64,000 bases of DNA from a virus: positions 1-64,000 of IMG/VR virus record IMGVR_UViG_3300010412_000002; one strand, 5' to 3'. Of the stretch, positions 1-64,000 are shown one piece after another (positions within the stretch are counted from its first letter, which is position 1; the number at the start of each line of letters is the position of its first letter). The notes under the pieces were generated by a model. It saw nothing but the letters and a program-made list of their open reading frames with translations, did not search any database and was not told where the DNA came from. The translations under genes and the position numbers were made by a program.

Positions 1-166
1 CTATTTCTTCTGGCACCGCTGTAATTCGATTTGCCAGCCCAAAACGTCTTCCACGAAACTTATTATTGGTACCAAGTCCCTCTGTAGGTTCGTATGGGAC
101 ACAGTATTCAACTCGGTGAGTTTCCCAAAATTCATTGTAGGCCAGAATTAAAGTAATATTTTTCAT
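1..166 (-). CDS. Hypothetical protein, N-terminal part (runs off left edge)
   Basis: An open frame of 55 codons starts with ATG at 166 and continues past position 1 without a stop, so only the N-terminus (MKNITLILAYNEFWETHRVE...) is visible. I do not recognise the family. The start lies 11 nt after the U-tract of a minus-strand terminator (177-212), so this gene begins a new unit or depends on read-through. Confidence 0.6.
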   Translation of the reverse strand, partial: MKNITLILAYNEFWETHRVEYCVPYEPTEGLGTNNKFRGRRFGLANRITAVPEEI

Positions 167-176
167 AATGGAAATT

Positions 177-212
177 AAAAAAGGGGAACTCGGAATGAAC
201 CGGGCTCCCCTT
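177..212 (-). terminator. Rho-independent terminator
   Basis: On the minus strand a stem AAGGGGA/TCCCCTT (181-187 with 206-212), extended inward by CGG/CCG pairs, is followed at once by a run of six T (complement of 177-182). It sits just downstream of the gene at 233-820 and just upstream of the next start codon at 166. Confidence 0.7.
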
Positions 213-232
213 CGTTATTAACGCTAACCAAT

Positions 233-820
233 TTATGCAGCAGTATCTAGGACTTTATCGACTTTGACTCCCATTACAGCATTGAACATGCCATAGTACA
301 TAAACATACTTACTCGAAAGATTTCTAGCATTGTAATCTGATTGATATTCAACGCTTTATCGAGGATGTTCCGAGCTGCAGTTAGATGCAGCTTAGGTGG
401 AATGTACCGCCACTTCTGGGTGTGTTGAAAATGTGGCTGTGATAGTTCGATGAGATACTTATAAAAGTTTAAGTACCCATCAATCTTAGGCAAGTTACTA
501 GTAATTCTCTTAGAGTTAGACTGCAATTGAATCGCAGGGTACTCTTCGTCGCTTGTAGTTTGACGATGTAGATCTTCTAAATACTTTTCATAAACCTTAC
601 GAGGAATGTCCAAGTATTGAAGACTCCATGTCAGCGGAGTTAATCGACGCATTGATTTTGCAATCGCAACGCCTTGTTGATCAAGTCCTAGAAGTTTGCG
701 TGCTTGTTCTTCGGCATCGCGAGGATCCCCTTCCATGAGGGACTGAACGTCTTGCGAAGGTACTCCAGCTATTACCCCGGCTACCTTTGCAATTAGTTTG
801 TTTGGACTGAAATGTGACAT
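233..820 (-). CDS. Hypothetical protein, 195 aa
   Basis: ATG at 820, TAA at 233. The protein is soluble, with no signal peptide or membrane segment that I can see. The N-terminal 60 residues are acidic and polar; the C-terminal half is aromatic and Met-rich (IFRVSMFMYYGMFNAVMG). It lies 12 bp downstream of the gene ending at 833 and is followed by a strong terminator, so it closes this transcription unit. I do not recognise the family. Confidence 0.6.
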   Translation of the reverse strand: MSHFSPNKLIAKVAGVIAGVPSQDVQSLMEGDPRDAEEQARKLLGLDQQGVAIAKSMRRLTPLTWSLQYLDIPRKVYEKYLEDLHRQTTSDEEYPAIQLQSNSKRITSNLPKIDGYLNFYKYLIELSQPHFQHTQKWRYIPPKLHLTAARNILDKALNINQITMLEIFRVSMFMYYGMFNAVMGVKVDKVLDTAA

Positions 821-832
821 GTGACTGAAATT

Positions 833-1360
833 TTAAGGTAACAAATAATCAAGTACTTCGGTCTCCTTACAAGGAATAGACCATACTTCGGCATTTTCAG
901 GTAGTCTCGTTGCAAGCCGATCTTCCCATTCATCTCGAATCTCATCTGATTTATCTAATACCAAACGAGCTTTATTCTTATGATATGGGTCCATTGAATT
1001 GGAACTGTACATTGGGTGCTTATCTTCAACAAACCCTCTGTCAATCATCGAATATTTACCTTTAAGAAAAGGGTCTATTACGGATCGCTGAAAAGATTCG
1101 TCAAGAGAAAACAAATATACAGATACATTATCTAAAATAATTCTATCAATGAATTTATCGTGCTGCTCAATCTCTTGGATGCGCTTGTCAGATATACTAT
1201 AGTTGTCAAATACAACGTATAGATATCTACCATAAACGTCGTTTAGGTGTTTGCTCCAGCCTAAATAGGAATTTACAAATCCATCCCTTTTTAGATCTTG
1301 GAAAGAACCAGTAAAATTCAATACTGGCAAAATAAAATGTGTAGTTTTACTGTAGTCCAT
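833..1360 (-). CDS. Hypothetical protein, 175 aa
   Basis: The start chosen is ATG at 1360 (MDYSKTTHFILP). A GTG at 1381 would add seven residues but deepen the overlap with the upstream nuclease gene. The chosen start gives a 14-nt overlap with that gene's stop (1347), which suggests translational coupling. The protein mixes beta-type stretches (RYLYVVFDNYSIS, RIILDNVSVYLFSLD) with a charged C-terminus. I do not recognise it. Its place right after a RecE-like nuclease hints at DNA metabolism, which is inference only. Confidence 0.6.
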   Translation of the reverse strand: MDYSKTTHFILPVLNFTGSFQDLKRDGFVNSYLGWSKHLNDVYGRYLYVVFDNYSISDKRIQEIEQHDKFIDRIILDNVSVYLFSLDESFQRSVIDPFLKGKYSMIDRGFVEDKHPMYSSNSMDPYHKNKARLVLDKSDEIRDEWEDRLATRLPENAEVWSIPCKETEVLDYLLP

Positions 1361-2390
1361 TGAAGGATATTTCAAATTCACCTTTGTTGTCTAGATACTC
1401 CTTAGAATACTCCCAATAATTGTTTAAATTATGGAACTTCCAAGCGTCTAGTAGTTCAACAAAGCCTTTATATTTTCTTCCATCTATCTTCCCTCCATGT
1501 ATACCAAGTTCGTGTGTCTCAGGGGTTGTATAAAAAATAAACGCTGGTAGCCCAATATGGTTGGGGCGTTTTTCCGTAACAATAAATCTCATATTATCTA
1601 TTTCATAATCTGCAACTTCCATTGGAAGATTATAGAAATTAAGAAATTGTTCAGGATTATCTCGTAGTACTTTCTTCAACCCCTCTACATAGAATGCTCC
1701 TTGGAGGTAGTATCCATGCATAAGAAACGTACTTGCAAAGTTTGTAACACGTCTAGCAGTAGTCTTAAGATCAAAAGGATAAATCTTTTTTTCATCGTAA
1801 TTGATCATTAGTCCATCTAGCGCACCTTTGCACTTAGTATCATTCCAATCAAATAGAACGACAGCTTGATGTACTAAACGAATACTTGGATCATTAGATT
1901 GAAAGTATTGTCTTGTAAATGCGTTGTTTAGTATCTGACTGGCACAATACGTTACTTGGTCATATTCTTCGGCGGAAATTATGGATTTTCCGTGTGCTTG
2001 TTTCCTGGAAATATAATATTCCCTATTACGCTGAGTTTCCCAGAGTCTCTTAATAGCTAAGCTCTTAGGAATAACATAGCCACTTGCTTCGTACGCTTCA
2101 TCGTAAGCGCTTTGCGGACTATTCTCAGTTAAATCAAGTGGGAGGTTGTCTATAAATATAGTCATTAATCCTCCTGGTCTATTCAACGTACCGATCATAT
2201 ATAGATCGTTGAATTGACCTTTATTTGTAAGCAGTGTATCAATGGCGCCCCCAACACGAAAGTGAGTTTTTTCCTCATCTTCCGCGTCGGGGTTTTCCAT
2301 GCGCCATTTAATCCATCTAGGATTGTCAAGTTGTTTCAGAGTAGAAACGTTTACTGCCGGATGTGCGCGGTAGTCCTTGATGTCTATCAT
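1347..2390 (-). CDS. PD-(D/E)XK exonuclease, RecE/Cas4-like
   Basis: A 347-aa protein with a RecE-type nuclease layout: an N-terminal block with a conserved-looking GGAIDTLL (helix before the active site), then GALDGLMINYD followed by YPFDLKTT, which matches the acidic residue ... D-x-K core of the PD-(D/E)XK superfamily; HGYYLQGAFYVEG fits the downstream Q-x-x-x-Y motif of RecB/RecE nucleases. It probably resects DNA ends for recombination-dependent replication together with the Sak4-like ATPase encoded further upstream. The start at 2390 is chosen because its ATG forms an ATGA overlap with the upstream stop; an in-frame ATG at 2411 is possible. Confidence 0.75.
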   Translation of the reverse strand: MIDIKDYRAHPAVNVSTLKQLDNPRWIKWRMENPDAEDEEKTHFRVGGAIDTLLTNKGQFNDLYMIGTLNRPGGLMTIFIDNLPLDLTENSPQSAYDEAYEASGYVIPKSLAIKRLWETQRNREYYISRKQAHGKSIISAEEYDQVTYCASQILNNAFTRQYFQSNDPSIRLVHQAVVLFDWNDTKCKGALDGLMINYDEKKIYPFDLKTTARRVTNFASTFLMHGYYLQGAFYVEGLKKVLRDNPEQFLNFYNLPMEVADYEIDNMRFIVTEKRPNHIGLPAFIFYTTPETHELGIHGGKIDGRKYKGFVELLDAWKFHNLNNYWEYSKEYLDNKGEFEISFNGLQ

Positions 2391-2695
2391 CCAAGTACCG
2401 ACATTAACCATTGTATTACTGCTGTAAATACGGTGGCTCCGACAAGGATTCCGAATGCGAACCCTTTCCAGCGGGCGCTCGAGACCTTTGCTGCCATGAG
2501 ATCTTTGGTGCTCACATCTTCTACCTTGGTATCATCCATGATCCTTTTGAGTCGATTGTGGGCATCATAGTAGGCTTTCTCCATACCTTCGTAGTACTTA
2601 GCGATTTTTTCGCCGTCTTCGATGTCCTTGTGAGTTTGTGCCTGTTTGTACAGTGCTTTCAGGTCTTTGAGTAACTGACTTAACTGTTTCTCCAT
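2387..2695 (-). CDS. Small membrane protein with coiled-coil N-terminus
   Basis: A 102-aa protein. Residues 1-70 are highly charged and helical (LLKDLKALYKQAQTH), compatible with a coiled coil. Residues about 79-98 (AFGILVGATVFTAVIQWLM) form one hydrophobic segment, so it looks like a tail-anchored membrane protein. It is coupled to the downstream nuclease gene by an ATGA overlap. Its 5' part overlaps the 3' end of the upstream nuclease gene by about 98 nt in another frame. Function unknown. Confidence 0.6.
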   Translation of the reverse strand: MEKQLSQLLKDLKALYKQAQTHKDIEDGEKIAKYYEGMEKAYYDAHNRLKRIMDDTKVEDVSTKDLMAAKVSSARWKGFAFGILVGATVFTAVIQWLMSVLG

Positions 2696-3137
2696 TTGAT
2701 TGGATTTGTTTTATTAAATGTATTGATTCGAGGATCTCTTTTTTATTAGTGGGTTTTAAGAGTAAAGGAACATTTCCTTTCTTCATTAATTCCAACTGAA
2801 AGAGTTTCCATTTCAACTTAAATTCTGGAGTCTCGTATCCTTTGGTTTCGATGACCCAGCCTTTCCCTATAAAATCTGGAGTGTACGAAACTCTCCTAAT
2901 CGTTCCTGTGGAAGGGCCGTATATTTTTTTCTTTTTCCGTGTTTTCTTTTCGTAAATAATCCCGGGATATTTATCCCCTTCAACCAATGTTATTTCGTAA
3001 GGTTCGTACTGAAATTCTATGCCGTGTTGAGCCAGCAACATTGCGCACGTAACCTCTAACATTGACCGATACTGTACACCCTTATAGGTTTTAATTTGAT
3101 TCTTATATTTCATTTCTTTTTCAGGCTCACTTAACAT
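2598..3137 (-). CDS. PD-(D/E)XK endonuclease (T7 endonuclease I/DUF1064-like)
   Basis: A 179-aa basic protein. The segment YRSMLEVTCAMLL supplies the early Glu, and SYTPDF ... GWVIETKG gives the P-D ... E-x-K core typical of T7 endonuclease I-like and TnsA/Mrr-type nucleases. This suggests branched-DNA cleavage or another site-specific nick during recombination or packaging. The start is uncertain: ATG at 3137 (MLSEPEKEMKYK) is used here, and ATG at 3113 is also plausible. The C-terminal tail is Arg/Lys-rich and overlaps the next gene by 98 nt, so the tail or the next start may be mis-set. Confidence 0.65.
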   Translation of the reverse strand: MLSEPEKEMKYKNQIKTYKGVQYRSMLEVTCAMLLAQHGIEFQYEPYEITLVEGDKYPGIIYEKKTRKKKKIYGPSTGTIRRVSYTPDFIGKGWVIETKGYETPEFKLKWKLFQLELMKKGNVPLLLKPTNKKEILESIHLIKQIQSNGETVKSVTQRPESTVQTGTNSQGHRRRRKNR

Positions 3138-3195
3138 GGTACCTAAATGTACTAATTTTTTCCTGAAAGGTAAAATGATATAATTGGCAATGTTT

Positions 3196-3876
3196 TTACC
3201 AATTAATAGAAGTCTTTCCTTTGGCAACAAGTTCATTATTAACTTTTTCAAAACAGCCTGACCCCAGAAAAGCCGGAGCACTATTAGATGCTTTACGTGC
3301 CGAGAAAGGTGAAGGGTGTGTGGTTTTTATTACAACCGCTGTAGGATTAGTGATGATACTACCAGTAATTTCATGTGCAAAACTGCCCCATGATAGATAA
3401 ACTATATCATCTTGTTTGTTTAATACCTGAAGTAATTCCGATATAACATTTTCCCAATATTTACTATGGGAATTTGGTTTACCTTTCTCTACAGATAGAG
3501 CAGTATTTAGGAGTAATACTCCTTGATCTGCTAAATGCCCCAACCAGCTATCATATCCCATAGTTGGAACATAATTATCTTGCGCCCATGTGGTAACCAT
3601 CTCTGTAATAATATTCCTAAGAGACGGAGACATTTTATCTCCATCTACTATATTGTCGAAGGCTAAACCTGTAGCAGATCCGTCATGATACGGATCTTGT
3701 CCGAGTATTACTACCTTAACGTCCTTAGGAGCCATTTTAAGGGCCTTATAACGATTTTCTGGAGAAGGATATACAGTTACCTCAAGTCTAGCTAAAAAGT
3801 TTTCTATGGCTTCTATACGTTTATTATCTATTCCCCAGTCTTTATGGGGGACTGCAATGTTTTTGTTCTTACCCAT
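3196..3876 (-). CDS. ung: Uracil-DNA glycosylase, family 1
   Basis: A 226-aa protein of normal UDG length. The water-activating motif GQDPYHD is at residues 59-65 (catalytic Asp61), LLLNTALSVE follows near residues 120-130, and the DNA-intercalation motif HPSPFS starts at His187. The enzyme removes uracil from DNA. UDG genes are a recurrent part of crAss-like phage replication modules, where they sit near the primase and helicase, as here. It overlaps the preceding small HTH gene by 8 nt. No residue appears to be missing. Confidence 0.95.
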   Translation of the reverse strand: MGKNKNIAVPHKDWGIDNKRIEAIENFLARLEVTVYPSPENRYKALKMAPKDVKVVILGQDPYHDGSATGLAFDNIVDGDKMSPSLRNIITEMVTTWAQDNYVPTMGYDSWLGHLADQGVLLLNTALSVEKGKPNSHSKYWENVISELLQVLNKQDDIVYLSWGSFAHEITGSIITNPTAVVIKTTHPSPFSARKASNSAPAFLGSGCFEKVNNELVAKGKTSINW

Positions 3877-4117
3877 TGATTCTTCCTTTGAGTATGTATT
3901 TTCCTAGCGTTGTTGTGCTCGTTCCGATACTGTTTGCAATATCAGATAACGACCATCTTGTCCGGAGCTGAAACTCATCTGCTATTTTTGCCAAGTCTAC
4001 ATAATTCCCATGGAAAAAGCAGCGTTGCATAGCATCAAGTGTTAGCTCCATCCTCTCCTGATATGACATCAGATAGGGAAGTTTCTCCCCCACTGGGATA
4101 GTGATGGTATTTGCCAT
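3869..4117 (-). CDS. Small helix-turn-helix protein
   Basis: An 82-aa protein whose C-terminal part (WSLSDIANSIGTSTTTLGKY) reads as a helix-turn-helix of the kind found in sigma-like and homeodomain-like DNA-binding proteins. It could regulate the replication genes it sits among. The start is ATG at 4117 (MANTITIP); a later ATG at 4069 would shorten its overlap with the primase 3' end (to 4035). It overlaps the uracil-DNA glycosylase start by 8 nt, suggesting coupled translation. Confidence 0.6.
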   Translation of the reverse strand: MANTITIPVGEKLPYLMSYQERMELTLDAMQRCFFHGNYVDLAKIADEFQLRTRWSLSDIANSIGTSTTTLGKYILKGRING

Positions 4118-5081
4118 TAGCAATCATTTTATCTATTAATTCCTTGGTAGCCTCTCTACCATATTTTGCATGAAAGTCAGAGATATCTTTAACTCCGTAT
4201 TTCTTAGGTATAAGCAGGTAAGGAATATCAAGTTCTTTGCTTCGTAATTCCGAACTTCTAATGCCCACCTCATCATTATCATAGAGCAAAAACGCTTGAT
4301 CGTGGGTCATTAGAAGGGCACGGAATTTCGGAGTGTTTATCCGAACAGTTTCAGAGCTAGGAGCAGTAGAAGTGTAGCCGAGCGAAAGGAGGACCAATGC
4401 GTCCTTTGCCGACTTTGTGATAATAAGGGTATCTCCCAGGAAGGGTAGTCGATCATAGAAGGCGGCGTCTTCCCTTTTTGCGAAAGATAACCACCGACTA
4501 CTCTTTCGAGTTTCCCTAGGACGATAATACTTAGCAGCTGGAAGTCCATATGGTAAACGATAGATTGGATTTCCCTCAGCATATTCCCAACGAAGCTTTC
4601 CATTTATATAAACAGTTTTGACGGATTGAATTCCGTAGTGAAGTAAAAGCTCTTTTGTAATACCGTATTGATTCCAGTATTCTAGGTCTTCAGGTGTAAA
4701 GTCTTGTTCTTCAAATGTTACTTCACGAACACGTTTAATATCTTTCTGCTTCTCTACAGCTTCCTCTACTTTAGCTGTATTTAGTTCGACTTTAAAATCT
4801 TTTTCAATTAGTCGGATAGCTTGCCAAAAACTTATTCCGTACTTTTCCATAACTACTGCAAAGCAATCATAAGTTTTTTCTTTTGCATAATCGTAAAAAT
4901 ATAATCTACCAGTTTTTTGACTTCTTGCAAAAGTACAACCTGGGTGCTTGTCATTTCGTAATGGATTTGTTACTTGTCCTTTATAATCAGGATCTCGATC
5001 GAGGTAGTGCTTAAATATAGCCTCTTCACCTATACGATCTAGAAGATACTTTTTATAAAATCTTGACCATTCATTATTCAT
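4035..5081 (-). CDS. DnaG-type DNA primase
   Basis: A 348-aa TOPRIM primase. The N-terminal 110 residues resemble a degenerate CHC2 domain (NPLRNDKHPGCTF, then LYFYDYAKEKTYDCFAVV) without the full cysteine set. The TOPRIM core is seen as TLIITKSAKDALVLLSLGY, with the Glu replaced by Lys in the first motif, and AFLLYDNDEVGI giving the D-N-D metal-binding motif. It makes primers for the DnaB-like helicase and PolA encoded nearby. ATG 5081 (MNNEWSRF) is chosen: upstream in-frame codons would run through a strong hairpin (5095-5124). Confidence 0.85.
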   Translation of the reverse strand: MNNEWSRFYKKYLLDRIGEEAIFKHYLDRDPDYKGQVTNPLRNDKHPGCTFARSQKTGRLYFYDYAKEKTYDCFAVVMEKYGISFWQAIRLIEKDFKVELNTAKVEEAVEKQKDIKRVREVTFEEQDFTPEDLEYWNQYGITKELLLHYGIQSVKTVYINGKLRWEYAEGNPIYRLPYGLPAAKYYRPRETRKSSRWLSFAKREDAAFYDRLPFLGDTLIITKSAKDALVLLSLGYTSTAPSSETVRINTPKFRALLMTHDQAFLLYDNDEVGIRSSELRSKELDIPYLLIPKKYGVKDISDFHAKYGREATKELIDKMIANGKYHHYPSGGETSLSDVISGEDGANT

Positions 5082-5094
5082 GTTTTCGTTTTGT

Positions 5095-5124
5095 GGGGGA
5101 GCAGGCGACTTTTCACCTGCCCCC
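5095..5124 (-). promoter_or_regulatory. GC-rich hairpin in front of primase start
   Basis: A stem of ten base pairs (GGGGG + GCAGG with CCTGC + CCCC, one bulge) and a 10-nt loop, 14 nt upstream of the primase ATG. No T-run follows on the minus strand, so it is more likely an mRNA 5' stabiliser, processing site or attenuator than a simple terminator. It belongs to a recurring class of pre-start hairpins in this window. Confidence 0.55.
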
Positions 5125-5991
5125 AACGCTTATTTTGCTACCACTTTGGTCCTCTTTTTCGTGTAAATCAGACACGATATTAGGACTATAAACGAGTGGG
5201 AGTATCAGAGTTAACAGATTAAAATAATGTTTGTAAAACATATGTACTGAGATGATACTGGGGACACAACCAATATTTCCCTCATGATCACAAGCTATTT
5301 CTCAGGTATTCAAGAGATGTAAAAGATCAGATGAGTTACTAAGTCATCTGACAACGGGAGTAAGAACATTATCTTCTTGCAACCAGAGGTCTCCAGCCTA
5401 CCATTCACATAACTATTCCACCCAATTAATCACTTGGTCTTTATACATAAGGCATTGGGGCGCTAAGCCAATTGCACTTTACATTCATCTTAATATCGCA
5501 GACTTACTTTAGGAGTGTGGTATCCAGTACCAAGCTGCTTTTGAATTCGTACCGTTAGAATTCATACACATCACTGCTTTAGCTAGCTTACGCTATCTGC
5601 TTTTTAACGAAGTCTTATCAATACATTGGACCAATGTATTAACAGTGTGTATCATACTATATCTCCATACGGGTAATGTAAGACCTCCCTGGCATATCGG
5701 GTGTATGCATAGGCGCGTATGTTTGTGATATAATATGCCTAGTCTCTGTGTTCTAAGACAGAGGTTCTTCGCTTAGATTAAATACATTTCAATATAGCAT
5801 TCCAGACGGCCATACTATAAGTGAGCATTACGCCAAACAGGCGATATGAACGTGTTCCGAGCAAACCAAAACAGTTCCTTTATTCTCTCTGTATTTAATT
5901 CCAGTAGTAGTATCACACTCTATCTACAATATCTGTCTCTCGCTTGGGGCGAGACTTGATATCCCACGCTCAATTGCGATTTACGTAATAG
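5125..5991 (-). ncRNA. Gene-free, hairpin-rich locus; candidate large structured RNA or origin
   Basis: About 870 bp between the SSB-like gene and the primase hold no open frame that I can support, in a genome otherwise packed without gaps. Many short inverted repeats are visible: CAGATGA/TCATCTG (5328-5350), GAATTC/GAATTC (5543-5563), a 21-bp palindrome (5620-5640), CTCTGT/ACAGAG (5744-5763), CGCC/GGCG (5831-5843) and TCTCGC/GCGAGA (5938-5954). This density suggests folded RNA in the size class of GOLLD or ROOL RNAs, or alternatively the replication origin. Strand is assumed from the neighbouring genes. Confidence 0.4.
5620..5640. repeat. Perfect 21-bp palindrome
   Basis: AATACATTGG and CCAATGTATT flank a single central A, giving a ten-pair inverted repeat with almost no loop. 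As DNA it could bind a dimeric protein or be an origin element; as RNA it could be a hairpin or a dimerisation site. It is the strongest inverted repeat in the gene-free locus. Confidence 0.75.
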
Positions 5992-6546
5992 TTAGAACAG
6001 TGTGAAAGAATCTCCTGTTGCAGGCTTATTCTCCTTCGGCTTCATGGCTTTTAACTCGTAAGTCGAATACTTCAACGTAGGAGGGAGATCTGAACGATAC
6101 CGCTCGGCATATGGGGCGAAGCGAGGGAATTCAGACCAGCTGGGTTCGTCCTTATGCTGGACTAGCTTCAGATTGATCGGATATACGCCACCATTTTTTA
6201 GTGCGTCAACCGTCAACTTGGCTACATCCCCATATCCGCTCACGTTATCCGGGAGTTCGGCATCAGTGGATGAGACAACATACTGCAGGAGCAATTTGGA
6301 CTTGTCGCTTACAGAACGCTGATATGCATCTTCCCTAGTCTCTCCATCTTTCGGATAGACATATTTGTCGTCCGGATCGAAGATACGATCCTTCTTAGTC
6401 CTCCCAAACGAATCAGTTAGAAGAATATCTACAAAGTTTGTTCCTCGGTCGGCCCCAGAGATAGACACATTGCTGTGAATACCTGCCGGGATCGTCGTAC
6501 CACCACCTTTAATCTGGTTAACTTGTTCTTTCAGATTAATACTCAT
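5992..6546 (-). CDS. Putative single-stranded DNA-binding protein
   Basis: A 184-aa soluble protein. The call rests on context (next to a Sak4-like ATPase, helicase, primase), on a beta-rich middle compatible with an OB fold (IHSNVSISGADRGTNFVDILLTD), and on a short C-terminal tail ending in GDSFTLF, reminiscent of SSB tails, although it is not strongly acidic. No diagnostic motif exists for phage SSBs by eye. The ATG at 6546 is 2 nt from the upstream gene's stop at 6549. Confidence 0.4.
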   Translation of the reverse strand: MSINLKEQVNQIKGGGTTIPAGIHSNVSISGADRGTNFVDILLTDSFGRTKKDRIFDPDDKYVYPKDGETREDAYQRSVSDKSKLLLQYVVSSTDAELPDNVSGYGDVAKLTVDALKNGGVYPINLKLVQHKDEPSWSEFPRFAPYAERYRSDLPPTLKYSTYELKAMKPKENKPATGDSFTLF

Positions 6547-6548
6547 TG

Positions 6549-7220
6549 TTATACATTATGGTTATATTCGTCAATCGTGTCCAACAAAGTTTTGAGGTTT
6601 GCTGGAATCACTTTATTTTCAAACATACCTGCAGGCGTCTTTGCTAGCGGGTATTTTTTTGTCTTGTTTACTACTAACTGATATGTTTCAGTATCATCAT
6701 CATTAAAGACAACATTAGTGAATACACAAATTTCAGTTAGTTCAGCAGGATGATAATAATTTTTCATCATCTTACTGGGAACCTTGATCTCAGCACTTTG
6801 CATCCCATCATCAGAATCTTCTTGGTGGAATATCAAAATAACACGTAGATCTTGGCGCAGTTTTTCTACAGTATTCAGCACATAGAACATATGTTGTGCA
6901 AGACTTGAGAACTTATCAAAATTCTTTTCATCTGCGCGATCCATAAGCTCAGTATTTAAGATGTAATCAGCATCATCTACCACAATTGTTTTAATATGTG
7001 GCATATCTTTGCTAATTTTAATTAGAGCAGCAGAAACATGTTCATAGTTATTAGCTTGAATAATGTTTTTCTTTTCTGGAGAATACAATACCTTAGAACC
7101 TCTGAAAGGAAGGTTCTTACCTAGACAATTAATTACAAAAGTTGTGTCGGAGTCTAGGGTAGATATCATAGTTGATTTGCCAGTATTAGATCTACCAGCG
7201 ACGATTAAACTAGTTGCCAT
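6549..7220 (-). CDS. RecA-fold ATPase, Sak4-like recombinase
   Basis: A 223-aa single-domain P-loop ATPase: Walker A GRSNTGKST at residues 9-17, Walker B TIVVDDAD around 78-85, and a sensor-like FHQ after VILI. This size and layout fit the Sak4/AAA_24 family of phage single-strand annealing or RecA-like proteins, which usually sit beside an SSB gene, as here. It would pair complementary strands in recombination-dependent replication. The ATG at 7220 overlaps the helicase gene's stop. Confidence 0.7.
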   Translation of the reverse strand: MATSLIVAGRSNTGKSTMISTLDSDTTFVINCLGKNLPFRGSKVLYSPEKKNIIQANNYEHVSAALIKISKDMPHIKTIVVDDADYILNTELMDRADEKNFDKFSSLAQHMFYVLNTVEKLRQDLRVILIFHQEDSDDGMQSAEIKVPSKMMKNYYHPAELTEICVFTNVVFNDDDTETYQLVVNKTKKYPLAKTPAGMFENKVIPANLKTLLDTIDEYNHNV

Positions 7221-8218
7221 TATATTTCTTCGCTTTTATTTTTATAGTCTAGCACACGGGAATGTGCGAAATCTTCTACCATCATTAAGACAGATGGTAG
7301 ACCCCCTCTACTTTTTAGCACATGCCAATAGATCATACTTTTACTCGGATCTCTCGGGTGCTTAGCGGGTAGCCCTGCTGGAAACTTTTCTCCTACTCCA
7401 TAGGAAGTGATACCAAGAGTAGAAGGATTATGTGTTACTATCACATAGTCTGATGAAAAGAAAATGGCAGACGCTCCAAAAAGATCACTACGTTGTGGAA
7501 AATGTAACTTCGGATTCAAAATTCGTTCTTTGTCTTCGATATCTCGGTTCAACTGCGATAACAATATAAATAAGATTTTCATATCGTCATGGTCAAACTG
7601 CTTTTTGATCTCGATGCACATCTCATACAAGGATTGTAGAGTAGAACGTTCTGATTCCCCCTGTTTTCCTCTTGTTAGAAGTACGTGGTCTAACGTTACA
7701 ATTAGTCCCTTATTGGACTCTTTGATCCTTTGCTCTTCAGCAAACTGCAGGATCGTCTCTCGAATATCATCCACAGTACCCATATTATCCACGTAGAATA
7801 TAGGGTATCTTCCAACACTATCAGCGATCTCTTTCACTTGTTTCATCTCCTCCTCTTCTAACGGGTCCTCCGCACCAAACAGCTTACGAGTGCTGATTTC
7901 CATCTTACCGGAAATGGTACGTGCGATTTGATCAGTAGAAAGCATCTCAAATTCAAACGACAATATGACGAAATCTTCATCCGGATTACAGTCAACAAAA
8001 TCTCTTTTCCACTGTTCAGCAATCATGGACTTACCAGATCCTGATAATCCCGCTAAAGTTACAATTTTATTCCACTCAAAGCCATTAAGAGTAATCCTAT
8101 TTAGCTTCTCGTGAGAGACCTTTAAGGAGCGATATCTGCCGTATCTTCGCCCTTCGATGTAGTCAATAGTCTTCTTCGCAGCATGGCTTATGTGCCGATA
8201 TTGCAATTTAGATGACAT
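7220..8218 (-). CDS. DnaB-type replicative helicase (RecA-fold part)
   Basis: A 332-aa helicase lacking the usual DnaB N-terminal collar domain. Walker A GLSGSGKS is at residues 57-64, the following FVILSFEFEM matches the DnaB motif with its conserved Glu, Walker B is LIVTLDH, and ILLSQLNRD carries the Gln sensor motif (motif 3). It would unwind DNA as a hexamer, moving 5'-3' as DnaB does. The upstream gene overlaps it by 11 nt and may encode its loader or its missing N-terminal partner. Confidence 0.85.
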   Translation of the reverse strand: MSSKLQYRHISHAAKKTIDYIEGRRYGRYRSLKVSHEKLNRITLNGFEWNKIVTLAGLSGSGKSMIAEQWKRDFVDCNPDEDFVILSFEFEMLSTDQIARTISGKMEISTRKLFGAEDPLEEEEMKQVKEIADSVGRYPIFYVDNMGTVDDIRETILQFAEEQRIKESNKGLIVTLDHVLLTRGKQGESERSTLQSLYEMCIEIKKQFDHDDMKILFILLSQLNRDIEDKERILNPKLHFPQRSDLFGASAIFFSSDYVIVTHNPSTLGITSYGVGEKFPAGLPAKHPRDPSKSMIYWHVLKSRGGLPSVLMMVEDFAHSRVLDYKNKSEEI

Positions 8219-8792
8219 CTACGTCAAATTTAGGACTGTTATCTTGGCGATCTTCCCATAGAAGAAAGTCGCGATCACGTAGCCAACGTAGCGAATTTTT
8301 CATATACGTTAGCCTATTTTCACTTATAGAAGACATTTTAACTTCTTCTAGCTGCTTCTCCAATCCTCTAATAATATCTGATACTGAATACCCTTCAGAA
8401 ATAATATTAGCGAATTCAACCTTGCAGCGTTTTTTGTTATCCTTTAGGGATCTGGTGCCTGGAAAATGATTAACTTTATCCGTAGCCGGAAATACTTTCC
8501 AGAATTTTTCAAAATCTTCCTCTAGTTGGATATCTATTGGAAGAGATGATTCAGTGTCAATAATTGATGAGATGTATTGTCTGCCTTTATTGGTAAGACT
8601 ACTTGCCTCATCAATATATCCACTAAGTTGCAGTTCAGTTCGAATTTTTTCTGGGAAATACCTAGTAAATCCCTTTCCTTCAAACTTAGATAGTAGGAAC
8701 ATTGCATGTCCCATAGGTAATTCTCCTGCAATCATGTTGATTATATAGTCTTTATGGAGGAGAATTGAATCACTTGTAAGCATTACTCTCAT
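8208..8792 (-). CDS. Putative replication protein linked to helicase
   Basis: A 194-aa protein. Residues 1-75 look like a winged-helix region (LQLSGYIDEASSLTNKGRQY). The second part (FEKFWKVFPATDKVNHFPGTRSL) resembles proteins seen next to DnaB-like helicases in other phages. Tight coupling on both sides (ATGA overlap with the upstream Zn protein, 11-nt overlap with the helicase) supports a shared role, such as helicase loading. I cannot name a family with certainty. Confidence 0.45.
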   Translation of the reverse strand: MRVMLTSDSILLHKDYIINMIAGELPMGHAMFLLSKFEGKGFTRYFPEKIRTELQLSGYIDEASSLTNKGRQYISSIIDTESSLPIDIQLEEDFEKFWKVFPATDKVNHFPGTRSLKDNKKRCKVEFANIISEGYSVSDIIRGLEKQLEEVKMSSISENRLTYMKNSLRWLRDRDFLLWEDRQDNSPKFDVDVI

Positions 8793-9835
8793 TCGAAGAG
8801 GCTAATTTGTTTGCTTATTTGCGCCAGGAATTTATGCGCTTCTGTGGCTGCTTGATATGCGCAATCCTCTGCTGTTTCAAACCCATAAAAGTCAGTATCA
8901 CCAGAGAATAGTAAATCTACTTTGGATTCTGTTATAAAGATATGATAATCCCAGTAGAGTATTCCATCTATATCCGATGCTGAAATATGAATAGATAACT
9001 CTTCTTGATCCCCAAAAGGAAGAACAAAATCAAGCTCATCATTCATTTCTACATCTAATCCATGGAGATGGCAAGTGTATGTGTTAAGATCTGGGAAGCG
9101 TGTTCTGTCTAACCAGGTTGTATTATCACATTCCTCGCATTGTATGTTCACAAACCTATCTCTGTTAGTTAGGTTAAATTCATCCAGGCAACTTTGACAG
9201 TAATGTTCCCCAAGAGAATTATTCATTATACGAGTATTATTTTCCATAACAGTTATTGGATAATATTCCCAGCATTGTTTGCAAATATCTGATGTAACAT
9301 GAGTATCACCTTTGTATAGGTTTTCATGTTCTTCAATTACATGATTACATTCATGACAAACACCTGCCCAACTAAGTAAAGTATCACTTATTCCGTGTTC
9401 AATCGGCATTCGTAGATACTTTGATCCATAAGGTTGCGAACAAAATACGCACAAATGGTGAAGTTCATTCCCCCATGCGTAGGCAGAAACATCATCAGGT
9501 AATGTTTCTGTTTTTAAATATTTACGAATCCTAGGATTCTTAACTGATGATGTATTTATGTGTCTTTTACCTTTCTTATTTACATGAGCTCGATATAGCT
9601 CTTCGTGGTCTTCACATAAAAATACCACCTGATCTACTACAGATCCATCCTCAAGGACTTCGTATAAATGTAGCGGATTTCTGGCGTCATTCATTTCATC
9701 GCAGAACGGACATAGCATATGTTTTTCTCCATAAGTTCCATAATCGGATAACTTTATGTCAGAAAAATCGTAATGTCCAGTTTCTAAGCTTTTAAAGAAT
9801 CTCTTATCACCAGATACTTTTTTATTTATTAACAT
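8789..9835 (-). CDS. Multi-zinc-ribbon protein, 348 aa
   Basis: At least six Cys pairs of zinc-knuckle type are visible: CPFC, CVFC, CHEC, CKQC, CQSC and CEEC, with intervening His residues. The C-terminal 110 residues lack Cys pairs and look like a separate alpha/beta domain (LSIHISASDIDGILYWDYH). It may be a nucleic-acid-binding or host-interaction scaffold. The start is ATG 9835 (MLINKKVS); upstream in-frame codons cross a hairpin (9852-9874). It is unrelated in length to, but clearly similar in style to, its upstream neighbour. Function unknown. Confidence 0.7.
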   Translation of the reverse strand: MLINKKVSGDKRFFKSLETGHYDFSDIKLSDYGTYGEKHMLCPFCDEMNDARNPLHLYEVLEDGSVVDQVVFLCEDHEELYRAHVNKKGKRHINTSSVKNPRIRKYLKTETLPDDVSAYAWGNELHHLCVFCSQPYGSKYLRMPIEHGISDTLLSWAGVCHECNHVIEEHENLYKGDTHVTSDICKQCWEYYPITVMENNTRIMNNSLGEHYCQSCLDEFNLTNRDRFVNIQCEECDNTTWLDRTRFPDLNTYTCHLHGLDVEMNDELDFVLPFGDQEELSIHISASDIDGILYWDYHIFITESKVDLLFSGDTDFYGFETAEDCAYQAATEAHKFLAQISKQISLFE

Positions 9836-9851
9836 TTTATATAATTGAGGA

Positions 9852-9874
9852 GGGCAGGGCATTACGCCCCACCC
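9852..9874 (-). promoter_or_regulatory. GC-rich hairpin before multi-zinc gene
   Basis: GGG-CA-GGGC ... GCCC-CA-CCC with a 5-nt loop, 16 nt upstream of the ATG at 9835. It separates the two Cys-rich genes and is followed by an AT-rich leader rather than a T-run. Confidence 0.5.
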
Positions 9875-9900
9875 ACTCAGAATATTGCACACTTAATTGT

Positions 9901-10701
9901 TCATTCTCGAAAAGACTCGCTCTGACAAACTGCACATTTCGTATTAGGCCTAGATACTTTATTGTATGGCAACTTAGCAGCTTTACTGTTTTGACAGCCA
10001 GCTCCCTGACAATCATAACGACAATCTGGGGAGCAAAATTCGCATCTTCCATATTCATCGCATTTATGGGTTTCCAAGAAACACGATGTACATTTGAAAT
10101 TAGCGACTCGATCTACACATGTAGGGCATATACCAGTAATTGTTACACCAACTGGATCTAAATGATACGGATCTTGACATCCTTTACAGATAGTAAAGTC
10201 TGAATGCTCCCCTCCCGCTTGGCAGGTAGAACAGCGACCATACATATCTATCATATCTCCAGACTGCAGTAGGTGTTTACAACTAGTACATACTTTATGA
10301 ACTAAATCGTGATGGCATTCTTCACAGAAGCTAGACGTCTTAGCCTGTTCGGGGCTTAGGGTATTTTCACACCCAGGCACAAAACACATTTGTCTAGCAC
10401 CTTCTGAGCATTTCTCACAATAACCATACTGATCTACTGTGGACGCTTTTACAGTGTCATGACACATGTTGCAAGTAGTCATTGATCCAAAATGAGGTTC
10501 TGGACCATATGCATTTGTGAAGTGTGAGAGACAGAGCCATCCAGTTTCCTTATCTGGTCCCCAACTCTCTACAAAAAACAGTTTTTTATGTCCAGTAGTT
10601 CCGCATTCCATACATTCAGTATTGGATCTACAGTTACTACAAGTAGTATCAATGTCTTCGACAAAGTACTGCCTGCAGACTGGACATCTAGGCTTACTCA
10701 T
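9901..10701 (-). CDS. Extreme Cys-rich tandem zinc-ribbon protein, 266 aa
   Basis: I count about fifteen CxxC or near-CxxC knuckles (CPVC, CSNC, CMEC, CNMC, CEKC, CEEC, CTSC, CSTC, CKGC, CPTC, CTSC, CEFC, CAVC and others) spread over the whole length, so the protein is probably a string of seven or more zinc ribbons with little else. DQYGYCEKC, DMYGRCSTC and DEYGRCEFC recur, showing an internal repeat (D-x-Y-G-x-C-x-x-C). Such arrays usually bind nucleic acid or proteins. No enzyme motif is seen. It precedes another multi-zinc gene. Confidence 0.75.
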   Translation of the reverse strand: MSKPRCPVCRQYFVEDIDTTCSNCRSNTECMECGTTGHKKLFFVESWGPDKETGWLCLSHFTNAYGPEPHFGSMTTCNMCHDTVKASTVDQYGYCEKCSEGARQMCFVPGCENTLSPEQAKTSSFCEECHHDLVHKVCTSCKHLLQSGDMIDMYGRCSTCQAGGEHSDFTICKGCQDPYHLDPVGVTITGICPTCVDRVANFKCTSCFLETHKCDEYGRCEFCSPDCRYDCQGAGCQNSKAAKLPYNKVSRPNTKCAVCQSESFRE

Positions 10702-10781
10702 GCCACAAGCTTCGTGTAAGCAGAATTCCGGATTTGCAACATTGACATTAAAGCATGACTGTGGATTAATGCCTTGTGCAT
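10698..10781 (-). CDS. Possible 27-aa peptide
   Basis: A short frame (MHKALIHSHALMSMLQIRNS...) fills the gap between the membrane protein stop (10799) and the Cys-rich protein start, ending in an ATGA overlap with the latter. It could be a leader peptide for translational coupling; it may also be chance. Confidence 0.25.
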   Translation of the reverse strand: MHKALIHSHALMSMLQIRNSAYTKLVA

Positions 10782-10798
10782 GTATGCATTTGGTATTC

Positions 10799-11878
10799 TT
10801 ACTTCGTCCTCCGTGTGGAGAGTGCTCTGTCGAGACCCCCAGATTTCGAAGAACGACGAAAAAAGGCTAGAGTATCGTCTACTAAGGTCCTCCCTGGTCC
10901 TGATTTTCTGTCTTGGTTCTTGCCTCCTTCGAAAGTTTTCCATCGAGAAACAAGATTTGACAAGTTAATACCAATTCGAGATCGAAGTTTAGGGGAAAGA
11001 CCACTAAAGTTCGTTACTATTTCGTCTACGATTTGTTTAACGTTTTGACGATCTTGGTTTGTACCTACTTTCATGATAAGATACCGAATACCATCTGCTG
11101 GATTTTGGGTATACTTTTTAACATCCTGATTATAGGAAGAAACTGCTCCGACAACTGGATTTAAGGACCGATCCAATCGAGCAATTACTGCCGAGATACT
11201 ATCATACAAGCCAAGGATATAGTGCGTAAGCATTGCTCCCAGGCTCGCAAACATTAAATAATCTAAGTGTTCCAGGGGATTAAAGTCGGGTGGATACCCA
11301 TATGCTTGATAAACCAAAGACAAATCTGTGCCAGTAATTGGAGATAGGAATTCAGTAACGGCCCATCGAGCCATCTGAAACTGTCCCAAACCTTGCGCAA
11401 TTGTCAAATAGTTGAGATATGGAATATAATACGCGGCAAAAAATACCCAGAATACTGCTACTAAACGAAAGACCAATAGCATATAATGCCGAGGGTCATT
11501 GGCTTTTTTCTTGTCTAACAAAAAATCAAATGATTGCACAAGTTCGGAAATCTTATGCGCAACCATAATGTTCATTAGTGAGCCACCTAGATTCACTGCA
11601 AAGTGAGTAGTAAATCGAGCAATCGTATTGACTGTCGGTTGTCCTACTGGATGTATACTAGCAGCTAATAAAGCTTCGGCGGCGGAGACCAAGGTAATAA
11701 AGAATAGAACCCACTTTGCGTGCCCTTCAAGAAGAACTTCATTGATGTAATCTCCTGTATTCAACCCACTTTCGTTGATCTTTTTATTCTCGTTATACAA
11801 GAGAAACACAAGAGCTACAACAACTAACAAGGATCCTACAAGTGCAATAGGATCCATAAAAGAAAAGAACTGGTCCAT
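10799..11878 (-). CDS. Multi-pass membrane protein, 359 aa
   Basis: About five hydrophobic segments are visible: residues 10-28 (ALVGSLLVVVALVFLLY), 54-72, 88-106, 131-150 (LLVFRLVAVFWVFFAAYY) and 204-224, followed by a soluble, basic C-terminal domain of about 130 residues rich in Arg/Lys/Ser. It sits between DNA polymerase and the Cys-rich genes. I do not recognise the family. A membrane protein of this size beside replication genes could anchor replication or act in superinfection exclusion; this is speculation. Confidence 0.65.
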   Translation of the reverse strand: MDQFFSFMDPIALVGSLLVVVALVFLLYNENKKINESGLNTGDYINEVLLEGHAKWVLFFITLVSAAEALLAASIHPVGQPTVNTIARFTTHFAVNLGGSLMNIMVAHKISELVQSFDFLLDKKKANDPRHYMLLVFRLVAVFWVFFAAYYIPYLNYLTIAQGLGQFQMARWAVTEFLSPITGTDLSLVYQAYGYPPDFNPLEHLDYLMFASLGAMLTHYILGLYDSISAVIARLDRSLNPVVGAVSSYNQDVKKYTQNPADGIRYLIMKVGTNQDRQNVKQIVDEIVTNFSGLSPKLRSRIGINLSNLVSRWKTFEGGKNQDRKSGPGRTLVDDTLAFFRRSSKSGGLDRALSTRRTK

Positions 11879-11918
11879 GTCGATTGGATTAAGTGAACAA
11901 TCTCTTTAACAGGGGAAG

Positions 11919-13853
11919 TTAATGGACCCAGTGATCAGTTATCACAGGAGTTGCCTCCATAGGAATGTGCGTACAAAATAATCTGCCTGATTCTTCCATA
12001 CACCATTTTATTTTCTTAGCAACTTCCGGAGCTAAGTTCCTATCACATTCTATTACAATCTCATCATGTACAATGTTGACGATCATGACCTTGTCCCAAA
12101 GATCATTCTCTTGTACATACCTCCTAAAGAGGATTGAAGCGTACTTCGTCATGCTCGCCCCAGTACCTTGAATTGGGTAATTCTGAGCTTCTCTCTCTAT
12201 CTTTCCTAGACTCGAGTAGAATCGGCTCCAAAAATACTTGGGGATTTCGTACCCTCGACTCTTATAGTAGTCGATTAGATCTTTATAATAGATGTACTCG
12301 GTATATTCAGGTGGGTAATAGCGACGTTTGGTAACCGGATCAGTTACGATATAACCATTCTCACGAACGAACAGTTTAACCTTGTTGAAATATGGCTTTA
12401 ATCCAGGAAAAGTTTCAAACCAACGATTTATAAAATCGCGAGCCTCTTCCAACGGGACTCCAAAGTCTTTTGCTAATTTATACTCACTCATACCGTAAGG
12501 AATTCCAAAATTTAGACGTTTTGCATAGAACCTTAGATCAGTATTGACATCTTTGCTCACCTCTACTCCATACATACGGGAGGCGGTGAAGGAATGAGGA
12601 TCACCCCCTTTATTATTAAAAAAGTCAATCATGGCAGGGTCGTTGGCCAAATCGCCCATAATTCTAGTTTCCTGAGCAGCGTAGTCAGTCACTACAAGGA
12701 CGTTACTTTGGCTTGCTGGCACAAAGCACTTTCTGTAATCACTATCCCGCTTTATGTTCTGCAGATTCGGAGAAGTAGAACTCATCCGACCTGTATTTAA
12801 GATTTGATTGTAGTTTGAATGCACCCGCCCAGTGCTAGGGTGGATATTAGACAGGAACTTGCTGCCGTAAGTATTCAAGCTCTTCTGATACTCTTTCATT
12901 GTTAAATACAACTTAACGAATGGAAAGCGCTCTGAGTGTTGCTCGATGTTTGTTCGCTGAACACTGTCTTTGTAAACAGGTTCACTAGATAATTTCGACT
13001 TTTCTTTATCAAGGATTTGAATGGGAATCCCAATTTCCTTAAACAGGGCCCCAACTTGCTTAGAAGAATTCCAATTTATTCCAATATAGTCATCCAATCT
13101 ATTATCTAACAACCATTGATTCAAAATTTTCAAGGCCTCAGCGAGTTTCTCTTCAACTTCTAGTCTAATTTCGTCCCACAATCGCGGGTCTAAATAGAAA
13201 CCATTAGTTTCGATATCGCCTAGTACAAGTGAATACTCGTTCTCAAGCCGGGCACAAGTGGTTTGATCCGTTTCTTGCAAAAGAACTTCTTGTGCGCGAT
13301 TAATCTGTAGCGGTAAAACTACGTCATAAGCCCCATATAGAATATGGGAGGGCGAGAACTCTGAATCATTTAGAGTTGAAAACTCTTTACGAATATCCTT
13401 ACTCAGAGTTTCCTCAAAGAGAGAAAGCTGATTAGAATAGCTGAAAGTTGTATAGCGTTGGGACAGAACTTCTAGAGAGGCTTTTCCTGGTTTTCCGCCG
13501 AGTAAGATGCGTTCCTGAAGAAAACAATCCTTAATATTTTCGAGTCTAATTCCTAGACGAACGAGGAATTCATAATCAAACTTTCCATTTACCATAACTT
13601 TTGTCACCTCTTGGCTCTCCAATATGCCTTTCAAAGGCGATAGATCTTGGTACCTGGCGTCAATGATAAATTGATTAAGTTCATCACCTATCTGCAGCAT
13701 GATTATTGAATCCACTAGAGGGTCAAGACCTGTTGTTTCAGTGTCTAACCCCACAATCTTTGTAGGACTGGAATTTATGTAATCCAAGACCTCGTTTATG
13801 GTCGCCGCGTGGAAATCTCCTACTCTGTACGGCGCAACAAGATGTATTGTCAT
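11919..13853 (-). CDS. polA: DNA polymerase I (family A) with 3'-5' exonuclease
   Basis: A 644-aa replicative polymerase. The exonuclease domain begins with GLDTETTGLD (Asp37, Glu39). The polymerase palm and fingers carry motif A DYAAQETRIMGDLA (Asp present), motif B RFYAKRLNFGIPYGM (an R...K...NFG..YG helix) and motif C IVHDEIVIE (His-Asp-Glu). No 5' nuclease domain is present, as usual for phage PolA. All catalytic residues seen appear intact. The start is coupled to the upstream gene by an ATGA overlap (13850-13853). It replicates the phage genome. Confidence 0.95.
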   Translation of the reverse strand: MTIHLVAPYRVGDFHAATINEVLDYINSSPTKIVGLDTETTGLDPLVDSIIMLQIGDELNQFIIDARYQDLSPLKGILESQEVTKVMVNGKFDYEFLVRLGIRLENIKDCFLQERILLGGKPGKASLEVLSQRYTTFSYSNQLSLFEETLSKDIRKEFSTLNDSEFSPSHILYGAYDVVLPLQINRAQEVLLQETDQTTCARLENEYSLVLGDIETNGFYLDPRLWDEIRLEVEEKLAEALKILNQWLLDNRLDDYIGINWNSSKQVGALFKEIGIPIQILDKEKSKLSSEPVYKDSVQRTNIEQHSERFPFVKLYLTMKEYQKSLNTYGSKFLSNIHPSTGRVHSNYNQILNTGRMSSTSPNLQNIKRDSDYRKCFVPASQSNVLVVTDYAAQETRIMGDLANDPAMIDFFNNKGGDPHSFTASRMYGVEVSKDVNTDLRFYAKRLNFGIPYGMSEYKLAKDFGVPLEEARDFINRWFETFPGLKPYFNKVKLFVRENGYIVTDPVTKRRYYPPEYTEYIYYKDLIDYYKSRGYEIPKYFWSRFYSSLGKIEREAQNYPIQGTGASMTKYASILFRRYVQENDLWDKVMIVNIVHDEIVIECDRNLAPEVAKKIKWCMEESGRLFCTHIPMEATPVITDHWVH

Positions 13854-14242
13854 TGGATGTATACTGTTTTGGCGTAGAAAGTTTTTAATTCTTTCACGCC
13901 CATTTCATTATTTCTGGAGGTTTTTGTACGTACTATCATTGGATATACTTCATTGAAGTAGTGATCTTCATCTAGCATTTTAGACGGTATTCGCATTGTG
14001 TCTAATCCATATCTAAGTAATGGATCATTGTTTACTTCAAAATATATTTCATTTAGTGCAGCCCTTAAGTGCATGTTTCTTTTCTTTACGTGCAGAGCTT
14101 TTACTAATTTATCTACTTGAGACAAATAGAAATATAGATTAAAATGCCAAGTGATACTAGTTCCTTCAATGAAAAAGTCAATCTCAATGATTACGTAGTA
14201 GTAATTAAGATTATATCTTAATGCTTGAATGACATTTTGCAT
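13850..14242 (-). CDS. Tandem paralogue A (IEI...TWH protein), 130 aa
   Basis: ATG 14242 (MQNVIQAL) lies in a TAATG overlap with the upstream paralogue's stop. It shares with the next two genes a beta-strand/TWH signature: IIEIDFFIEGTSITWHF. This member is the most diverged. Function unknown. The arrangement of three consecutive genes with the same motif implies tandem duplication. Confidence 0.55.
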   Translation of the reverse strand: MQNVIQALRYNLNYYYVIIEIDFFIEGTSITWHFNLYFYLSQVDKLVKALHVKKRNMHLRAALNEIYFEVNNDPLLRYGLDTMRIPSKMLDEDHYFNEVYPMIVRTKTSRNNEMGVKELKTFYAKTVYIQ

Positions 14243-14637
14243 TATAGATATGGTTTTATTTTTGCACGATCTGCGGTAGGAATAGACTTTATTAACTCGT
14301 CCGTTGCTTGCTCGTTTATTAGCATAAAATACCACATTCGTTTATTTGTCGTCTTTAAGGGAATACCTGTACTAGTCCAGTATCCTTTGAGAATGCACTG
14401 AGAATAGAACTTAGTACTATAAGTAATGTCATATGCATGAATTGCCTGCACAATGACATCATATAGAGGACCTCCTCGTATCTTATAGTACTTAGTTCCA
14501 TTTAGTCCAGTAAAATCTTCCCTGTGAAGGAAGATATGCCAGGTTGGCTTGTCCTCTTCGAAACTAACTTGAATTTCAAGAGTTATACGAAACAATGTTA
14601 CATTCTCTGTATAGACAAAAGCATGTGTTGTTGTCAT
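14242..14637 (-). CDS. Tandem paralogue B (LEIQ...TWH protein), 131 aa
   Basis: It carries LEIQVSFEEDKPTWHIFLH near the N-terminus, aligned with FEIQVDFDESGQITWHMFVH in the next gene, followed by a Tyr/Lys patch (KYYKI against YYRKL). The protein looks soluble and mixed alpha/beta. It overlaps both neighbours (ATGA upstream at 14634-14637, TAATG downstream), so the three paralogues would be translated together. Function unknown. Confidence 0.6.
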   Translation of the reverse strand: MTTTHAFVYTENVTLFRITLEIQVSFEEDKPTWHIFLHREDFTGLNGTKYYKIRGGPLYDVIVQAIHAYDITYSTKFYSQCILKGYWTSTGIPLKTTNKRMWYFMLINEQATDELIKSIPTADRAKIKPYL

Positions 14638-15035
14638 TTTTTCTCTGTTAGTTTCTTTTTAAATGCCTTTTCTTGCGCTTTAGAGAGCTTACAATCGACG
14701 ATTATCTTACTAACAGTGGAATCTCCTAAGAAATCTGTAACTGTCCAGAAATCGCCTAGTAAAGCGTCTTGAGCGTTTTTTAGTGCTTGTATGGATCCAA
14801 ATCTTTCGTAGAGATGAGTTTGCAAGGAACGTAACGTAAATACTAAAGCTGTCTTTCCAGAAACAGATTTTAGTTTACGATAGTAGGTCTCTTCAATTGG
14901 ATCAATGTGAACAAACATGTGCCAGGTTATTTGACCTGACTCATCAAAGTCAACTTGGATCTCAAATGTAAAATCCAGGCTAAGCAATCTATTGCTTTGG
15001 TTGTAGAATCCCTTAACTGCATGAAGTGTAGACAT
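14634..15035 (-). CDS. Tandem paralogue C (FEIQ...TWH protein), 133 aa
   Basis: Starts with ATG at 15035, 1 nt after the stop region of the gene ending at 15037. The signature FEIQVDFDESG + ITWHMFVH is clearest here. The C-terminal end is basic (KLSKAQEKAFKKKLTEKK). It heads the set of three paralogous genes. Function unknown. Confidence 0.6.
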   Translation of the reverse strand: MSTLHAVKGFYNQSNRLLSLDFTFEIQVDFDESGQITWHMFVHIDPIEETYYRKLKSVSGKTALVFTLRSLQTHLYERFGSIQALKNAQDALLGDFWTVTDFLGDSTVSKIIVDCKLSKAQEKAFKKKLTEKK

Positions 15036-15036
15036 G

Positions 15037-15369
15037 TTAAAAGATTTCTTTGCCGTCTACTGTTAGAAACTTATCTAGTAATAGATCTGGTTCAACAGAT
15101 TCAGCACTGTTAGAAGTTGTTGTTAATCCGATTGTATAAAGTTTCCTAATAGGAAATACTTTTCTTTCGGGGTTTATGGTGTCAACAAATTTAGTTACCC
15201 ATTCAAGTTCCCAGTATTCAGTGACGTATGTTTCTTGAATGGTTTCATTTTGTTCATCCAAAATAAAGGGGTAGCCTGTTCTATCCTTACGAATTAACTT
15301 AGCTACCCCTATTGGATCTTCATTATTCTGGTGGTCTTTATAGACTACCACGATTGATCCTTGCTCCAC
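15037..15369 (-). CDS. Hypothetical protein, 110 aa
   Basis: A small protein that begins with a beta-rich, SH3-like stretch (GSIVVVYKDHQNNEDPIGVAK). It has no membrane segment. It lies between the M15-type peptidase gene (5-nt gap) and the three tandem paralogues. I do not recognise it. Confidence 0.5.
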   Translation of the reverse strand: MEQGSIVVVYKDHQNNEDPIGVAKLIRKDRTGYPFILDEQNETIQETYVTEYWELEWVTKFVDTINPERKVFPIRKLYTIGLTTTSNSAESVEPDLLLDKFLTVDGKEIF

Positions 15370-15374
15370 TTACT

Positions 15375-16067
15375 TTACAATCTTTTTCCCACAAACTGTA
15401 GATGGATGTGGGGACCAGTGGCGAACGGGTTAATTAAAATATTCTCATACCATTCATCTCTCCAAGCAATTAGATACTTAGAAGAATGGTAGCTGTCCTC
15501 AATGTAGAAGTCTAGCTCATACTCCTTAAGCCATTTCTGGCCTTTGTCGGTTCCAACCCAACTTAAGAATTTTTGAGTATCCGAAGAATGAAGGTCAATT
15601 GCGTTTCCACCGAAGTGTTTCGAGAAAGGATTCCCGTGACGAGTGGCACTATTAACTTTAATCATGTCCTCAGGACTATTCTTATCTTCACCATACGCAA
15701 TCAAAGCTGCTAACAGCTCGGTTGAAATTTCGTAATCACGTAGGTATGGTTGAAATTGGAAAGGAGTTTCAGGATATCCTCGCTCTTCCTTATAGAATTG
15801 CTGAAGATCTTTTTTATTCCTTTTATAAGCAACAGCTTTTACATAGGGGTCATCTAAGAATGTTTCCAACTGATGCAACTTTATTTCAGATGCGACTAGT
15901 TGGTTTTCCAGTTCGCAAACTGTAGATTGCATTTCAGTTATCTCCGGGTAATCTAAAACTTTCACCTCTTTCTGAGTACTGGACATCATAATAGAGATTG
16001 TAATTGCCAAGAGAATAGGAACATTTTTATTTATCCATAGGCCAAACTGGCCAAGTTTATTTTTCAT
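15375..16067 (-). CDS. Membrane-anchored M15-type peptidase (putative lysin)
   Basis: A 230-aa protein. ATG 16067 (MKNKLGQFG) gives a signal-anchor (about residues 15-30, NVPILLAITISIMM), a helical linker, and a C-terminal catalytic domain with SKHFGGNAIDLH (the H-x(3)-G-x-A-x-D zinc motif in slightly altered spacing) and PHIHLQF (H-x-H). These are marks of peptidase M15/VanY-like D,L- or D,D-peptidases that cut peptidoglycan cross-links. The N-terminal anchor suggests delivery to the periplasm. It is the first of four wall hydrolases in the left arm. Confidence 0.7.
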   Translation of the reverse strand: MKNKLGQFGLWINKNVPILLAITISIMMSSTQKEVKVLDYPEITEMQSTVCELENQLVASEIKLHQLETFLDDPYVKAVAYKRNKKDLQQFYKEERGYPETPFQFQPYLRDYEISTELLAALIAYGEDKNSPEDMIKVNSATRHGNPFSKHFGGNAIDLHSSDTQKFLSWVGTDKGQKWLKEYELDFYIEDSYHSSKYLIAWRDEWYENILINPFATGPHIHLQFVGKRL

Positions 16068-16068
16068 T

Positions 16069-16590
16069 TTATATTGTTTCGGTATTGGGAGCTTCCTCGT
16101 CTTCCAGTTCCTCAGCGCTACTGTATACAATATTCGAAGCATCTGGCACCCAGTATAACATCTTAAGTGCTTTGCTCGTCATGATATATTCAGCAACTTG
16201 CAGCCTTGGATCTAGCGTGCTAGTAGAATTCCCTTCGCTATCTTTATAGTGATCGCGAGGAACAAATTTTTCTACATACACATTACTAGATTTTTCCAAT
16301 CCATCGGGAGTATTCTTATGAAAATAAGGTACATACTCCCCTAACACATTCTTACGGTGTCTCAATTGAGCACTTTTAAAATATGATAGATTCCTATTCC
16401 TATCAGTTGTCCACCGTAGTCCAATACGCGTATACGAAACATTTAATGCCTCGTGCGTTTTCTTTCTACGAAGTACATAGAATTCATTTGCTTCAATAAG
16501 TTCACGAATTCTTGGTTCGATAGTATTAAGAGTTCTGGTTCGGCCAACCTGCTTTACAGCTCCAAAAGGTTTTTGAACGGTTCCTTCCAT
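16069..16590 (-). CDS. Hypothetical protein, 173 aa
   Basis: A basic N-terminal half with NRNLSYFKSAQLR, and an acidic C-terminus (AEELEDEEAPNTE). The central motif resembles NRYNIAYFRSALLR in the gene at 19566-20120, and both carry a later EYIMTSKALKML/DYFLTPEGRAAL block, so the two may be distant paralogues. A candidate promoter lies just upstream (16604-16635). Function unknown. Confidence 0.55.
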   Translation of the reverse strand: MEGTVQKPFGAVKQVGRTRTLNTIEPRIRELIEANEFYVLRRKKTHEALNVSYTRIGLRWTTDRNRNLSYFKSAQLRHRKNVLGEYVPYFHKNTPDGLEKSSNVYVEKFVPRDHYKDSEGNSTSTLDPRLQVAEYIMTSKALKMLYWVPDASNIVYSSAEELEDEEAPNTETI

Positions 16591-16603
16591 TCAAATTAGT
16601 TTA

Positions 16604-16635
16604 CAAAGTTAAGAAATAATCTCCGAAATATAAAA
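16604..16635 (-). promoter_or_regulatory. Bacteroidota-type promoter
   Basis: On the minus strand TAACTTTG (16611-16604) matches the -7 consensus TAnnTTTG, with TTTT (16635-16632) 20 nt upstream in place of TTTG. It lies in the 47-bp gap before the gene starting at 16590 and could drive the lysin and paralogue genes downstream. Confidence 0.5.
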
Positions 16636-16637
16636 TA

Positions 16638-17504
16638 TTATATGTTCAGAGATTTTAGACTATCATAGAGATTTGGATGCGTAGTTTCCTTCACACTTTT
16701 GATAAAATTATGTGGGTCTGTATCGTTATAATCGAAGACCCATGCGAGGAGGGCATCAACAAATTCTATTTTTGACAATAACTCAGATGATTTTAGAGTA
16801 GAACCAAACTGAGTGAATTGTGTGTACGGTGTGTTTGTATACGTTCTAATTCCTATAATATCTATGTTCATATAGTTATCATAAGCTGAACGTAACAAAT
16901 CAAATTGATCCGTAGCTCTGTCCCTTAGGACATCTTTACTCCAAGTTCGGTAGGTGTCTCCGAGAAGATACCGTATATCAGATCTAGTAGTGCCCCAGTT
17001 GGTGCGCCCAGATAGATACTTAAACACAGAGTTGTTTTCGAACAGCCACCAAGCAAATCGGTTAAGCTGCTCTCCTGTTACTTTATCACGATCCACGGAA
17101 ATATGCATGCCAATTTCGGACATAGGCCCCCAGGGCTCATATCCTTGTAGTTTCAAGGAGGCAAATAACACATCAAAGTGGGGAACAAGTGCTTGTGCTG
17201 CGAGTAGTGACATTGGAGTGAACACTATTTCGTCGTTTTCGCCGTCAGGTTTCATCGGTTCCATTTGGAGAAAGGATGCATTCATCCCATAGGTACTCAA
17301 TGTATTCTGACGCAAGTCGTCGTAAGTAAGTACGTCCTGACGCATTAAATATGCAATACAGGCCATCTTATCGACATCGGGAGCAAAGATATACTCCAAT
17401 TCGATGCCAAAATGTTGCGGATCTGGTAAATCTTGTTCGTGCTCAACAAACTTAGACTGCAACAGGCACTGGTATTTCTTCAGTTCCTTTTTGATCTGGC
17501 TCAT
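16638..17504 (-). CDS. Amidoligase-like enzyme (ATP-grasp-related COOH-NH2 ligase)
   Basis: A 288-aa protein. HFGIELEYIF near residue 32 matches the F-G-x-E-x-E opening motif of the amidoligase family, and SEIGMHISVDRDKV matches the conserved H-x-H/S-x-D region. These enzymes, related to glutamine synthetase, join amines to carboxylates, for example to modify proteins or wall peptides. In phages they typically neighbour amidotransferase-type genes; here a GATase-like gene overlaps it by 53 nt. The substrate is unknown. Confidence 0.65.
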   Translation of the reverse strand: MSQIKKELKKYQCLLQSKFVEHEQDLPDPQHFGIELEYIFAPDVDKMACIAYLMRQDVLTYDDLRQNTLSTYGMNASFLQMEPMKPDGENDEIVFTPMSLLAAQALVPHFDVLFASLKLQGYEPWGPMSEIGMHISVDRDKVTGEQLNRFAWWLFENNSVFKYLSGRTNWGTTRSDIRYLLGDTYRTWSKDVLRDRATDQFDLLRSAYDNYMNIDIIGIRTYTNTPYTQFTQFGSTLKSSELLSKIEFVDALLAWVFDYNDTDPHNFIKSVKETTHPNLYDSLKSLNI

Positions 17505-18261
17505 TGAGTAAGAATTTGATTACGGTATTCGCAATAGGCGATCCAATTCGGAAGCCATATCGACGATAAACTGCGGAACCTTGTTTGTTAAAGAAGTCAA
17601 CCGGATTCGATTTAATTCCATACATCTTGGTTCCAATATGTTCAAATGCCACAATTTCTCCTTTGTATTCATCGAATGTAGGAGGTAACGCAGCTTGCTT
17701 GATCTCATTAGAATATTCCCCTCGGCTGAGGGAGGTTTTCCACGCAATGGGAATTACCTGTGAAGGACGCTCAATTAACTTAAAAGTTGGAGACTCAAAG
17801 AAATCTGAGCAATGAAAAGTTTTGGTCCCGCCAAGTTTTGGAGAAACATAGGCTAAAGGACTGGTTTCATAATCGCCGATTAAAAAATCAATCAGAGATT
17901 CTTCTCTAGGAGCTTGCGCTAGCTTACCCCCGAGGGCAACCCATAGCATATCAGCTGCATGGCCGAAAGCTACGATCTTGGTATTGGAATCAATGTACTT
18001 TTGTAACATAGTCTTAAAGAAATCCAACCCAAATAGATCAATATTGATTTCTCCAAGAATTGGTACTCGAGCACTCACAACTTCTTCGTAACCAGTAAAA
18101 ACGTTCATAGGAGGTATGACTAAAACGTCTATATTCTCCACGAAACGCGTCGGGCTGAGTAACTCAAAGTCGTTGGTGTGTTGCATTAGGTAAGCCATCC
18201 ATTTATCTAATCGATTGTCAGATAACAGGCGGTTACCAACGAGAAGGGCTAGTCGTCCCAT
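17452..18261 (-). CDS. Class I glutamine amidotransferase-like protein, catalytically degenerate
   Basis: A 269-aa protein. IVAFGHAADMLWVALGGKLA resembles the class I GATase/peptidase C26 elbow G-I-C-R-G-x-Q-x-L-x-V-A-L-G-G-x-L, but the nucleophile Cys position holds Gly and the Gln is Asp. Near the C-terminus, where G-x-Q-x-H-P-E is expected, GIKSNPV is found, so the His and Glu are also gone. If the alignment is right, this is a pseudoenzyme that may bind a glutamyl ligand or regulate the overlapping amidoligase. Confidence 0.5.
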   Translation of the reverse strand: MGRLALLVGNRLLSDNRLDKWMAYLMQHTNDFELLSPTRFVENIDVLVIPPMNVFTGYEEVVSARVPILGEINIDLFGLDFFKTMLQKYIDSNTKIVAFGHAADMLWVALGGKLAQAPREESLIDFLIGDYETSPLAYVSPKLGGTKTFHCSDFFESPTFKLIERPSQVIPIAWKTSLSRGEYSNEIKQAALPPTFDEYKGEIVAFEHIGTKMYGIKSNPVDFFNKQGSAVYRRYGFRIGSPIANTVIKFLLNEPDQKGTEEIPVPVAV

Positions 18262-18758
18262 AGCTTGTACATTTTATTCAGAAGGATCGTTTGGTATTTT
18301 TTGTTAACCAACTTTCTAATTCTGGAGTACAGCTCGCGCCGGAGTCCTTCTAAGAAGTAATTGAATTCAAAGGTTAAGTCTACGTGAGTACGTAGAATCG
18401 GCGAATTGACTATAATGTTCTTCAACGTGAATACTTCTTCGTCTAAATCAACTTCCTCAATATCACGCAATATTTCTTGGAACAGTTTTTGTTCCGTTCT
18501 GCTGCTGATGAATTGTTCGCTCTTCCATCTTCTATCCTTGTTGAATTTTCTGTACGTGCTAGGTTTTTCAACCATTACAGGCATAGGTTCTTCAACTTCC
18601 CAATCTTCTTCATCAAAGTAGTCTTCGAGGGTCTTGATATACCCTTCGTATGCGCTTACATCAACCTTTTTAGGGAGTAAAGGGCGCAGTTTTCGATCGG
18701 AAAAGGTAGAAGGAGAAGGTGTCTTAACCCTCTCCCCCCACAGAATTTGTCTCCGCAT
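18249..18758 (-). CDS. Hypothetical protein, 169 aa
   Basis: A charged, helix-rich protein with an acidic middle (LEDYFDEEDWEVEEP, DIEEVDLDEEVF) and a basic C-terminus. It overlaps the GATase-like gene by 13 nt and abuts the LysM gene, so it belongs to the same unit. No motif is recognised. Confidence 0.5.
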   Translation of the reverse strand: MRRQILWGERVKTPSPSTFSDRKLRPLLPKKVDVSAYEGYIKTLEDYFDEEDWEVEEPMPVMVEKPSTYRKFNKDRRWKSEQFISSRTEQKLFQEILRDIEEVDLDEEVFTLKNIIVNSPILRTHVDLTFEFNYFLEGLRRELYSRIRKLVNKKYQTILLNKMYKLWDD

Positions 18759-19562
18759 TTACTTCGGTCTTGTAATGTTAAGTTTATCGCCCGGTTTGAT
18801 CCAGTTCAGATCTCTGCTCCTGTTAAGAGACTTGAGTTCTCCTGGCTTCATACCGAACCGTTTGCGGATGTCTGAAGCAGTGTCTCCGGACTGTACTTCA
18901 TACACGTCTTTAACACGTACCTCGTTACTGGAATTTCCACAGCTAGTACCGTCGGTTAGGCCTAATTCCTTTGCAACTGCTTCGTTCAAGGCATAATTAG
19001 TTCCCATCCAAGAGATGGCTACGATGCGATCACCTTGTTTGGTGACTTGAGGATTGGATACCTCATACATTTCATCGTGCACCTGGATTTGGGACACTTG
19101 TCCATTGACCACCAACGCAATTGTTGATTCGCCTTTTTGGATCATGCCATTTTTCACAATGCAGTTGAACAGAATTACCGACCCACCTTGTGGAACCGAA
19201 ATTTCGGATTGCTGCGGTGGCGCTGGATGCGTCTGCGAGGTTACCGGGGTAGGCGTACTCGTCGGAGCTTGCTGTACAGCAGGTTGCGCAGGCTGTGACA
19301 CGACTTGCGTCGTTGAATCAGCTACTAAACCTTGCGGCGGCTGCACCGGGGCTCTGCTTCGTCCACACCAGGAAAAGACGGTGATGAACAACAGCAAGAG
19401 CACAACTCCTATTACACCGATACGTATCCAGGATTTCCATGACGCTTTTCCTGCGTCATCATTGGGATCATCATTGTTATCAGAAGAATCATCATCGGCA
19501 TAGCCGTCATCATCTTCTTCTAACAAGTCATCCGGTGGACTCGGAAGCTTGGGTTCTCCCAT
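18759..19562 (-). CDS. Membrane protein with C-terminal LysM domain
   Basis: A 267-aa protein in four parts: an acidic N-terminus of 45 residues with Asp/Glu runs; one membrane segment (about 46-66, IRIGVIGVVLLLLFITVFSW); a Pro/Gln/Thr-rich spacer (about 72-122); and a C-terminal LysM module (about 220-267, VYEVQSGDTASDIRKRFGM ... IKPGDKLNI). LysM binds peptidoglycan glycans, so the protein probably spans the inner membrane and holds the wall. Its GC content and codon choice are higher than those of neighbours, suggesting strong expression. Confidence 0.8.
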   Translation of the reverse strand: MGEPKLPSPPDDLLEEDDDGYADDDSSDNNDDPNDDAGKASWKSWIRIGVIGVVLLLLFITVFSWCGRSRAPVQPPQGLVADSTTQVVSQPAQPAVQQAPTSTPTPVTSQTHPAPPQQSEISVPQGGSVILFNCIVKNGMIQKGESTIALVVNGQVSQIQVHDEMYEVSNPQVTKQGDRIVAISWMGTNYALNEAVAKELGLTDGTSCGNSSNEVRVKDVYEVQSGDTASDIRKRFGMKPGELKSLNRSRDLNWIKPGDKLNITRPK

Positions 19563-19565
19563 AGG

Positions 19566-20120
19566 TCACTGTTTGTGGATTGATTTAATTACCGCATCTA
19601 AAGTGTACGCCCTGTTGGTTGCCTTTATCCCCATATGATCTACTGCAAACATATATAATGCCGCTCGACCTTCCGGAGTTAAGAAGTAATCTGCAGGGTT
19701 TTCACATTTAGATGTGATATGACTGTAATGTATCATAAACTTCTTTCCAATACTAGGTGTTTGAAAAGCAGCCATGAGTTGGTTGAATATCTGTGCCTGG
19801 ATACTTGCAGTACCAGGTTTAGAATATTTATAAAAGTATTCTCGCAGTCCTAGAACAATACGCTCATTTGCATGATTGTTAGGACTAGTGATTCTGTAGT
19901 ATGCAACATCGCGTAACAAAGCAGAGCGAAAATAAGCTATGTTGTAGCGATTTCCGCTAATTGCTCTGAACAATAGGTGTGGGGTAGATTTTTCCACATG
20001 ATGTGGAATAGGGCCAAATCCCCTCCCTACTTCCAGTATTGTATCGAATTCGCCAATAGCACGTTGCCCTGATGGCACTTCTTGAATGACAATCACGGGC
20101 TTTATCTGCTCAAAGTGCAT
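19566..20120 (-). CDS. Hypothetical protein, 184 aa
   Basis: ATG 20120 (MHFEQIKP), 2 nt from the upstream stop. NRYNIAYFRSALLR resembles a segment in the gene at 16069-16590, and both have a similar C-terminal block, which suggests a shared origin. Basic and soluble. Function unknown. Confidence 0.5.
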   Translation of the reverse strand: MHFEQIKPVIVIQEVPSGQRAIGEFDTILEVGRGFGPIPHHVEKSTPHLLFRAISGNRYNIAYFRSALLRDVAYYRITSPNNHANERIVLGLREYFYKYSKPGTASIQAQIFNQLMAAFQTPSIGKKFMIHYSHITSKCENPADYFLTPEGRAALYMFAVDHMGIKATNRAYTLDAVIKSIHKQ

Positions 20121-20121
20121 A

Positions 20122-20718
20122 TTAGAACTTTTGAAAGGAGGCAAATGGGACTGAAATTAATACTTTGTCCTGAACATTTACGCCAATCAATTGATCTGCA
20201 TGTTCAATATGCCTACTCGACTCAATTTGATGCACTACACCATTTAGAGTATACCAAATAGCTTCGAGCTGAAAATTATGCCTAGGACGAATCGACCCTA
20301 TGTACGAATTAAACAGGATGTTGAGATTGGTTTCAAGATCTTTCTCGTGCATTATGTACCGTCGTATGGCGTTGGGTTCACCTATTGGATAATACATAAA
20401 CCCTCTTCCATGTGTGGAGTCAATGAACACGTATTTATCGTGTTTACAATATTTGCCATCCATAATAAGATTATAGACGGCTCCGTATTCATTAACATGA
20501 TCCATGTGGTTAGGCAATCTGCCTGTATTTACAAATGCATCGACTTTTTTCTTTCTGACCTTAAAGGGCCAACAATATGCAGGCCAAAAGAATTCAGGAT
20601 ATAAGCTTTCCTTATCTTGGAGGATAAAAGATAACGTTTCCTGTGGGCTTGCTATATTCTCTGCTACCCATCCTTTTATTCGTAACTTCAATCCTATTGG
20701 GGCAAAAACAAATTTCAT
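20122..20718 (-). CDS. Hypothetical protein, 198 aa
   Basis: A soluble protein with many aromatic residues (YPEFFWPAYCWPF). The ATG at 20718 is preceded by a strong hairpin (20731-20750), the same arrangement as in front of other genes here. I do not recognise the family. Confidence 0.5.
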   Translation of the reverse strand: MKFVFAPIGLKLRIKGWVAENIASPQETLSFILQDKESLYPEFFWPAYCWPFKVRKKKVDAFVNTGRLPNHMDHVNEYGAVYNLIMDGKYCKHDKYVFIDSTHGRGFMYYPIGEPNAIRRYIMHEKDLETNLNILFNSYIGSIRPRHNFQLEAIWYTLNGVVHQIESSRHIEHADQLIGVNVQDKVLISVPFASFQKF

Positions 20719-20730
20719 AGTAAGGATGTA

Positions 20731-20750
20731 GGGGGGATTTTACTCCCCCC
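20731..20750 (-). promoter_or_regulatory. GC-rich hairpin before gene start
   Basis: A perfect seven-pair stem GGGGGGA/TCCCCCC with a 6-nt loop, 12 nt upstream of the ATG at 20718 and downstream of the tRNA-like sequence. No T-run follows. The remaining intergenic bases to 20851 hold no gene that I can see. Confidence 0.55.
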
Positions 20751-20851
20751 AATTTAAAGTGTTAACCATCAGGTCCGCGGCATATTTCAGCCGTGTGTTC
20801 CTTTTCGCCGTCATCGAATGCCGTCATACCAATTGCGTACCTTCCTTTTAA

Positions 20852-20921
20852 TCGGTTGGGTGAGATTCGAACTCACACAGTGCATGCGTGGCAAGCATGC
20901 CCACATTCTCCGGCACATCCT
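20852..20921 (-). tRNA. tRNA-Gly(GCC)-like sequence with unpaired 5' acceptor strand
   Basis: Reading the minus strand, a five-pair T-stem GTGAG/CTCAC encloses the loop TTCGAAT, and a five-pair anticodon stem CATGC/GCATG encloses TTGCCAC (anticodon GCC, glycine). The 3' acceptor strand CCAACCG, however, finds no matching CGGTTGG at the 5' side: the expected position is occupied by the end and stop codon of the AAA+ gene. It may be a 5'-truncated or repaired tRNA, or a tRNA-derived element. No CCA is encoded. Confidence 0.45.
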
Positions 20922-22386
20922 ACTTTTTTCTGATTTGACTTTGCCGAGTCGGAATAGAAATTGTGGTCTTTTTAGTAGCCACTTCTTTCAGAGCTTGTTC
21001 GAGGCCAGCTTGGGTAATACCCGAGTTGACGATTAGCTCAAATACGGAGCTCGTGAGGTACGTCCGCCCTTCTTGAATTTCTCCGCTAAGGATTTGCGGG
21101 GGCTTGACGATATCTGCGAGCTCATTGTACAGGCTCAATGCTTCCGAAGTCGTTAGCTCCGGAAAGTTCAGGGTTACACTCTTCCTGCCAGGCCGTAGGA
21201 TATCTGCTGGTACCTTGTCCAGGTCACGATTGACGGACAATACCAGTACGCATCGCATGTGCTTTTTGAGTTGGCCGTCCATGAGGGACAGTAGCGATTG
21301 CGTAAGATCCGTATTTTCCAAAACACCGACCGCATCGTCAATGAAGATGACGCGGAGTTTATCGTTGTTATGGCTGGACCAGCTTAGCTGGAGTCTCCGT
21401 CCTTCCGGCCCTACGAAGAGAGCCAGATCATCGCCAGTTCCGTAGATAACTTCGGCTACCTTATCAGGTTGCTTGCCGAGATATTCCTGCAGAAAGGCGA
21501 GGAAAGCAGTTTTGCCGCTGCCAGGGTCACCCTTAATGAAAACGGTGGATTGGTCCTCTATGATGGCTTTGTCCGCCAGGAGTTCCAGAGCTTTTTGTTG
21601 ATCAATGACCCACGTTGTACCGTGGTATTCAAGCTCAAGATTTCGCTGCGAAGTGAGCGGATAATATCCTGTAGTCGGCGGCGCATCAATTTGTTGGACC
21701 ATGAGGCCGTCCATATGATCATACACGTAACGGGAAATGTGGGCGGAGCTTTTGCGCATCTCCTTCCATGTATCGGGCAATCGTGTTTTGGTGATCAAGG
21801 ATTCAATGAAGTCCCTTTTCACCTCGTAACCATTTTGACCGATGAGAAAACATCCCTGTATGATCAGCTTCATGAAGGCTTCACCGGATTGAGTATACCG
21901 GATGTATTGTTTGAAGCCTTCGGGAACGAACGGCTCGGAGACTGGAAGTTCTGCTACCCGGAATGCGAATGTGAAGACTTTCTGTCCTTTCCACACTCGG
22001 AGCAGGCCTGCAACCATATCACTGTCTTTCCGGATTTCGTTCTCGTAAATCCCCCGAATGAGGATTACCCGATCACCAAAGGCTTTGATTTCCTTGATGA
22101 CTTCTTCGAGAACAAAGTTTCCATCCATCAACAGTTCTTGGTTCATATCCCCAGCAGATGCTAACCGCGCGGCTTTCAGCAAGTCTCCAATACTGTACTT
22201 GCTTGGGTCCAGCACTTCTGAGGTAACGGTGCTCAACTGGGGATGGTTACTCCCCAGAAGCTTTTCGAGCAATGCCATGGTGGTGATCTGATTCGACTTA
22301 CGAGCCTGGCGTAAAGACATCCAAGCTACAGCAAGCAAAAGCAAGAATCCAGCCACGATCATGGCGGCGATGGTGTTGTCGCTCAT
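20920..22386 (-). CDS. Membrane-anchored AAA+ ATPase
   Basis: A 488-aa protein. An N-terminal membrane segment (about 8-24) is followed by a long unrecognised region (30-260), then an AAA+ module: Walker A GDPGSGKT (286-293), Walker B RVIFIDDA (345-352), sensor-1 LSVNRD (Asn386), and RPGRK (398-402) as an arginine-finger/sensor-2 candidate. This resembles the BCS1/FtsH/CDC48 style of substrate-remodelling ATPases, but no protease domain is present. Codon use is GC-richer than in its neighbours. The stop overlaps the tRNA-like sequence. It may drive membrane-associated remodelling. Confidence 0.7.
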   Translation of the reverse strand: MSDNTIAAMIVAGFLLLLAVAWMSLRQARKSNQITTMALLEKLLGSNHPQLSTVTSEVLDPSKYSIGDLLKAARLASAGDMNQELLMDGNFVLEEVIKEIKAFGDRVILIRGIYENEIRKDSDMVAGLLRVWKGQKVFTFAFRVAELPVSEPFVPEGFKQYIRYTQSGEAFMKLIIQGCFLIGQNGYEVKRDFIESLITKTRLPDTWKEMRKSSAHISRYVYDHMDGLMVQQIDAPPTTGYYPLTSQRNLELEYHGTTWVIDQQKALELLADKAIIEDQSTVFIKGDPGSGKTAFLAFLQEYLGKQPDKVAEVIYGTGDDLALFVGPEGRRLQLSWSSHNNDKLRVIFIDDAVGVLENTDLTQSLLSLMDGQLKKHMRCVLVLSVNRDLDKVPADILRPGRKSVTLNFPELTTSEALSLYNELADIVKPPQILSGEIQEGRTYLTSSVFELIVNSGITQAGLEQALKEVATKKTTISIPTRQSQIRKK

Positions 22387-22892
22387 GTCAAGAATTTTCG
22401 AATCCTCTTAAGCTTACGTATGTAATTCTCATCTTCAGCGTATTTCCACTTTAGAAGGAAGTCATAGTAATCTTCTTCGGATGCAATTTTACCATATTTG
22501 CTTTCATACCTAGGCATGTATTTATTCTGCCATTCAATATAATCCAGCAAACATTCAACATCAGACTTAAATATAGCGTGGCCATATCTTGTCCCAATAC
22601 AATATGTTTTACGATATTGGGCGCATTTTAAGCCGAGCCAGTTATGATTTTCAGCAAATATAGGATTGGTCGGATTGAACCAACCTGTCTCCAAAATGCC
22701 TTGAGAGAGCACAATTTGCGGATATTCTAATCCAGCAGCTTCTAGAGATGCATATTTTGAATTAGAATTCTCCACAAATTGCTCTACTCTCCTTTCACCA
22801 TCATAACTCATTCTTAGAAGGCTCAAAGTGATGATCAAATAGATCGACCACTTTTTAACCGTTCTATTTCTTCGTGAAACAGAAGAGGCCAT
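22383..22892 (-). CDS. Glucosaminidase (GH73-like) with signal anchor, copy 1
   Basis: A 169-aa protein. ATG 22892 gives an N-terminal basic patch and membrane segment (WSIYLIITLSLL), then AAGLEYPQIVLSQGILETGW with the catalytic-type Glu and ENHNWLGLKC, typical of GH73 beta-N-acetylglucosaminidases that cleave peptidoglycan glycan strands. The domain is short but covers the core. It overlaps the AAA+ gene start by ATGA. Its AT-rich composition contrasts with both GC-richer flanking genes. Confidence 0.75.
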   Translation of the reverse strand: MASSVSRRNRTVKKWSIYLIITLSLLRMSYDGERRVEQFVENSNSKYASLEAAGLEYPQIVLSQGILETGWFNPTNPIFAENHNWLGLKCAQYRKTYCIGTRYGHAIFKSDVECLLDYIEWQNKYMPRYESKYGKIASEEDYYDFLLKWKYAEDENYIRKLKRIRKFLT

Positions 22893-23556
22893 TATCGGTG
22901 CACCCGATGAGTTCGCCTTTGAAATGCCCGCCCAGTCCGGCGACGTTGTCATCCAAAGAAGACTGCGGTTTGACTGCTGCCAAAACCTCATTAAAAGTTT
23001 TGGTCTGCACAGTTCCAGCATACAGTTCTTGGATATCGTTCAGGATTTCGACACGCGGGTCGGAACTGCGGATACCAATTATTTGTGCAGTATAGAAGGT
23101 GACTCCTCCTGCTCCCGGATTTTCGATTGGTGCAAATTCCACAGATGCACCGATGTGCATTTTGCTGCGGAATGGCGCCCGGATAGCATTGGAGTAGGCT
23201 TGCACCTGGCCCAGAGGTCCATCAATTTTGAAGATCTGACGATCCGGTCCTTTGGCGATGACGTCGGCTACGACCCCGATATAGGTCTCAGCCTCATCGT
23301 AGAAGCGGGCCTTTGCGGCGTTGTTTGCCAAGGTTTGTACATCGGTAGTTGGATCAGTCAGCGTATTCGTATCCTTCTCCTTGGGTTTGTCCGTCTGAGG
23401 TGTGTCCTCTTTCGGTTTTTCCTGTTTGGGAGGAGGTGTAGGAGTAGTGGACTGGGGCGGCTTATTCTGCTGCGGCTTGGGCTTCGGTTTCTTTTCATCC
23501 AGTTTTACTGGAGTTGTCGCTTGACCCAAGTTGAATTTGAATGGACGAGTTGCCAT
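22864..23556 (-). CDS. Pro/Lys-rich protein with C-terminal beta domain, 230 aa
   Basis: Residues 15-70 are a low-complexity Pro/Lys/Thr/Gln spacer (KPKPKPQQNKPPQSTTPTP); residues 85-230 form a Gly-rich beta-type domain. There is no N-terminal signal sequence. Codon use is of the GC-richer, probably highly expressed type. It overlaps the glucosaminidase gene by 29 nt. Function unknown. Confidence 0.6.
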   Translation of the reverse strand: MATRPFKFNLGQATTPVKLDEKKPKPKPQQNKPPQSTTPTPPPKQEKPKEDTPQTDKPKEKDTNTLTDPTTDVQTLANNAAKARFYDEAETYIGVVADVIAKGPDRQIFKIDGPLGQVQAYSNAIRAPFRSKMHIGASVEFAPIENPGAGGVTFYTAQIIGIRSSDPRVEILNDIQELYAGTVQTKTFNEVLAAVKPQSSLDDNVAGLGGHFKGELIGCTDNGLFCFTKK

Positions 23557-23599
23557 TGGTACTTATTTGAGATTCACAAATGACTTTAATTCTGGTAGG

Positions 23600-24349
23600 T
23601 TACTGCCCCAGCCGGGTAAACCCTTCGCCACCCAAGTGGCAGGCCACATAGTAGCTCGGGTCCAGGTAGAGGCAGAGTTCGTTGATGCGATTGAGATTGC
23701 TCTCTTTGATGGTGCTTACGCACCGCAGGATTTCCGCTCCAAATGCGGCCAGAGGCAGGTAGTTGGCGCTGATAAATCGCCCGTTTACCTCGGCATGTAC
23801 CTGTTCCATTTCCTCCTCGGAAACGTTTTTCATGTCTGCCACGATAGCCGTCAGATCTGCATAGAGATCCGTATTGACCTTGATGGCAGCCTTAGCATAG
23901 TTGAGGAGATCATCTGCCGGAGCGTAGAACGGAGTGCCTTCGCCCTTGTATGGCGGAGTAACCATGAGCTTCTCGATGACGAGAGCCGTGATTTTCTCCC
24001 GGATGGCGTCGATAGCAACCGTATTCGGAGATTGGGTCATGATCAGCCCTACCAAAGAGGTAAAAGCTTCATCGGCGGCTCCATCATCCTGGGTAGATTG
24101 CTCTTCGAGCATATTCAACCATTGCGGGCGAAGAACGCTGGCATCGAGCTGATTTTGGGTATACTCCTGCAATTCTGCAAGATAATTCCATCCCAATTCG
24201 GAATACATATACAGCATTCCGATCAGCTGCGTCATAGCCTGCGGTGGCTTGGGGAGCAGGCACTGGTCCACTTGTTCGGTAACATCACCATGTTGGGAGG
24301 TTACAGTAACCCCTGTGGTGGTGTTCTTGGTTTGCACGATTTGTGCCAT
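23600..24349 (-). CDS. Hypothetical protein, 249 aa
   Basis: A soluble, helix-rich, acidic protein with GC-richer, expression-type codon use. It lies in the same unit as the Pro/Lys-rich protein (43-bp gap). No family recognised; the lack of membrane segments sets it apart from most neighbours. Confidence 0.55.
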   Translation of the reverse strand: MAQIVQTKNTTTGVTVTSQHGDVTEQVDQCLLPKPPQAMTQLIGMLYMYSELGWNYLAELQEYTQNQLDASVLRPQWLNMLEEQSTQDDGAADEAFTSLVGLIMTQSPNTVAIDAIREKITALVIEKLMVTPPYKGEGTPFYAPADDLLNYAKAAIKVNTDLYADLTAIVADMKNVSEEEMEQVHAEVNGRFISANYLPLAAFGAEILRCVSTIKESNLNRINELCLYLDPSYYVACHLGGEGFTRLGQ

Positions 24350-24352
24350 TGT

Positions 24353-24772
24353 TTACTTTTTTTTACTTTTATGTAAACCGACTACAATGTACGGGAACAT
24401 TTGTTCCCATGTTTCGCGTGAAATCACAGAATGTTCTGTTACAGTTGGTTTCTGCAACATCTGTAGCGTTTCGTTCAGAAAGAGAAGGGACAATCCTTCA
24501 CTTTCAAAGGCTTTTAATACCTCATTTACGTATTCACCTTCCGGTCGACAAAACAAGTCTGCCTTCTTCATTAGGGTGAAGACATAATAGTTTGCCAATT
24601 TGGTGTAATAGTAGTCAGGATCTGGAGTGAAGGTTCGGATCAACCACAAAGCGGTTTTTTGCCGTATTGGTTTTGAAACCTTCTCCCAATCCTTCCGAAT
24701 CATACCCCACATAGGGGATAGATACTTTCTCACCCAATTTCTGAGCGAGTTGGTAATGCTTGATTTGGTCAT
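24353..24772 (-). CDS. Hypothetical protein, 139 aa
   Basis: A basic, helix-rich protein (WLIRTFTPDPDYYYTKLANY). The ATG used lies at 24772, which makes a 158-nt overlap with the upstream membrane protein gene; internal ATG codons near 24712 and 24703 would reduce it. The start is therefore uncertain. Function unknown. Confidence 0.5.
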   Translation of the reverse strand: MTKSSITNSLRNWVRKYLSPMWGMIRKDWEKVSKPIRQKTALWLIRTFTPDPDYYYTKLANYYVFTLMKKADLFCRPEGEYVNEVLKAFESEGLSLLFLNETLQMLQKPTVTEHSVISRETWEQMFPYIVVGLHKSKKK

Positions 24773-25019
24773 TTCCTAGAATATATATGAAAGTTGGAGT
24801 AACTAATACCATTAAGCCAAGCATCTGTAATTTCAGTGTACGAGGTATTGGGGTCTCTACGGAGGGAGACGAAACCAAACACATGGCCGTCTCCCTTCCA
24901 TAAAGTACCTTCTCAATCCGAACTAACACATTTGGCTGGTGTCGAAGAACACATTCTTTGTAACCTTCGATTGTTTTCGGGGTCACCAGCGTTACAATAC
25001 CTTGAATTGTTCGGATCAT
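24615..25019 (-). CDS. Single-pass membrane protein, 134 aa
   Basis: ATG 25019 is in an ATGA overlap with the upstream stop. One hydrophobic segment (about residues 64-83, LQMLGLMVLVTPTFIYIL) divides an N-terminal domain from a polar C-terminal tail. The 3' part overlaps the next gene by up to 158 nt. Function unknown. Confidence 0.5.
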   Translation of the reverse strand: MIRTIQGIVTLVTPKTIEGYKECVLRHQPNVLVRIEKVLYGRETAMCLVSSPSVETPIPRTLKLQMLGLMVLVTPTFIYILGNDQIKHYQLAQKLGEKVSIPYVGYDSEGLGEGFKTNTAKNRFVVDPNLHSRS

Positions 25020-25618
25020 AACTGCGATCGAAATTTACGGTGTTCCTCTACGATATATTTCGAGAGGATTTCCTCCAGCTGTTCTCTGGGTAGATTTTTG
25101 TCTAGGGGGTAAGTTTGTTCAAGACTATCAGCTAAGATAGCTTGTTGCTGCGCTGTGAGTTTCGGTGCAGCGTAGTTACAGTACCCCACTTTCCCTGTTG
25201 CTGGATTGCTTTCGAAGTAAACTGTGTCTGTGCGGTACACCACTTCTACCTCGCCTGTATTGAGATAATAAGTGAAGTCCGCACGTCGGCGGTAAATGGC
25301 TTTTTCTGTAGCAGGTGGACAAAGCGCTTTTACGCGTTTTACCACAATACTGTCTACAATGCCTTGTGAGCCCACAATAAACTTGCTTTCTTCCTGGAAG
25401 TCTTCAACAATGTTGTAAACCTCTGTGGTAACTTCATCCTTAAGAGGAATGAAGTGCAGTACTGCGGTAATTCCGGCATCTAGCCATTTTTCTGGGATAA
25501 GTACCCCAATGATGATTAAGGAGATGAAGATGAAGCCCATATAGTAGGCGAATCTTATGATCCCCCGTACTAGCTTGACTCCATCTTTTGCCATCTCCTT
25601 CAGTAGTGGTTCAGTCAT
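25016..25618 (-). CDS. Single-pass membrane protein, 200 aa
   Basis: One membrane segment near the N-terminus (about 24-42, YMGFIFISLIIIGVLI), then a 150-residue domain probably exposed outside the inner membrane, ending in a charged helix. Coupled on both sides (8-nt overlap with the glucosaminidase gene, ATGA with the next). It may be a partner of the wall hydrolases. Function unknown. Confidence 0.6.
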   Translation of the reverse strand: MTEPLLKEMAKDGVKLVRGIIRFAYYMGFIFISLIIIGVLIPEKWLDAGITAVLHFIPLKDEVTTEVYNIVEDFQEESKFIVGSQGIVDSIVVKRVKALCPPATEKAIYRRRADFTYYLNTGEVEVVYRTDTVYFESNPATGKVGYCNYAAPKLTAQQQAILADSLEQTYPLDKNLPREQLEEILSKYIVEEHRKFRSQL

Positions 25619-26378
25619 TCGTGACTGCGTGTTGGTAAATGATTAGCCCGAGGCCAAAGATCTGTAGCTCGATGTCGCTCATTCCATGAAGCGTTTCCGC
25701 CAAATGGAACTTGTTCTCGAGTGCTATCAGTTTGTTGGCATATTCAGGATCGCTGGCATAACCAGCGGCTTTAACTGCTCGGGCTAGCTCTTTAAAGTTC
25801 TTTACTTTACGGAAGCGTTTTTGATACCGTTCCTTTTTGAGAACTTTGCCGTGGTCGTAGTAACCCTCTTCTGTGGTTGAGTATACCCGGAAATGATCAT
25901 CTGGGTGATCGTCTTTATAATTGACGCATTTACCCGCGGCTTCACATTTCCTGTGGTCACGTTTTCCGTTGGGAAGTTTTCCCGACCCAAAGCATTTGAT
26001 TCCGAAATGGTTATTGTACTTGTTCGACAGCTTACTTCCACCTTTTGCTGCCCCGCTTTCAAGTAGTCCTTGATACAGGGTGAGAGTGATATCGGTGCCA
26101 TTGACTTTGTAGTCATTATAAGCTGCGGTAAAGTTGCCAACTATGTATTTTAGCTGGTTTTGTTCCCCTTCGTTGAGGAATCCAGTTCCTGTCCAGGCAC
26201 CCGTTTCTGCCCCCCACACATATTCACGTGCTTGAATGTGAGCTTTGGTATGAACCTCCCATCCATTCAAGATGTTCGGTTCTTCGTGGTAGGTGCCAAT
26301 TGCAGCCATGTTGATAATAACCATACCAAACAGTAACAACAGGGGAGTTGTCAGTTTGGACAAAAGAATCTTTTTCAT
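25611..26378 (-). CDS. Glucosaminidase (GH73-like) with signal sequence, copy 2
   Basis: A 255-aa protein. The N-terminus (KKILLSKLTTPLLLLFGMVI) is a signal peptide or anchor. The catalytic domain shows TLYQGLLESGAAKG with the key Glu, NKYNNHFGIKCF, and a C-terminal FKELARAVKAAGYASDPEYA stretch typical of FlgJ/GH73 enzymes in Bacteroidota phages. It should cut glycan strands. It is the second such enzyme in 4 kb and is longer than copy 1. Confidence 0.85.
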   Translation of the reverse strand: MKKILLSKLTTPLLLLFGMVIINMAAIGTYHEEPNILNGWEVHTKAHIQAREYVWGAETGAWTGTGFLNEGEQNQLKYIVGNFTAAYNDYKVNGTDITLTLYQGLLESGAAKGGSKLSNKYNNHFGIKCFGSGKLPNGKRDHRKCEAAGKCVNYKDDHPDDHFRVYSTTEEGYYDHGKVLKKERYQKRFRKVKNFKELARAVKAAGYASDPEYANKLIALENKFHLAETLHGMSDIELQIFGLGLIIYQHAVTND

Positions 26379-27019
26379 TTGTGTGCAAAAATTGGTGAAG
26401 AAAGACTTGAATGTTTACCGTCAGTGGTTTTCAAACGTTGTTTTTGCAGGTAATGGAATAACGAAGGGACAATTCCTTGTTTTTCATTCATACCTCTCGC
26501 CAGCAGCTTTTTGAGATACCCGAGGTGTTCGAACATCTTGTACATCGGGTGCTTCGAACTGTATAATGCCTTTACAAAATTATTAAGGTCATTTTCAGTT
26601 TCAATTTGCATGATGATAGAGATGGTCTCCGGGTCATCGAGATACCCAAATGCTACTTCCAATAGTTTTTTCGCTTTGTTCATGAATATCAAAACGGGTG
26701 TTGCGGCATCCAATACAAATACCTTGGTGCTATTGGAAATCTTCTGCTGTGTGATTTGATCCTTACGAGGAACCATGACAATATCGTTGGCAATATAAAT
26801 GCCAGGATCAGAACTTTCTTTGAGATCCCGGATTTGATATACCACGATTTGTCCTTTGTTGGATGGGATTATTTGATCCCCTTTGTAGCCATCTACGGCC
26901 GGAAATACATCTACTATACGTGATGTGTAGTAGACTTCTTCCGCCATGGTATGTTGCTCCAACAGCTGTGCAGTACCCTTGATGGTACCGTTGTTCGTCT
27001 GATAGAATGTTATGAGCAT
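26375..27019 (-). CDS. Hypothetical protein, 214 aa
   Basis: Soluble alpha/beta protein coupled by ATGA to the glucosaminidase gene and 1 nt from the upstream stop. The N-terminal half is beta-rich (KGQIVVYQIRDLKES, YIANDIVMVPRK); the C-terminal half is helical. No family recognised. Confidence 0.5.
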   Translation of the reverse strand: MLITFYQTNNGTIKGTAQLLEQHTMAEEVYYTSRIVDVFPAVDGYKGDQIIPSNKGQIVVYQIRDLKESSDPGIYIANDIVMVPRKDQITQQKISNSTKVFVLDAATPVLIFMNKAKKLLEVAFGYLDDPETISIIMQIETENDLNNFVKALYSSKHPMYKMFEHLGYLKKLLARGMNEKQGIVPSLFHYLQKQRLKTTDGKHSSLSSPIFAHK

Positions 27020-27020
27020 A

Positions 27021-27494
27021 CTACGCCCTTAGCAACGACAGCAAATCTGCGAGAGAAAAGCTATCGTCTAGTTTGCAAATGGTCTTGACCCCTACCATAG
27101 TAAATGGGTCAAATTGCAGATCCGTAAATTCTGCAGTGACTGTTACGTCACCAGCGTTGCTGACGTGAAAGACAATTTGTCTTCCGGCTTCCATAACAAT
27201 GTTTGCTATTGCATTCATTGCCATTTGGTCCATCGTTACATGTGTAGTTTTTTCGGACGTGAACGCGGCCACAATTGCGTTTTCCCAGTTTTTCATCATC
27301 TCAATTTGCCCAGGGAGTAGTTCCCTTAAGCTAGGATCAAGCTGGTTTTGGAAATCGGGATCTTCTTCTGCCATATAAGCCATTACATAGCTATCTTTAG
27401 GCTGAAGTCTTAGGCCTACGCTTTGCAGCCGCTCTTTGGCTGCTTTTACGTCACTTGTGCCGATGATCTCAAGAAGTTCCTCGTACGATTTCAT
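27021..27494 (-). CDS. Hypothetical protein, 157 aa
   Basis: A Met-rich, acidic soluble protein (VMAYMAEEDPDF, MDQMAMNAIANIVMEAG). It overlaps the upstream gene by ATGA (27491-27494). No family recognised. Confidence 0.5.
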   Translation of the reverse strand: MKSYEELLEIIGTSDVKAAKERLQSVGLRLQPKDSYVMAYMAEEDPDFQNQLDPSLRELLPGQIEMMKNWENAIVAAFTSEKTTHVTMDQMAMNAIANIVMEAGRQIVFHVSNAGDVTVTAEFTDLQFDPFTMVGVKTICKLDDSFSLADLLSLLRA

Positions 27495-27988
27495 TGGGCG
27501 AAGAACTTGGCATAGAGATCTGCAGGAACAATACGTCCCTTTTTGACTGGAATGTCGTTTGCTTCACAAAATTGCGAAATCAACATTGTTCTCTCTCCAT
27601 ACTTGTTGGAGACGTTCGGGATAGAAACGTTTTTGATGTCCACCGGAGTGTTCATAAGCGATTCCATCAGTACTTGTGCGAGTTCCGGAACTTCACTTTC
27701 CTCTTCTTCTGCTTTGTCCTCTTCTTGAGGGGATTCGTTGGCGGGTTCTGCGAACGTGTCAGCATTGTACTTATTGTACAGTTCCACGAGCTTACGGAGT
27801 ACGTCTTGGTTTTTATCAATGTACTCCTGGGATGCCGATCCATCAAGCAGCTTTTTCAAGAGGGCTTTATTTTCCGGAAGTTCGGTCATCACAGGCGCAA
27901 ACTCCATTATATGAGCTGCGCTGGTTTTTTCCAACCATTCCAAAGTCAAGCCTTCAGGTATCTGCACCTTCTGGGTTTCGAAAATCAT
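27491..27988 (-). CDS. Hypothetical protein with acidic linker, 165 aa
   Basis: ATG 27988 (MIFETQKVQIPEG) is chosen because upstream in-frame codons run through a terminator. Two domains are separated by an acidic linker (about 82-98, SPQEEDKAEEEESEVP). It heads the unit that runs down to the glucosaminidase. No family recognised. Confidence 0.5.
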   Translation of the reverse strand: MIFETQKVQIPEGLTLEWLEKTSAAHIMEFAPVMTELPENKALLKKLLDGSASQEYIDKNQDVLRKLVELYNKYNADTFAEPANESPQEEDKAEEEESEVPELAQVLMESLMNTPVDIKNVSIPNVSNKYGERTMLISQFCEANDIPVKKGRIVPADLYAKFFAQ

Positions 27989-28007
27989 GGTATTTGATTT
28001 AAGAATG

Positions 28008-28044
28008 AAAAAAACTCTCTCCACCTAAGTACCACAAAGAGAGT
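28008..28044 (-). terminator. Rho-independent terminator
   Basis: Minus strand: ACTCTCT ... AGAGAGT (28038-28044 with 28014-28020), followed by seven T (complement of 28008-28014). It separates the AAA+/VWA genes from the block starting at 27988. Confidence 0.7.
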
Positions 28045-28276
28045 AAGAGGGGCGTGTGGTAAGAGTCACCATTGGCAGTTAGGAATCCAGTCTACTGTAG
28101 TTCCAATGCTCTTGTGCTGTCCCCATTATCGCGTGGTCTTTTAAGATTGCGCAGTCAATCCTCCCACGTCGTTTTTCTGCGAAGCCAGATAAGCAGTTCA
28201 TGTGCTGATGTAGCAGTCTAAGATACAAGCTGGATATCACTTTATACCCGTTAGTCTTCTCGACTTGACCTTTGCA
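28045..28276 (-). other. Intergenic region, possible structured RNA
   Basis: About 230 bp without a supported gene. Inverted repeats are visible: GGATAT (28232-28237) with ATATCC (28284-28289, inside the VWA gene's last codons) and CCAATG with CATTGG on the minus strand. It could be a 3' UTR or a small RNA ending at the terminator at 28008-28044. Confidence 0.35.
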
Positions 28277-29332
28277 CTACACTATATCCATGAAATAGCT
28301 TATGGCTGACTGTAATTCTTCTGCCATACTATGGCCACTGCGAAAGTTCACAGCGCCAAAATAGTTGAAGTCTGAATTTTTGGTATCCTTGGTCCCTATG
28401 TAGGATAATTTTTCTGGGGGCATGTAACGACTTTCTTCTAATAATGCTACTAATTTGATCTCAACGTCAGTTAAGTAACTGTTGTACACGTCTTGATCTC
28501 CAAAGTAGAGAATTAAATCGTAAGTACGTGATTCGAGTTTTTTCGCTACTACTGGATACGTATCAAAGTTAAGATGCCCGTTGAAATTCTCAGAATAATC
28601 CAAGGATATTTCTGGATATTTTGCAAGCATCTTGCCCAAAGCCCTAGTAATAGGAATTAACTCAGAACATGAACCACTATGATCCACAGATAACAGAACA
28701 TCTTTAAGTGGACCCAGGATAGGTTTTGATAGATATGGCTCGAAGTCACCTCCACCTAAAAAATGCTGCATGAAAGGCTTGATTTGAATACCACGCCCTA
28801 CTACTGCAGTTTTACTTCCTCCGCCTACTTTGTTAGTTGTAGCTAACGCAGATATGAAGGGAGCATAGGTACGAATATCTAAGTCTAATGCTTCACCGGG
28901 CATTGATGGACCTAAACGTCCTTGGTTAAAGGAATTAGGATTACCATCTTTGCTATCAAGATCTGTATTCTGGGCGCTTTCACTGAACTTTCTGTCCTTC
29001 TTAGCGTCCTTATGTATCTTACGAAGCATCTTTTTACGTTCTTTTAACCATTTGGAACGTGATTGCCCAAGTTGATTGCCAGGACGTTTCATTTGACTAT
29101 AGACTCGCCATCCTTTAGATAAGAGGTCCTTTATTTCTTTCTGGCCTAAATCCAGATGTACTTTTGCATCAGATAGTCGTTTCGAAGTCCTAACCGGAAT
29201 ATGTCGGATTTTCTTTCTATCCGGGGATATTAAAACAACATCCCTATATCCACGTGTTTCCTTTGTTGCAGGAGTTGACTTCTCAGGCTTGTTACGCCTT
29301 CCCCAGTTCAGTTCGAAGGGCGGAAGCCACAT
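28277..29332 (-). CDS. VWA-domain protein (partner of MoxR-like ATPase)
   Basis: A 351-aa protein. Residues 1-140 are basic and probably disordered. LLSVDHSGSCSEL carries the MIDAS-type D-x-S-G-S (217-221) of von Willebrand A domains, with an expected later acidic strand at YDLILYFGDQDV. VWA proteins of this kind (CoxE, CobT, RavA/ViaA style) work with MoxR-family AAA+ ATPases; the next upstream gene encodes such an ATPase and overlaps it by 41 nt. The pair could act as a metal-insertion or protein-remodelling machine. Confidence 0.65.
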   Translation of the reverse strand: MWLPPFELNWGRRNKPEKSTPATKETRGYRDVVLISPDRKKIRHIPVRTSKRLSDAKVHLDLGQKEIKDLLSKGWRVYSQMKRPGNQLGQSRSKWLKERKKMLRKIHKDAKKDRKFSESAQNTDLDSKDGNPNSFNQGRLGPSMPGEALDLDIRTYAPFISALATTNKVGGGSKTAVVGRGIQIKPFMQHFLGGGDFEPYLSKPILGPLKDVLLSVDHSGSCSELIPITRALGKMLAKYPEISLDYSENFNGHLNFDTYPVVAKKLESRTYDLILYFGDQDVYNSYLTDVEIKLVALLEESRYMPPEKLSYIGTKDTKNSDFNYFGAVNFRSGHSMAEELQSAISYFMDIV

Positions 29333-30140
29333 TGCCTATTTTGCTTTCTAAGCGTTTTACAATTTCGAACCAATTATCACTTTTAATTGCTTTGGAAAAG
29401 TTCCATTGTAATATGGTGTAATAGGTCGATTTCTTGTCTGCGTAGGTTTCCAGCTGCATTAGCATATTCACTAAGCGAATTGCTTCTGCAGGTGTTGGCC
29501 AATACTCTTCACGCTTGATCACATCACGAAATCCGATCGACATCTTCACGACATAATCCAGGAGACCTTCAGGCGCTGGATCCGCTTGATTCTCAAGGAT
29601 AAGCTTGAATTTGTCTTTGTCAGGAGGTGGAAATTCAACAACGATGAGACGTCGTAAGAATTCTTCCCAGTAACCTCGACGGTTATTTGAAGTTCCAAAG
29701 AAATACATGTTGTTTGCATTTCCTTCAATTACGCCACCATATGGGCCTTTAAACCATGATCTGCCAGTATCCAGAACTTGTAGAGCAGGTGCGTCAGCTC
29801 TTTCGGGGGTTTTATCCCACTCATCGAAAAAGATGATAACCGGGTGTGAATTAGAATCCACAACCGCTTGATACAAATTTGAAATACTAACCGATCCAGT
29901 TCCCTGGACCATCTTGGCCGCGTTCATTGAATAGAACAACTGGTTCGCGGATTCTATTTCCGCTCCTGTCATTTTGTACACCGGGATGCCTGTGATACGA
30001 GCAATCTCATCTACTAAGAGAGATTTGCCCGCCCCAGGAGGCCCTGTGAAAAGCGAGTAACGCCCTCTGCCTCTGAAGACGTCGGAAACTACTTGCGCTA
30101 CGAGGATTTCTTGGTCCTCGCTGTAAATATACTCAATCAT
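29292..30140 (-). CDS. MoxR/CobS-like AAA+ ATPase
   Basis: A 282-aa AAA+ protein: Walker A GPPGAGKS (33-40), Walker B VIIFFDEWDK (101-110), sensor-1 FFGTSNN, and FLRRLIVVEFPPP, which is typical of the MoxR/CobS/CbbQ clade. There is no N-terminal extension. It overlaps the VWA gene, matching the classic MoxR-VWA operon arrangement; similar CobS/CobT-like pairs occur in several large phages. Likely hexameric. The substrate is unknown. Confidence 0.8.
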   Translation of the reverse strand: MIEYIYSEDQEILVAQVVSDVFRGRGRYSLFTGPPGAGKSLLVDEIARITGIPVYKMTGAEIESANQLFYSMNAAKMVQGTGSVSISNLYQAVVDSNSHPVIIFFDEWDKTPERADAPALQVLDTGRSWFKGPYGGVIEGNANNMYFFGTSNNRRGYWEEFLRRLIVVEFPPPDKDKFKLILENQADPAPEGLLDYVVKMSIGFRDVIKREEYWPTPAEAIRLVNMLMQLETYADKKSTYYTILQWNFSKAIKSDNWFEIVKRLESKIGNVASALRTELGKA

Positions 30141-30150
30141 AGGCTACAGT

Positions 30151-30420
30151 TTAATCTTCCATGAGCAGTTCAATAAGATACCACTCTTTGTAGCTTATAG
30201 GGTTATCGGATAAAGAAAATGGCAAATCTTCTTCCGTTACTTCAAGTTCCTGCACATCAAAAATTAGATATGCCTCATCTTTTACGATTAAAAAGGTGTC
30301 TATTTCTTTCTTTTGCCTACGAAAGAATACAAAATGTACGTCGTTCTTTATGGCTGCAATTAGCCATAAATTAGTGGGGGGAGACCCTTGAGTCTCCCCA
30401 TCCACTGCTTTACCCGTCAT
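30151..30420 (-). CDS. Hypothetical protein, 89 aa
   Basis: ATG 30420 is in an ATGA overlap with the upstream stop, so it is the likely start even though a strong hairpin (30374-30405) then lies within codons 6-16. The C-terminus is acidic (FDVQELEVTEEDLPFSLSD). No family recognised. Confidence 0.5.
   Translation of the reverse strand: MTGKAVDGETQGSPPTNLWLIAAIKNDVHFVFFRRQKKEIDTFLIVKDEAYLIFDVQELEVTEEDLPFSLSDNPISYKEWYLIELLMED
30374..30405 (-). promoter_or_regulatory. GC-rich hairpin inside the start of a gene
   Basis: GTGG + GGGGAGAC paired with GTCTCCCC + CCAC, loop of six. It has the shape of the pre-start hairpins elsewhere, but here the likely ATG (30420) lies before it, so it may act on mRNA decay or on translation. 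Confidence 0.5.
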
Positions 30421-31007
30421 CGCTGCTTCATTACAGGTTTTACCCAATCGTAGTTATGGGGTACAATTATGAATTGTTCCCCACGGTAACTCGAGTCAGG
30501 TATGGGCAATAAAAATTGTGGGCCATAAGCCCACTTGCCAGTAAGAGTGTCTCCTTCAACGAGGTAGCCGTACGCGTTCGTATCCCAGCCAAAATATGTG
30601 GGCTCACCGTGCGGTAATATTTCTCCTCGGTAGACATCCGGGGTAGTTTCCGTGGCGTATATGATCGGTAGTAACATACCCGATCTCGCCTGATCGGTTT
30701 TTGGAGGATCCACGATCACTTTTTCCGCCGTTGGAACGTAATCGAGAATCGCAGTGTACGGATTCCCCGGTATGGCAAAAACTTGTTGCCCTTGGTAAAA
30801 TACCACCTCATAAGGCGCCAATATCTTGATGTCCTCATTGGTCTCCATCGAGACACCGCGATAGACTACAAAAACATAAGGGCCATCGTAGATGATAGTT
30901 TGAAATCCTGCGACTTTACCCTGGGCAATTCCACGATTATGCGCCAAAAGCATTGTCAGAAGCAGCAAGAGAAGGGTTGCTAAAAACCCGAAGATGTTGT
31001 TCCTCAT
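30417..31007 (-). CDS. Secreted or anchored protein, 196 aa
   Basis: An N-terminal hydrophobic segment (about 5-22, IFGFLATLLLLLLTMLLA) followed by a long, Pro/Tyr-rich, beta-type domain. It may be a signal-anchored periplasmic protein. Coupled to the next gene by ATGA. Function unknown. Confidence 0.6.
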   Translation of the reverse strand: MRNNIFGFLATLLLLLLTMLLAHNRGIAQGKVAGFQTIIYDGPYVFVVYRGVSMETNEDIKILAPYEVVFYQGQQVFAIPGNPYTAILDYVPTAEKVIVDPPKTDQARSGMLLPIIYATETTPDVYRGEILPHGEPTYFGWDTNAYGYLVEGDTLTGKWAYGPQFLLPIPDSSYRGEQFIIVPHNYDWVKPVMKQR

Positions 31008-31030
31008 GGTTTTTTATTTTTTGGTGTGCG

Positions 31031-31420
31031 TTATTGTTTTAACAAGACGTAATCTTCCCGTCGGTTTATCCCTTCGAGGCGAATAACCTCTCCGGTACCA
31101 ACAATATCCATGTAAAATGACCTGTAGCCATATGGCCACACCTGTGTTTTTAAAGCGTCGGGGTAGTCTGCCTCCCACTCGAACCAGAATTCACCCACGT
31201 CCCGTAGGTGATGGTTGGGGTAGTCGTAGGCGTATATCTTGCCATCAGGGTCAAATCGGAAATACCCGATAACTTCATCTGGTGTAGGCGGTTCTGGAGT
31301 TTTGAAAACTATCATAAACTCACCTAACAGATAGTGTATACGCCAATCAGTCTCCGGAGCTTGGAGTAGACTACATCCCGACACTAATAAGAACACTATG
31401 AGAAATTCGATCCTTCGCAT
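31031..31420 (-). CDS. Lipoprotein, 129 aa
   Basis: ATG 31420 gives a classic lipoprotein signal: FLIVFLLVSGC, with the lipobox LVSGC (Cys near residue 14). The mature part is acidic and aromatic. The start overlaps the upstream gene's end by 25 nt. It is one of two lipoproteins in this arm and probably sits in the inner or outer membrane. Function unknown. Confidence 0.7.
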   Translation of the reverse strand: MRRIEFLIVFLLVSGCSLLQAPETDWRIHYLLGEFMIVFKTPEPPTPDEVIGYFRFDPDGKIYAYDYPNHHLRDVGEFWFEWEADYPDALKTQVWPYGYRSFYMDIVGTGEVIRLEGINRREDYVLLKQ

Positions 31421-32070
31421 TGGCGCAATAGTTGGTGGATTTGCATTGGCGGGATCTCGCATAAGATCTCGCATACTTCTTTTTCCCATTTTTCCTTTGG
31501 TATTTCGTCGTACATTGTTTCAAACATCTGGTATGATAAAAGGGCCAGACTGTTATCGACGGATTCACGAATTCCCGGACTCATATCCCGATGAGCTGTT
31601 AAAGCCAAGATAGCTTCCAGCAGGGAAAAGTATTTTCTGTGAAGGTCTGAATCCCCGGCGATTACATTCCAGGAATATCGGAATAAGCTCAATGAGGTAA
31701 ATGCAGGTGGATATACCCTGCTACTCTTTAGAGCCGCCAAAAAGCAGAGGCAATGAAAAGCCTCTGTGAAAATTGGCTTATTCTCTTTTGCGTTGCGTAT
31801 CATGGAGCTTGGAAAACGCCCTGCTTTTAATGTAGCGGATAGGCTTCGGTTTTTCCATATTCGTAGAACCGTTTCGGCCCTGTAGACTGAGACGATAAAT
31901 ATGTATAAGCCCAGTCCCATGACGATTGCAGCTGTGGTTTTTCCGAGTGGTTCGGAATGGTAAAGATTCAGTGCTCCCCATATCAATGCGAAAGTGAGGA
32001 ATACATGTAAAATTACCCAGAGGACCCCTTTAATGGCCTCATTGCGGTGATGCAGGAATGTGAATTCCAT
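31396..32070 (-). CDS. Membrane protein, 224 aa, two N-terminal segments
   Basis: ATG 32070 (MEFTFLHHR) follows a strong hairpin (32101-32148). Two hydrophobic segments (about 15-35 and 45-63) and a large cytoplasm-type helical C-terminal domain are visible. No family recognised. Confidence 0.6.
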   Translation of the reverse strand: MEFTFLHHRNEAIKGVLWVILHVFLTFALIWGALNLYHSEPLGKTTAAIVMGLGLYIFIVSVYRAETVLRIWKNRSLSATLKAGRFPSSMIRNAKENKPIFTEAFHCLCFLAALKSSRVYPPAFTSLSLFRYSWNVIAGDSDLHRKYFSLLEAILALTAHRDMSPGIRESVDNSLALLSYQMFETMYDEIPKEKWEKEVCEILCEIPPMQIHQLLRQCEGSNFS

Positions 32071-32100
32071 TTTTGTTTCTTTTTTCTGGATGAAAGAATT

Positions 32101-32148
32101 AGAGAGCACTAGGGGGCTCCGGGGAGGATCACCCCCTAGCAGACTCTC
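32101..32148 (-). promoter_or_regulatory. Long GC-rich hairpin before gene start
   Basis: Outer stem AGAG/CTCT and inner stem CTAGGGGG/CCCCCTAG (32109-32116 with 32132-32139), 30 nt before ATG 32070. The spacer to the ATG is A-rich on the coding strand, and no T-run follows. Confidence 0.6.
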
Positions 32149-32168
32149 CAGAATTGGTTCTTGCCCTG

Positions 32169-32369
32169 TTAGAAAGGTCCTCCTGAGGCTCTTCTGCGCA
32201 TTGCTTTTTTCTTCGCAGGTTTCTTCAGGAATTTCTTCTTAACGTAGCAGCCCCAAAGGAAGCTATAACCAACTTCAGATGCGGAAACACCCTTACGGGC
32301 AGCAAACCGTTCGATTTTGGCTAAAACAACCTCTTCGGCTGTTTGGGTGCGGGATGTGTGCTTTGCCAT
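32169..32369 (-). CDS. Small basic protein, 66 aa
   Basis: The N-terminal half may be a helix-turn-helix (AEEVVLAKIERFAARKGVSA); the C-terminal half is Lys/Arg-rich (KKKFLKKPAKKKAMRRR), suggesting nucleic-acid binding. Function unknown. Confidence 0.55.
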   Translation of the reverse strand: MAKHTSRTQTAEEVVLAKIERFAARKGVSASEVGYSFLWGCYVKKKFLKKPAKKKAMRRRASGGPF

Positions 32370-32374
32370 GAATT

Positions 32375-32593
32375 TTAGTGATTTAGATTTGGTTGATACA
32401 TAGTTTTTTCAGGGTGGTTAGCCCGAAATGCATCAATCTTCTCCTTATTCATATTCTCCTCTTCCCACCGTATCTGGCTATAGTGTTGGTACATGCGTTG
32501 TTGCATGTCAACTGTTTTAACTGGATACATTGGGTAGCTAGGCTTACCACAACTCGCTACAAGAACCACGACTAAAATTATCAAGGTTCTCAT
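32375..32593 (-). CDS. Small lipoprotein, 72 aa
   Basis: MRTLIILVVVLVASCGK is a lipoprotein signal with lipobox VASC (Cys near residue 15). The mature part is short, Tyr/Met/Gln-rich. ATG 32593 lies just past a hairpin arm (32612-32619). With the M15 peptidase, glucosaminidases and amidase nearby it might be an outer-membrane spanin-like subunit, but this is inference. Confidence 0.65.
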   Translation of the reverse strand: MRTLIILVVVLVASCGKPSYPMYPVKTVDMQQRMYQHYSQIRWEEENMNKEKIDAFRANHPEKTMYQPNLNH

Positions 32594-32611
32594 AAAAATG
32601 GGTTTAAAACA

Positions 32612-32698
32612 CGCCGTCCGTCGCTGGCGGAACAAACATTCCTCAATCTCATCATCATGAAAATTGGGACGACTGTAATGTAGCTTTTATGGACGGCG
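32612..32698 (-). promoter_or_regulatory. Long-range inverted repeat before lipoprotein gene
   Basis: CGCCGTCC (32612-32619) and GGACGGCG (32691-32698) form an eight-pair stem around a 71-nt loop between two gene units. No gene lies in the loop. It fits the class of hairpins that separate genes here. Confidence 0.5.
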
Positions 32699-32706
32699 CA
32701 AACTTT

Positions 32707-32991
32707 TTAATACGGTTCTGCAAGTATTTTCATTATCAGTACAAATAACACAATCATCTGTACCAATAAAGCCGCAATAGTTGCATATGCGGCGTCAGTA
32801 ACTTTTCTCTTGCTCTTATATGAGCTTATTACCATTGTGTAAACGCTGGTTCCGAAGGTTAACCCTGAACTCACCATTAATACGACTGGAATGTCAAGAG
32901 ACATATACAACCATATTAACGGTGAGATTAGAGCACCTATGCCTGAAACTAGAAAAATAGTTCCATAGGCCAGTCTGGTAAGCGAGTTCAT
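32707..32991 (-). CDS. Three-pass membrane protein, 94 aa (holin-like size)
   Basis: ATG 32991 (MNSLTRLAYG) is in an ATGA overlap with the upstream stop. Three hydrophobic segments (about 8-30, 35-55, 65-88) and little else. Its size and topology fit a class I holin, and cell-wall hydrolases lie nearby, including an amidase 450 bp upstream. The holin call is inference only. Confidence 0.55.
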   Translation of the reverse strand: MNSLTRLAYGTIFLVSGIGALISPLIWLYMSLDIPVVLMVSSGLTFGTSVYTMVISSYKSKRKVTDAAYATIAALLVQMIVLFVLIMKILAEPY

Positions 32992-33353
32992 TTTACCTGT
33001 TGCCGGACCACTGCTGCGATGGCAGATTGGTATGCCTTTTCCTTGTGCTTTTTCAGCCATTCAAAGGCTGAATTGATCCGGCCGATTTCTCCGTGCAAGG
33101 CGTTCAAGCGGGCCTGTTGGCTCGGGATACGGTCTTTTACCGGAATTGCCCGAAGAAAATTTTTCTTTTCGACGTGGTTGGCCAGGATGGCATGTTGGGT
33201 CTCAACATAGGCGTGGATTTCCTCAGTAGACATATCCGCGAAAATGTACTTCCAGCGGTTTTTTACTCGGGTTCTGCGAGTGATTCCGCGGTCATGAACA
33301 ATAATCGTTCCTTTTCCCTGAGAAGGGGCGATAGACATCGGTCGACGCGTCAT
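32988..33353 (-). CDS. Basic protein, 121 aa
   Basis: ATG 33353 (MTRRPMSIAP) is chosen. A basic N-terminal part (DRGITRRTRVKNRWKY) is followed by a long helix (about 45-115) that may form a coiled coil. It is translationally coupled to the small membrane protein. Function unknown. Confidence 0.5.
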   Translation of the reverse strand: MTRRPMSIAPSQGKGTIIVHDRGITRRTRVKNRWKYIFADMSTEEIHAYVETQHAILANHVEKKNFLRAIPVKDRIPSQQARLNALHGEIGRINSAFEWLKKHKEKAYQSAIAAVVRQQVK

Positions 33354-33385
33354 GGTTATGATGATTTGATGAATAATCAAAAGGG

Positions 33386-33435
33386 TGGGAGCCCCGGTTT
33401 CCCTGAGGGAGGAGCGTGGTGCTCTAGGGCTCCCA
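33386..33435 (-). promoter_or_regulatory. GC-rich hairpin between amidase and next gene
   Basis: A nine-pair perfect stem TGGGAGCCC/GGGCTCCCA (33386-33394 with 33427-33435) with a 32-nt loop that contains further CTCCCTC/GAGGGAG-type repeats. It begins 5 nt after the amidase stop and precedes the next ATG by 33 nt. Confidence 0.6.
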
Positions 33436-33440
33436 AATGG

Positions 33441-34025
33441 TCACTGTATTTGCTTCTTTAGAGTGATTGCTGCAGTGGTGTCTACAGGTTCGAAGAGATT
33501 TACTCTCCAACCTCTGTCTGGGCACTGCTTTCCGGTACAGCCCTCATGAAATATGAGATCTGGTTCTGGGAGCAGTTTGTCCAGAGCCCATAACAACGCA
33601 TCTAATGATGCAATTGTCTGTGCTCGGTAGTCTTCGCTACAACTATCACGAATTTCACAGAGTTCTATCCCTACCCCATCCTTGTTGCAATCTTTCCCAG
33701 CATGCCAGGTGATTGCACTTATTGGATAGTGCTGATAGATGGTATCCCCACAAATTGTGAAGTGCCATGACACCTCACGTTTTGTAGTATCCATATAGAT
33801 TCTGTGAAACTCGGCGCCAGCGTACCAATTGTAGTTCTTTGTGCTATGAAGAACCACGTTGGTTTTCTGGCTACCTCCTGAAGTTCGTTCTGATGGCCCT
33901 GGCACATACTTATACACAATTTGTGGTTGTGTATCAATAACAGGGTAATTATATATAACTGTGTCTCGACGCAGAAATGCGACAACACAGCCCATCACGA
34001 ATAGGTAAGCGAATAACCATTTCAT
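33441..34025 (-). CDS. N-acetylmuramoyl-L-alanine amidase (Amidase_2), anchored
   Basis: A 194-aa protein. ATG 34025 gives a short signal-anchor (about 3-18, WLFAYLFVMGCVVAFL). The catalytic domain shows NVVLHSTKN (zinc His), ITWHAG, and IFHEGCTGKQCPDRGW (second zinc His and Cys), matching Amidase_2/PGRP-type enzymes. It should cut the stem peptide from glycan. The start lies only 15 nt after the 3' end of the interrupted tRNA-Phe, so tRNA processing would define this mRNA's 5' end. Confidence 0.85.
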   Translation of the reverse strand: MKWLFAYLFVMGCVVAFLRRDTVIYNYPVIDTQPQIVYKYVPGPSERTSGGSQKTNVVLHSTKNYNWYAGAEFHRIYMDTTKREVSWHFTICGDTIYQHYPISAITWHAGKDCNKDGVGIELCEIRDSCSEDYRAQTIASLDALLWALDKLLPEPDLIFHEGCTGKQCPDRGWRVNLFEPVDTTAAITLKKQIQ

Positions 34026-34039
34026 AAGCAATTGTTTAG

Positions 34040-34216
34040 AGATCGTGGAGGGAATCGAACCCTCGACCACGGTTTTTCACGCCGTTACTCTACCGGACCT
34101 ATGCAGTCTAAAGCACTTAATGTTAGGTAAGCGTCGCTTCCAACCTTTCATTATTAGATGCATAGTAGGAAATAAGTAATCAACTGATTTCCTTAATCAC
34201 TCTGAGCTACACGATC
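34040..34216 (-). tRNA. tRNA-Phe(GAA) interrupted by about 104 nt in the D-loop
   Basis: On the minus strand a canonical 5' part (GATCGTG, TA, GCTCAG; 34216-34202) and a canonical 3' part (GGTAGAGT, anticodon arm ACGGC-GTGAAAA-ACCGT, T-arm GAGGG-TTCGATT-CCCTC, then CACGATC ending at 34041) form a perfect seven-pair acceptor stem and a GCTC/GAGT D-stem once the intervening 34098-34201 is left out. The remaining tRNA would be about 73 nt. Anticodon GAA. Oddities: a C-A mismatch closing the anticodon stem, discriminator T, no encoded CCA. Confidence 0.75.
34098..34201 (-). other. Intron-like structured insertion in tRNA-Phe
   Basis: Boundaries are approximate. On the minus strand the insertion folds into AGGAAAT/ATTTCCT (7 pairs) followed by a domain closed by CTATGCA/TGCATAG (7 pairs) that ends right at the 3' junction and contains a small AGGT...ACCT hairpin. 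It is too short for a complete group I intron and no open frame fits. It could be a reduced intron, an inserted small RNA, or an inactivating insertion. Confidence 0.55.
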
Positions 34217-34238
34217 CTTTTCGGTAGTGTGCGTGGAA

Positions 34239-34556
34239 TCAACATCGTTCATGGTATTGTTCATATTTACCTTGACAGGTAAACACGGTTACTGGTCTGA
34301 AAGTGTAGATTACTTCCCACCAAACCAGATTTTTGATCCTTCGGAAGTTTTCCGATACCTCTACACATTCGCACATTGCGTCAAATCTGTCTGTTTCATC
34401 AACTTCAGGATTTGCAGTGTGTGAGATTCGGATTTGGTCTCCCTGTTCATAGATATTCTTGATATCTTTGAGGGTTTCACCCTCAATTTTATCTATGAAC
34501 ATAATCATTTCCATGTTCGTATGTTCCACGTGGATAAAAGCTGCGAACTTTACCAT
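34239..34556 (-). CDS. Hypothetical protein, 105 aa
   Basis: Soluble, beta-rich protein (IRISHTANPEVDETDRFDAM, VIYTFRPVTVFTCQ). Preceded by a hairpin (34585-34651) and followed by the interrupted tRNA. No family recognised. Confidence 0.5.
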   Translation of the reverse strand: MVKFAAFIHVEHTNMEMIMFIDKIEGETLKDIKNIYEQGDQIRISHTANPEVDETDRFDAMCECVEVSENFRRIKNLVWWEVIYTFRPVTVFTCQGKYEQYHERC

Positions 34557-34584
34557 ATGTGTATGAATTAGTTGTGTGGGAAGG

Positions 34585-34651
34585 GGGCTCGGCTGCTACC
34601 ATGTCTAGCTGGCAACTAGACTGCATATACCCGTAGGTTTTTGCCGAGCCC
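34585..34651 (-). promoter_or_regulatory. GC-rich two-part hairpin before gene start
   Basis: Outer nine-pair stem GGGCTCGGC/GCCGAGCCC, inner stem GTCTAG/CTAGAC (34603-34608 with 34616-34621), 28 nt before ATG 34556. This looks like a folded RNA element rather than a plain terminator. Confidence 0.6.
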
Positions 34652-34672
34652 AAATAGCTCTGATCTGGAAAG

Positions 34673-34930
34673 CTATATCTTCTTTGGGTTGCTTATGGCC
34701 AAGATATCTTCTGCAGGAACTGCCACTGTGTCTGATGCATATCCATCTTCTACAGCAAAGATATCGTTTTCCTCTTCATCTTCTTCTTTTGTTTCAACGC
34801 TAGGAAATACATCTACGAATCCGCAGATGATTATTTCTTCTCGAAACAATTTCTTTATTCCGTGACCAGAGTAACATATTCCATGTGTTACTCCTGCAAC
34901 TCCGTTGAATTGTACGGTGTATATATACAT
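34673..34930 (-). CDS. Small acidic protein, 85 aa
   Basis: Beta-rich N-terminal half, then an acidic stretch (ETKEEDEEENDIF). Its leader contains AATCAAAACC...CTCTAAG 5' of the ATG at 34930, resembling those of the next genes. Function unknown. Confidence 0.5.
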   Translation of the reverse strand: MYIYTVQFNGVAGVTHGICYSGHGIKKLFREEIIICGFVDVFPSVETKEEDEEENDIFAVEDGYASDTVAVPAEDILAISNPKKI

Positions 34931-34958
34931 TTTCTTAGAGATTGGTTTTGATTTAATT

Positions 34959-34984
34959 GGGGAGACGACCTAAATCGTCCCCCC
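34959..34984 (-). promoter_or_regulatory. GC-rich hairpin before gene start
   Basis: GGGG-A-GACGA/TCGTC-CCCC with a 6-nt loop, 28 nt before ATG 34930. Followed on the minus strand by the leader AATTAAATCAAAACC. Confidence 0.6.
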
Positions 34985-35003
34985 TGAGCGACATGGGATT
35001 GGT

Positions 35004-35438
35004 CTATTCCATGCCACTCTGCCCAAACACGGTGAGCTCAATGCAGTGCATGAGCATCATCCGCTCCAATTTTGCAATTCGCCCCAGACGGAAATGGCTA
35101 CGGGCGTATTTTATCGACCTGCGGTATCTTCTCACAATCCGATGATCTCCCGGGTAGTTTGCTGCCATGTACATGCCAAGCATTGAGGTTTGATATTCCT
35201 TGATGTGTGCAGTTACGTAGTTTGCGATTTGCTGTTCCCGGATCATGCCAAGTTCTTGCATCCTGTCTACCAAACGGGTAGACAAAATGAGCATTGCATC
35301 TGGGTAATAGAACAGTTCCAGGAATTTGTCGGTTGGAGCAAAAGATAGACGTCTTTCTGTTTGATAAAAGACATCCAGATTCGCGCTTTCATTAAACAAG
35401 CGCGTTTCATACGAAGACAATGCGATTATATTGGCCAT
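35004..35438 (-). CDS. Hypothetical protein, 144 aa
   Basis: ATG 35438 (MANIIALSS) is preferred because it follows the hairpin and the shared leader; an in-frame ATG at 35525 in an ATGA overlap with the upstream stop would add 29 residues running through the hairpin. The C-terminus is basic (IVRRYRRSIKYARSHFRLGR). Helix-rich. Function unknown. Confidence 0.5.
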   Translation of the reverse strand: MANIIALSSYETRLFNESANLDVFYQTERRLSFAPTDKFLELFYYPDAMLILSTRLVDRMQELGMIREQQIANYVTAHIKEYQTSMLGMYMAANYPGDHRIVRRYRRSIKYARSHFRLGRIAKLERMMLMHCIELTVFGQSGME

Positions 35439-35467
35439 TTTTAATGGAGGTTGGTGACTCGTTAAAA

Positions 35468-35495
35468 GAGAGGACAACATAAATGCTGCCCTCTC
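35468..35495 (-). terminator. Hairpin with short T-run
   Basis: GAGAGG-CA/TG-CCTCTC stem followed on the minus strand by TTTT, then the leader GAGTCACCAACCTCC before ATG 35438. It could terminate the upstream membrane protein transcript in part. Confidence 0.5.
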
Positions 35496-35521
35496 CGAAG
35501 GAAATTCCCAGGTTATACTGC

Positions 35522-35776
35522 TCATGATTGGGAATCTTCTTCTTGTTTTTTTGGTTCGTCCGGTTTGTATAGCATCGTATGAATTTCTCCGCCTGCGCAG
35601 CACATGACGCACCAGATGGTGATCATGAGCGCCCATAATACGGTGCTTCGTCCTACTTCATACCAGTCCCATCCTGTAAAGAGGGTGAAGGTAAGACACA
35701 CAAATATTCCAAACATAATTGGAATGGCATGGATGACAACAACAGTTGCCATAAATGCCCAAAATGAACTTTTCAT
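35522..35776 (-). CDS. Small membrane protein, 84 aa
   Basis: Two long hydrophobic segments (about 4-33 and 45-63), then a polar acidic tail (DEPKKQEEDSQS). The leader TAATCAACCTCCTAAAGAT directly precedes the ATG at 35776. Function unknown. Confidence 0.6.
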   Translation of the reverse strand: MKSSFWAFMATVVVIHAIPIMFGIFVCLTFTLFTGWDWYEVGRSTVLWALMITIWCVMCCAGGEIHTMLYKPDEPKKQEEDSQS

Positions 35777-35800
35777 ATCTTTAGGAGGTTGATTACAAAC
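35777..35800 (-). promoter_or_regulatory. Shared pre-start leader element (representative)
   Basis: The minus-strand sequence TAATCAACCTCCTAAAGAT immediately upstream of this ATG has close relatives before the ATGs at 36379 (TAACCAACTCCTAAACA), 36659 (CATCAACTCCCTTTAAGAT), 37135 (TAATCAATCCCCTTAAGAT), 35438 (CACCAACCTCCATTAAAA) and, weaker, 37768 and 34930. It is a pyrimidine-rich tract, the opposite of a Shine-Dalgarno sequence. Confidence 0.6.
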
Positions 35801-35804
35801 GAAG

Positions 35805-35825
35805 AGAGGCTTGCCTAAGGCCTCT
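35805..35825 (-). promoter_or_regulatory. Small hairpin before leader
   Basis: AGAGGC/GCCTCT with a 9-nt loop, directly upstream of the shared leader of the membrane protein gene at 35522-35776. Confidence 0.45.
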
Positions 35826-35854
35826 GTTGCACCAGTTTTTTACTGTGTGCTCCT

Positions 35855-35917
35855 CTTACTAACATCTCAGCACCGTGTCTGCAATGGGCACACGACCCAT
35901 CTCACGGCGTTAGTAAG
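35855..35917 (-). ncRNA. Long nested hairpin in a 190-bp intergenic gap
   Basis: CTTACTAAC (35855-35863) pairs perfectly with GTTAGTAAG (35909-35917); inside it CCGTG/CACGG and ATGGG/CCCAT (35884-35888 with 35896-35900) stack to give one long imperfect hairpin of about 63 nt. No gene lies here. It may be a small RNA or a stable 3' end structure of the gene at 35966-36379. Confidence 0.45.
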
Positions 35918-35965
35918 GACTCCGGCTAATGAAAGCCAAAGGATTAGTCAACCCCCTGTTGATTC

Positions 35966-36379
35966 TTAGAATAGGTTTATGATGTCTTTTGCGCTTTCCT
36001 TTTGGAGACGATCATAAAAGTACCTAATTTGGCTCTGGATGTCTTGATCGGTAACAAGAAGCTTTAACAGGTCTTTGGGGGTGTAATACCTGTAGCTTTC
36101 TGTAAATGGCATAACATATACTGTGTATCCGTGACTATTCCACAAAGGATTAACCCGGATGGTCTTTACGCCATTACAGATGTCTGCGTAATCATTCTTG
36201 TGTAGCTGGAATGGAATGAACAACATGTTTAAGATTATGTGCATCATTCTCTCCAATTCTTCGTTGCTACGTGAGGTAAAGAATGGTTCCCCGTGCTCAT
36301 ACAATTTGACGAGCATGTCTGCGGTTAAGAGTAGATTAGTAATACTCTTTATCCTGCGCGGTATAATATATTGTCCCAT
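35966..36379 (-). CDS. Hypothetical protein, 137 aa
   Basis: Soluble, basic, Met/Leu/Tyr-rich protein (MMHIILNMLFIPFQLHKNDY). It has its own hairpin and leader upstream. No family recognised. Confidence 0.5.
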   Translation of the reverse strand: MGQYIIPRRIKSITNLLLTADMLVKLYEHGEPFFTSRSNEELERMMHIILNMLFIPFQLHKNDYADICNGVKTIRVNPLWNSHGYTVYVMPFTESYRYYTPKDLLKLLVTDQDIQSQIRYFYDRLQKESAKDIINLF

Positions 36380-36404
36380 TGTTTAGGAGTTGGTTACAGA
36401 GAAG

Positions 36405-36457
36405 AAGGGCCTGCTTGGGTTGCCGTGTCTTTTGACTTGGAACTTACACAGGCCCTT
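36405..36457 (-). promoter_or_regulatory. Hairpin before leader
   Basis: A nine-pair perfect stem AAGGGCCTG/CAGGCCCTT (36405-36413 with 36449-36457) with a 35-nt loop, between the small membrane protein stop (36465) and the next ATG (36379). Confidence 0.55.
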
Positions 36458-36464
36458 TGGGGTG

Positions 36465-36659
36465 TTATTCTTTTATGTCTAAACTTGCGAAGAGACATAA
36501 AAGAAAGAACACGAATGATGGAATTGAAATGAGACAAAATCCCACGAGCCAGATTTTAAATGGCTCAGCATCCGGAAAGATACAGGGACCTGACATTCCA
36601 AAGAGTGTCGTTAGGATGAAGATTGCTGCGAGCACACGCAGCCAAAGTTTCCTTTTCAT
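36465..36659 (-). CDS. Small membrane protein, 64 aa
   Basis: Two hydrophobic segments (about 6-24 and 36-57) joined by a short polar loop; basic N-terminus. Carries the shared leader. Function unknown. Confidence 0.6.
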   Translation of the reverse strand: MKRKLWLRVLAAIFILTTLFGMSGPCIFPDAEPFKIWLVGFCLISIPSFVFFLLCLFASLDIKE

Positions 36660-36685
36660 ATCTTAAAGGGAGTTGATGACAAAGG

Positions 36686-36746
36686 GTAAGAGAGCAACAC
36701 CTAATTAATCTCACGAAAAATAGAGTGCGCTCTCTTGTTCTCTTAC
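36686..36746 (-). promoter_or_regulatory. Hairpin before leader, with two alternative pairings
   Basis: The arm GTAAGAGAGC (36686-36695) can pair either with GCTCTCTT (36729-36736) or with CTCTTAC (36740-36746), which overlaps the stop of the next gene. Two mutually exclusive foldings are typical of switches, though chance cannot be excluded. Confidence 0.45.
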
Positions 36747-37135
36747 TTGTTTTGCATCTTTTCTTGCAGCTTTTGGGCTGCAGATGCAATAAACTTTTCA
36801 CGAGCAGTTGTGCTTGTACAGATCGCAAGTAGAGCGTATTTCAGCTCACATTTACTGCAATCATCACCTGGTTCTGCGACAAGTATAAATCCGTTTTTAT
36901 CTTTTAGGCTGAAGTGCTTATATGCACTGCCTGTGTGGATTACTACGGATTCAATTGTGTGTAATTCCATGAACTCTTTCCATACTTTGGAGAGTTCATG
37001 CCAGAGATTGTCATACTGCAATGCAGGCATGTTAATCTCAGTTAGGACTATGGCGAGAGCATGTGCTCTCCTTAAGAGCGCGTCCACATCTCTACTAGCC
37101 ATTTCCTTGAAAGTGTCGGACCAATCAAATGTCAT
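36743..37135 (-). CDS. Hypothetical protein, 130 aa
   Basis: Soluble, helix-rich protein with two Cys (DDCSKCELKY) and a basic/Gln-rich C-terminus. Has the shared leader (TAATCAATCCCCTTAAGAT). No family recognised. Confidence 0.5.
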   Translation of the reverse strand: MTFDWSDTFKEMASRDVDALLRRAHALAIVLTEINMPALQYDNLWHELSKVWKEFMELHTIESVVIHTGSAYKHFSLKDKNGFILVAEPGDDCSKCELKYALLAICTSTTAREKFIASAAQKLQEKMQNK

Positions 37136-37161
37136 ATCTTAAGGGGATTGATTACTTGGAC

Positions 37162-37213
37162 CAGCCTTTAACAACGTTATAACATAAACTCTAAGCAGCC
37201 TTTAACAGCGTTA
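37162..37213. repeat. Two 18-bp direct repeats upstream of a gene
   Basis: CAGCCTTTAACAACGTTA (37162-37179) and CAGCCTTTAACAGCGTTA (37196-37213) differ at one base and start 34 bp apart (about three helical turns), between two genes. This spacing suits a pair of protein-binding sites on one DNA face. Confidence 0.6.
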
Positions 37214-37220
37214 GCTGTTT

Positions 37221-37254
37221 TTAAAAGAGAATGAGGAGAGCCGGAGCCCTCCTC
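37221..37254 (-). terminator. Putative terminator after the first left-arm gene
   Basis: Minus strand: GAGGAG ... CTCCTC (37249-37254 with 37233-37238) with inner GC pairs, followed by a T-rich stretch (ATTCTCTTTT). It lies 8 bp after the stop at 37262. Confidence 0.5.
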
Positions 37255-37261
37255 AAAACTC

Positions 37262-37768
37262 TTAGGCGATGACCACGTATGCAGGCATGAAAATCACCAT
37301 TTTTCCGTCGTTTCCTTCAAAATCGGAGCGAGGAACGACGACGTTGACATCTTGACCGAGTTTTCCGATGAGTGCGGGAATGTCGGCGACCGTGTCAAAA
37401 TTGCCGTTCAATTGAACGACGTTCAGGGTTAAACGTCCGTTGAGCTTGCGTCCGCTTGCCTGGTGCGTGAAGATACCAGCAGCGTAATACACTTTCTCCC
37501 CGCTATCGCGGGTGCGAACGAAAACTTTTCCGTTTGCTTTGAAGGTAACACCCGCAAGGGTATTTTCGTTTGCAACGAGGTCAGCGAAGGCACGCAACGA
37601 TGCACCAGCACCACCACGTCCAGCGAGCAAATTTGCTGCTTTATCCGCTTGCATGGCATTGATGAGATCAGCCGTTGTCCCTTTGAATTCCGTTGCACGA
37701 ATAATCGTCGCATTACCGTTATTAGCGGTTGCTGGAACGGTTGGCGGAGTTGTTTGTTGTTCAAACAT
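37262..37768 (-). CDS. First left-arm gene; probably abundant small protein, 168 aa
   Basis: ATG 37768 (MFEQQTTPPTVPATANN) is preferred over upstream in-frame codons that run through a hairpin. The protein has a polar, Pro/Thr-rich N-terminus and a beta-rich domain (NGRLTLNVVQLNGNFD, DVNVVVPRSDF). GC-rich codon choice and its place next to the divergent promoters suggest strong early expression. It could be an early DNA- or RNA-binding protein; no family recognised. Confidence 0.6.
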   Translation of the reverse strand: MFEQQTTPPTVPATANNGNATIIRATEFKGTTADLINAMQADKAANLLAGRGGAGASLRAFADLVANENTLAGVTFKANGKVFVRTRDSGEKVYYAAGIFTHQASGRKLNGRLTLNVVQLNGNFDTVADIPALIGKLGQDVNVVVPRSDFEGNDGKMVIFMPAYVVIA

Positions 37769-38050
37769 GATCTTAGAGTTTTTGTTAATTAACGTTAATA
37801 AACGCGACAAGAGAACACCCACCCCCGTCACCCGGGTGTGTTTGGCTCCTGCCATCGCAATAGCGGGTTAATATTGGGGGCCCTCACGTTATTATATACA
37901 CACACTATTTTTTTACAGAATATAATTTTTATAATGATATCTGTTTTGATATATCTTTATTTTACTAAGGATATTATATATTAAAAAAATTTTTTTGTAT
38001 ATTTAATGATACCGTGAATAACTAAGTTAAACCCCAACTTATTTGTATCT
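37769..38050. promoter_or_regulatory. Divergent promoter region between the two arms
   Basis: About 280 bp between the first minus gene and the first plus gene. Next to the minus gene lies a hairpin ACACCC/GGGTGT (37815-37839). The rest (37900-38040) is extremely AT-rich, with runs such as AAAAAAATTTTTTTG, compatible with promoters for both directions. On plus, TATCTTTA resembles the Bacteroidota -7 box. No gene lies here. Confidence 0.55.
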
Positions 38051-38551
38051 ATGCACCAGATGTTATACTCCGTTAAGAAGTGCGCTGATTGCGGAGACAT
38101 AAAACCTTTAAGTGAATTTCACAAAGACTCACGAAAGAAAGACGGAAGACGAAGTAAATGTAAAAATTGCCGAATACACGAAAACGCATCTCAGTATACA
38201 AGGACTACAAAGTACAACAGAACTAAAAAATATAAAAATTTTTCTGAAATTAAATATAAAGATTTAGAACTAAAGCAAAGCCACAAATGTTTAATATGCG
38301 GTAAACGGGAGGCACTAGTAATAGACCACTCACATCAACACGGAGCCGTAAGAGGGTTACTATGTAATAGGTGCAACATAGGCTTAGGTATGTTCTTAGA
38401 TAGTCCTAGAAGATTAATAAATGCGTTATACTATATTGTAGTTAAGGAAGTATGGCCACCTTTGCGCAAAAATTTACTGGTCGAGTTAAAAAAGTTTAAA
38501 AAAAGTTCTCAAAATATTTGGAATTTCGCCGAAAAAGTTGTATCTTTGTAG
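38051..38551 (+). CDS. Endonuclease VII-like HNH endonuclease
   Basis: A 166-aa protein with two CxxC pairs (CADC, CKNC) near the N-terminus and a C-terminal ENDOVII motif: CLICG ... LVIDHSH, then GAVRGLLCNRCNIGLGMF and a D-x-P-R-x-L-I stretch. This is the recombination endonuclease VII family (treble-clef HNH), cutting branched DNA or acting as a free-standing homing endonuclease. It is AT-rich compared with flanks and stands alone before the internal promoter, which would fit recent insertion. Confidence 0.8.
   Translation: MHQMLYSVKKCADCGDIKPLSEFHKDSRKKDGRRSKCKNCRIHENASQYTRTTKYNRTKKYKNFSEIKYKDLELKQSHKCLICGKREALVIDHSHQHGAVRGLLCNRCNIGLGMFLDSPRRLINALYYIVVKEVWPPLRKNLLVELKKFKKSSQNIWNFAEKVVSL
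38517..38548 (+). promoter_or_regulatory. Bacteroidota-type sigma-70 promoter
   Basis: TTTG (38517-38520), a spacer of exactly 20 nt, then TATCTTTG (38541-38548), matching the -33 TTTG/-7 TAnnTTTG consensus. Transcription would begin near 38555, about 10 nt before the ATG at 38566. It overlaps the end of the endonuclease gene. Confidence 0.75.
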
Positions 38552-38565
38552 TACATTTTGAGAAT

Positions 38566-38829
38566 ATGATGACAATCATTACAAGAAACATAGAAGGATT
38601 GGAACTCAGCTGGGTATATCATCCAGCTTTTGATGGACCAATAACTTTGTATAAAAGAAACCCGAACTATACAGTTCGGGAAGTCACCGAGATCCCCCAC
38701 GAGGGCCAAGAGGTAGTTAGTGGGAAAGACATCGGGTTAGTAGAAACACCAAACATTTTATGTTTGGAACATAGTTTCGAGGTTGTCCCCGGTAGTGACG
38801 AAACTGATCCCAATATAAAGCTAGATTGA
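38566..38829 (+). CDS. Hypothetical protein, 87 aa
   Basis: The start is ATG 38566 (or the adjacent ATG 38569), just downstream of the promoter. A small beta-rich protein with many Pro and acidic residues. First gene of the plus-strand unit after the endonuclease. No family recognised. Confidence 0.55.
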   Translation: MMTIITRNIEGLELSWVYHPAFDGPITLYKRNPNYTVREVTEIPHEGQEVVSGKDIGLVETPNILCLEHSFEVVPGSDETDPNIKLD

Positions 38830-38881
38830 AATCTATAAAACTATTCGGTATCCAATTGTGGAACGGTAAAAGGGCGAATAG

Positions 38882-38998
38882 ATGATTTCTGGGTCTCTAC
38901 GGAAGCACTGTCTAGACGAAATTTGGAGATTAAATTTTAAAATAGACCCTTGTCTAAAGGGGGAAAGTATATCTAGTTATGAACAAAAAAGTAGTTAG
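38882..38998 (+). CDS. Possible 38-aa peptide
   Basis: ATG 38882 to TAG 38996-38998 (MISGSLRKHCLDEIW...), overlapping the next gene start by 20 nt. A TTG-initiated frame of 19 codons could link it to the previous stop (ATGA at 38880-38884). Gene overlaps of this kind are common here, but the peptide may be spurious. Confidence 0.3.
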   Translation: MISGSLRKHCLDEIWRLNFKIDPCLKGESISSYEQKSS

Positions 38999-39188
38999 AA
39001 CTCTTCTATTACTAGATAAGCAAATAGACATTATATGTCATGGTAACGAAGAAGCTGTTCGGATGCATATTACGGATAAACGTAATCAAATTAGCCAGAG
39101 CATACGATTGAACTCTAAAGAAATTACTCAACTTAGAGATTGGCTAATTGTAATAACAACTGGAAAATTAAACGAAGATGGGAAATAG
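38979..39188 (+). CDS. Hypothetical protein, 69 aa
   Basis: Small, basic, helical protein overlapping the next gene by 11 nt. No family recognised. Confidence 0.5.
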   Translation: MNKKVVRTLLLLDKQIDIICHGNEEAVRMHITDKRNQISQSIRLNSKEITQLRDWLIVITTGKLNEDGK

Positions 39189-39630
39189 AAGTAGATTAAT
39201 AAACTTCTTATTTGCGGTTCTAGGAACTGTAGTTATGATAGGTGCAGTTATTGCATTACCAAGTGTAGACAAAGACCTACCACCTCTTATTCAAGATATA
39301 TCCAAAAGTTTTCTATTGATAAGCACAATGTTCTTAGGACAACTAGCGATTATGGTCGCATTAGTATTTTCTGTAAAGGACGATGTTATCGAGCTTCAAT
39401 ATGATGTAAATAGGAAACTGAGTAAAATGTTGGACGGAGTTGATACAACTCCAAAAAATGTATCTAATTTGCCAATAATTCTAGTAGATCCATCGCAGAA
39501 AGATCTGCTACAAGATGCATGGGTAATGCATGATCATAATGGCAACACTGCGTATTCTCTAAATGGGGTATCCTGGTTTAGAGCACAACTGCTAGATGAA
39601 TACAAACAAGATGCTCAAAATAAGATTTGA
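39178..39630 (+). CDS. Membrane protein, 150 aa, two segments
   Basis: Hydrophobic segments at about 8-27 (INFLFAVLGTVVMIGAVIAL) and 44-65, followed by a soluble C-terminal domain of 80 residues. Function unknown. Confidence 0.6.
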   Translation: MGNRSRLINFLFAVLGTVVMIGAVIALPSVDKDLPPLIQDISKSFLLISTMFLGQLAIMVALVFSVKDDVIELQYDVNRKLSKMLDGVDTTPKNVSNLPIILVDPSQKDLLQDAWVMHDHNGNTAYSLNGVSWFRAQLLDEYKQDAQNKI

Positions 39631-39736
39631 ACTTCCAAATAACACGGGCTACCTAATGGTTTCTAACTTGATGGCTTTTGGGCTATTTAGAACAGAATGT
39701 TGGGAACTAGGTGGGGATGCTTGGCTAGAAGATTAA
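39611..39736 (+). CDS. Small protein, 41 aa
   Basis: ATG 39611, TAA 39734-39736 (MLKIRFELPNNTGYLMVSN...). It fills the gap between two membrane protein genes, overlapping the first by 20 nt and ending 2 nt before the next ATG (39739), which is the spacing seen for real genes here. Function unknown. Confidence 0.5.
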   Translation: MLKIRFELPNNTGYLMVSNLMAFGLFRTECWELGGDAWLED

Positions 39737-39738
39737 TT

Positions 39739-39984
39739 ATGACAATCAAAGAAGAATATAATAAATACAAAGAAGTATTTATTTCCTGGCCAATTCTAAA
39801 AAGAATTGATGTAAGCCTAAGTGCTGTTTCATTTGCAATGCTTATTACATACTTACTTTCAGAGTGGGTAACTATAGGGGCACTCGGGCTAACTTTATTC
39901 GGCATTAGCTGCATGTTCGCAGTTGCAGAATATATTAGAATTAGGAGAATCAAGAAACATGGAAGTAACAATCGCACAACTTAA
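39739..39984 (+). CDS. Small membrane protein, 81 aa, two segments
   Basis: ATG 39739 (MTIKEEYNKY). Hydrophobic segments at about 27-42 and 46-64, then a basic end (RIRRIKKHGSNNR). Function unknown. Confidence 0.55.
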   Translation: MTIKEEYNKYKEVFISWPILKRIDVSLSAVSFAMLITYLLSEWVTIGALGLTLFGISCMFAVAEYIRIRRIKKHGSNNRTT

Positions 39985-40183
39985 AACCCTCTTAGATGCT
40001 TATCCCGATGATACTATTGTAGTGGTGGATAGCTACGAAGATGGTTATGATGATTTTACCTTAGAGTTAAAATCTGTATATGTAGTAGATCATCCCTCTT
40101 GGTGGGAAGGCCAATACGAAGAAGCCACTGACCAAGAAAATAACTTGAAAGTTCTTGCTCTGAAAAGAGTAGATCGTAAATAA
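39959..40183 (+). CDS. Small acidic protein, 74 aa
   Basis: ATG 39959 overlaps the previous gene by 26 nt. YPDDTIVVVDSYEDGYDDF is a pattern found in many small phage proteins of unknown role. Acidic, soluble. Confidence 0.55.
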   Translation: MEVTIAQLKTLLDAYPDDTIVVVDSYEDGYDDFTLELKSVYVVDHPSWWEGQYEEATDQENNLKVLALKRVDRK

Positions 40184-40189
40184 TATAAT

Positions 40190-40438
40190 ATGATTATCTA
40201 TATGGACTACGAGCCAATTATCGAACATTTTACTGGAAAAGACCCCATGGGTTGGCTCGATGATTTTTATCCTGAACTTGAGTTTAATTTAGAAGAACAC
40301 AATGTTTTAGCGATTGATGGGGATGATGACGATGTTATTAGCTTTGCTAATCATATGACAGAAGTAACATGGGCATTTGAGGATATAGAACTATCCTTTC
40401 CGCTGATTCACCAAAATTATGATAAATTACCTTTTTAA
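40190..40438 (+). CDS. Small acidic protein, 82 aa
   Basis: Acidic throughout (AIDGDDDDVISFA), aromatic C-terminus. The stop overlaps the next ATG (TAATG). An anti-host or DNA-mimic role is conceivable but not shown. Confidence 0.5.
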   Translation: MIIYMDYEPIIEHFTGKDPMGWLDDFYPELEFNLEEHNVLAIDGDDDDVISFANHMTEVTWAFEDIELSFPLIHQNYDKLPF

Positions 40439-40815
40439 TGAAAAAATACTTACTGGCTATTATGCTGTCCCTGGGATTTAATGCAATATATGCACAGTCA
40501 CCTGTAGATATAAAAGTTACAGAAGATTCTATCCCACAAAAACAGCAACTTATGGTAGATTTTAAAGTGTTTAAATCTACTGATCATTCTTATAAACTGC
40601 TAGATGTAGAGGTAGTAGCTTTAGATATTGCAGATATCAAAGCTGCCGATCAAAATGACTTTACTAGAAAACTTTTTGCAAAGCTAATAAACCTATTGTA
40701 TGTCAATGATTACATGAATGGTAAAGTTATACAATATAAGAAGAATCCAGCAGATTCAGCAGGACTTCTAGCGGTAAGAAAAAACTACTATATTAAGATT
40801 TTAAACGTGCGATAA
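40438..40815 (+). CDS. Secreted protein, 125 aa
   Basis: A clear Sec signal peptide (KKYLLAIMLSLGFNAIYAQ, cleavage after Ala near residue 19) is followed by a 105-residue basic mature domain. Overlaps both neighbours by TAATG. It is probably periplasmic. Function unknown. Confidence 0.65.
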   Translation: MKKYLLAIMLSLGFNAIYAQSPVDIKVTEDSIPQKQQLMVDFKVFKSTDHSYKLLDVEVVALDIADIKAADQNDFTRKLFAKLINLLYVNDYMNGKVIQYKKNPADSAGLLAVRKNYYIKILNVR

Positions 40816-41084
40816 TGAACTCAGGTAGTCCCACCAAAAAAGTACTTATTAAACCCTATAATTGGGATATGTTTGCTACGTCAATCGAAGAACTGTTAGC
40901 ACAACTAAAGGAAAGGATCACTGGAACATTTGAAGTAATTGCTAAGCATGACGATTCAGTTACTTCTGAGAAAGCTCCACAAAAAGGATATGACTGGGAA
41001 GTGCATATCCGAGTTCCTACAACTGAAGAACAGGAACAAATTTTGAAAGAATTTAGAAAACAAAAAAGAAGAAGTGCTTTATAA
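40815..41084 (+). CDS. Hypothetical protein, 89 aa
   Basis: Small soluble protein with a charged helical C-terminus (EEQEQILKEFRKQKRRS). Coupled to the secreted protein gene by TAATG. No family recognised. Confidence 0.5.
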   Translation: MNSGSPTKKVLIKPYNWDMFATSIEELLAQLKERITGTFEVIAKHDDSVTSEKAPQKGYDWEVHIRVPTTEEQEQILKEFRKQKRRSAL

Positions 41085-41571
41085 TATAGAAATAGTAAAA
41101 GATATACCACGGTTTCCTAGACGTAATGCTGGGAAAGATAAAGAATATATCTACCTATTTTCTGAAAATGCGGATAGAACTTCCATTGTGTCAAGAATAG
41201 ATGATACACCAAATCATCTTACCTGGTACGAAGAAAAGTACGGACCGTACTTTGTACCACGGAGATCACAGGCAAGAATACGGGGACTACATAACGCATA
41301 CCCTGTCACAACATTATTCAATAAGCATAATGAACAGTGGTCAGATAAACTATTTGAGGCTTATCGCTACATACTAGATGATGATATTCAGCAAATAATG
41401 ACGGCTTATGGTGGAGGGCAATACCGTGGTATAAAAATTCTAGATAGAGAATTTGGTAACGATAATATGTCTAGAATGAAATACGTAGCACCGAGATGTT
41501 ATAAATATTTAACGGCTCGATTACAAGACATCGGAATTGATAACGAGTCATTGCAAGGCTACAGAGAATGA
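41074..41571 (+). CDS. Hypothetical protein, 165 aa
   Basis: No ATG fits the start; GTG at 41074, within the overlap with the previous gene, is the best candidate. Basic, Arg/Tyr-rich protein. No clear motif. Coupled to the next gene by ATGA (41568-41571). Confidence 0.5.
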   Translation: MLYNIEIVKDIPRFPRRNAGKDKEYIYLFSENADRTSIVSRIDDTPNHLTWYEEKYGPYFVPRRSQARIRGLHNAYPVTTLFNKHNEQWSDKLFEAYRYILDDDIQQIMTAYGGGQYRGIKILDREFGNDNMSRMKYVAPRCYKYLTARLQDIGIDNESLQGYRE

Positions 41572-41840
41572 ATTCAATATACTTTACAACACTTAATCAG
41601 GCATTTAAAGAAGCTGTTCAATATAATGCCGACGTATATAAAGGGGTAAAAGCTTTAAGAAAGCTTGCTGAAGGCCTAGATCCAATGTACACAGTAGATG
41701 AAGTTGCTGGAGAGTTTGAAACTTTCCTACTTCGATATGAAGATGATATAATGCTAGCTAATGAGTTAACTGCTATTGTACAAGAATTACTAGATGAAGC
41801 CTACTTTGCAGAGCGAATATACCTCGAAAAAAACAATTAG
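41568..41840 (+). CDS. Hypothetical protein, 90 aa
   Basis: Acidic, all-helical small protein (LANELTAIVQELLDEAYFAE). ATGA overlap with the previous gene. No family recognised. Confidence 0.5.
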   Translation: MNSIYFTTLNQAFKEAVQYNADVYKGVKALRKLAEGLDPMYTVDEVAGEFETFLLRYEDDIMLANELTAIVQELLDEAYFAERIYLEKNN

Positions 41841-42131
41841 ATGGCTACTAAAACTATTAAACCGAAAATCACAAAAGCTGCAGAAAACCCTAAGGTTAGT
41901 ATTGTAGAAAACGCAGAATACAAGCAGCTAAGAAATGATTATGTACGCCTACAGATTCAAGCTAGACTGCTTGCAAGACTAGTACATGCGTACACCCCCA
42001 GCACGAAACCTGCGTTCACTTCCAAAACGCGATGGGAGCAGATTGCTTACATGAATGCGATTGCGGACCAGGTGCTAGCGCTAGAGTCTCAAATGATTGA
42101 TTACGAAGAACTTAAGCCGAAAAATGATTGA
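41841..42131 (+). CDS. Hypothetical protein, 96 aa
   Basis: Lys-rich N-terminal tail followed by a helical domain (LRNDYVRLQIQARLLARLVH). Overlaps the next gene by 8 nt. No family recognised. Confidence 0.5.
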   Translation: MATKTIKPKITKAAENPKVSIVENAEYKQLRNDYVRLQIQARLLARLVHAYTPSTKPAFTSKTRWEQIAYMNAIADQVLALESQMIDYEELKPKND

Positions 42132-42297
42132 TACAAATATCCTCATATCAATGGTAATCACTGCTGCAGTTATATTTACTGCAAACGTAATTATTGCCAA
42201 ATGGAAAATTAAAAATAAATGTGGGCAAATGGAAAGCCAGGACGAGTGCAATTGCGAAGACTGCGACTTTCAAGGATGTCACAAAAAAGAATTCTAA
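42124..42297 (+). CDS. Small membrane protein with Cys cluster, 57 aa
   Basis: ATG 42124. One membrane segment (about 4-24, TNILISMVITAAVIFTANVI) and a Cys-rich tail (CNCEDCDFQGC), which may bind a metal. The stop overlaps the next ATG (TAATG). Confidence 0.55.
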   Translation: MIDTNILISMVITAAVIFTANVIIAKWKIKNKCGQMESQDECNCEDCDFQGCHKKEF

Positions 42298-42779
42298 TGA
42301 CTATTTTACATATTTCCTTAATGCTTATTGCTGCGCTGATAGGTGTAGTTAGAGCCGCAGGAGAACGTGTTGTAGATTTTTTCTCTTGGAATCATTCTAT
42401 ATTTGCACGTAAATATCCTAAAGAAGTTACAGTTGAAGATTTGAGAAAGGAGACGCCTAAATTTTCACACCCAAGAGAGGTATCCTGGGCTCGTAAAGAT
42501 GTAGGACCTAAATGGCTTCAAACTTTGAAACATACTGTGCTAGTTGGGCTAACCGACCTATGGCATTTTGCAGATCTTGCAACAGCATTTGCTGCTTTCA
42601 TATTGATTCCTCTCCTAATGATTACTCTTTCCTCAGTACTGTGGTGGCAATACGCTATTCTACTTGCTGGAATGTGGATATCTTATTCGGTATTTTTTCA
42701 TTTATTTTATCATAAATTTTTCTATAACGATCCTTTCGCAAACCTACTTGACCCGAGCAAAGTTGTCATAAATAACTAA
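42297..42779 (+). CDS. Membrane protein, 160 aa
   Basis: ATG 42297. A hydrophobic N-terminus (about 3-20) and a long C-terminal hydrophobic block (about 90-140, probably two segments). Function unknown. Confidence 0.55.
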   Translation: MTILHISLMLIAALIGVVRAAGERVVDFFSWNHSIFARKYPKEVTVEDLRKETPKFSHPREVSWARKDVGPKWLQTLKHTVLVGLTDLWHFADLATAFAAFILIPLLMITLSSVLWWQYAILLAGMWISYSVFFHLFYHKFFYNDPFANLLDPSKVVINN

Positions 42780-42795
42780 GACAAATAAGTACAGC

Positions 42796-43266
42796 ATGAA
42801 AGCTAAATTTAAGCTGTCTTATCGGGATGTTTACAGAAAATTACTTCATATACTAAACGCCTTTCAGGAGGCTGCCTCGGAAGAAAAATTAGCTAGTTCT
42901 GAAATTGATTTGCTAGCAGAGTTTCTAATTCTTCCAAAGAAAAAATTTGAGTATCAACCATTTTCGACCTTAGCTAAGAATAAGGTAATAGAAAATGCTA
43001 AAGCTCAAGGATGGTCTCTCTCAAGAGAAAATATTAATAATAAGATTTATTCTCTTGTGTTAAAAGGTTATTTGTGGAGAGATGATGATGGGGTAGTATA
43101 CCTAAAACCTCATATAAAAAAACTAATAGATCAACTTCGTAAGGATATAGATGTCACTGGAAAATATACTTTCGAAGTAGAATTAGCATTAACAAATGAG
43201 GAAACTAAAGATAAAACCGACGAGCTACGCAGTGATATCGGATTTGACGGAGGCCCAACTGAGTGA
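42796..43266 (+). CDS. Hypothetical protein, 156 aa
   Basis: Helix-rich protein; NINNKIYSLVLKGYLWRDDD could be a winged-helix recognition region. Acidic C-terminus overlaps the next frame. It starts the block leading to chaperonin and terminase. No family recognised. Confidence 0.5.
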   Translation: MKAKFKLSYRDVYRKLLHILNAFQEAASEEKLASSEIDLLAEFLILPKKKFEYQPFSTLAKNKVIENAKAQGWSLSRENINNKIYSLVLKGYLWRDDDGVVYLKPHIKKLIDQLRKDIDVTGKYTFEVELALTNEETKDKTDELRSDIGFDGGPTE

Positions 43267-43627
43267 GTTTGGTATTACACGAGATCAAATAGATTTAGTA
43301 GTTGCTTATCAGTTTGATTTTGTGTCAGAATTTTTTGAAAATCCTATAAAAGGCAAACTCTATATCCATGAACTAGGAAGTTTTGTAATCCACGCAAAAA
43401 CAGTAATTGGATTTTTAAAATCTATAATAAGCCGATTAAAGAAGAAACGTGCAAATAATGAACCATATGACATTAATGAAGTTAATAGGTTTAAGCATTG
43501 GTGGAAATATCGGCATGTTGCAATAGAATACGTAGCGAATTATTCGCGACAAAACGTGAAAGGTTTTTATAGGCCTTTCGATATTAAGAAAAATATTTAT
43601 ATACCTAAATCTAAAAAAGGACAATAA
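43196..43627 (+). CDS. Hypothetical protein, 143 aa
   Basis: The start is uncertain: ATG 43196 overlaps the previous gene by 71 nt; GTG near 43232 is possible. Basic C-terminal half (RFKHWWKYRHVAIEYVANYS). It lies 1 nt before the GroES-like gene. No family recognised. Confidence 0.5.
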   Translation: MRKLKIKPTSYAVISDLTEAQLSEFGITRDQIDLVVAYQFDFVSEFFENPIKGKLYIHELGSFVIHAKTVIGFLKSIISRLKKKRANNEPYDINEVNRFKHWWKYRHVAIEYVANYSRQNVKGFYRPFDIKKNIYIPKSKKGQ

Positions 43628-43628
43628 C

Positions 43629-44207
43629 ATGAGTTCATCGCATAAGCTGAAAAGCATTGTTCAAAACAAGACCTATAGCGATCTAGAGGAGCGCTTGGCA
43701 TACAATGAAAATATTCAAGTAGTTCCTAATTACTTCAAGGATATTATGATTCTAGGACCCAAGGGAGTACTAGTAAAAATGTATAAATTTACTGAGCACA
43801 CATCTACTCGTGGCGGGCTCGTAACTCAAAAATATAAAGATTATCTTAAAGATAGTGGCAGTCATGGAGCTAGTCTAGATGACTTCCTATATCAAGCTAG
43901 AGGAATCATTATTAGCATTTCCCCTGAAGCCCAAAAATATATTAACGAGACTCTTTCAGAAGAGGCTGCTGCAAAATTGAAGCCAGGAACAACCGTGTGG
44001 CTGCATCCAGGTAATGGAGTTAATCCTAATAATCAATTCTTATACGATCGTGTACATCCAGTAGTTGAGCAAATTGACTACTTAACTCTTCATCCCAATC
44101 ATATTGATGCCGTGGAACTTTCAACTCCGGTAAAAGAGATTGAATATACGGACACTTATATCGTAGCAGAAACTCCCGTATATGAGCTTCCTGAACAAGA
44201 TGCGTGA
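43629..44207 (+). CDS. GroES-like co-chaperonin
   Basis: A 192-aa protein. GVLVKMYKFTEHTSTRGGLV resembles the GroES opening strand plus mobile loop (VLVK...T.GGI), ARGIIISISPEA the following RG.V..VG strand, and LKPGTTVWLHPGN the K.GD.V.F strand. It is about twice the usual 95-97 aa, with a long insertion (about 65-85) and a C-terminal extension. The GroEL gene lies 800 bp downstream. It would cap the phage chaperonin. Similarity is weak enough that structure prediction is needed. Confidence 0.6.
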   Translation: MSSSHKLKSIVQNKTYSDLEERLAYNENIQVVPNYFKDIMILGPKGVLVKMYKFTEHTSTRGGLVTQKYKDYLKDSGSHGASLDDFLYQARGIIISISPEAQKYINETLSEEAAAKLKPGTTVWLHPGNGVNPNNQFLYDRVHPVVEQIDYLTLHPNHIDAVELSTPVKEIEYTDTYIVAETPVYELPEQDA

Positions 44208-44808
44208 TTTTGTTGAAGGAAATTACTTATTCTTTAACAGACCACATAACGCACCACATATTAACGAGCAAGCCATGTGGCGAGCTTATCACTGTCAAGA
44301 CTGTCTAAAAGCAGGTAAGTGCAGACATTGTGGATGCAAAACACCAAATATGTTTTTCTCTCCAAACAAAGCCGACTCTGCTAATAAATGGGGGAAAATG
44401 ATGAGTCAGACTCAGTGGGAAGCTTTTAAGGAATCCGAACCTGAGTATAAAATCTTTGAGAAAACATTAATTACCCAAAAGAAAGCTGACAATGCAAGTA
44501 CTGAACTTTACAGAGAGCAGCAAAAATTTCTGGGATATACACCCCCAGTTACAGATCCCCTTTTCGCACACAATCAAAGAGCTGGGAAAGAAGGAGTCAT
44601 CACAACTGCTCTGGGCGATAGCCCTGATGAATCATCCTCGCTCACCATACTACAATCTACCATACGAAGAGAGGAAAGCAACGATCTTGGAGGATTACCA
44701 ACTTCAGGAGGAGAATCTAGTAGAAATGGAGAAGTTAGTGTCATTGTTTCAGAACGTGACAATGACTCCAGAACAGAGACTCTTAATGACCTGGAAGAAG
44801 AAGATTGA
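44200..44808 (+). CDS. Zn-ribbon protein; C-terminal half overlaps next gene
   Basis: ATG 44200 (MRDFVEGNYLFFN) overlaps the GroES-like stop by 8 nt; ATG 44182 is the alternative. The first 100 residues include CQDCLKAGKCRHCGC and a KWGKMM motif that look like a conserved Zn-binding phage protein. Residues after about 100 are low-complexity Ser/Asp/Glu/Thr and lie in the region overlapped (317 nt) by the next gene in another frame, so the 3' half may not be functional. Confidence 0.55.
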   Translation: MRDFVEGNYLFFNRPHNAPHINEQAMWRAYHCQDCLKAGKCRHCGCKTPNMFFSPNKADSANKWGKMMSQTQWEAFKESEPEYKIFEKTLITQKKADNASTELYREQQKFLGYTPPVTDPLFAHNQRAGKEGVITTALGDSPDESSSLTILQSTIRREESNDLGGLPTSGGESSRNGEVSVIVSERDNDSRTETLNDLEEED

Positions 44809-45004
44809 CGAACGTAATGAACTCGTTAACTCAATAGAATATACTCTTGAGAACTTCGAAACGGTAGATAAACTTATTACGAATACAGATAAAGTATTTA
44901 AACAATATCAAACTGTAAAGGCCGAAGTAGAAAAGCAAGATGAAGCTGCCATGACAACTGAAGGTGGTTCAGTCTTATCTCTATCGGACTTAGATATGAT
45001 CTAA
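44492..45004 (+). CDS. Hypothetical phage protein, 170 aa, upstream of GroEL
   Basis: The protein reads as well-structured over its whole length (FWDIHPQLQIPFSHTIKELG; LLWAIALMNHPRSPYYNL), with a helical, probably coiled-coil C-terminus. Proteins with such a start are found in the packaging region of crAss-like phages (from memory, unverified). It overlaps the Zn-ribbon frame by 317 nt and ends 10 nt before GroEL. Function unknown. Confidence 0.65.
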   Translation: MQVLNFTESSKNFWDIHPQLQIPFSHTIKELGKKESSQLLWAIALMNHPRSPYYNLPYEERKATILEDYQLQEENLVEMEKLVSLFQNVTMTPEQRLLMTWKKKIDERNELVNSIEYTLENFETVDKLITNTDKVFKQYQTVKAEVEKQDEAAMTTEGGSVLSLSDLDMI

Positions 45005-45014
45005 ATAAAGACAT

Positions 45015-46646
45015 ATGGCTAAAGATGTAACATTCGCTCCACTAGCGGAACTAAAAATAGGAGTAGACATTATTGCTGATGCAGTAAAGTCCACACTAGG
45101 TCCTAAAGGGCGAAATGTAGTTTTGCGTACAAACTATAAAAAGAACGCACCTCACGTCACTAAGGATGGGGTAACGGTTGCCAAAGAAATTGAATTGGCT
45201 GATCCTGTACAGGATGTCGCCGTACAGCTTGTAAAACAGGCCGCAGATAAAACCGCCCAACTTGCTGGGGATGGTACGACTACCGCCACAGTACTGACAC
45301 AAGCAATTTTTAATGAGGGATATAAATTTATCAATGCAGGAGTATCTCCTACAGATCTTCGCAAAGGCATTGAAGAGGCCGCAGAGATTGTTCAAGATTT
45401 TATTGATCAGCAGGCTGTAACACTGGATCTCGAAAAAGAAGAAGACAGACTGAAAGTATTTCAGATCGCTTCACTTTCTGCTAATAATGATGAAAAGGTA
45501 GGGAGTTTAGTAACTGAAGCCACACTGAAAGCTACACTTGACGGCGTGATCGCCATAGAAGATTCAAACACCGCTGAATCATATATTGAGCACCTAGAAG
45601 GTTACTCATTTGATAGGGGATATATCTCACCTCATTTTATTACCGACTCTGAACGTAATGAAGTTGTTTATGAAAATCCATACATCTTTCTATATAATGG
45701 GAAGATTCGCGATATCAATGATATGGCCTCGGTGGCAGAAGAAGTTGCTACTAAAGGAAACAAACAACCACTTCTAGTTATTGCTGATGAGATCGAAGGC
45801 CAAGCTATCCAGTTTCTCGTAGTAAATAAAGTACGAGGAGGATTCCCGCTGGTAGCAGTAAAGGCTCCGTCTTTTGGGGATCGTAGACGTAAGATGCTCG
45901 AAGATATTGCAGTAGCTACTAATGGTGTTGTGATCTCAGATGAGATTGGAGTGCACATTAAGGAAGCAACTATTGAATATTTTGGGAGAGCAGATAAAGT
46001 CGTAATCACTAGTGATAATACTTCTATCATTGGTGGCCATGGAGACAAACGAGAGATTCAGCAGCGAATTGAAGAAATCAAGGCTGAAAAAACTCGTGCT
46101 AAATATGACTGGGAAGCACAGCAACTACAAGAACGTTTAGCTAAACTTGTTGGTGGTGTGTCAGTGATTAGAGTTGGCGCAATTACTGAGCCAGAACTGA
46201 AAGAGAAAAAAGATCGAATTGATGATTCCTTGAATGCTGCTAGATCCGCTATTAAAGGTGGTATTGTACCTGGTGGCGGGTCTATTTTTCTACGGGCGCA
46301 TGATCACTTAATCGAACGGGGACTCCCTAACGATGAATCAAAATTTGGGTATCAATGCCTACTAAATGCCCTAACTTCGCCTTTTTACACTATATGTAGT
46401 AATGCAGGACAATCCGGAGAAAGGTATAGAGGCATGATTGAGTACGATAAATGGCAGGTATATAATGCTGCTACAAATCGAATTGAAGACGCCCTTTCAT
46501 CTGGAATTATTGATCCAGCATTAGTATGCAAGGTTGCACTTGCAAATGCTGCATCAATTGCTACCCTACTCTTAAACACATCAGTTACAATTACCAATGA
46601 TAGCAACGAGCTAGATTTGTCTCAAGCCCCAATGTCACCACTATGA
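45015..46646 (+). CDS. groEL: Chaperonin GroEL (phage-encoded)
   Basis: A 543-aa full-length chaperonin. KGRNVVL, GDGTTTATVLTQAI (ATP-binding, with catalytic Asp), and the C-terminal GGIVPGGGSIF and IIDPALVCKVALANAASIA blocks align with the equatorial domain; the middle holds intermediate and apical domains including RRKMLEDIA. The usual GGM-repeat tail is missing (it ends LDLSQAPMSPL). A phage GroEL next to the capsid genes probably folds a virion or replication protein. ATGA-coupled to the next gene. Confidence 0.95.
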   Translation: MAKDVTFAPLAELKIGVDIIADAVKSTLGPKGRNVVLRTNYKKNAPHVTKDGVTVAKEIELADPVQDVAVQLVKQAADKTAQLAGDGTTTATVLTQAIFNEGYKFINAGVSPTDLRKGIEEAAEIVQDFIDQQAVTLDLEKEEDRLKVFQIASLSANNDEKVGSLVTEATLKATLDGVIAIEDSNTAESYIEHLEGYSFDRGYISPHFITDSERNEVVYENPYIFLYNGKIRDINDMASVAEEVATKGNKQPLLVIADEIEGQAIQFLVVNKVRGGFPLVAVKAPSFGDRRRKMLEDIAVATNGVVISDEIGVHIKEATIEYFGRADKVVITSDNTSIIGGHGDKREIQQRIEEIKAEKTRAKYDWEAQQLQERLAKLVGGVSVIRVGAITEPELKEKKDRIDDSLNAARSAIKGGIVPGGGSIFLRAHDHLIERGLPNDESKFGYQCLLNALTSPFYTICSNAGQSGERYRGMIEYDKWQVYNAATNRIEDALSSGIIDPALVCKVALANAASIATLLLNTSVTITNDSNELDLSQAPMSPL

Positions 46647-47248
46647 TAAGTGCACTATTTATTGATTTAGATGGCACTTTAATTAGAACCAAAAGCAGGA
46701 AAAAGTTCCCGGTCGATAAGTTTGACTGGGAATTTATTCCTCGTACTTTAGAAGTAGTTAAGGAAGCCAAGAACCTAGGGAAAACCCTAGTAATTGTTAC
46801 TAACCAAGGAGGTATTGGAATTGGACGATTAGATGAAGCAGACTTCTTAGAAAAGATGGATGCCATCTGTAATTCTATTCATGAGCTAACTGGTTACGTG
46901 TTAAATGAAGATTTTAGATATTATTATTGTCCTAGCAATGAGGCACAACATTTCGATCGTAAACCAAATCCAGGTATGGCTTATCAAGCTGCTCTAGACA
47001 TGGGTATTAGTTTACGTCATAGTGTCATGATTGGAGACGCTTCTGGTAAAAAGGATGATTGGTCTGCTAGTGATCTCAACTTCTCGATTAATGCGGGTAT
47101 TGGAAAATATATTGATGTAGATTCCTACCTCAAATCAGGATTCTTTGACCCGAGACAGATGTTATCATTCTTTGTGAAACGAACTTTTAAAAGTTGGAAA
47201 GAACGGGAAGAAGACAAGGAATTCTTTAAAGATATAAATGGAGACTAA
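46643..47248 (+). CDS. HAD phosphatase, polynucleotide 3'-phosphatase-like
   Basis: A 201-aa HAD protein: FIDLDGTLI (nucleophile Asp), VIVTNQGGI (motif II), RKPNPGMAYQA (motif III Lys region) and MIGDASGKKDDWSASDLNFS (motif IV). The TNQGGI and GDASG...SASD motifs are characteristic of the PNK3P family, which removes 3' phosphates from nucleic-acid ends. No kinase domain is fused. It overlaps groEL (ATGA) and the next gene (TAATG). Confidence 0.8.
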   Translation: MISALFIDLDGTLIRTKSRKKFPVDKFDWEFIPRTLEVVKEAKNLGKTLVIVTNQGGIGIGRLDEADFLEKMDAICNSIHELTGYVLNEDFRYYYCPSNEAQHFDRKPNPGMAYQAALDMGISLRHSVMIGDASGKKDDWSASDLNFSINAGIGKYIDVDSYLKSGFFDPRQMLSFFVKRTFKSWKEREEDKEFFKDINGD

Positions 47249-47484
47249 TGAACTTATCTGAACAAAGTTATTATCCTAAGAAAATCAAACTGGCTCAATT
47301 ATTCTTTGAACGATATTTCATTGAGGGTAGAAGTGGAAGATTACCACTAAATGAGTTTGAGTTTGATAGTGGCAATATGTGCTACGTACCAGTAAATATG
47401 ACAAAAGAACGTGAGGTTACGCTTTCAATGAAACAATTTGAACAAGCTGCACGTTTAGGAACAGTAGAAGAAATTCATGATTAA
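47248..47484 (+). CDS. Hypothetical protein, 78 aa, upstream of terminase
   Basis: Small soluble protein overlapping the terminase start by 8 nt. It could be a small terminase-associated protein by position only. Confidence 0.5.
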   Translation: MNLSEQSYYPKKIKLAQLFFERYFIEGRSGRLPLNEFEFDSGNMCYVPVNMTKEREVTLSMKQFEQAARLGTVEEIHD

Positions 47485-49765
47485 TAGAGAGAACTTCTTA
47501 GTTCATGATTTTGAGGTACATCACCCAGCATCATTATCTTATAAAACATATTGGACAGAACAAAAACGTAGATGCATAGAGGGGCATTGGGTATCAGGTC
47601 AATGGATGCCTGGGCGTCTCTATTTCTATGTTAACATGGCTACTATTCTTTTAAATAAAAAAGGAAGTAAAGTCAAGTTCTATGGCAGGCCGCTGTTGCG
47701 AGACCTGGAATGGGCCTTTTTCCCTATTTGGGAAGAGGCTCGTGGTTTTTCTGGCTTTGACGAAGATGAAGAATATTCTTCGCATAGGGCTCTTCTAGAA
47801 TATGGGGAAGACCAAAAAGCAGAGCTAGAAATGAATTATCCAGACGCTTATCCAACGTTAGTAAAACCCGATGGTACGCTCAAAAAGTATGTACGAGCTA
47901 AGGATTACATAGGACAACAACATGCAACTTCTTTAGGAAAACCGCTATTTCTTAATGAATCAAAGAACCTAATGATGCTAGGTCCCCGCGGTTTCGGGAA
48001 GAGTTATTCCGTTGGATGTGGTATTGTAGCTCCAGAATTTCTGTTTGATGGCAAGACTCGACTGCGTAATCCAGATGGGAACAAGCCTTCTAGTGTATCA
48101 ATTGTAGGAGCTGCGGATGCTAAATATTCTAACGATCTACTAGGCAAAACAAAAATTACATTAGATAATTTACCTGGATCACTGGAGATAAATGGGGTAT
48201 TCACTCCTTCTCCTATTTCGAAAAAATACAAAGGATCTCTACAACCAGGTAAAGAAATAGAAGCTAGATATAAAGTAAAAGTAGGTGGGAACTGGAGAAC
48301 GCTTGGATCAGGTTCCCTTATTAAGAATCGTACCTTTAAAGATAATCCATACGCAATTCAAGGAACTCGTTCTTCCACGGTTATTTACGAAGAGGCTGGT
48401 ATGTTCTCAAACCTAAGAGAAAGTTACAACAACTCTGTGGATGTAATGAAAGATGGTTCACACAAGTTTGGTTCCGCGATGTTTCTAGGAACTGGTGGTG
48501 ACATGGGAGCTGGTACTATTGATGCTTATTACATGTTTTATAATCCCGATGAATTTGATCTTATTACATTTGATGATCAATGGGAGCATAAAGGTAATAT
48601 CAGTTACTTTATTCCTGCTCATTATGGAGATAATGCGTACAAAGATTCCCATGGTTACACCAGGGTTGAGTATGGTCTAAAACGAGAAATAGCTACCAGA
48701 GAACGGCTAGCAGGAGACAAAGGGGCTTCGTCTACTTTAGATGCGTACATAGTCTATCACCCACTTGTACCATCTGAGATGTTCCTTGTGAAGGGAACAA
48801 ATATTTTTCCTGTTCTGGAATTACGTAGACGTCGACAGGAGCTAGACGAAAGTTCAACTGTAGCTCTACTTGAAAAGAGAGTTGAACTATATTATGATCC
48901 TAATGCAAAGGCCACTGACGGCGTAAATTATAAGTTAGATGTAAGTAATAAGCTAAAACCTATTCGAGAATTTCCTTACAAAGGAGATGATAAAGAGGGA
49001 GCGCTTGTTATTTACGAGTTACCCATCTTAGATGATAAGACCGGAAAAGTGCCAAATGATCTGTATTTAATTGGGCATGACCCTGTAAGAACAGATAACC
49101 CAGACGGACCGTCTTTGGCTAGCGTGTATGTACTGAAGACTAAAAAATATAAGTACAAATATGGGCATGATGAAGTCGTAGCTCAGTATGTTGGTCGACC
49201 ATTTAGAGGTCGAAATGTAACCAACGAATTAATATTAAAGTTATCAAAATTCTATAACGCCAAAGTATATTTTGAAAATTCTGTTGGCAATGTTAAAGAA
49301 TATTTTGAAAAACATAAAGAGTTACATAGACTAGCAACACAACCAAAAACTGTGTTCACAAATAAAGCGTCATATGAAATTCGAGGAGCATCCACAGTAT
49401 ACGGATATCCAATGGAAGGACGCAAGAATAAAATTGATGCACTACATTACGTTGCTGAATGGCTACTAGAAGAAAGAGGCGAAAGTAGAGATGGCCGAAC
49501 GATACGTAACTTAGATCTACTACCTGATGTAGGATTGTTAGATGAATTAATCTTTTTTAACCTGGAGGGAAACTTCGACCGTGTCATGGGTTTTGCCGGA
49601 TGCATTGTTGGATTAGAAGAAACTCATAATCAGTACGAAGAGGAATTATTTGCGAAGACAGATACCAAGAATCCTATAACAGACTTTTTTAACAATAACA
49701 AAACTCTATTTGCAAATGGCATTAGTAAGCAACATGACCTTTCCCTCTCAAAGGCTGTCGTATAA
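47477..49765 (+). CDS. Terminase large subunit
   Basis: A 762-aa packaging motor. Walker A LGPRGFGKSY (about 168-177), Walker B STVIYEEAG, and a C-terminal RNase H-like nuclease with LIGHDPVRTDN (first Asp), YFENSVGN (Glu) and KIDALHY (last Asp). The length is typical of crAss-like terminases. It cuts concatemeric DNA and pumps it through the portal encoded next. Confidence 0.92.
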   Translation: MINRENFLVHDFEVHHPASLSYKTYWTEQKRRCIEGHWVSGQWMPGRLYFYVNMATILLNKKGSKVKFYGRPLLRDLEWAFFPIWEEARGFSGFDEDEEYSSHRALLEYGEDQKAELEMNYPDAYPTLVKPDGTLKKYVRAKDYIGQQHATSLGKPLFLNESKNLMMLGPRGFGKSYSVGCGIVAPEFLFDGKTRLRNPDGNKPSSVSIVGAADAKYSNDLLGKTKITLDNLPGSLEINGVFTPSPISKKYKGSLQPGKEIEARYKVKVGGNWRTLGSGSLIKNRTFKDNPYAIQGTRSSTVIYEEAGMFSNLRESYNNSVDVMKDGSHKFGSAMFLGTGGDMGAGTIDAYYMFYNPDEFDLITFDDQWEHKGNISYFIPAHYGDNAYKDSHGYTRVEYGLKREIATRERLAGDKGASSTLDAYIVYHPLVPSEMFLVKGTNIFPVLELRRRRQELDESSTVALLEKRVELYYDPNAKATDGVNYKLDVSNKLKPIREFPYKGDDKEGALVIYELPILDDKTGKVPNDLYLIGHDPVRTDNPDGPSLASVYVLKTKKYKYKYGHDEVVAQYVGRPFRGRNVTNELILKLSKFYNAKVYFENSVGNVKEYFEKHKELHRLATQPKTVFTNKASYEIRGASTVYGYPMEGRKNKIDALHYVAEWLLEERGESRDGRTIRNLDLLPDVGLLDELIFFNLEGNFDRVMGFAGCIVGLEETHNQYEEELFAKTDTKNPITDFFNNNKTLFANGISKQHDLSLSKAVV

Positions 49766-52145
49766 AAAGAAGATTGAAAACAATCTTAAGTGGGGAAAAG
49801 ACATGATCGACAATCTATGCTTGTATTATCAGCATAGCTACGATGGTGAGTCAGATAGTGAGGGCAGATCCTCTTATCGAAATAAATGGACAAACTACCA
49901 ACTATATAATAACATGTTGGAACAATCTGAATTTGAACGAGATTGCAACTTGTTAGGCATTGAAGTTGGTCAGTTTAAAGATGAGATTAAGCCTTACAAT
50001 AAGACTCCCAATAAAATTCAAGTTTTACTTGGAGAAGAAATGCGCAGACCTTTTAACTATAACAGTTTGCTAATCAATAGCTCTGGTATTCGTACAAAAC
50101 AGGCTATGCGCACCGAGCTGCTTAAAGAAACAATTCTTAAGAACATTGAAGAACTAGTTCAAGTTATTAGAGAACTAAATCAAAATCCTGAGGATCCGGC
50201 AGCAGAACAACGTGTGCAAGAGAAGATAAACGCTCTTGTACCGCCAGAAGAACTACAGACGTTGTCTCCTTCTACATATTTAGATAGGAGAGAAATTATG
50301 GCTACTAAGCTGCTTAAGTATCTAACTAAGCAGCAGAATATTCGTGAGAAGATGAACGACGCATTTAAACACGGACTCATCTCGGGTGAAGAAGCTGCTT
50401 GGGTTGGCGTACGTAATAACCAACCAGTTGTGGATGTTCTGAACTCACTAGGATTATTCTATGATAAATCCCCCGAAGTTAAATATATTCAAGATGGCCG
50501 CTTTGCTGGATATCGAACTATGATGACTACTGGCGATGTAATTGATCGTTGGATTGATGAGTTATCTGAAGATGATTTAACAAAGTTAGAGGGCCCTATG
50601 CAAGGTATAAATGGTGTTCGCGATGATCTAGTAGGAAAGGAAATGAACTACCATAATGTGGATCTATACTACGAATACATGTCTCGAATGGGAGACTATG
50701 GATTCGAAGAAGGCTCGTATGGCCGCGCTCAAAATGGTGATCACGTACTAGTTACGCATGTGGAATGGAAGTCAATGCGTAAGGTTTATTTTGTAACGTA
50801 TGTCAATGAATTTGGCGACAAGCAAAAAGATATCTACTCAGAAGAATTTGAAATTCCTTCTCATTTCCGTGAAGAGAAAAAGAACTTAGGTCCAACTAAA
50901 ACTAAGAAAGTTTGGACTGATGGTGTGTCAGTAATTGAAGAAGCCTGGATTCCAGAAGTATGGGAAGGTACTCGTATCGGTGATGATATTTATGTAGGAA
51001 TTCGTCCTAAGTCATATCAACATCGTAATGAAGATAACCCATATGATGTAAAATTAGGTTATCACGGGCTTGTATATAACAACATGAATGCAGGTTCTGT
51101 TTCTCTTATGGATCGTATGAAACCTTTTCAATATCTCTATTTCTTTGTAATGCATAAGATGAAACTTATGATTGCAAAAGATAAAGGTCAAGTATTCCAT
51201 TTCGATACTTCTATGGTACCAGAGAATATGTCTATTGAGAAGGTACTATATTACTTGGAAAATCTTGATCTAGATATTTATAACTCATTGCAGAACGCTC
51301 AAATGGCTGGGGCTACGCAACGTGGCAAGATTACTGGCTCAACGAATCGTTCCAATATGCAACACATCGTAAGTTATATTAATGTTCTGGATGCGTTGGA
51401 TATGCAGATTTCAGATGTAGCAGGTATTCCAAAACCACGCGAAGGTTATACACCTACTCAACAAGCAGTAACTAATGCGCAACAGGATCTTCAACAATCT
51501 TCTGCTGTTACGGAAGCTGTATACTTTGCTCCACACTATAATCTTTGGAGACATATTTTAACATCTCTTCTTGAATGCGCGCAGGCTGTATGGAAAAATA
51601 AATCTATTGTTAAGCAGTATGCATTAGATGATATGTCAATTGAAACATTGGAACTTACTCCAGATGACTTATCAAACGATTCTATTGGATTATTTGTTTC
51701 AAACTCATATGAAGATTCCCAGATTATAGAAACCTTAAAGAGCATGGCTCAGCCCCTTATTCAAAATGATAAGGCAAAGATCTCTGATCTTATTCGTATT
51801 GTTAAATCTAGTTCTATTCAAGAGCTTGAACAGTACATTCGTCAATCAGAGAAAACCGCAGAGGAAGCTCTTAATAGACAGTACGAACAACAACAGAAAG
51901 TTGTGGAAATGCAGATTGAGGCTAAGAAAGCTGAGATTGAAGATCAACAAGAACACGAAAAAGAACTCAAGCAGATGGAACTTGATAATGCCATTCTAAT
52001 AAAGCAAATGGAAATCGAGTCGGATCAAATGATAGACACATTAGAAGAAAGAAAGCTTGAGCAAGAAAGAACGCTTGCAGAGAAGAAATTAGACGTAGAA
52101 CGTCAAAAAGTACAAGCGCAAAAGAATAAACCCGTCAGCAAATAA
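49734..52145 (+). CDS. Portal protein
   Basis: An 803-aa protein. ATG 49734 (MTFPSQRLSYKKK) overlaps the terminase by 32 nt. The N-terminal part (KVQVLLGEEM-like KIQVLLGEEMRRPFNYN), the middle VAGIPKPREGYT, and a long charged C-terminal coiled coil (about 700-800) match crAss-type portals (SPP1-like fold, larger). It forms the dodecameric channel at the capsid vertex. Confidence 0.85.
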   Translation: MTFPSQRLSYKKKIENNLKWGKDMIDNLCLYYQHSYDGESDSEGRSSYRNKWTNYQLYNNMLEQSEFERDCNLLGIEVGQFKDEIKPYNKTPNKIQVLLGEEMRRPFNYNSLLINSSGIRTKQAMRTELLKETILKNIEELVQVIRELNQNPEDPAAEQRVQEKINALVPPEELQTLSPSTYLDRREIMATKLLKYLTKQQNIREKMNDAFKHGLISGEEAAWVGVRNNQPVVDVLNSLGLFYDKSPEVKYIQDGRFAGYRTMMTTGDVIDRWIDELSEDDLTKLEGPMQGINGVRDDLVGKEMNYHNVDLYYEYMSRMGDYGFEEGSYGRAQNGDHVLVTHVEWKSMRKVYFVTYVNEFGDKQKDIYSEEFEIPSHFREEKKNLGPTKTKKVWTDGVSVIEEAWIPEVWEGTRIGDDIYVGIRPKSYQHRNEDNPYDVKLGYHGLVYNNMNAGSVSLMDRMKPFQYLYFFVMHKMKLMIAKDKGQVFHFDTSMVPENMSIEKVLYYLENLDLDIYNSLQNAQMAGATQRGKITGSTNRSNMQHIVSYINVLDALDMQISDVAGIPKPREGYTPTQQAVTNAQQDLQQSSAVTEAVYFAPHYNLWRHILTSLLECAQAVWKNKSIVKQYALDDMSIETLELTPDDLSNDSIGLFVSNSYEDSQIIETLKSMAQPLIQNDKAKISDLIRIVKSSSIQELEQYIRQSEKTAEEALNRQYEQQQKVVEMQIEAKKAEIEDQQEHEKELKQMELDNAILIKQMEIESDQMIDTLEERKLEQERTLAEKKLDVERQKVQAQKNKPVSK

Positions 52146-52219
52146 TTACATAATTTTTTAAATAAATTGCTGTCCATAGGTTATTATATTATAAATTATA
52201 ATTAAAATTTTTTATCTTT
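52146..52219 (+). promoter_or_regulatory. AT-rich intergenic region, possible late promoter
   Basis: A 74-bp gap rich in AT (TTATTATATTATAAATTATA, AAAATTTTTTATC) before the scaffold-like gene, resembling the AT-rich divergent region at 37.9-38.0 kb. It could hold a promoter for the highly expressed capsid genes; no consensus match was found at a proper distance. Confidence 0.35.
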
Positions 52220-53353
52220 ATGTCGACTGAATATACACTTGAAGACGTTCTCGAGTTTTTAGAAGCTGAAGAGCAGTCTGGAGAATATACAGATCAGAAT
52301 GTAGCAAAGTTCGAGAAAGAGAAAATCTCTACTCCTCCCAAAGTTGAATCAGAAGAAGAACCCGAAGAACTCGAAGAAACGGAAGAAACTGAAGAAGAAC
52401 CAGAGGAACAGAAACCTGCTATAATAGAAGAACAAGAAGAAAGTTCTGAAGAAGACGAAATCACTGAAGGTGATATCCCCAACGCTTATTATAAGTTTCT
52501 CGTAGATAATAATGTTATTGTTGTTGACGAGAATTTCAAGTTTGATGGTAGTGCAGATGCCTTAGAAGAGGCTCTACTCAAGACACGTGAGAATCTAACC
52601 ACTCAAGCTCTTACTTCTCTTTGGAACAGACTATCTCCAGACTTTCAAGCTGCCCTCAAATATAACTTAGATGGAGGCAAAAGTTTCGAAGAATTTGCAA
52701 AAGTATATAGTAAAACCGATGATATTTCAGCCTATGATCTAAATAAACTAGATGATCAAAAAGCTATTGTCGAAAAGTACTATAAGCTAACTAGCAAATA
52801 TAGCGATGAGCGTATCCAAAAATTCATTAACCGCCTAATTGAAACGGAAGAACTATACGATGAAGCGGAAGATGCTCTTGAATACATTAAAGAACACCAA
52901 GTTGCTGAACGTAAGAAGCTCCTAGAAGAGACCGAGCAAAAGCGACTTGAGCAAGAGAAAGCTGTGGAAGAATGGCGTTCTGGAATTATCGGATTAATTA
53001 ATGATTCTGAAATTCCTAAACCACGTCGTTCTAAAGTTCAAGCTTTCTTACTGAATCCAATTAAACGTGGAGAATCAGTTGGAACTGATTTTGAAAGAAC
53101 TTTATCTGCTATCTTTCAAAACCCACAGCATTACATTCAGCTAGCAGATATTTTATATAACTACGATGAAAAGAAAGGTCTCGATCTTTCTAGGTTCGTC
53201 GAGAAACAAAAAACTCAGGCCAGCTCTAAGTTTCAAAAAGAACTAGAGGAGGCACTTCGCACAGGCGGAAAAGCAAGAGGAGGTAGTCCCGAAGCACCGT
53301 CGAAGTCGCTGAAATTGGACTGGGAAAATATCCTAGAACAACTAGACAATTAA
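52220..53353 (+). CDS. Putative capsid scaffold/assembly protein
   Basis: A 377-aa protein: residues 30-85 are almost pure Glu/Pro/Thr (for example EEPEELEETEETEEEPEEQK), followed by a helical, coiled-coil-rich body (about 170-260). Position between portal and major capsid protein, acidic character and coiled coils all fit a scaffold. No protease is seen in this window. Confidence 0.6.
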   Translation: MSTEYTLEDVLEFLEAEEQSGEYTDQNVAKFEKEKISTPPKVESEEEPEELEETEETEEEPEEQKPAIIEEQEESSEEDEITEGDIPNAYYKFLVDNNVIVVDENFKFDGSADALEEALLKTRENLTTQALTSLWNRLSPDFQAALKYNLDGGKSFEEFAKVYSKTDDISAYDLNKLDDQKAIVEKYYKLTSKYSDERIQKFINRLIETEELYDEAEDALEYIKEHQVAERKKLLEETEQKRLEQEKAVEEWRSGIIGLINDSEIPKPRRSKVQAFLLNPIKRGESVGTDFERTLSAIFQNPQHYIQLADILYNYDEKKGLDLSRFVEKQKTQASSKFQKELEEALRTGGKARGGSPEAPSKSLKLDWENILEQLDN

Positions 53354-53370
53354 TAAAATTTTAACTTAAC

Positions 53371-54843
53371 ATGGCAACTACTAGAAGTCAATTTATTATT
53401 AAGCATTACGATGGATTTGGTGGCAACTTTGTTGACTCCCAATATCTGGCTGCTTCTTACGAAACTGGCAAGCCGCACATGTTCAACAATACTCTGATGA
53501 AGATTTATTCTTCGCAGAATCGTTGGTTCACTGGCAAGCCGCTGCTCGGTATGACGGGCGCAAAATCTTTCGGTAAAGTAACTATTGATACCGAAATTTT
53601 CCGTTGGAAACTGCAAGGTGCTGAAGAAAAAGTCGCCCGCGTTGTTGAGAACGTGGACGTCTCTAACACTACTCCAGGCCTGAATGGTGCTACTTTCCGT
53701 ATCAAACTCGATCTTGATTACTATGCAGAACCGGATGTACTCCTTCCGGAAGATAACGATTTCCCTTGTGAAATCATTGGTGATCCTATTCAAGATGGTA
53801 CTGGTTATGTGTACGTTCTACGTCTGCAGGGTGATGATCCTACCTCTGTACTCCCCGCTTACCTCATGGAAGAAGGTCGTGAGTGGAGCAAAGGCTGGAC
53901 CACGGTACAATCCGAATACAACAAGAAGTTTGGTACCCAACAGGTTCCTGCTTCCTTCATGCTCGAAAGCCAAGTTGGTGCCTTCGCTCAGAAGTTCACT
54001 GTAACTGATAAGGCTATGCGTGATGAAGGCCGTTTGGCAGTTGAATTCATGGTAACTGACCCCAAAACTGGCAAAGAAACCGTAGTTAAGCGTTTCATGC
54101 CTATGTTCGAAGCTAAGATGCACGATGAACTCTATATGTCTATGGAGTATCAATTCCATCTTGGTCGCAAGCAAACTCGTCCTGGTCATGACGGTTACTG
54201 GAAGAAGACTGGTCCCGGTCTGCGTCAGCAACTTGCTGATTCTTGGATCGAGTACTATAATGGTCCCCTGACTGTTAACCGCCTGAAGGATTACTTGCTT
54301 TCTATTTTCTTCTCACGTGAGAATGAGCAGAATAGAAAAGTCACGGTTATGACTGGTACCCTTGGTTCCTTGATTTTCCATGACATGCTCGCTTCCGAAG
54401 CTTCTAGCTTCTTCACGGTTGATACTAACTTCGTACAGCAGATTTCAAAGAATCCGCGTCACCTTTCCTTCGGTGCTCAATTTACGCACTACCAAGGTCC
54501 GGAAGGAATCGAAGTTACGTTGATCAAAAATCCACTTTACGATTCTCGTAAATTCTGTAAGCGCATGCACCCGCTGTATCCGGAATTCCCAATTGATTCC
54601 GCACGCTTTACTTTCCTTGACTTTGGTACTTCCGATGGTCGTAATAACATCTCGATGGTTGAAGTTGCTGATACCTATCGTTATGGTTACACCGTAGGTA
54701 CTGTAGGCCCAATGGGTCCAGTTAAAGGTGGTCAGGCTGGTGCTCTTGTCGCTGGTTATGATATGTTCGTAGAAGGTACTGGTGGTATCTGGATGGTAGA
54801 CATTACCCGTGGTGGTGAATTGATCTACGACTACGAATATTAA
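53371..54843 (+). CDS. Major capsid protein
   Basis: A 490-aa protein with strongly biased, expression-type codon use, placed directly after portal and scaffold-like genes. The sequence (IKHYDGFGGNFVDSQYLAAS near the start, a Gly-rich C-terminal part) reads like the crAss-like HK97-fold capsid protein. The gene stands between two AT-rich gaps, suggesting its own expression control. Confidence 0.85.
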   Translation: MATTRSQFIIKHYDGFGGNFVDSQYLAASYETGKPHMFNNTLMKIYSSQNRWFTGKPLLGMTGAKSFGKVTIDTEIFRWKLQGAEEKVARVVENVDVSNTTPGLNGATFRIKLDLDYYAEPDVLLPEDNDFPCEIIGDPIQDGTGYVYVLRLQGDDPTSVLPAYLMEEGREWSKGWTTVQSEYNKKFGTQQVPASFMLESQVGAFAQKFTVTDKAMRDEGRLAVEFMVTDPKTGKETVVKRFMPMFEAKMHDELYMSMEYQFHLGRKQTRPGHDGYWKKTGPGLRQQLADSWIEYYNGPLTVNRLKDYLLSIFFSRENEQNRKVTVMTGTLGSLIFHDMLASEASSFFTVDTNFVQQISKNPRHLSFGAQFTHYQGPEGIEVTLIKNPLYDSRKFCKRMHPLYPEFPIDSARFTFLDFGTSDGRNNISMVEVADTYRYGYTVGTVGPMGPVKGGQAGALVAGYDMFVEGTGGIWMVDITRGGELIYDYEY

Positions 54844-54869
54844 TCACATTTAAACTATATAATATAATT

Positions 54870-54889
54870 CTTCATTATTAATAATGAAG
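54870..54889 (+). promoter_or_regulatory. AT-rich palindrome after the capsid gene
   Basis: CTTCATTAT-TA-ATAATGAAG, a nine-pair inverted repeat, 27 bp after the capsid stop and 26 bp before the next ATG. No T-run follows, so it may be an mRNA processing or stabilising element. Confidence 0.5.
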
Positions 54890-54915
54890 GACGTTAAAGC
54901 ACTAAAAACGTAAAA

Positions 54916-55887
54916 ATGGGACGCAAAGTTTTTATTAAGTCAATTCCGCGCGAAACTGCGCTGAAGATAGAAGACTGGGTCAACGACTCATCTGGTATTA
55001 GAATGAAGAAAACCAAAGTAGGACGCACTCGCGACGCTATTATGGCTCTTTATAGTCCGAAAGTTGGGGGCCTAAAGAATGGGCTTAGTTATAAGCCTTG
55101 GATGGAAGAGGGTAAGCAGGTGAAGGACGCAAACGGGCAACCTCTCACGCTTCAAGATAAACTTGAAAAAAAGTGGGGATTGGAGCCCGGTACCCTCACC
55201 AACAGAAGTTGGAGAAGAGGGGAATCTACATCTGAAGACAAACTTACTTACTATCAGAAGACAACTTGGAAACTTAACGATGGTTCCACTGTACTAGATC
55301 TCGATAACATGGAAGATGAATTGGGATACTACGTAGCACTGGACGACTCTAAAGTTGCCAACTCTGAGGCAGAATGGCGATCACATAAATGGCCAAAAGC
55401 TACTCATTATATTGCTTGGGAAAATGAAGCAGAAGAACTCAAGTTCTCTCGTACTTCTCAAAAATCTAAAGCATTCTCGCAATTGCATGATCCAGAGATG
55501 TCTTCTACTATGAAACGTAAGTTCATCTACTTACTTGGAATCGCATCCGCAACAACCACCCTTACAGACGAACAAGTACACAACCTACTATTTGATTATA
55601 TTGATGCTACGGCATTTACCCCCGGCTCGAACATCGAGAAGTTCCAAGAACTTTCTGGGATGCTCAAGTCCAAAGACGGTAGAGATCAGCTTGAAGCTCG
55701 TTTCCTATTGAAGCAAGCTCAAGATTATCGAATCATATATGAAAAAGCAGGTACGTACACATGGGTTCGTCCGGAAGGAACTCTTGAATTAGGTAATACT
55801 TTAAGCGAAGCTGTAGACTTTATCCTGAATCCCAAAAAACAGGGTCTAGTTGAAGAACTCGAATCCGCAATCAAAGCTAAACAATAA
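54916..55887 (+). CDS. Virion-associated protein, 323 aa
   Basis: Basic N-terminus, Trp-rich middle (WSHKWPK-like WRSHKWPKATHYIAWE) and helical C-terminus (QLEARFLLKQAQDYRIIYEK, SEAVDFILNPKK). Located between capsid and neck-like genes. It is probably a minor capsid, cargo or connector protein. I cannot assign it to a named family. Confidence 0.55.
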   Translation: MGRKVFIKSIPRETALKIEDWVNDSSGIRMKKTKVGRTRDAIMALYSPKVGGLKNGLSYKPWMEEGKQVKDANGQPLTLQDKLEKKWGLEPGTLTNRSWRRGESTSEDKLTYYQKTTWKLNDGSTVLDLDNMEDELGYYVALDDSKVANSEAEWRSHKWPKATHYIAWENEAEELKFSRTSQKSKAFSQLHDPEMSSTMKRKFIYLLGIASATTTLTDEQVHNLLFDYIDATAFTPGSNIEKFQELSGMLKSKDGRDQLEARFLLKQAQDYRIIYEKAGTYTWVRPEGTLELGNTLSEAVDFILNPKKQGLVEELESAIKAKQ

Positions 55888-55889
55888 CG

Positions 55890-56615
55890 ATGATAATCAC
55901 CGAAATGCACTACGACTTTGACGTGAAAATTGATAAAGTAGCGTCATCGGGTAAGGCAAACTTTACACGGCCTGAAAAAGACTGGCTATTAAACCGTGGT
56001 ACCGAGCTTTTCATTAAGCAAAAATATGGAATGAATAATCCGCATAGGACAGGTTTTGAAGGAAGTCAAAAACGAATTGATGATTTAAAATCACTCGTAA
56101 TTAAATATCCTGAACAACCTGGAATCACTCCTACAGTGCATGATGAAAATACTTATGAAGTACCACTAAGCTCTTTGGTCTATCCCTATTGGTTCTTAGT
56201 CCGAGGTAGTGCTGAGGTAGTCTTTTCAGATTGTGTTCAATCCGCTTCTCTGAAGTTTATACAGCATGATGATTTAAATTATGCTCTTAAAGATCCTTTC
56301 AATAAGTCTTCTCGTGAAGAAATCCTATTTAACTTCGGTAGATCCTCCCAGGATCCAAGTATAGATTCTATTTATCTATACCCTGGGGGGTTAACCTTAG
56401 GTAAAATTTATTTGGAATATATTAAGCAGCCAGCAAGACTAAACTATGGCGGCTACCAATATATTGATGGAGTTACATACGCCCAAACAAATAGTGATCT
56501 TCCAGAACATACACATAGTGAGATAGTCGACTTAGCCGTGCAATTAGCTGCTGGCATTATAGAGGATCCTAACTACGTACAGTTGAAAACACAACAAGTG
56601 TTCACAAATGAATAA
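55890..56615 (+). CDS. Neck/ring protein of crAss-like type (putative)
   Basis: A 241-aa protein with a characteristic start (RPEKDWLLNRGTELFIKQKY, GFEGSQKRIDDLKSLV) that I associate with crAss-like head-tail ring proteins, followed by a beta-rich part. Position after capsid genes supports an adaptor between portal and tail. Start ATG 55890 or 55902. Confidence 0.6.
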   Translation: MIITEMHYDFDVKIDKVASSGKANFTRPEKDWLLNRGTELFIKQKYGMNNPHRTGFEGSQKRIDDLKSLVIKYPEQPGITPTVHDENTYEVPLSSLVYPYWFLVRGSAEVVFSDCVQSASLKFIQHDDLNYALKDPFNKSSREEILFNFGRSSQDPSIDSIYLYPGGLTLGKIYLEYIKQPARLNYGGYQYIDGVTYAQTNSDLPEHTHSEIVDLAVQLAAGIIEDPNYVQLKTQQVFTNE

Positions 56616-56634
56616 TTATTTTAAATTCTAAAAT

Positions 56635-58023
56635 ATGTCTTTATTTACGCAAAACAATAAGCGTGCAAACGAGACTTTTTTGGTAGCCGGAGTCTCTACG
56701 ACGACCGTGCCTAACCTTGGTACTGCTCTAGTTAATTCCTCTACTGGCGCCGTTAATCTTAGCGATGGCCAGATTGGTTTCTTTGCTGCTTATCCGATGG
56801 ATGGTGGTTCTATTTTGAATCTTAATACCGCCCTCAATCATACTACTACTTATAGTACGGTAGCCAACGCTCCTTGGATTCAAATTTTCCAAGGCACGGA
56901 GGATTCCGCAAACCCCGGCGCTTCTACCAAGAAGTATCCGCTTTTCCCGCGTCCGTACGAAGCTTCTAATGTAATTAAGGGTACGAACAATCTATCCGTA
57001 ACCAAGCAAGCTCCCGTATCACCTACGACGAGCACCTGGGTTATGGGTTCCGCCCAAGGTAACCACAATTCAATTACTGCTCTGGATAATACGGAGTATG
57101 GTATTGCTATTGCTTACCGTGGTCGCATGATGGATGAACTTTACTCACCCGAAGCTTCCAACCATATTACGCACTATTACACTACTCCTAACTATACCGC
57201 TTTGTCTACAGCTCAGCCTACGGATCATCTCCTGCAGAATCTTGCATGGCAGATTAACCGCAACTCTAAGGCTGTTGCTGTTAACCGTACGAAGTACCGT
57301 GGTTCTGAGCCTGTTGTTGCTCTCCTCGTAGACTCCAACACTCCTTCTGCTGGTGTAGCTATTGGTGGTGGTTCTCCTATTGCTGCTGGTGATACTATTC
57401 CTGTGGTTACCACTAACTTTGGTACTCGCTCGATTATCCTCACCGCAGATCAAGCAGAGTCTATTAAGAATGCTATGATTGCCGCTACTGGCCAAGTTAT
57501 TGCCTCTGTAGATGCTAACATTCTTAATATTAATCTTGCTACTGCTGGTACTGCTACTGGCGGTGTTGCTGATACCCTTATCTTGTTGGCTTTAGATCGT
57601 GATCAAGCTTTCGAAGATCGTATTCCTCAAGTCAAAGTCCGTTTGGACGTAGCAACCGCTGCTGGATTTGATGTCGACACTACTTACCTCACGGAAGAGG
57701 AAGAAGCTAGTGAAGGCCAAGGTCAAGGTCGCTGGTTGGATCTGTGGTACAAAGCTACCCATGGTCAACGTAAGTACAGCCTCGATCACACTATGGATCC
57801 CGTAATCGAATTCGATTCTCCGATTGATGTTACGGATGCCTATTATCAGTATACGATCCTTCATGAGGACGTAAATCAAGTAGATACGCATAATGTAGTT
57901 GTTTCTCCGCTCAAGGAAATTCTTCTTGTTCCGGATGCTAACACCACTCTCGTAACTGCTATCGACAACGTATTTGGTGCTTGGGTAACCTCTGCCAATG
58001 GCGTTGGTATTGTATCTGTATAA
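56635..58023 (+). CDS. Abundant structural protein, 462 aa
   Basis: Strongly biased codon use like the capsid gene; Thr/Ala/Asn-rich beta-type sequence, without membrane segments. It is probably a capsid decoration, tail-sheath-like or tail-tube-region protein. No definite motif identifies the family. Confidence 0.55.
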   Translation: MSLFTQNNKRANETFLVAGVSTTTVPNLGTALVNSSTGAVNLSDGQIGFFAAYPMDGGSILNLNTALNHTTTYSTVANAPWIQIFQGTEDSANPGASTKKYPLFPRPYEASNVIKGTNNLSVTKQAPVSPTTSTWVMGSAQGNHNSITALDNTEYGIAIAYRGRMMDELYSPEASNHITHYYTTPNYTALSTAQPTDHLLQNLAWQINRNSKAVAVNRTKYRGSEPVVALLVDSNTPSAGVAIGGGSPIAAGDTIPVVTTNFGTRSIILTADQAESIKNAMIAATGQVIASVDANILNINLATAGTATGGVADTLILLALDRDQAFEDRIPQVKVRLDVATAAGFDVDTTYLTEEEEASEGQGQGRWLDLWYKATHGQRKYSLDHTMDPVIEFDSPIDVTDAYYQYTILHEDVNQVDTHNVVVSPLKEILLVPDANTTLVTAIDNVFGAWVTSANGVGIVSV

Positions 58024-58043
58024 TCTAATTATATAAGTAGGGA

Positions 58044-58061
58044 AGGGGGAGCAATCCCCCT
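58044..58061 (+). promoter_or_regulatory. GC-rich hairpin between structural genes
   Basis: AGGGGGA/TCCCCCT with a 4-nt loop, 25 nt before the next ATG (58086). It is the same kind of pre-start hairpin as seen on the minus strand. Confidence 0.6.
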
Positions 58062-58085
58062 GCTCTATTATTAAACGTAACAATC

Positions 58086-58772
58086 ATGGCTAAGGCTAAA
58101 TTTTTTCTTAACGAAAATCGCAATACACAAATTGATCCTTCTACGGCTCTTCCTACTGACATTTATTTGCCTGCAAATAATGGTCGTGATGTAATCCGTC
58201 GGGAATCTACACAAGGTCGATTTTCTACTACTGTCCCAAGCTATTCTGTTTCTCTTAACAGCTATCTTACTAATTGGTTAGCAGAGAACTTTGATGCTGG
58301 GGATATTGTCTATCCCTTTACAGGTAACTTTGAGGTAGCTTCCGATACTGCTGTTATTACATCTGCAGTTGGTGTAGGTGTGACTGCTACTGCAGGTGAA
58401 ATTGATCTAACTTCTGCTGGAGGACCTATTGACATTAATTCTGCTACTGCTATCACTCTGGATTCGGACGGCGCTACAACTATCACTGCTGCCACCAATC
58501 TAACTGCTGAAGCAACTGCAGGCAAACTTAATCTTGTTGCAGGTACTTTGGATGTAGATATTGACGCCAATACGGATGTAACTGTTAACGCCACTACTGG
58601 TGATATCATTCTTACATCTGGTGATGATATTATCTTTACTCCAACTGCTAATCTCACGTTCACTCTTGCCGCTATTCCTACTTATGCAGACGATACTGCT
58701 GCAGGTGTTGGAGGATTGACCGCAGGTCAAGTTTACAAGCAGGCTACTGGAGAATTAATGATCAAACTTTAA
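58086..58772 (+). CDS. Fibre-like protein A with conserved C-terminal tail
   Basis: A 228-aa protein. N-terminal 75 residues are unique (DPSTALPTDIYLPANNGR); residues 85-195 are Thr/Ala/Asp-rich with short repeats such as TTITAAT and VTATAGEIDL, suggesting a beta-helix or beta-solenoid; the last 32 residues (IPTYADDTAAGVGG, LTAGQVYKQATGELMIKL) recur in the next gene. Likely a trimeric fibre or capsid decoration. Confidence 0.6.
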   Translation: MAKAKFFLNENRNTQIDPSTALPTDIYLPANNGRDVIRRESTQGRFSTTVPSYSVSLNSYLTNWLAENFDAGDIVYPFTGNFEVASDTAVITSAVGVGVTATAGEIDLTSAGGPIDINSATAITLDSDGATTITAATNLTAEATAGKLNLVAGTLDVDIDANTDVTVNATTGDIILTSGDDIIFTPTANLTFTLAAIPTYADDTAAGVGGLTAGQVYKQATGELMIKL

Positions 58773-58782
58773 TTTCTAATCT

Positions 58783-59517
58783 ATGGAAACTCATCTTAAA
58801 AGAAACGATATGCCTACTAGGGCACAAAGATTCGATGTAACCGTTCCGGCAGATATTTGGATTCCTAACCAGGATGAGTTCATTACTCCACCTTCTAGAA
58901 AGAATGTGGGATTTGGCGGATTTATTTCTACCTCTCGTAAAGGTACTAAATTCTCTCTAAAGGAATTTGTCGCTAGTGTAGCCAATGCAACTATTAGCGC
59001 TGTTAACGGTCTTACGGAATCTTTAGGAACAGTAAAACTAGGCGGTTCTCTTACCGAGAATACTACTATTACTGGTACTACGTATGACCTTGCAGTTACT
59101 ACTTCGACTGGGGATATAACTTTCACGACTACAAATTCTGCAGGAAGTATTGATCTTACTTCTGCTGGGGCTATTGATATTACTAGCAGCCAATCACTAT
59201 TTGTAACTGCTCCAAGTAATCAAGCGACATTTGGAGGTCACACTACTTTTATTTCAACATCTTCTCCTACTGGTCTAGACATTAATGTAACCGCAAATGA
59301 CGGGGTACTCATTAGAGCTGAAGGAGTTGTAGGAAGTAATACAAATGTTGATATTGAATCTGCTGTAGGTGATATTACTCTCACTGCAGCTGGTAATATT
59401 AATATGGCTCTTGCTTGTATACCAACATATGCAGATGATACTGCGGCAGGTGTAGGTGGACTTACTGCAGGAGAACTATATAAAACTGCCACTGGCTCTC
59501 TTCAAATTAAACTCTAA
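58783..59517 (+). CDS. Fibre-like protein B, paralogue of A
   Basis: A 244-aa protein with the same design: an N-terminal part containing PADIWIPNQDEFI (against PTDIYLPANNG in A), a Thr/Ser/Ala beta-repeat body with LGGSLTENTTITG, and the tail IPTYADDTAAGVGG + LTAGELYKTATGSLQIKL. The DNA of the tail is diverged at silent sites, so the tail is kept by selection. Tandem duplication of A. Confidence 0.6.
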   Translation: METHLKRNDMPTRAQRFDVTVPADIWIPNQDEFITPPSRKNVGFGGFISTSRKGTKFSLKEFVASVANATISAVNGLTESLGTVKLGGSLTENTTITGTTYDLAVTTSTGDITFTTTNSAGSIDLTSAGAIDITSSQSLFVTAPSNQATFGGHTTFISTSSPTGLDINVTANDGVLIRAEGVVGSNTNVDIESAVGDITLTAAGNINMALACIPTYADDTAAGVGGLTAGELYKTATGSLQIKL

Positions 59518-59519
59518 TC

Positions 59520-60014
59520 ATGACTTTAACTGTAAACTCCGATTGTACATCCTTACAGATAGTTTCTACTTTGATAGATGATTATATTGCTACACCTACT
59601 GTAGATTTAACATTATCCTTTGAAGACTGTGAAGGTACTACATACGAATATGATATTGTGGAGGGGACTGATGTTACTGCAGGTACTCCCAATTTTGCAA
59701 CTATTACTCCTGCTCAGATTATTTCTGCTACCGCCACAGAGTTTCCTGACGGAGTTTATCAGGTAACACTTACTGCGGATGATAGCGGCACAATTACTAC
59801 TGAAGTACAATGCATGTTAGTAGATTGTGACTTGGAATGTAGAGTATTCGATTTTCAAGCAGAGAATCTTACTTCTAGGGTTTCGCAGTATTACGAAGCA
59901 CTTAAATTAGGAGAAACGTGTGATAACTGCTCCTGCACTGGGATGTGCTCTCTTTACAATAAAATACTTGATCTTTTAGCAAACAACACAGAAAATGATT
60001 GTGGATGTCAGTAA
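59520..60014 (+). CDS. Structural protein with Cys-rich C-terminus, 164 aa
   Basis: N-terminal Ig-like beta region (residues 1-100), then a helical segment and a Cys cluster (CDNCSCTGMCSLYNK, CGCQ). The Cys residues may bind zinc. Overlaps the next gene by 20 nt. Probably a virion component; family unknown. Confidence 0.5.
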   Translation: MTLTVNSDCTSLQIVSTLIDDYIATPTVDLTLSFEDCEGTTYEYDIVEGTDVTAGTPNFATITPAQIISATATEFPDGVYQVTLTADDSGTITTEVQCMLVDCDLECRVFDFQAENLTSRVSQYYEALKLGETCDNCSCTGMCSLYNKILDLLANNTENDCGCQ

Positions 60015-60354
60015 TCTAGATTTAGCTGCACTAAGGTGCTATGCATTCTTCAATGCTTCTCAAATTGCATTAGCAGAGGAGTATGGTATTGAATGTAATA
60101 CAGAGTATTACGAAACTCAGATGCATAAGGCCTTAGCATACTTGTTTTTAGCAGAGAATTGTGCGGCTAATCTCACTGACGAGATCTTCTGTGCAATTCA
60201 AGAATTTATTGATGATGCATTATTTAGTGCATTATATGTTCGAAGAAACAGTGAAGATTGCGCTGAAGGAGCTTCTGATCCAGTTTGTATTTTAACAATC
60301 ACCGATAATGTAACTTCTTGTACTGGAGGATTATCAATAAACATATTGCAATGA
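59995..60354 (+). CDS. Hypothetical structural protein, 119 aa
   Basis: A helical protein with scattered Cys residues (IECNTEYYE, AENCAAN, EDCAEG). Linked to both neighbours by overlaps (20 nt, then ATGA), so it belongs to the same virion gene set. No family recognised. Confidence 0.5.
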   Translation: MIVDVSNLDLAALRCYAFFNASQIALAEEYGIECNTEYYETQMHKALAYLFLAENCAANLTDEIFCAIQEFIDDALFSALYVRRNSEDCAEGASDPVCILTITDNVTSCTGGLSINILQ

Positions 60355-61898
60355 TAACGATAACAAAACATATTACATTAAATCCTGGTGTAGGTGAGAC
60401 TGGCCCTTATAATTATACTTGGGGCGTTACCTCATCTTCTTCTGGATGTGTTACGTTTTCTCCATCTACCACTGGAACTATTGCAAATCCTTCGTCTGGA
60501 TCAATTATTACTGATATTAATTTTCTTAATGGTACATGTATTGATGACAGTACTATTACTTTAACTATTAGTTATAATGGAGGTACTTGTAGTAAAGTAT
60601 TTCCTATTACTATTGCAGATCCTTGCGATGATTTAGATGTAGCAATTAGTGCTACTACAACAGATGCTTACCTATTTACTGCGGTAGCCTCTGGTGGGGA
60701 AGGCCCTTATACGTATACGTGGGGCTGGGATGAAGACCTATTTACCCCTGCAGGAAGTTCTGGGAACTCACAAGTTCTTAAACTGACATACATCGGAGGA
60801 TCAGTGCCTCCTGCACAATCAACTGTTTTCTTAACTGTTGCAGATCAAAATGGATGTAGCTTTACTACATCTCAAGATTTTGCAACTTGCTCTCTTTCTT
60901 TTGATCCAGTGAGCGTTATTCTAGAATGTCAACCTGACGGATCTCGTTCCGCAGTGGTATGTTTAGACCCACTAGGATGTGCTACATCCTTAGTAGATTG
61001 GACTACATTCCAAAGTAACAGCGCACTAATGGATGTGACTTTACTTCCGCCAACTCTATTTGGACAAAATTTTGCTTGTTATGTAAATGGAGGAAGACGG
61101 GCGCGTATTACAATGGATGCTGATACTAATCCTGGCAACAGTGGTTACAACACGTTCTACTGTTACGTACAAACTACAACAGGAGTAACTGCAAGTATTC
61201 AAGTTACGGCTACTTATCCAAGTTGTACTATTCCGCCTGTTAATCCTATTAGCATTGCTGCTCAAGCTCCTTTCCAAATTGACTGTAGTTATACGCCTGG
61301 AAGTACGTACGAAATTGGCCCAATTACGGATTTCATCACCACGTATAATGGTGGGCAGATTGACTTTACTTCATTTCAATTTATTCCACTCGATACTGGT
61401 ATTCCGACTGCAGGACCTGTCACGACTACATTAAGTGGTAGCGCAGACTACAACAATGCTACCAAGATGATAGAGTATACAGTACCTGCGGCAACTGGCA
61501 CGGATGCTTTTATGTGGACAATATGCGATACCGCAGGAAACTGCGCAGAATCTCAAATATATGCTATTGTTCTTGATTGCACTCTTAGTCCTACTGCTGT
61601 TAATGATTCCGAATGTGCCGTTTGTGGAGAAGCTATTGAGCACGATGTGTTGTCTAACGATACTGTTAATGGTGTTTTATACAATGTTTCCATTGCTTCT
61701 TCTCCTTCTCATGGCTCTGCTGTTTTTAATGGCGACTTTGGGACTCCTCGTATTATTTACACTCCCAATGCTACTTACAGCGGTAGCGACTCATACGATT
61801 ATACAGTATGGAATGACTCTGGTGAATCGGATACGGCGACTGTTACCGTAAACGTACTTTGTGCTGGAGCTGATTCTGAAATAGCTACTTGCGAATAA
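60351..61898 (+). CDS. Ig-like/adhesin-type structural protein, 515 aa
   Basis: ATG 60351 is in an ATGA overlap. PKD/SprB-like repeats (GPYNYTWGVTSSS, GPYTYTWGW) appear in the N-terminal half, and the C-terminal end has a cadherin/Big_9-like module (HDVLSNDTVNG ... PSHGSAVFNG ... YTPNATYSGSDSYDYTV). Such domains bind carbohydrates or surfaces and are common in Bacteroidota cell-surface proteins, so they may have been acquired from the host. It is probably exposed on capsid or tail. Confidence 0.7.
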   Translation: MITITKHITLNPGVGETGPYNYTWGVTSSSSGCVTFSPSTTGTIANPSSGSIITDINFLNGTCIDDSTITLTISYNGGTCSKVFPITIADPCDDLDVAISATTTDAYLFTAVASGGEGPYTYTWGWDEDLFTPAGSSGNSQVLKLTYIGGSVPPAQSTVFLTVADQNGCSFTTSQDFATCSLSFDPVSVILECQPDGSRSAVVCLDPLGCATSLVDWTTFQSNSALMDVTLLPPTLFGQNFACYVNGGRRARITMDADTNPGNSGYNTFYCYVQTTTGVTASIQVTATYPSCTIPPVNPISIAAQAPFQIDCSYTPGSTYEIGPITDFITTYNGGQIDFTSFQFIPLDTGIPTAGPVTTTLSGSADYNNATKMIEYTVPAATGTDAFMWTICDTAGNCAESQIYAIVLDCTLSPTAVNDSECAVCGEAIEHDVLSNDTVNGVLYNVSIASSPSHGSAVFNGDFGTPRIIYTPNATYSGSDSYDYTVWNDSGESDTATVTVNVLCAGADSEIATCE

Positions 61899-61908
61899 AT
61901 AACTTGAT

Positions 61909-62643
61909 ATGGCAATTATAATCACACCTTACGATATTTTAACAGACAATAACGCGGGTGTTGCGCCAACTACTGGAGGTACGTGGTCATATGTCGGCAC
62001 TGGATCTACTGGTGCCGCACCACTTCCCCCTAATCCACCTGGTTTATACGATGGTACTCTAGATTTTACTGGGGTAACTAATGCTCCGGCAGGTACGTAT
62101 ATTTATCGATATACTGTTACTTCTGGAGGATGTTCCGCTTATGCAGATCTTGACGTTTCTAACTTTGACCACATTATTGTAAAAAATGATGTGTGTGCAT
62201 CTGCAAGAGAAATCGTATTCCCTTATAATGGAGGAACCGCAACTTTGCCCAATCAGTTATTAGGTGAAGCATGCCCTGGCCAAATCCACCCAACTTACTC
62301 AGCAACTGCTACTCCTACTGAATGGGGTAGTGCGACATTTGTAGGAGATTTATGGTATGAATTAAACTATGATGCTACTTATCTGCCTGCTACCGACATT
62401 CCTATTGTAATGTCAATAACTGCGGATGGTATTCCTTACGGAAGTGAAGGAATTGTAGAACCATATTTAGCTGTCTATTCTTCTTGTACACCCGGTCTTG
62501 TAGAAGCAGATGTTCCTATTAGTGGATCACAAAGCATCGATATAATCATATCGGATGTATTTACAAGTAACTTTACATACTACATTAGAGTAGCATGTGT
62601 AGATGGAAATCAAGGAAAATTTAATATTTCTGTAACAACCTAA
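61909..62643 (+). CDS. Beta-rich structural protein, 244 aa
   Basis: Residues 20-85 look like another Ig/PKD-type repeat (PAGTYIYRYTVTSGGCSAYA); residues 95-244 resemble a pre-peptidase-like beta-jelly roll (DLWYELNYDAT, YLAVYSSCTPG, TYYIRVACVDG). Probably a host-surface-binding virion protein. No exact family assigned. Confidence 0.6.
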   Translation: MAIIITPYDILTDNNAGVAPTTGGTWSYVGTGSTGAAPLPPNPPGLYDGTLDFTGVTNAPAGTYIYRYTVTSGGCSAYADLDVSNFDHIIVKNDVCASAREIVFPYNGGTATLPNQLLGEACPGQIHPTYSATATPTEWGSATFVGDLWYELNYDATYLPATDIPIVMSITADGIPYGSEGIVEPYLAVYSSCTPGLVEADVPISGSQSIDIIISDVFTSNFTYYIRVACVDGNQGKFNISVTT

Positions 62644-62645
62644 TA

Positions 62646-62939
62646 ATGGCTATCATATACACCACCCCTAGTGGTAATGTTCAAACATCTGTAAATACTG
62701 CTAATAGAAGGGATGATGGAACTAGCGGCTCGTCTTCATCAGGAGATAAGCATTATACCCATTATCAAGGTGTAGCATCTACAACATGGAATGTAACCCA
62801 TAATCTAGGGAAATATCCTGCTGTGCAAGTACTAGATTCTGCTAAAAACCTAGTAACTGGAGATGTACAGCATATAGATCTAAATAATACCGTGCTCAGC
62901 TTTGCGTACGCTTTCTCGGGCTCGGCAACTTTTAATTAA
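62646..62939 (+). CDS. Tail-fibre-type domain protein, 97 aa
   Basis: YQGVASTTWNVTHNLGKYPA and VQVLDSAKNLVTGDVQHIDL match a domain that is frequent in phage tail-fibre and receptor-binding proteins (T-W-x-V-x-H-N-L-G-x-x-P). Here it stands alone. It may assemble with the long fibre protein encoded next. Confidence 0.65.
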   Translation: MAIIYTTPSGNVQTSVNTANRRDDGTSGSSSSGDKHYTHYQGVASTTWNVTHNLGKYPAVQVLDSAKNLVTGDVQHIDLNNTVLSFAYAFSGSATFN

Positions 62940-62944
62940 AATAT

Positions 62945-64000
62945 ATGGCTCACTTATTTCACACTCCAATTGACCTTAATCAATTGGAAGTTTTAAACCC
63001 AACTTTTCAGTTGTTAGGATCGGCCCCGGGTACACCCGTTGAGGGCCAATTCTATTATAATACAACTGATGATGGAGTGTATTTTCGTAACGGGTCAGCT
63101 GCCTGGGAAAAGTTCGTAGGCACAATTAATAACGTTGGTACTATTGCTGGAGCGGTAGACGGAGCCAATGATTATTTTGTAATCTACGATGGTTCTGCAA
63201 GTGCAAACGTAAAAGTAGCAGTAGACACTTTACTGTCTGATGTAGGACCATTTGAGAATGTTCTAACCTTCTCTAACGGCCTAACTCGCACAGTTGATGC
63301 AATTGCACTAGGTGGAACACTTACTGGTAATACAACCATTAACGGAAGTACTAGTTATTACCTGGATGTAACTGGTAGCTCGGGTAGTATTGTTCCATTG
63401 CATGCTACTAACACTTCAACTGGTACAGCATTACTAGCAACAGCTTCTGAATCATCTGCAATTGAATCAGTGATAGAAACTACCAATACTAATTCAGTTT
63501 ACCAGAACATTACTCTTACAAGAACTAGTTCAGGAACTCCTGCAAATGGTATTGGTTCATCAATTCAATTTAATATTGAAACAACTGTTGCTACTCGCGC
63601 TGCAGGTTCTTTTCAAATGCTGTGGACAGATGCTACAGATGCTACTCGTACTTCGGCAATTGATCTTTATACAACTAATTCTGGCTCAACTTCACGTAAA
63701 GTACGTATCGCGGGTTCTGGGCAGCTTACGCTGGACGGCTATGGTACGGGTACTTTTACTGGTACCGATGCATATTGGCTTGCTGTAGATTCCTCAGGTA
63801 ACATTATCGAAGAGGCAGCGCCAGGAGGTGTATCTGATACTTATTCTACTGTAACAGGTGACACTGGAACTGCTTCTGCTACTGGTGCAGAAACTCTTGA
63901 TTTTTCCGGTGGAACTGGTATTAGCACTACTGTAACTGCAGGTTCTCCGGATGATGTAACTATTGCAATTGACGTAAACTCAACTGTAGATTTTTCGGCT
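62945..64000 (+). CDS. Long fibre/tail protein, N-terminal part (runs off right edge)
   Basis: ATG 62945; no stop in the 352 codons to the window end. The N-terminus (MAHLFHTPIDLNQLEVLNP; GTPVEGQFYYNTTDDGVYFR) is of the type that anchors phage fibres, and the body is Thr/Ser/Gly-rich with LGGTLTGNTTING, the same repeat unit as in fibre-like protein B. It is probably the receptor-binding tail fibre or appendage. Confidence 0.7.
   Translation, partial: MAHLFHTPIDLNQLEVLNPTFQLLGSAPGTPVEGQFYYNTTDDGVYFRNGSAAWEKFVGTINNVGTIAGAVDGANDYFVIYDGSASANVKVAVDTLLSDVGPFENVLTFSNGLTRTVDAIALGGTLTGNTTINGSTSYYLDVTGSSGSIVPLHATNTSTGTALLATASESSAIESVIETTNTNSVYQNITLTRTSSGTPANGIGSSIQFNIETTVATRAAGSFQMLWTDATDATRTSAIDLYTTNSGSTSRKVRIAGSGQLTLDGYGTGTFTGTDAYWLAVDSSGNIIEEAAPGGVSDTYSTVTGDTGTASATGAETLDFSGGTGISTTVTAGSPDDVTIAIDVNSTVDFSA

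Follow-up and report, generated by a model that had tools for sequence, protein, structure and literature searches.

A noncoding orphan locus between an SSB-like gene and the primase gene of a crAss-like phage

Why does a phage record that is about 96% open reading frame leave 865 bp of its replication block without a gene? The window that we analysed is taken from the start of a virus record of 106,629 bp and covers its first 64 kb; judged from its gene content, the record belongs to a crAss-like phage: the markers include the primase (phrog_12622), a Sak4-like protein, a DnaB-type helicase and a family A DNA polymerase, along with uracil-DNA glycosylase, the large terminase and the major head protein. 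As originally predicted from the bare DNA, the gap lies in the replication block with an SSB-like gene on one side and the primase gene on the other, both on the minus strand, and away from tRNAs, none of which was detected by ARAGORN within the 64-kb window. The start of the crAss-type DNA primase gene (4035-5081, minus strand; phrog_12622 DNA primase, E 9e-39) is taken as the ATG at 5081, and its tblastn matches in 136 phage records are below 60% identity in every one. The SSB-like gene (5992-6546, minus strand; 184 aa) is named from its position and acidic tail only: its product matched no family in Pfam or PHROGs, and is 16-21% identical to the same-position protein in five crAss-like phages. 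No defence-system protein family was found among eight genes near the gap. The phage also encodes a GroEL (45015-46646; phrog_5725, E 6.7e-142) 5' of its terminase gene, the same order as in Cellulophaga phage phi14:2 (Crassvirales), where GroEL is likewise upstream of terminase.

Extent, coding content and composition of the gap

When junctions were defined across all 106,629 bp of the record by greedily choosing ORFs of 60 aa or longer, the median of the 110 gaps was 1 bp and the six largest measured 865, 260, 252, 206, 201 and 195 bp, leaving the SSB-primase gap as the sole junction above 260 bp. The gene-free stretch of about 870 bp is thus real, and extends to 910 bp (5082-5991) if the primase starts at ATG 5081 rather than TTG 5126. 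Because the hairpin immediately upstream of the primase belongs to a genome-wide class that usually lies a short distance behind the previous stop codon, the noncoding insert is best drawn as 5127-5991, from the stop of the SSB-like gene to the primase leader hairpin, on the minus strand like the flanking genes.

No frame of the gap carries a coding signal. Under the standard code, its longest open stretches span 63 codons on the minus strand and 75 on the plus strand; recoding TAG, TGA or TAA one at a time yields frames of at most 147 codons, and a 255-codon frame arises on the antisense strand only if TAG and TGA are both recoded. We rejected an altered genetic code because TAA, TGA and TAG all serve as stops in this phage (48, 21 and 8 times, respectively, among ORFs of at least 150 aa). 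A hexamer coding score, derived from 64 of the phage's own ORFs and computed for the best of six frames in 120-base windows from one flanking gene to the other, averaged -0.065 in the gap vs 0.400 for the genome, and three-base periodicity was 0.51, compared with 1.22 at the 5th percentile of the genome. As for a decayed gene, a six-frame search against Pfam and PHROGs with stops read as X returned only hits with E >0.03, and tblastn with 12,825 stop-to-stop frames (at least 60 aa) from the loci retrieved for comparison gave 68 matches to the insert at E 0.01, where about 128 are expected by chance (primase control, 223 matches). A conserved protein, which the original prediction had itself named as evidence against it, thus turned up neither in the family search nor among the frames of relatives.

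In composition, the insert is native to the phage. Its G+C content is 0.390 vs 0.396 for the phage, and its dinucleotide distance is 0.081 vs a genome-window mean of 0.099, with 66% of windows at least as far; the insert therefore lacks the look of recent foreign DNA. These values bear on whether unrelated DNA was joined into the record during assembly, as might be suspected of a stretch known from one metagenomic record and carried by no relative. However, both G+C and dinucleotide make-up fit the phage, both borders fall between intact genes, and the stretch lacks the coding signal that most bacterial DNA would carry, making an artefact very improbable. The segment is noncoding, clean, co-directional with its neighbours and native in composition, and the gap is a genuine noncoding orphan locus of the replication operon, present in a single record.

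Inverted repeats, leader hairpin and fold energy

The locus had been described as hairpin-rich, with a density of stems recalling the large RNAs GOLLD and ROOL. Its most conspicuous repeat, a 21-bp palindrome at 5620-5640, has no mismatch between its 10-bp arms, which flank a single central base, and has no second copy in the record with up to four mismatches allowed; 7.8% of genome windows contain a perfect repeat whose arms measure 9 bases or more. An imperfect palindrome lies at 5327-5351 (perfect 8-bp outer arms, 9 bases between) and a further inverted repeat at 5542-5564 (perfect 7-bp arms, 9 bases between). Seven repeats with perfect arms of at least 6 bases and loops of at most 12 occur in the region, against a shuffle mean of 2.5, a count equalled by 7.8% of 115 genome windows, and three have arms of at least 12 bases with up to two mismatches, compared with 0.27 on average in shuffles and as many in 2.6% of genome windows; among these three is the primase leader hairpin, just outside the stretch first described. 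Inverted repeats are therefore about 3-12 times as frequent as in shuffles, yet 3-10% of genome windows reach the same number: the excess over shuffles stands and makes the label hairpin-rich weakly apt, but the genome itself often matches it. A density of stems recalling GOLLD and ROOL is not clearly above chance when set against shuffles and genome windows.

The leader hairpin is of a different kind. With its GGGG..CCCC stem at 5095-5124 (minus strand), 13 bases upstream of the primase ATG, it is, at -24 kcal/mol, the most stable 36-nt hairpin of the record and one of a class of GGGG..CCCC hairpins in the spaces before start codons of this genome; further minus-strand members lie near 210, 20748, 30399, 32135 and 34982, and a plus-strand member near 58045. 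Stems differ among the windows that contain them (178-213, 5092-5127, 20731-20748, 30373-30408, 32107-32142, 34951-34986 and 58036-58071), and the distance from the previous stop to the stem is mostly 18-34 bases, reaching 172 at 20748 and 869 at the primase. The class may perhaps comprise processing, terminator or message-protecting elements. Given that the insert is directly 5' of the primase, contains scattered promoter-like sites and ends at a hairpin that recurs at several other start sites, it could be read as a long regulatory leader of the primase and the genes behind it, containing a promoter or switch for phage transcription. However, the hairpins elsewhere mostly need only their 18-34 bases after the preceding stop, and promoter-like sites are no more frequent than after shuffling (a scan of 1.8 kb gave 6, vs a shuffle mean of 4.6, SD 2.1). 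We regard such a leader as distinctly unlikely.

Fold energy was equivocal. A first comparison with 20 shuffles gave the gap z values of -5.2 (minus strand) and -2.6 (plus strand), which with 60 shuffles of the same stretch became -2.2 and -2.5; gap and leader hairpin together, with 100 shuffles, gave -3.4 and -3.65. The excess is alike on both strands, and the one-strand excess expected of an RNA was not seen. In comparisons with a fixed SD, 3 of 42 other 910-nt genome windows scored below the minus strand of the region, and seven sense windows of the same gene block averaged -3.85 vs -4.09 for the region. Among 300-nt windows of the region, the sole standout was the end carrying the leader hairpin, while shuffling alone yielded a window as stable as its best 168-nt one in 45 of 100 cases on the minus strand and 36 of 100 on the plus strand, and 36 of the 39 sense windows of the gene block matched it. 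Ensemble diversity was 163, compared with 230 (SD 42) for shuffles and 153 (SD 34) for sense coding windows. The best-defined predicted RNA domain (5606-5773, minus strand) had z values of -4.65 on the minus and -1.63 on the plus strand (200 shuffles each), but because it was picked after the fold had been seen, its z is no test, and the domain is not above shuffles once that choice is allowed for. We consequently discounted both -5.2 for the gap, a small-sample effect, and -4.65 for the chosen domain, an effect of selection. As a side observation, the left gene block (1-37800) folds far beyond shuffles in minus-strand sense, with 300-nt z values down to -7.7 (e.g., at 25501-25800, 2101-2400 and 30301-30600).

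By the general criterion for structured RNAs, then, the fold of the gap is not clearly better than shuffles or the genomic background, coding windows of this genome folding at least as well, and the argument from hairpins fails against both. The controls indicate how such values are to be read: a phage permuted tmRNA stretch passed the 168-nt test, none of 60 shuffles of its own strand being as stable, but the noncoding gap of phage ICP1, which is discussed below, failed it (8 of 60 and 13 of 60). Because local energy separates the tmRNA from shuffles but not the ICP1 gap, single-sequence structure reading cannot settle such loci, and fold energy at the gap neither proves nor excludes an RNA.

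Equal fold energy on both strands, as would come from DNA palindromes, is also what a DNA element might produce, i.e., a replication origin or a protein-binding region whose palindromes are protein sites, and both the two palindromes and the position inside the replication block would suit it. However, cumulative GC skew is lowest at 35,151 and highest at 105,937, without a turn near 5.5 kb (a weak test, because skew follows gene direction), direct repeats are limited to two-copy repeats of 8-11 bases and form no iterons, there is no DnaA box, the long palindrome stands alone, and AT-richness is unremarkable, with 3.7% of windows equally rich. In addition, most relatives of the same gene order have only about 0-100 bp at this junction. 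The alternative of the original prediction, an origin of replication, accordingly found no backing in skew, repeats, boxes or base composition, and a DNA element of either kind is improbable.

The junction in relatives and searches for homologues

We compared 129 junction loci (85 of a main set, 15 of a second set, two others, phi14:2, three Oafivirinae and 23 from bacterial genome assemblies), which are not independent phages, some being near-identical and one (L313) having no upstream side. A comparable noncoding insert was present in none of these 129 related primase loci, two Oafivirinae having a shorter, unrelated one. The gap was at most 205 bp in 82 of the 85 loci of the main set, between -59 and 80 in all 15 of the second, 49 in phi14:2, and between -22 and 319 in the 22 usable loci of the 23 from bacterial assemblies. 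In a few relatives the junction is occupied by other material: a 375-aa frame with zinc-finger families (L020 3838-4962), which fills the junction provided that TAG encodes an amino acid; two genes plus 346 bp in cr125_1 (L005); and small ORFs in G016 (L172), where the primase has an internal TGA. In cr124_1, a 546-bp unannotated element (L006 4235-4780) is followed directly by two tRNA-Val, and the 631-bp space of cr7_1 contains an element 97% identical to it (L283 2334-2880), of which the 217-bp junctions of cr272_1 and cr273_1 hold a partial copy (parts of L284 and L285). This Oafivirinae element contains, in our own reading, a tRNA-like T-arm motif, and is similar at its 3' end to short noncoding stretches of Lactobacillus and Staphylococcus phages. 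Like the insert, it is an unannotated stretch leading from an SSB-like gene to the primase; unlike the insert, it is directly followed by tRNAs in cr124_1, and the two share no sequence likeness. The other junction contents showed no resemblance to the insert either, with L283-L285 entering the structure-model search only. Relatives by capsid protein, at 53-77% identity, do exist, and 4 of 17 such records contain a primase match; the closest long relative contig (G002, 82 kb) breaks off at its homologue of uracil-DNA glycosylase, beside the expected locus.

That this junction takes up a gene in L020, tRNAs and an element in cr124_1 and small ORFs in G016 suggests that it is prone to insertion, and the insert might be functionless spacer or passenger DNA, the result of an old insertion whose coding content has long been lost. 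The structure near chance and the lack of relatives would be in keeping with this origin. However, a record so packed that its next gap measures 260 bp should shed an idle 865 bp quickly, and six frames retain no protein remnant; we consider passenger DNA possible, if rather unlikely.

Relatives of the insert itself were sought by DNA searches in phages, plasmids, viral contigs and 5.6 Mb of retrieved loci, which gave nothing above chance, and a structure model of the 5606-5773 domain found no relative in 49 records and 60 sources (one being the window itself); the insert was thus seen in one record only. Individual matches were rejected: 19 bases in L315 lie inside a gene of an unrelated phage, 51 bases in an Enterococcus plasmid fall in the spacer before trpB (E 0.9), 31 bases in Pectobacterium phages have an E of 3, and weak matches in relatives are positioned in or among genes. 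The same holds for potential moved copies. The gap after the capsid gene of L107 looks like a gene with an in-frame TGA, the L020 gap is a TAG-recoded gene, several apparent gaps in G011 and G014 are long open frames skipped by ORF picking, and the true noncoding gaps in G011, G008 and G002 bear no likeness to the insert.

Known RNA families offered no better match. An Rfam scan of the 64-kb window returned no family at its cut-off, and the models of GOLLD, ROOL and OLE matched the locus neither at cut-off nor up to E 5 / E 10, so that membership in these classes is not borne out. Group I and group II introns were likewise without an Rfam match to E 5 / E 10, with no interrupted gene at the borders, and tmRNA was absent from a permissive Rfam scan of the locus. 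With permissive filters, only snoR104, cow-rumen-3 and Chlorobi-1 appeared, all at chance-level scores. The cow-rumen-3 match at the 3' end of the locus (16 bits vs a cut-off of 86.7; E 0.0158) was rejected because the family is matched elsewhere too, at E values of 1 or below: of 49 other phage records, 4 have such a match, as do 3 of the 14 control genomes, none of them over the cut-off.

A long untranslated RNA as the tentative reading

The closest parallel comes from ICP1, for which the published account (PMC7567579) describes an abundant noncoding transcript of about 800 nt, seen by RNA-seq in the space between gp139 and gp140, whose size its authors likened to GOLLD and ROOL. Subjected to the same tests as our locus, the ICP1 gap measures 1011 nt, with G+C of 0.396 and fold z values of -2.5 and -2.75, and has no Rfam family at cut-off. 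The two loci are alike in being ORF-less gaps of about 1 kb in tightly packed genomes (that of ICP1, a lytic phage), away from tRNAs, without an Rfam family at cut-off and with fold z near -2.5 on both strands; both thus leave roughly 0.8-1 kb of a densely coded phage genome free of ORFs. They differ in that the ICP1 transcript was detected by RNA-seq and lies beside the lysis cluster, whereas that of our locus is putative, and the two share no sequence likeness. GOLLD and ROOL resemble the insert in size and phage setting, but the insert matches neither in Rfam, and the tRNA neighbourhood common for GOLLD and ROOL was not found around it in the 64-kb window. On this locus, the titles and abstract openings of the crAss-like phage literature on noncoding RNA, transcriptomes and origins contain nothing.

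We tentatively favour, without regarding it as probable, the reading of the insert as a lineage-specific long untranslated RNA of the replication operon, similar to that of ICP1 and read from the minus strand, because it is the only large gap in a packed record, has no coding signal, is flanked by co-directional genes and is native in composition, because the ICP1 gap scores alike, and because the junction holds RNA genes in Oafivirinae. This reading is weakened by a fold at the level of chance, by the lack of relatives and of a clear promoter or terminator, and by the insert's occurrence in a single record. The original prediction of a new large structured RNA consequently survives in part: the locus is noncoding and a long RNA is its best reading, but its fold is not clearly above chance.

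What follows on how the segment is transcribed, processed and kept stable, and on its possible function, is inferred. The SSB-like gene, the segment of about 865 nt and the primase gene would be transcribed as one joint minus-strand message. The GGGG..CCCC hairpin and the A-rich leader may give the primase message a start of its own, either after cutting or by independent initiation, and the upstream segment might then persist as a stable RNA, as the one that ICP1 makes in large amount. GOLLD, ROOL and OLE are multimers, in part through palindromic kissing loops (PMC12286853), and if the segment is indeed RNA, we would speculate that the 21-nt palindrome could be a contact between copies, comparable to those loops. 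It is doubtful that the locus represents a new class of large noncoding RNA, confined to one crAss-like lineage and unrelated to GOLLD and ROOL, perhaps with a role in replication or with palindrome-mediated multimers. The ICP1 transcript, GOLLD and ROOL were all found in large ORF-less stretches of dense phage genomes; if the insert is RNA, a case from a crAss-like replication operon would tie such RNAs to a known process.

Other noncoding stretches emerged among the contigs retrieved for comparison. In L322 (G011), stretches of 404-699 nt (11904-12602, 13041-13444 and 19249-19665) surround the DNA polymerase gene of this relative and show no fold signal. In L325 (G008), an 892-nt noncoding stretch (4810-5701) with fold z values of -3.7 and -4.7 and no Rfam match lies about 3-4 kb before three tRNA genes, and on structural grounds is a stronger candidate for a large RNA than the locus described here. 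A related phage contig, L212, encodes a permuted tmRNA at 8224-8499 (RF04321, 66.9 bits, E 2e-10), next to a tRNA at 8142-8215.

What the first reader, a model, noticed from the sequence alone, without database searches (positions are those of the whole stretch)
34040..34216. tRNA-Phe interrupted in the D-loop by about 104 nt of structured RNA
The two flanks give a perfect acceptor stem (GATCGTG/CACGATC), the standard TAGCTCAG start, a D-stem and a normal T-arm only if 34098-34201 is left out. Known bacterial and phage tRNA introns are group I introns of over 200 nt and usually sit in the anticodon arm. This one is far shorter, in the D-loop, and folds into its own domain closed exactly at the 3' junction (CTATGCA/TGCATAG). 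It could be a minimal self-splicing or protein-spliced intron, a new tRNA-embedded small RNA, or a disabling insertion.
Basis: partly seen in the sequence, partly recalled or inferred. Interest (0 to 1): 0.85.

Follow-up and report, generated by a model that had tools for sequence, protein, structure and literature searches.

The report
Phage tRNA-Phe carrying a D-loop insert
A bacterial virus carries a phenylalanine-tRNA-like gene that is complete at both ends but has about 104 extra, well-folded bases in one loop; it is probably a composite tRNA-like RNA that keeps the extra domain rather than splicing it out, and such structural oddity is very rare in bacterial tRNAs.

Summary
On the minus strand, 34216-34041 reads as a tRNA-Phe(GAA) with a 7/7 bp acceptor stem, 4/4 D-stem, 5/5 T-stem and a consensus T-loop, interrupted between R15 and G18G19 of the D-loop by 104-107 nt. 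ARAGORN finds no tRNA in the contig until the insert is left out, then calls tRNA-Phe(gaa). A split-tRNA scan finds this locus alone in the 106.6-kb genome and none in 150 Markov genomes. The insert is more stable than its shuffles (z -3.25), and the D-stem closes around it (pair probability 0.77, against 0.08 with shuffled inserts).

No splicing system was identified: no Rfam intron match, no archaeal-type exon-intron helix, no RtcB or T4-type RNA ligase. A73, a strict Phe identity base, is U, and C31.A39 is mismatched, so ordinary Phe decoding is doubtful. No copy of the insert and no empty site was found. Relatives (Crassvirales-like) carry other odd tRNA-like RNAs: minihelices without D or anticodon arms (covariation-supported) and two tRNAs expanded elsewhere.

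Best reading: a tRNA-like RNA retaining an inserted domain at the elbow, matured by RNase P and 3' processing (about 0.43). Decay (0.28) and splicing (0.17) remain open.

The parts
34210..34216 (-). acceptor stem, 5' strand (GATCGTG)
   Evidence: 7/7 pairs with 34041-34047
34202..34209 (-). U8 A9, D-stem 5' strand GCTC, A14 G15
   Evidence: tRNA consensus TAGCTCAG
34095..34201 (-). D-loop insert, 104-107 nt (ends ambiguous by about 3 nt)
   Evidence: z -3.25, P 0.003; D-stem probability 0.77 with it versus 0.08 with shuffled inserts; no Rfam match; no copy elsewhere in the genome
34167..34193 (-). insert hairpin P1 (AGGAAAU/AUUUCCU)
   Evidence: pair probability 0.82-0.89
34099..34165 (-). insert arm P2 (CUAUGCAUCUAA/UUAGAcUGCAUAG with inner helices)
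   Evidence: outer pairs 0.97-1.00
34087..34094 (-). G18 G19 U20 A21 and D-stem 3' strand GAGT
   Evidence: sequence; D-stem probability about 0.77 in full context
34069..34085 (-). anticodon arm, GAA (Phe), with C31.A39 mismatch and G32
   Evidence: ARAGORN on joined flanks calls tRNA-Phe(gaa); stem probability only 0.13-0.17 in the unmodified fold
34048..34064 (-). T-arm GAGGG TTCGATT CCCTC
   Evidence: 5/5 pairs, probability 0.96-1.0; Rfam tRNA/tmRNA partial matches
34041..34047 (-). acceptor stem, 3' strand (CACGATC); N73 at 34040 is U, CCA not encoded
   Evidence: sequence

Best explanation
It is a composite tRNA-like RNA of about 176 nt: a tRNA-Phe-derived cloverleaf that keeps a self-folding domain of about 104 nt in the variable (alpha) stretch of the D-loop, between R15 and G18G19. 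Proposed working: it is transcribed within the leftward operon, between a small ORF (34239-34556) and the amidase gene (ATG at 34025). RNase P and the tRNA 3' end enzymes recognise the intact acceptor/T half and cut it out. The inserted domain stays, pointing away from the elbow so that the D-loop/T-loop contact can still form. Its job is then probably not ordinary Phe decoding but that of a tRNA-ended noncoding RNA (protected ends, display of the inserted domain, or punctuation of the amidase transcript). Shown: the anatomy, non-randomness, self-contained folding, and other structurally unusual tRNA-like RNAs in relatives. Inferred: transcription, end processing, retention, function.
For: 7/7 acceptor, 4/4 D-stem, 5/5 T-stem and consensus loops survive around the insert. 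The insert is more stable than its shuffles and lets the D-stem close (0.77 versus 0.08; 1.3% of shuffled inserts do as well); the MFE of the whole RNA is the cloverleaf plus insert arms. The insert sits where tRNA D-loops naturally vary in length. Relatives found by TerL carry other structurally altered tRNA-like RNAs: G020 40255-40391, 137 nt, above the Rfam tRNA cut-off; G020 38233-38396, 164 nt with a 92-nt variable region; 41-43-nt acceptor/T-arm minihelices with compensatory changes at 5 of 12 pairs, one 12 nt after a GOLLD RNA. No splicing machinery was recognised.
Against: A single metagenomic contig; no homologous insert found, so no covariation test of this insert. U73, C31.A39 and G32 may be decay. 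In G020 neither the variable insert nor the whole RNAs are unusually stable (z -0.6 to +0.7), so 'structured expansion' is not a shown rule in the clade. A structured mobile piece that recently landed in the tRNA would look the same. No RNA data.
Confidence: 0.43

Rival explanations
1. Disabled, decaying tRNA gene: a structured piece of DNA landed in the D-loop of a phage tRNA-Phe and the gene is on its way out.
For: A73, one of four strictly conserved Phe identity elements (PMC9976931), is U; C31.A39 mismatch and G32; nearest relative with ordinary tRNAs (G003) has Ile, Arg, Lys and no Phe; the only other T-arm in the genome, at 20872 minus, belongs to a tRNA-Gly-like remnant without a 5' acceptor strand.
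Against: All acceptor, D and T stem pairs, U8, A14, G18G19, U33, GAA and A37 are intact; the insert folds independently far better than chance. No sign of target-site duplication, or of the insert elsewhere in the genome or in phages or plasmids.
Confidence: 0.28
2. A short intron removed by protein-dependent or self-splicing, giving a 72-75-nt tRNA-Phe.
For: Leaving out 104 nt gives an ARAGORN tRNA-Phe; the insert closes with a helix at its 3' edge; short D-loop inserts in tRNAs exist in archaeal genomes (L308-L311, L313, L314, L319, L321-L323) and in two uncultured viral contigs (L295, L296).
Against: No group I or II or other Rfam match. At least 4 contiguous Watson-Crick pairs between the D-stem 5' strand and the insert are seen in 9 of 10 archaeal controls and in L295/L296 but not in the window (3), although this test is weak because shuffled window inserts reach 4 about 60% of the time. 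No RtcB, Rnl2 or T4 Rnl1 family in the genome; only a PNK3P-like phosphatase. Mature tRNA would still lack A73 and have C31.A39.
Confidence: 0.17
3. A cis-acting structured leader or processing element for the downstream amidase gene rather than a free RNA; the tRNA resemblance serves as an RNase P or ribosome-access signal.
For: Only 14 nt separate it from the amidase ATG and 22 nt from the preceding stop, all on one strand.
Against: No homologous leader found; GAA anticodon loop and D/T consensus are unnecessary for a generic leader.
Confidence: 0.08
4. Assembly or chance artefact: 5' and 3' parts are unrelated.
For: Single metagenomic contig.
Against: 0 strict hits in 150 Markov genomes; both halves carry the tRNA consensus and pair 7/7 and 4/4.
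Confidence: 0.04

Closest known systems
Bacterial and phage tRNAs with group I introns
   Same: tRNA gene interrupted by a structured RNA in a bacterial system
   Different: group I introns exceed about 200 nt and sit mostly in the anticodon loop, with an Rfam-detectable core; here about 104 nt, in the D-loop, no match
Archaeal tRNA introns cut at bulge-helix-bulge motifs, including D-loop introns (examples L308-L311, L313, L314, L319, L321-L323)
   Same: short insert, D-loop position
   Different: no exon-intron helix of the archaeal kind seen here, host is a bacterium-infecting Crassvirales-like phage, no ligase found
GOLLD RNA with linked tRNAs (Rfam RF02032; PMC12286853)
   Same: phage tRNA or tRNA-like RNA physically combined with a structured RNA; in relative G037 a GOLLD ends 12 nt before a tRNA-like minihelix
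   Different: GOLLD here is outside the minihelix; the window insert lies inside the tRNA and is not GOLLD
tmRNA
   Same: tRNA-like ends enclosing extra RNA; relatives G007/G009 encode tmRNA, and ARAGORN calls one in phi14:2
   Different: tmRNA has no D-stem or anticodon and carries a tag reading frame; this has both arms and no tag
Bacterial Y RNAs (YrlA), which mimic tRNA
   Same: tRNA mimicry joined to another RNA module (from own knowledge)
   Different: no Rfam match and no TROVE/Ro60 gene in the genome

Membership tests
tRNA (cloverleaf, any) | 7-bp acceptor, D-arm, anticodon arm, T-arm with consensus loops | tested here: met
   met only with the insert set aside; ARAGORN calls tRNA-Phe on joined flanks; contiguous search negative
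functional bacterial tRNA-Phe | identity set G34 A35 A36 plus A73 (PMC9976931) | tested here: not met
   GAA, U20 and U59 present, N73 is U; C31.A39 mismatch
group I intron | conserved catalytic core detected by RF00028 | tested here: not met
   no match at gathering score or at E up to 5
archaeal-type BHB intron | bulge-helix-bulge at the exon-intron junctions | tested here: inconclusive
   strict BHB search finds no motif at the junctions but misses most positive controls; exon-intron helix 3 bp versus at least 4 in 9/10 archaeal controls, with a weak null
protein-spliced intron | splicing endonuclease and RNA ligase available | tested here: inconclusive
   no RtcB, PF09414 or PF09511 in the phage genome; host genome unknown
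tmRNA | tag reading frame, pseudoknots, no anticodon arm | tested here: not met
   Rfam tmRNA matches the T-arm only (18 nt, 12.8 bits)
GOLLD / ROOL | Rfam model match | tested here: not met
YrlA Y RNA | Rfam match and partner TROVE protein | tested here: not met
retained tRNA domain (composite RNA) | mature RNA still contains the insert | not testable with these tools
   needs RNA from infected cells

The most novel reading that the evidence does not exclude
A bacteriophage tRNA with a D-loop domain of about 104 nt that is either removed by an undescribed short-intron splicing reaction in bacteria or permanently displayed from the tRNA elbow as a natural tRNA-scaffolded RNA, within a Crassvirales-like clade that repeatedly strips or expands tRNAs while keeping the acceptor/T half.
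Probability: 0.3. Interest if true: 0.85.

Novelty: new variant of a known kind. Interest (0 to 1): 0.55.

Why it matters
[quoted passage not shown] A phage tRNA with a folded domain in the D-loop would be either a new kind of bacterial tRNA interruption or a natural tRNA scaffold for another RNA. Related phages carry tRNA minihelices and expanded tRNAs that a contiguous tRNA search (ARAGORN) misses, so phage tRNA counts may overlook a class of tRNA-like RNAs.

Tried and rejected
Group I/II intron and any Rfam family: no match. ARAGORN with introns: a different, implausible Ser candidate. Other interrupted tRNA-Phe with 92-120 nt in the D-loop in IMG/VR: 12 matches; those inspected are tandem or adjacent tRNAs plus one coding stretch. 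Empty-site search with the 3' exon: none. Homologous insert in phages, plasmids or fetched relatives: none significant. An apparent resemblance of the insert to the RNA before the minihelix in G043/G020 (AGGTTGG...ACCTAACATTA) was not significant by BLAST and was dropped. A shared origin with the L295/L296 D-loop inserts was dropped: these look like archaeal-type introns. Neighbour-protein search for close relatives: none. Strict BHB scan has no power on controls. TROVE/Y RNA: no gene. A 5' partner for the second T-arm (20872): no convincing one.

Full report
What is there. The window is part of a 106,629-nt IMG/VR record. Its large terminase matches Cellulophaga phage phi14:2 (Crassvirales, Steigviridae) at 33% over 97% of the protein, and the order groEL, terminase, portal is the same. 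On the minus strand 34216-34041 reads GATCGTG TA GCTC AG - insert - (TCC) GGTA GAGT A ACGGC GTGAAAA ACCGT GGTC GAGGG TTCGATT CCCTC CACGATC T. Read around the insert this is a tRNA-Phe(GAA). ARAGORN finds nothing contiguous but calls tRNA-Phe(gaa) for several equivalent joins; the 3' part aligns to annotated phage tRNA-Phe genes.

Is it chance? A scan for T-arm plus matching 5' acceptor strand plus D-start finds this one place in the genome; strict criteria gave no hit in 30 shuffles and none in 150 first-order Markov genomes. Only two T-arms with 5/5 stems exist in the genome: this one and 20872 minus.

The insert. Alone it folds at -28.8 kcal/mol, z -3.25, P 0.003, into hairpin P1 and a long arm P2. 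In the full RNA the D-stem has pair probability 0.77, the acceptor 0.65-0.94 and the T-stem 0.96-1.0; with shuffled inserts the D-stem falls to 0.08 on average and only 1.3% do as well. The anticodon stem is weak (0.13-0.17) because of C31.A39. The insert occupies the alpha stretch of the D-loop, between R15 and G18G19, which varies in length in ordinary tRNAs and points outward (own knowledge), so the tRNA elbow contact could in principle survive.

What it is not. No Rfam match beyond the T-arm. It is not tmRNA (has D and anticodon arms, no tag), not GOLLD or ROOL, not a recognised intron. RtcB, PF09414, PF09511 and TROVE are absent from the genome; Pfam on about 50 window proteins shows no maturase or ligase, only an endonuclease VII gene 4 kb away and a PNK3P-like phosphatase. 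Archaeal D-loop inserts found in the genome scan (L308-L311, L313, L314, L319, L321-L323) and L295/L296 show 4 or more Watson-Crick pairs between the D-stem 5' strand and the insert in all but one case; the window shows 3, but the null is broad, so this is only mild evidence.

Identity. Phe identity requires G34, A35, A36 and A73 (PMC9976931). The window has GAA but U73, plus C31.A39. Ordinary Phe decoding is therefore doubtful even if the insert were removed.

Relatives. No close relative was found: the best TerL is 63% and its contig is too short. In the same genomic place G003 has three ordinary tRNAs. A tRNA-model search over 48 further relatives gave partial and over-long matches. Two tRNAs of G020 (a 42% TerL relative) are expanded: 40255-40391, 137 nt and above the tRNA cut-off, and 38233-38396, 164 nt with a 92-nt variable region; neither is unusually stable. 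More than ten relatives carry minihelices made of acceptor and T-arm only; counted on seven of these, 96% of cells pair, 5 of 12 pairs change on both sides, and slid controls reach at most 55%. In G037 such a minihelix starts 12 nt after a GOLLD RNA. These support a clade-wide tendency to keep the acceptor/T half while altering the rest, but they are not homologues of the window insert, and BLAST found no significant similarity.

Judgement. Retained composite tRNA-like RNA 0.43; decay 0.28; intron 0.17; cis element 0.08; artefact 0.04. The literature held here describes no D-loop interruption in a bacterial or phage tRNA (searches; a negative search is weak evidence). Filed as a new variant of a known kind, interest 0.55, because it rests on one contig with no RNA data.

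Noticed in passing
window 20852-20920 (-): Second tRNA-like piece right after the AAA ATPase stop: Gly(GCC) anticodon arm and perfect T-arm, but no 5' acceptor strand; Rfam tRNA 17.6 bits. Possibly a truncated tRNA or attachment-site remnant.
   Followed up: partly
L232 (G020) 38233-38396 and 40255-40391 of G020: Leu-type tRNAs with a 92-nt variable region, and with extra bases in the anticodon loop and variable arm (possibly anticodon CTA), missed by ARAGORN.
   Followed up: partly
L235, L236, L240-L243, L246, L248, L232-L234: 41-43-nt minihelices (acceptor plus T-arm, AUGGU between, no D or anticodon arm) with compensatory changes, several followed by CTATGCATAAGCATA; upstream lie conserved structured RNAs of about 80 and 240 nt with no Rfam match.
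   Followed up: partly
L246 1292-1687 (+) and L234 395-784 (-): GOLLD RNA in Crassvirales-like relatives (214 and 222 bits), with a tRNA minihelix following it.
   Followed up: partly
L251 1875-1947, 2303-2375, 3156-3228 (-): Three tRNAs of relative G038 (same in G039) with 8-nt anticodon loops; ARAGORN gives four-base anticodons tgaa, aggt, ataa. Possible frameshift-suppressor tRNAs.
   Followed up: no
L244 4031-4500 (phi14:2, NC_021806): ARAGORN calls a 470-nt tmRNA, tag GSSVQKLAMVA, in isolated phage phi14:2, absent from the record's annotation; tmRNA also in G007/G009 with a 30-aa tag (Rfam), and a tmRNA-like 303-nt stretch in G003 near 8767.
   Followed up: partly
L295 579-703 (-), L296 4654-4780 (+): Two viral contigs with similar tRNA-like genes holding both a D-loop insert and an enlarged anticodon loop with a hairpin whose closing pairs change together; each contig also has a tRNA-Pyl(CTA) call. 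Probably archaeal viruses with BHB introns.
   Followed up: partly
L292 10173-10292 (-): Viral tRNA (51 bits) with about 46 extra nt in the anticodon arm.
   Followed up: no
L147 4633-4727, L249 2404-2497, L250 1798-1891; G008: UCA-anticodon tRNAs in relatives G002, G007-G009; G008 open-frame coverage rises from 0.70 to 0.79 if TGA is sense, suggesting TGA recoding.
   Followed up: partly
L146 1119-1452 (-): G003 tRNAs show A.C mismatches in stems (Lys 1-72, Arg 7-66, Ile 50-64), as the window's C31.A39; RNA editing or decay not tested.
   Followed up: no
G000:85863-105902 (+), beyond the window: One open reading frame of 6679 aa at the end of the contig.
   Followed up: no
L251 5194-5255 (-): Pistol ribozyme, 54 bits, in relative G038 near its tRNAs.
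   Followed up: no
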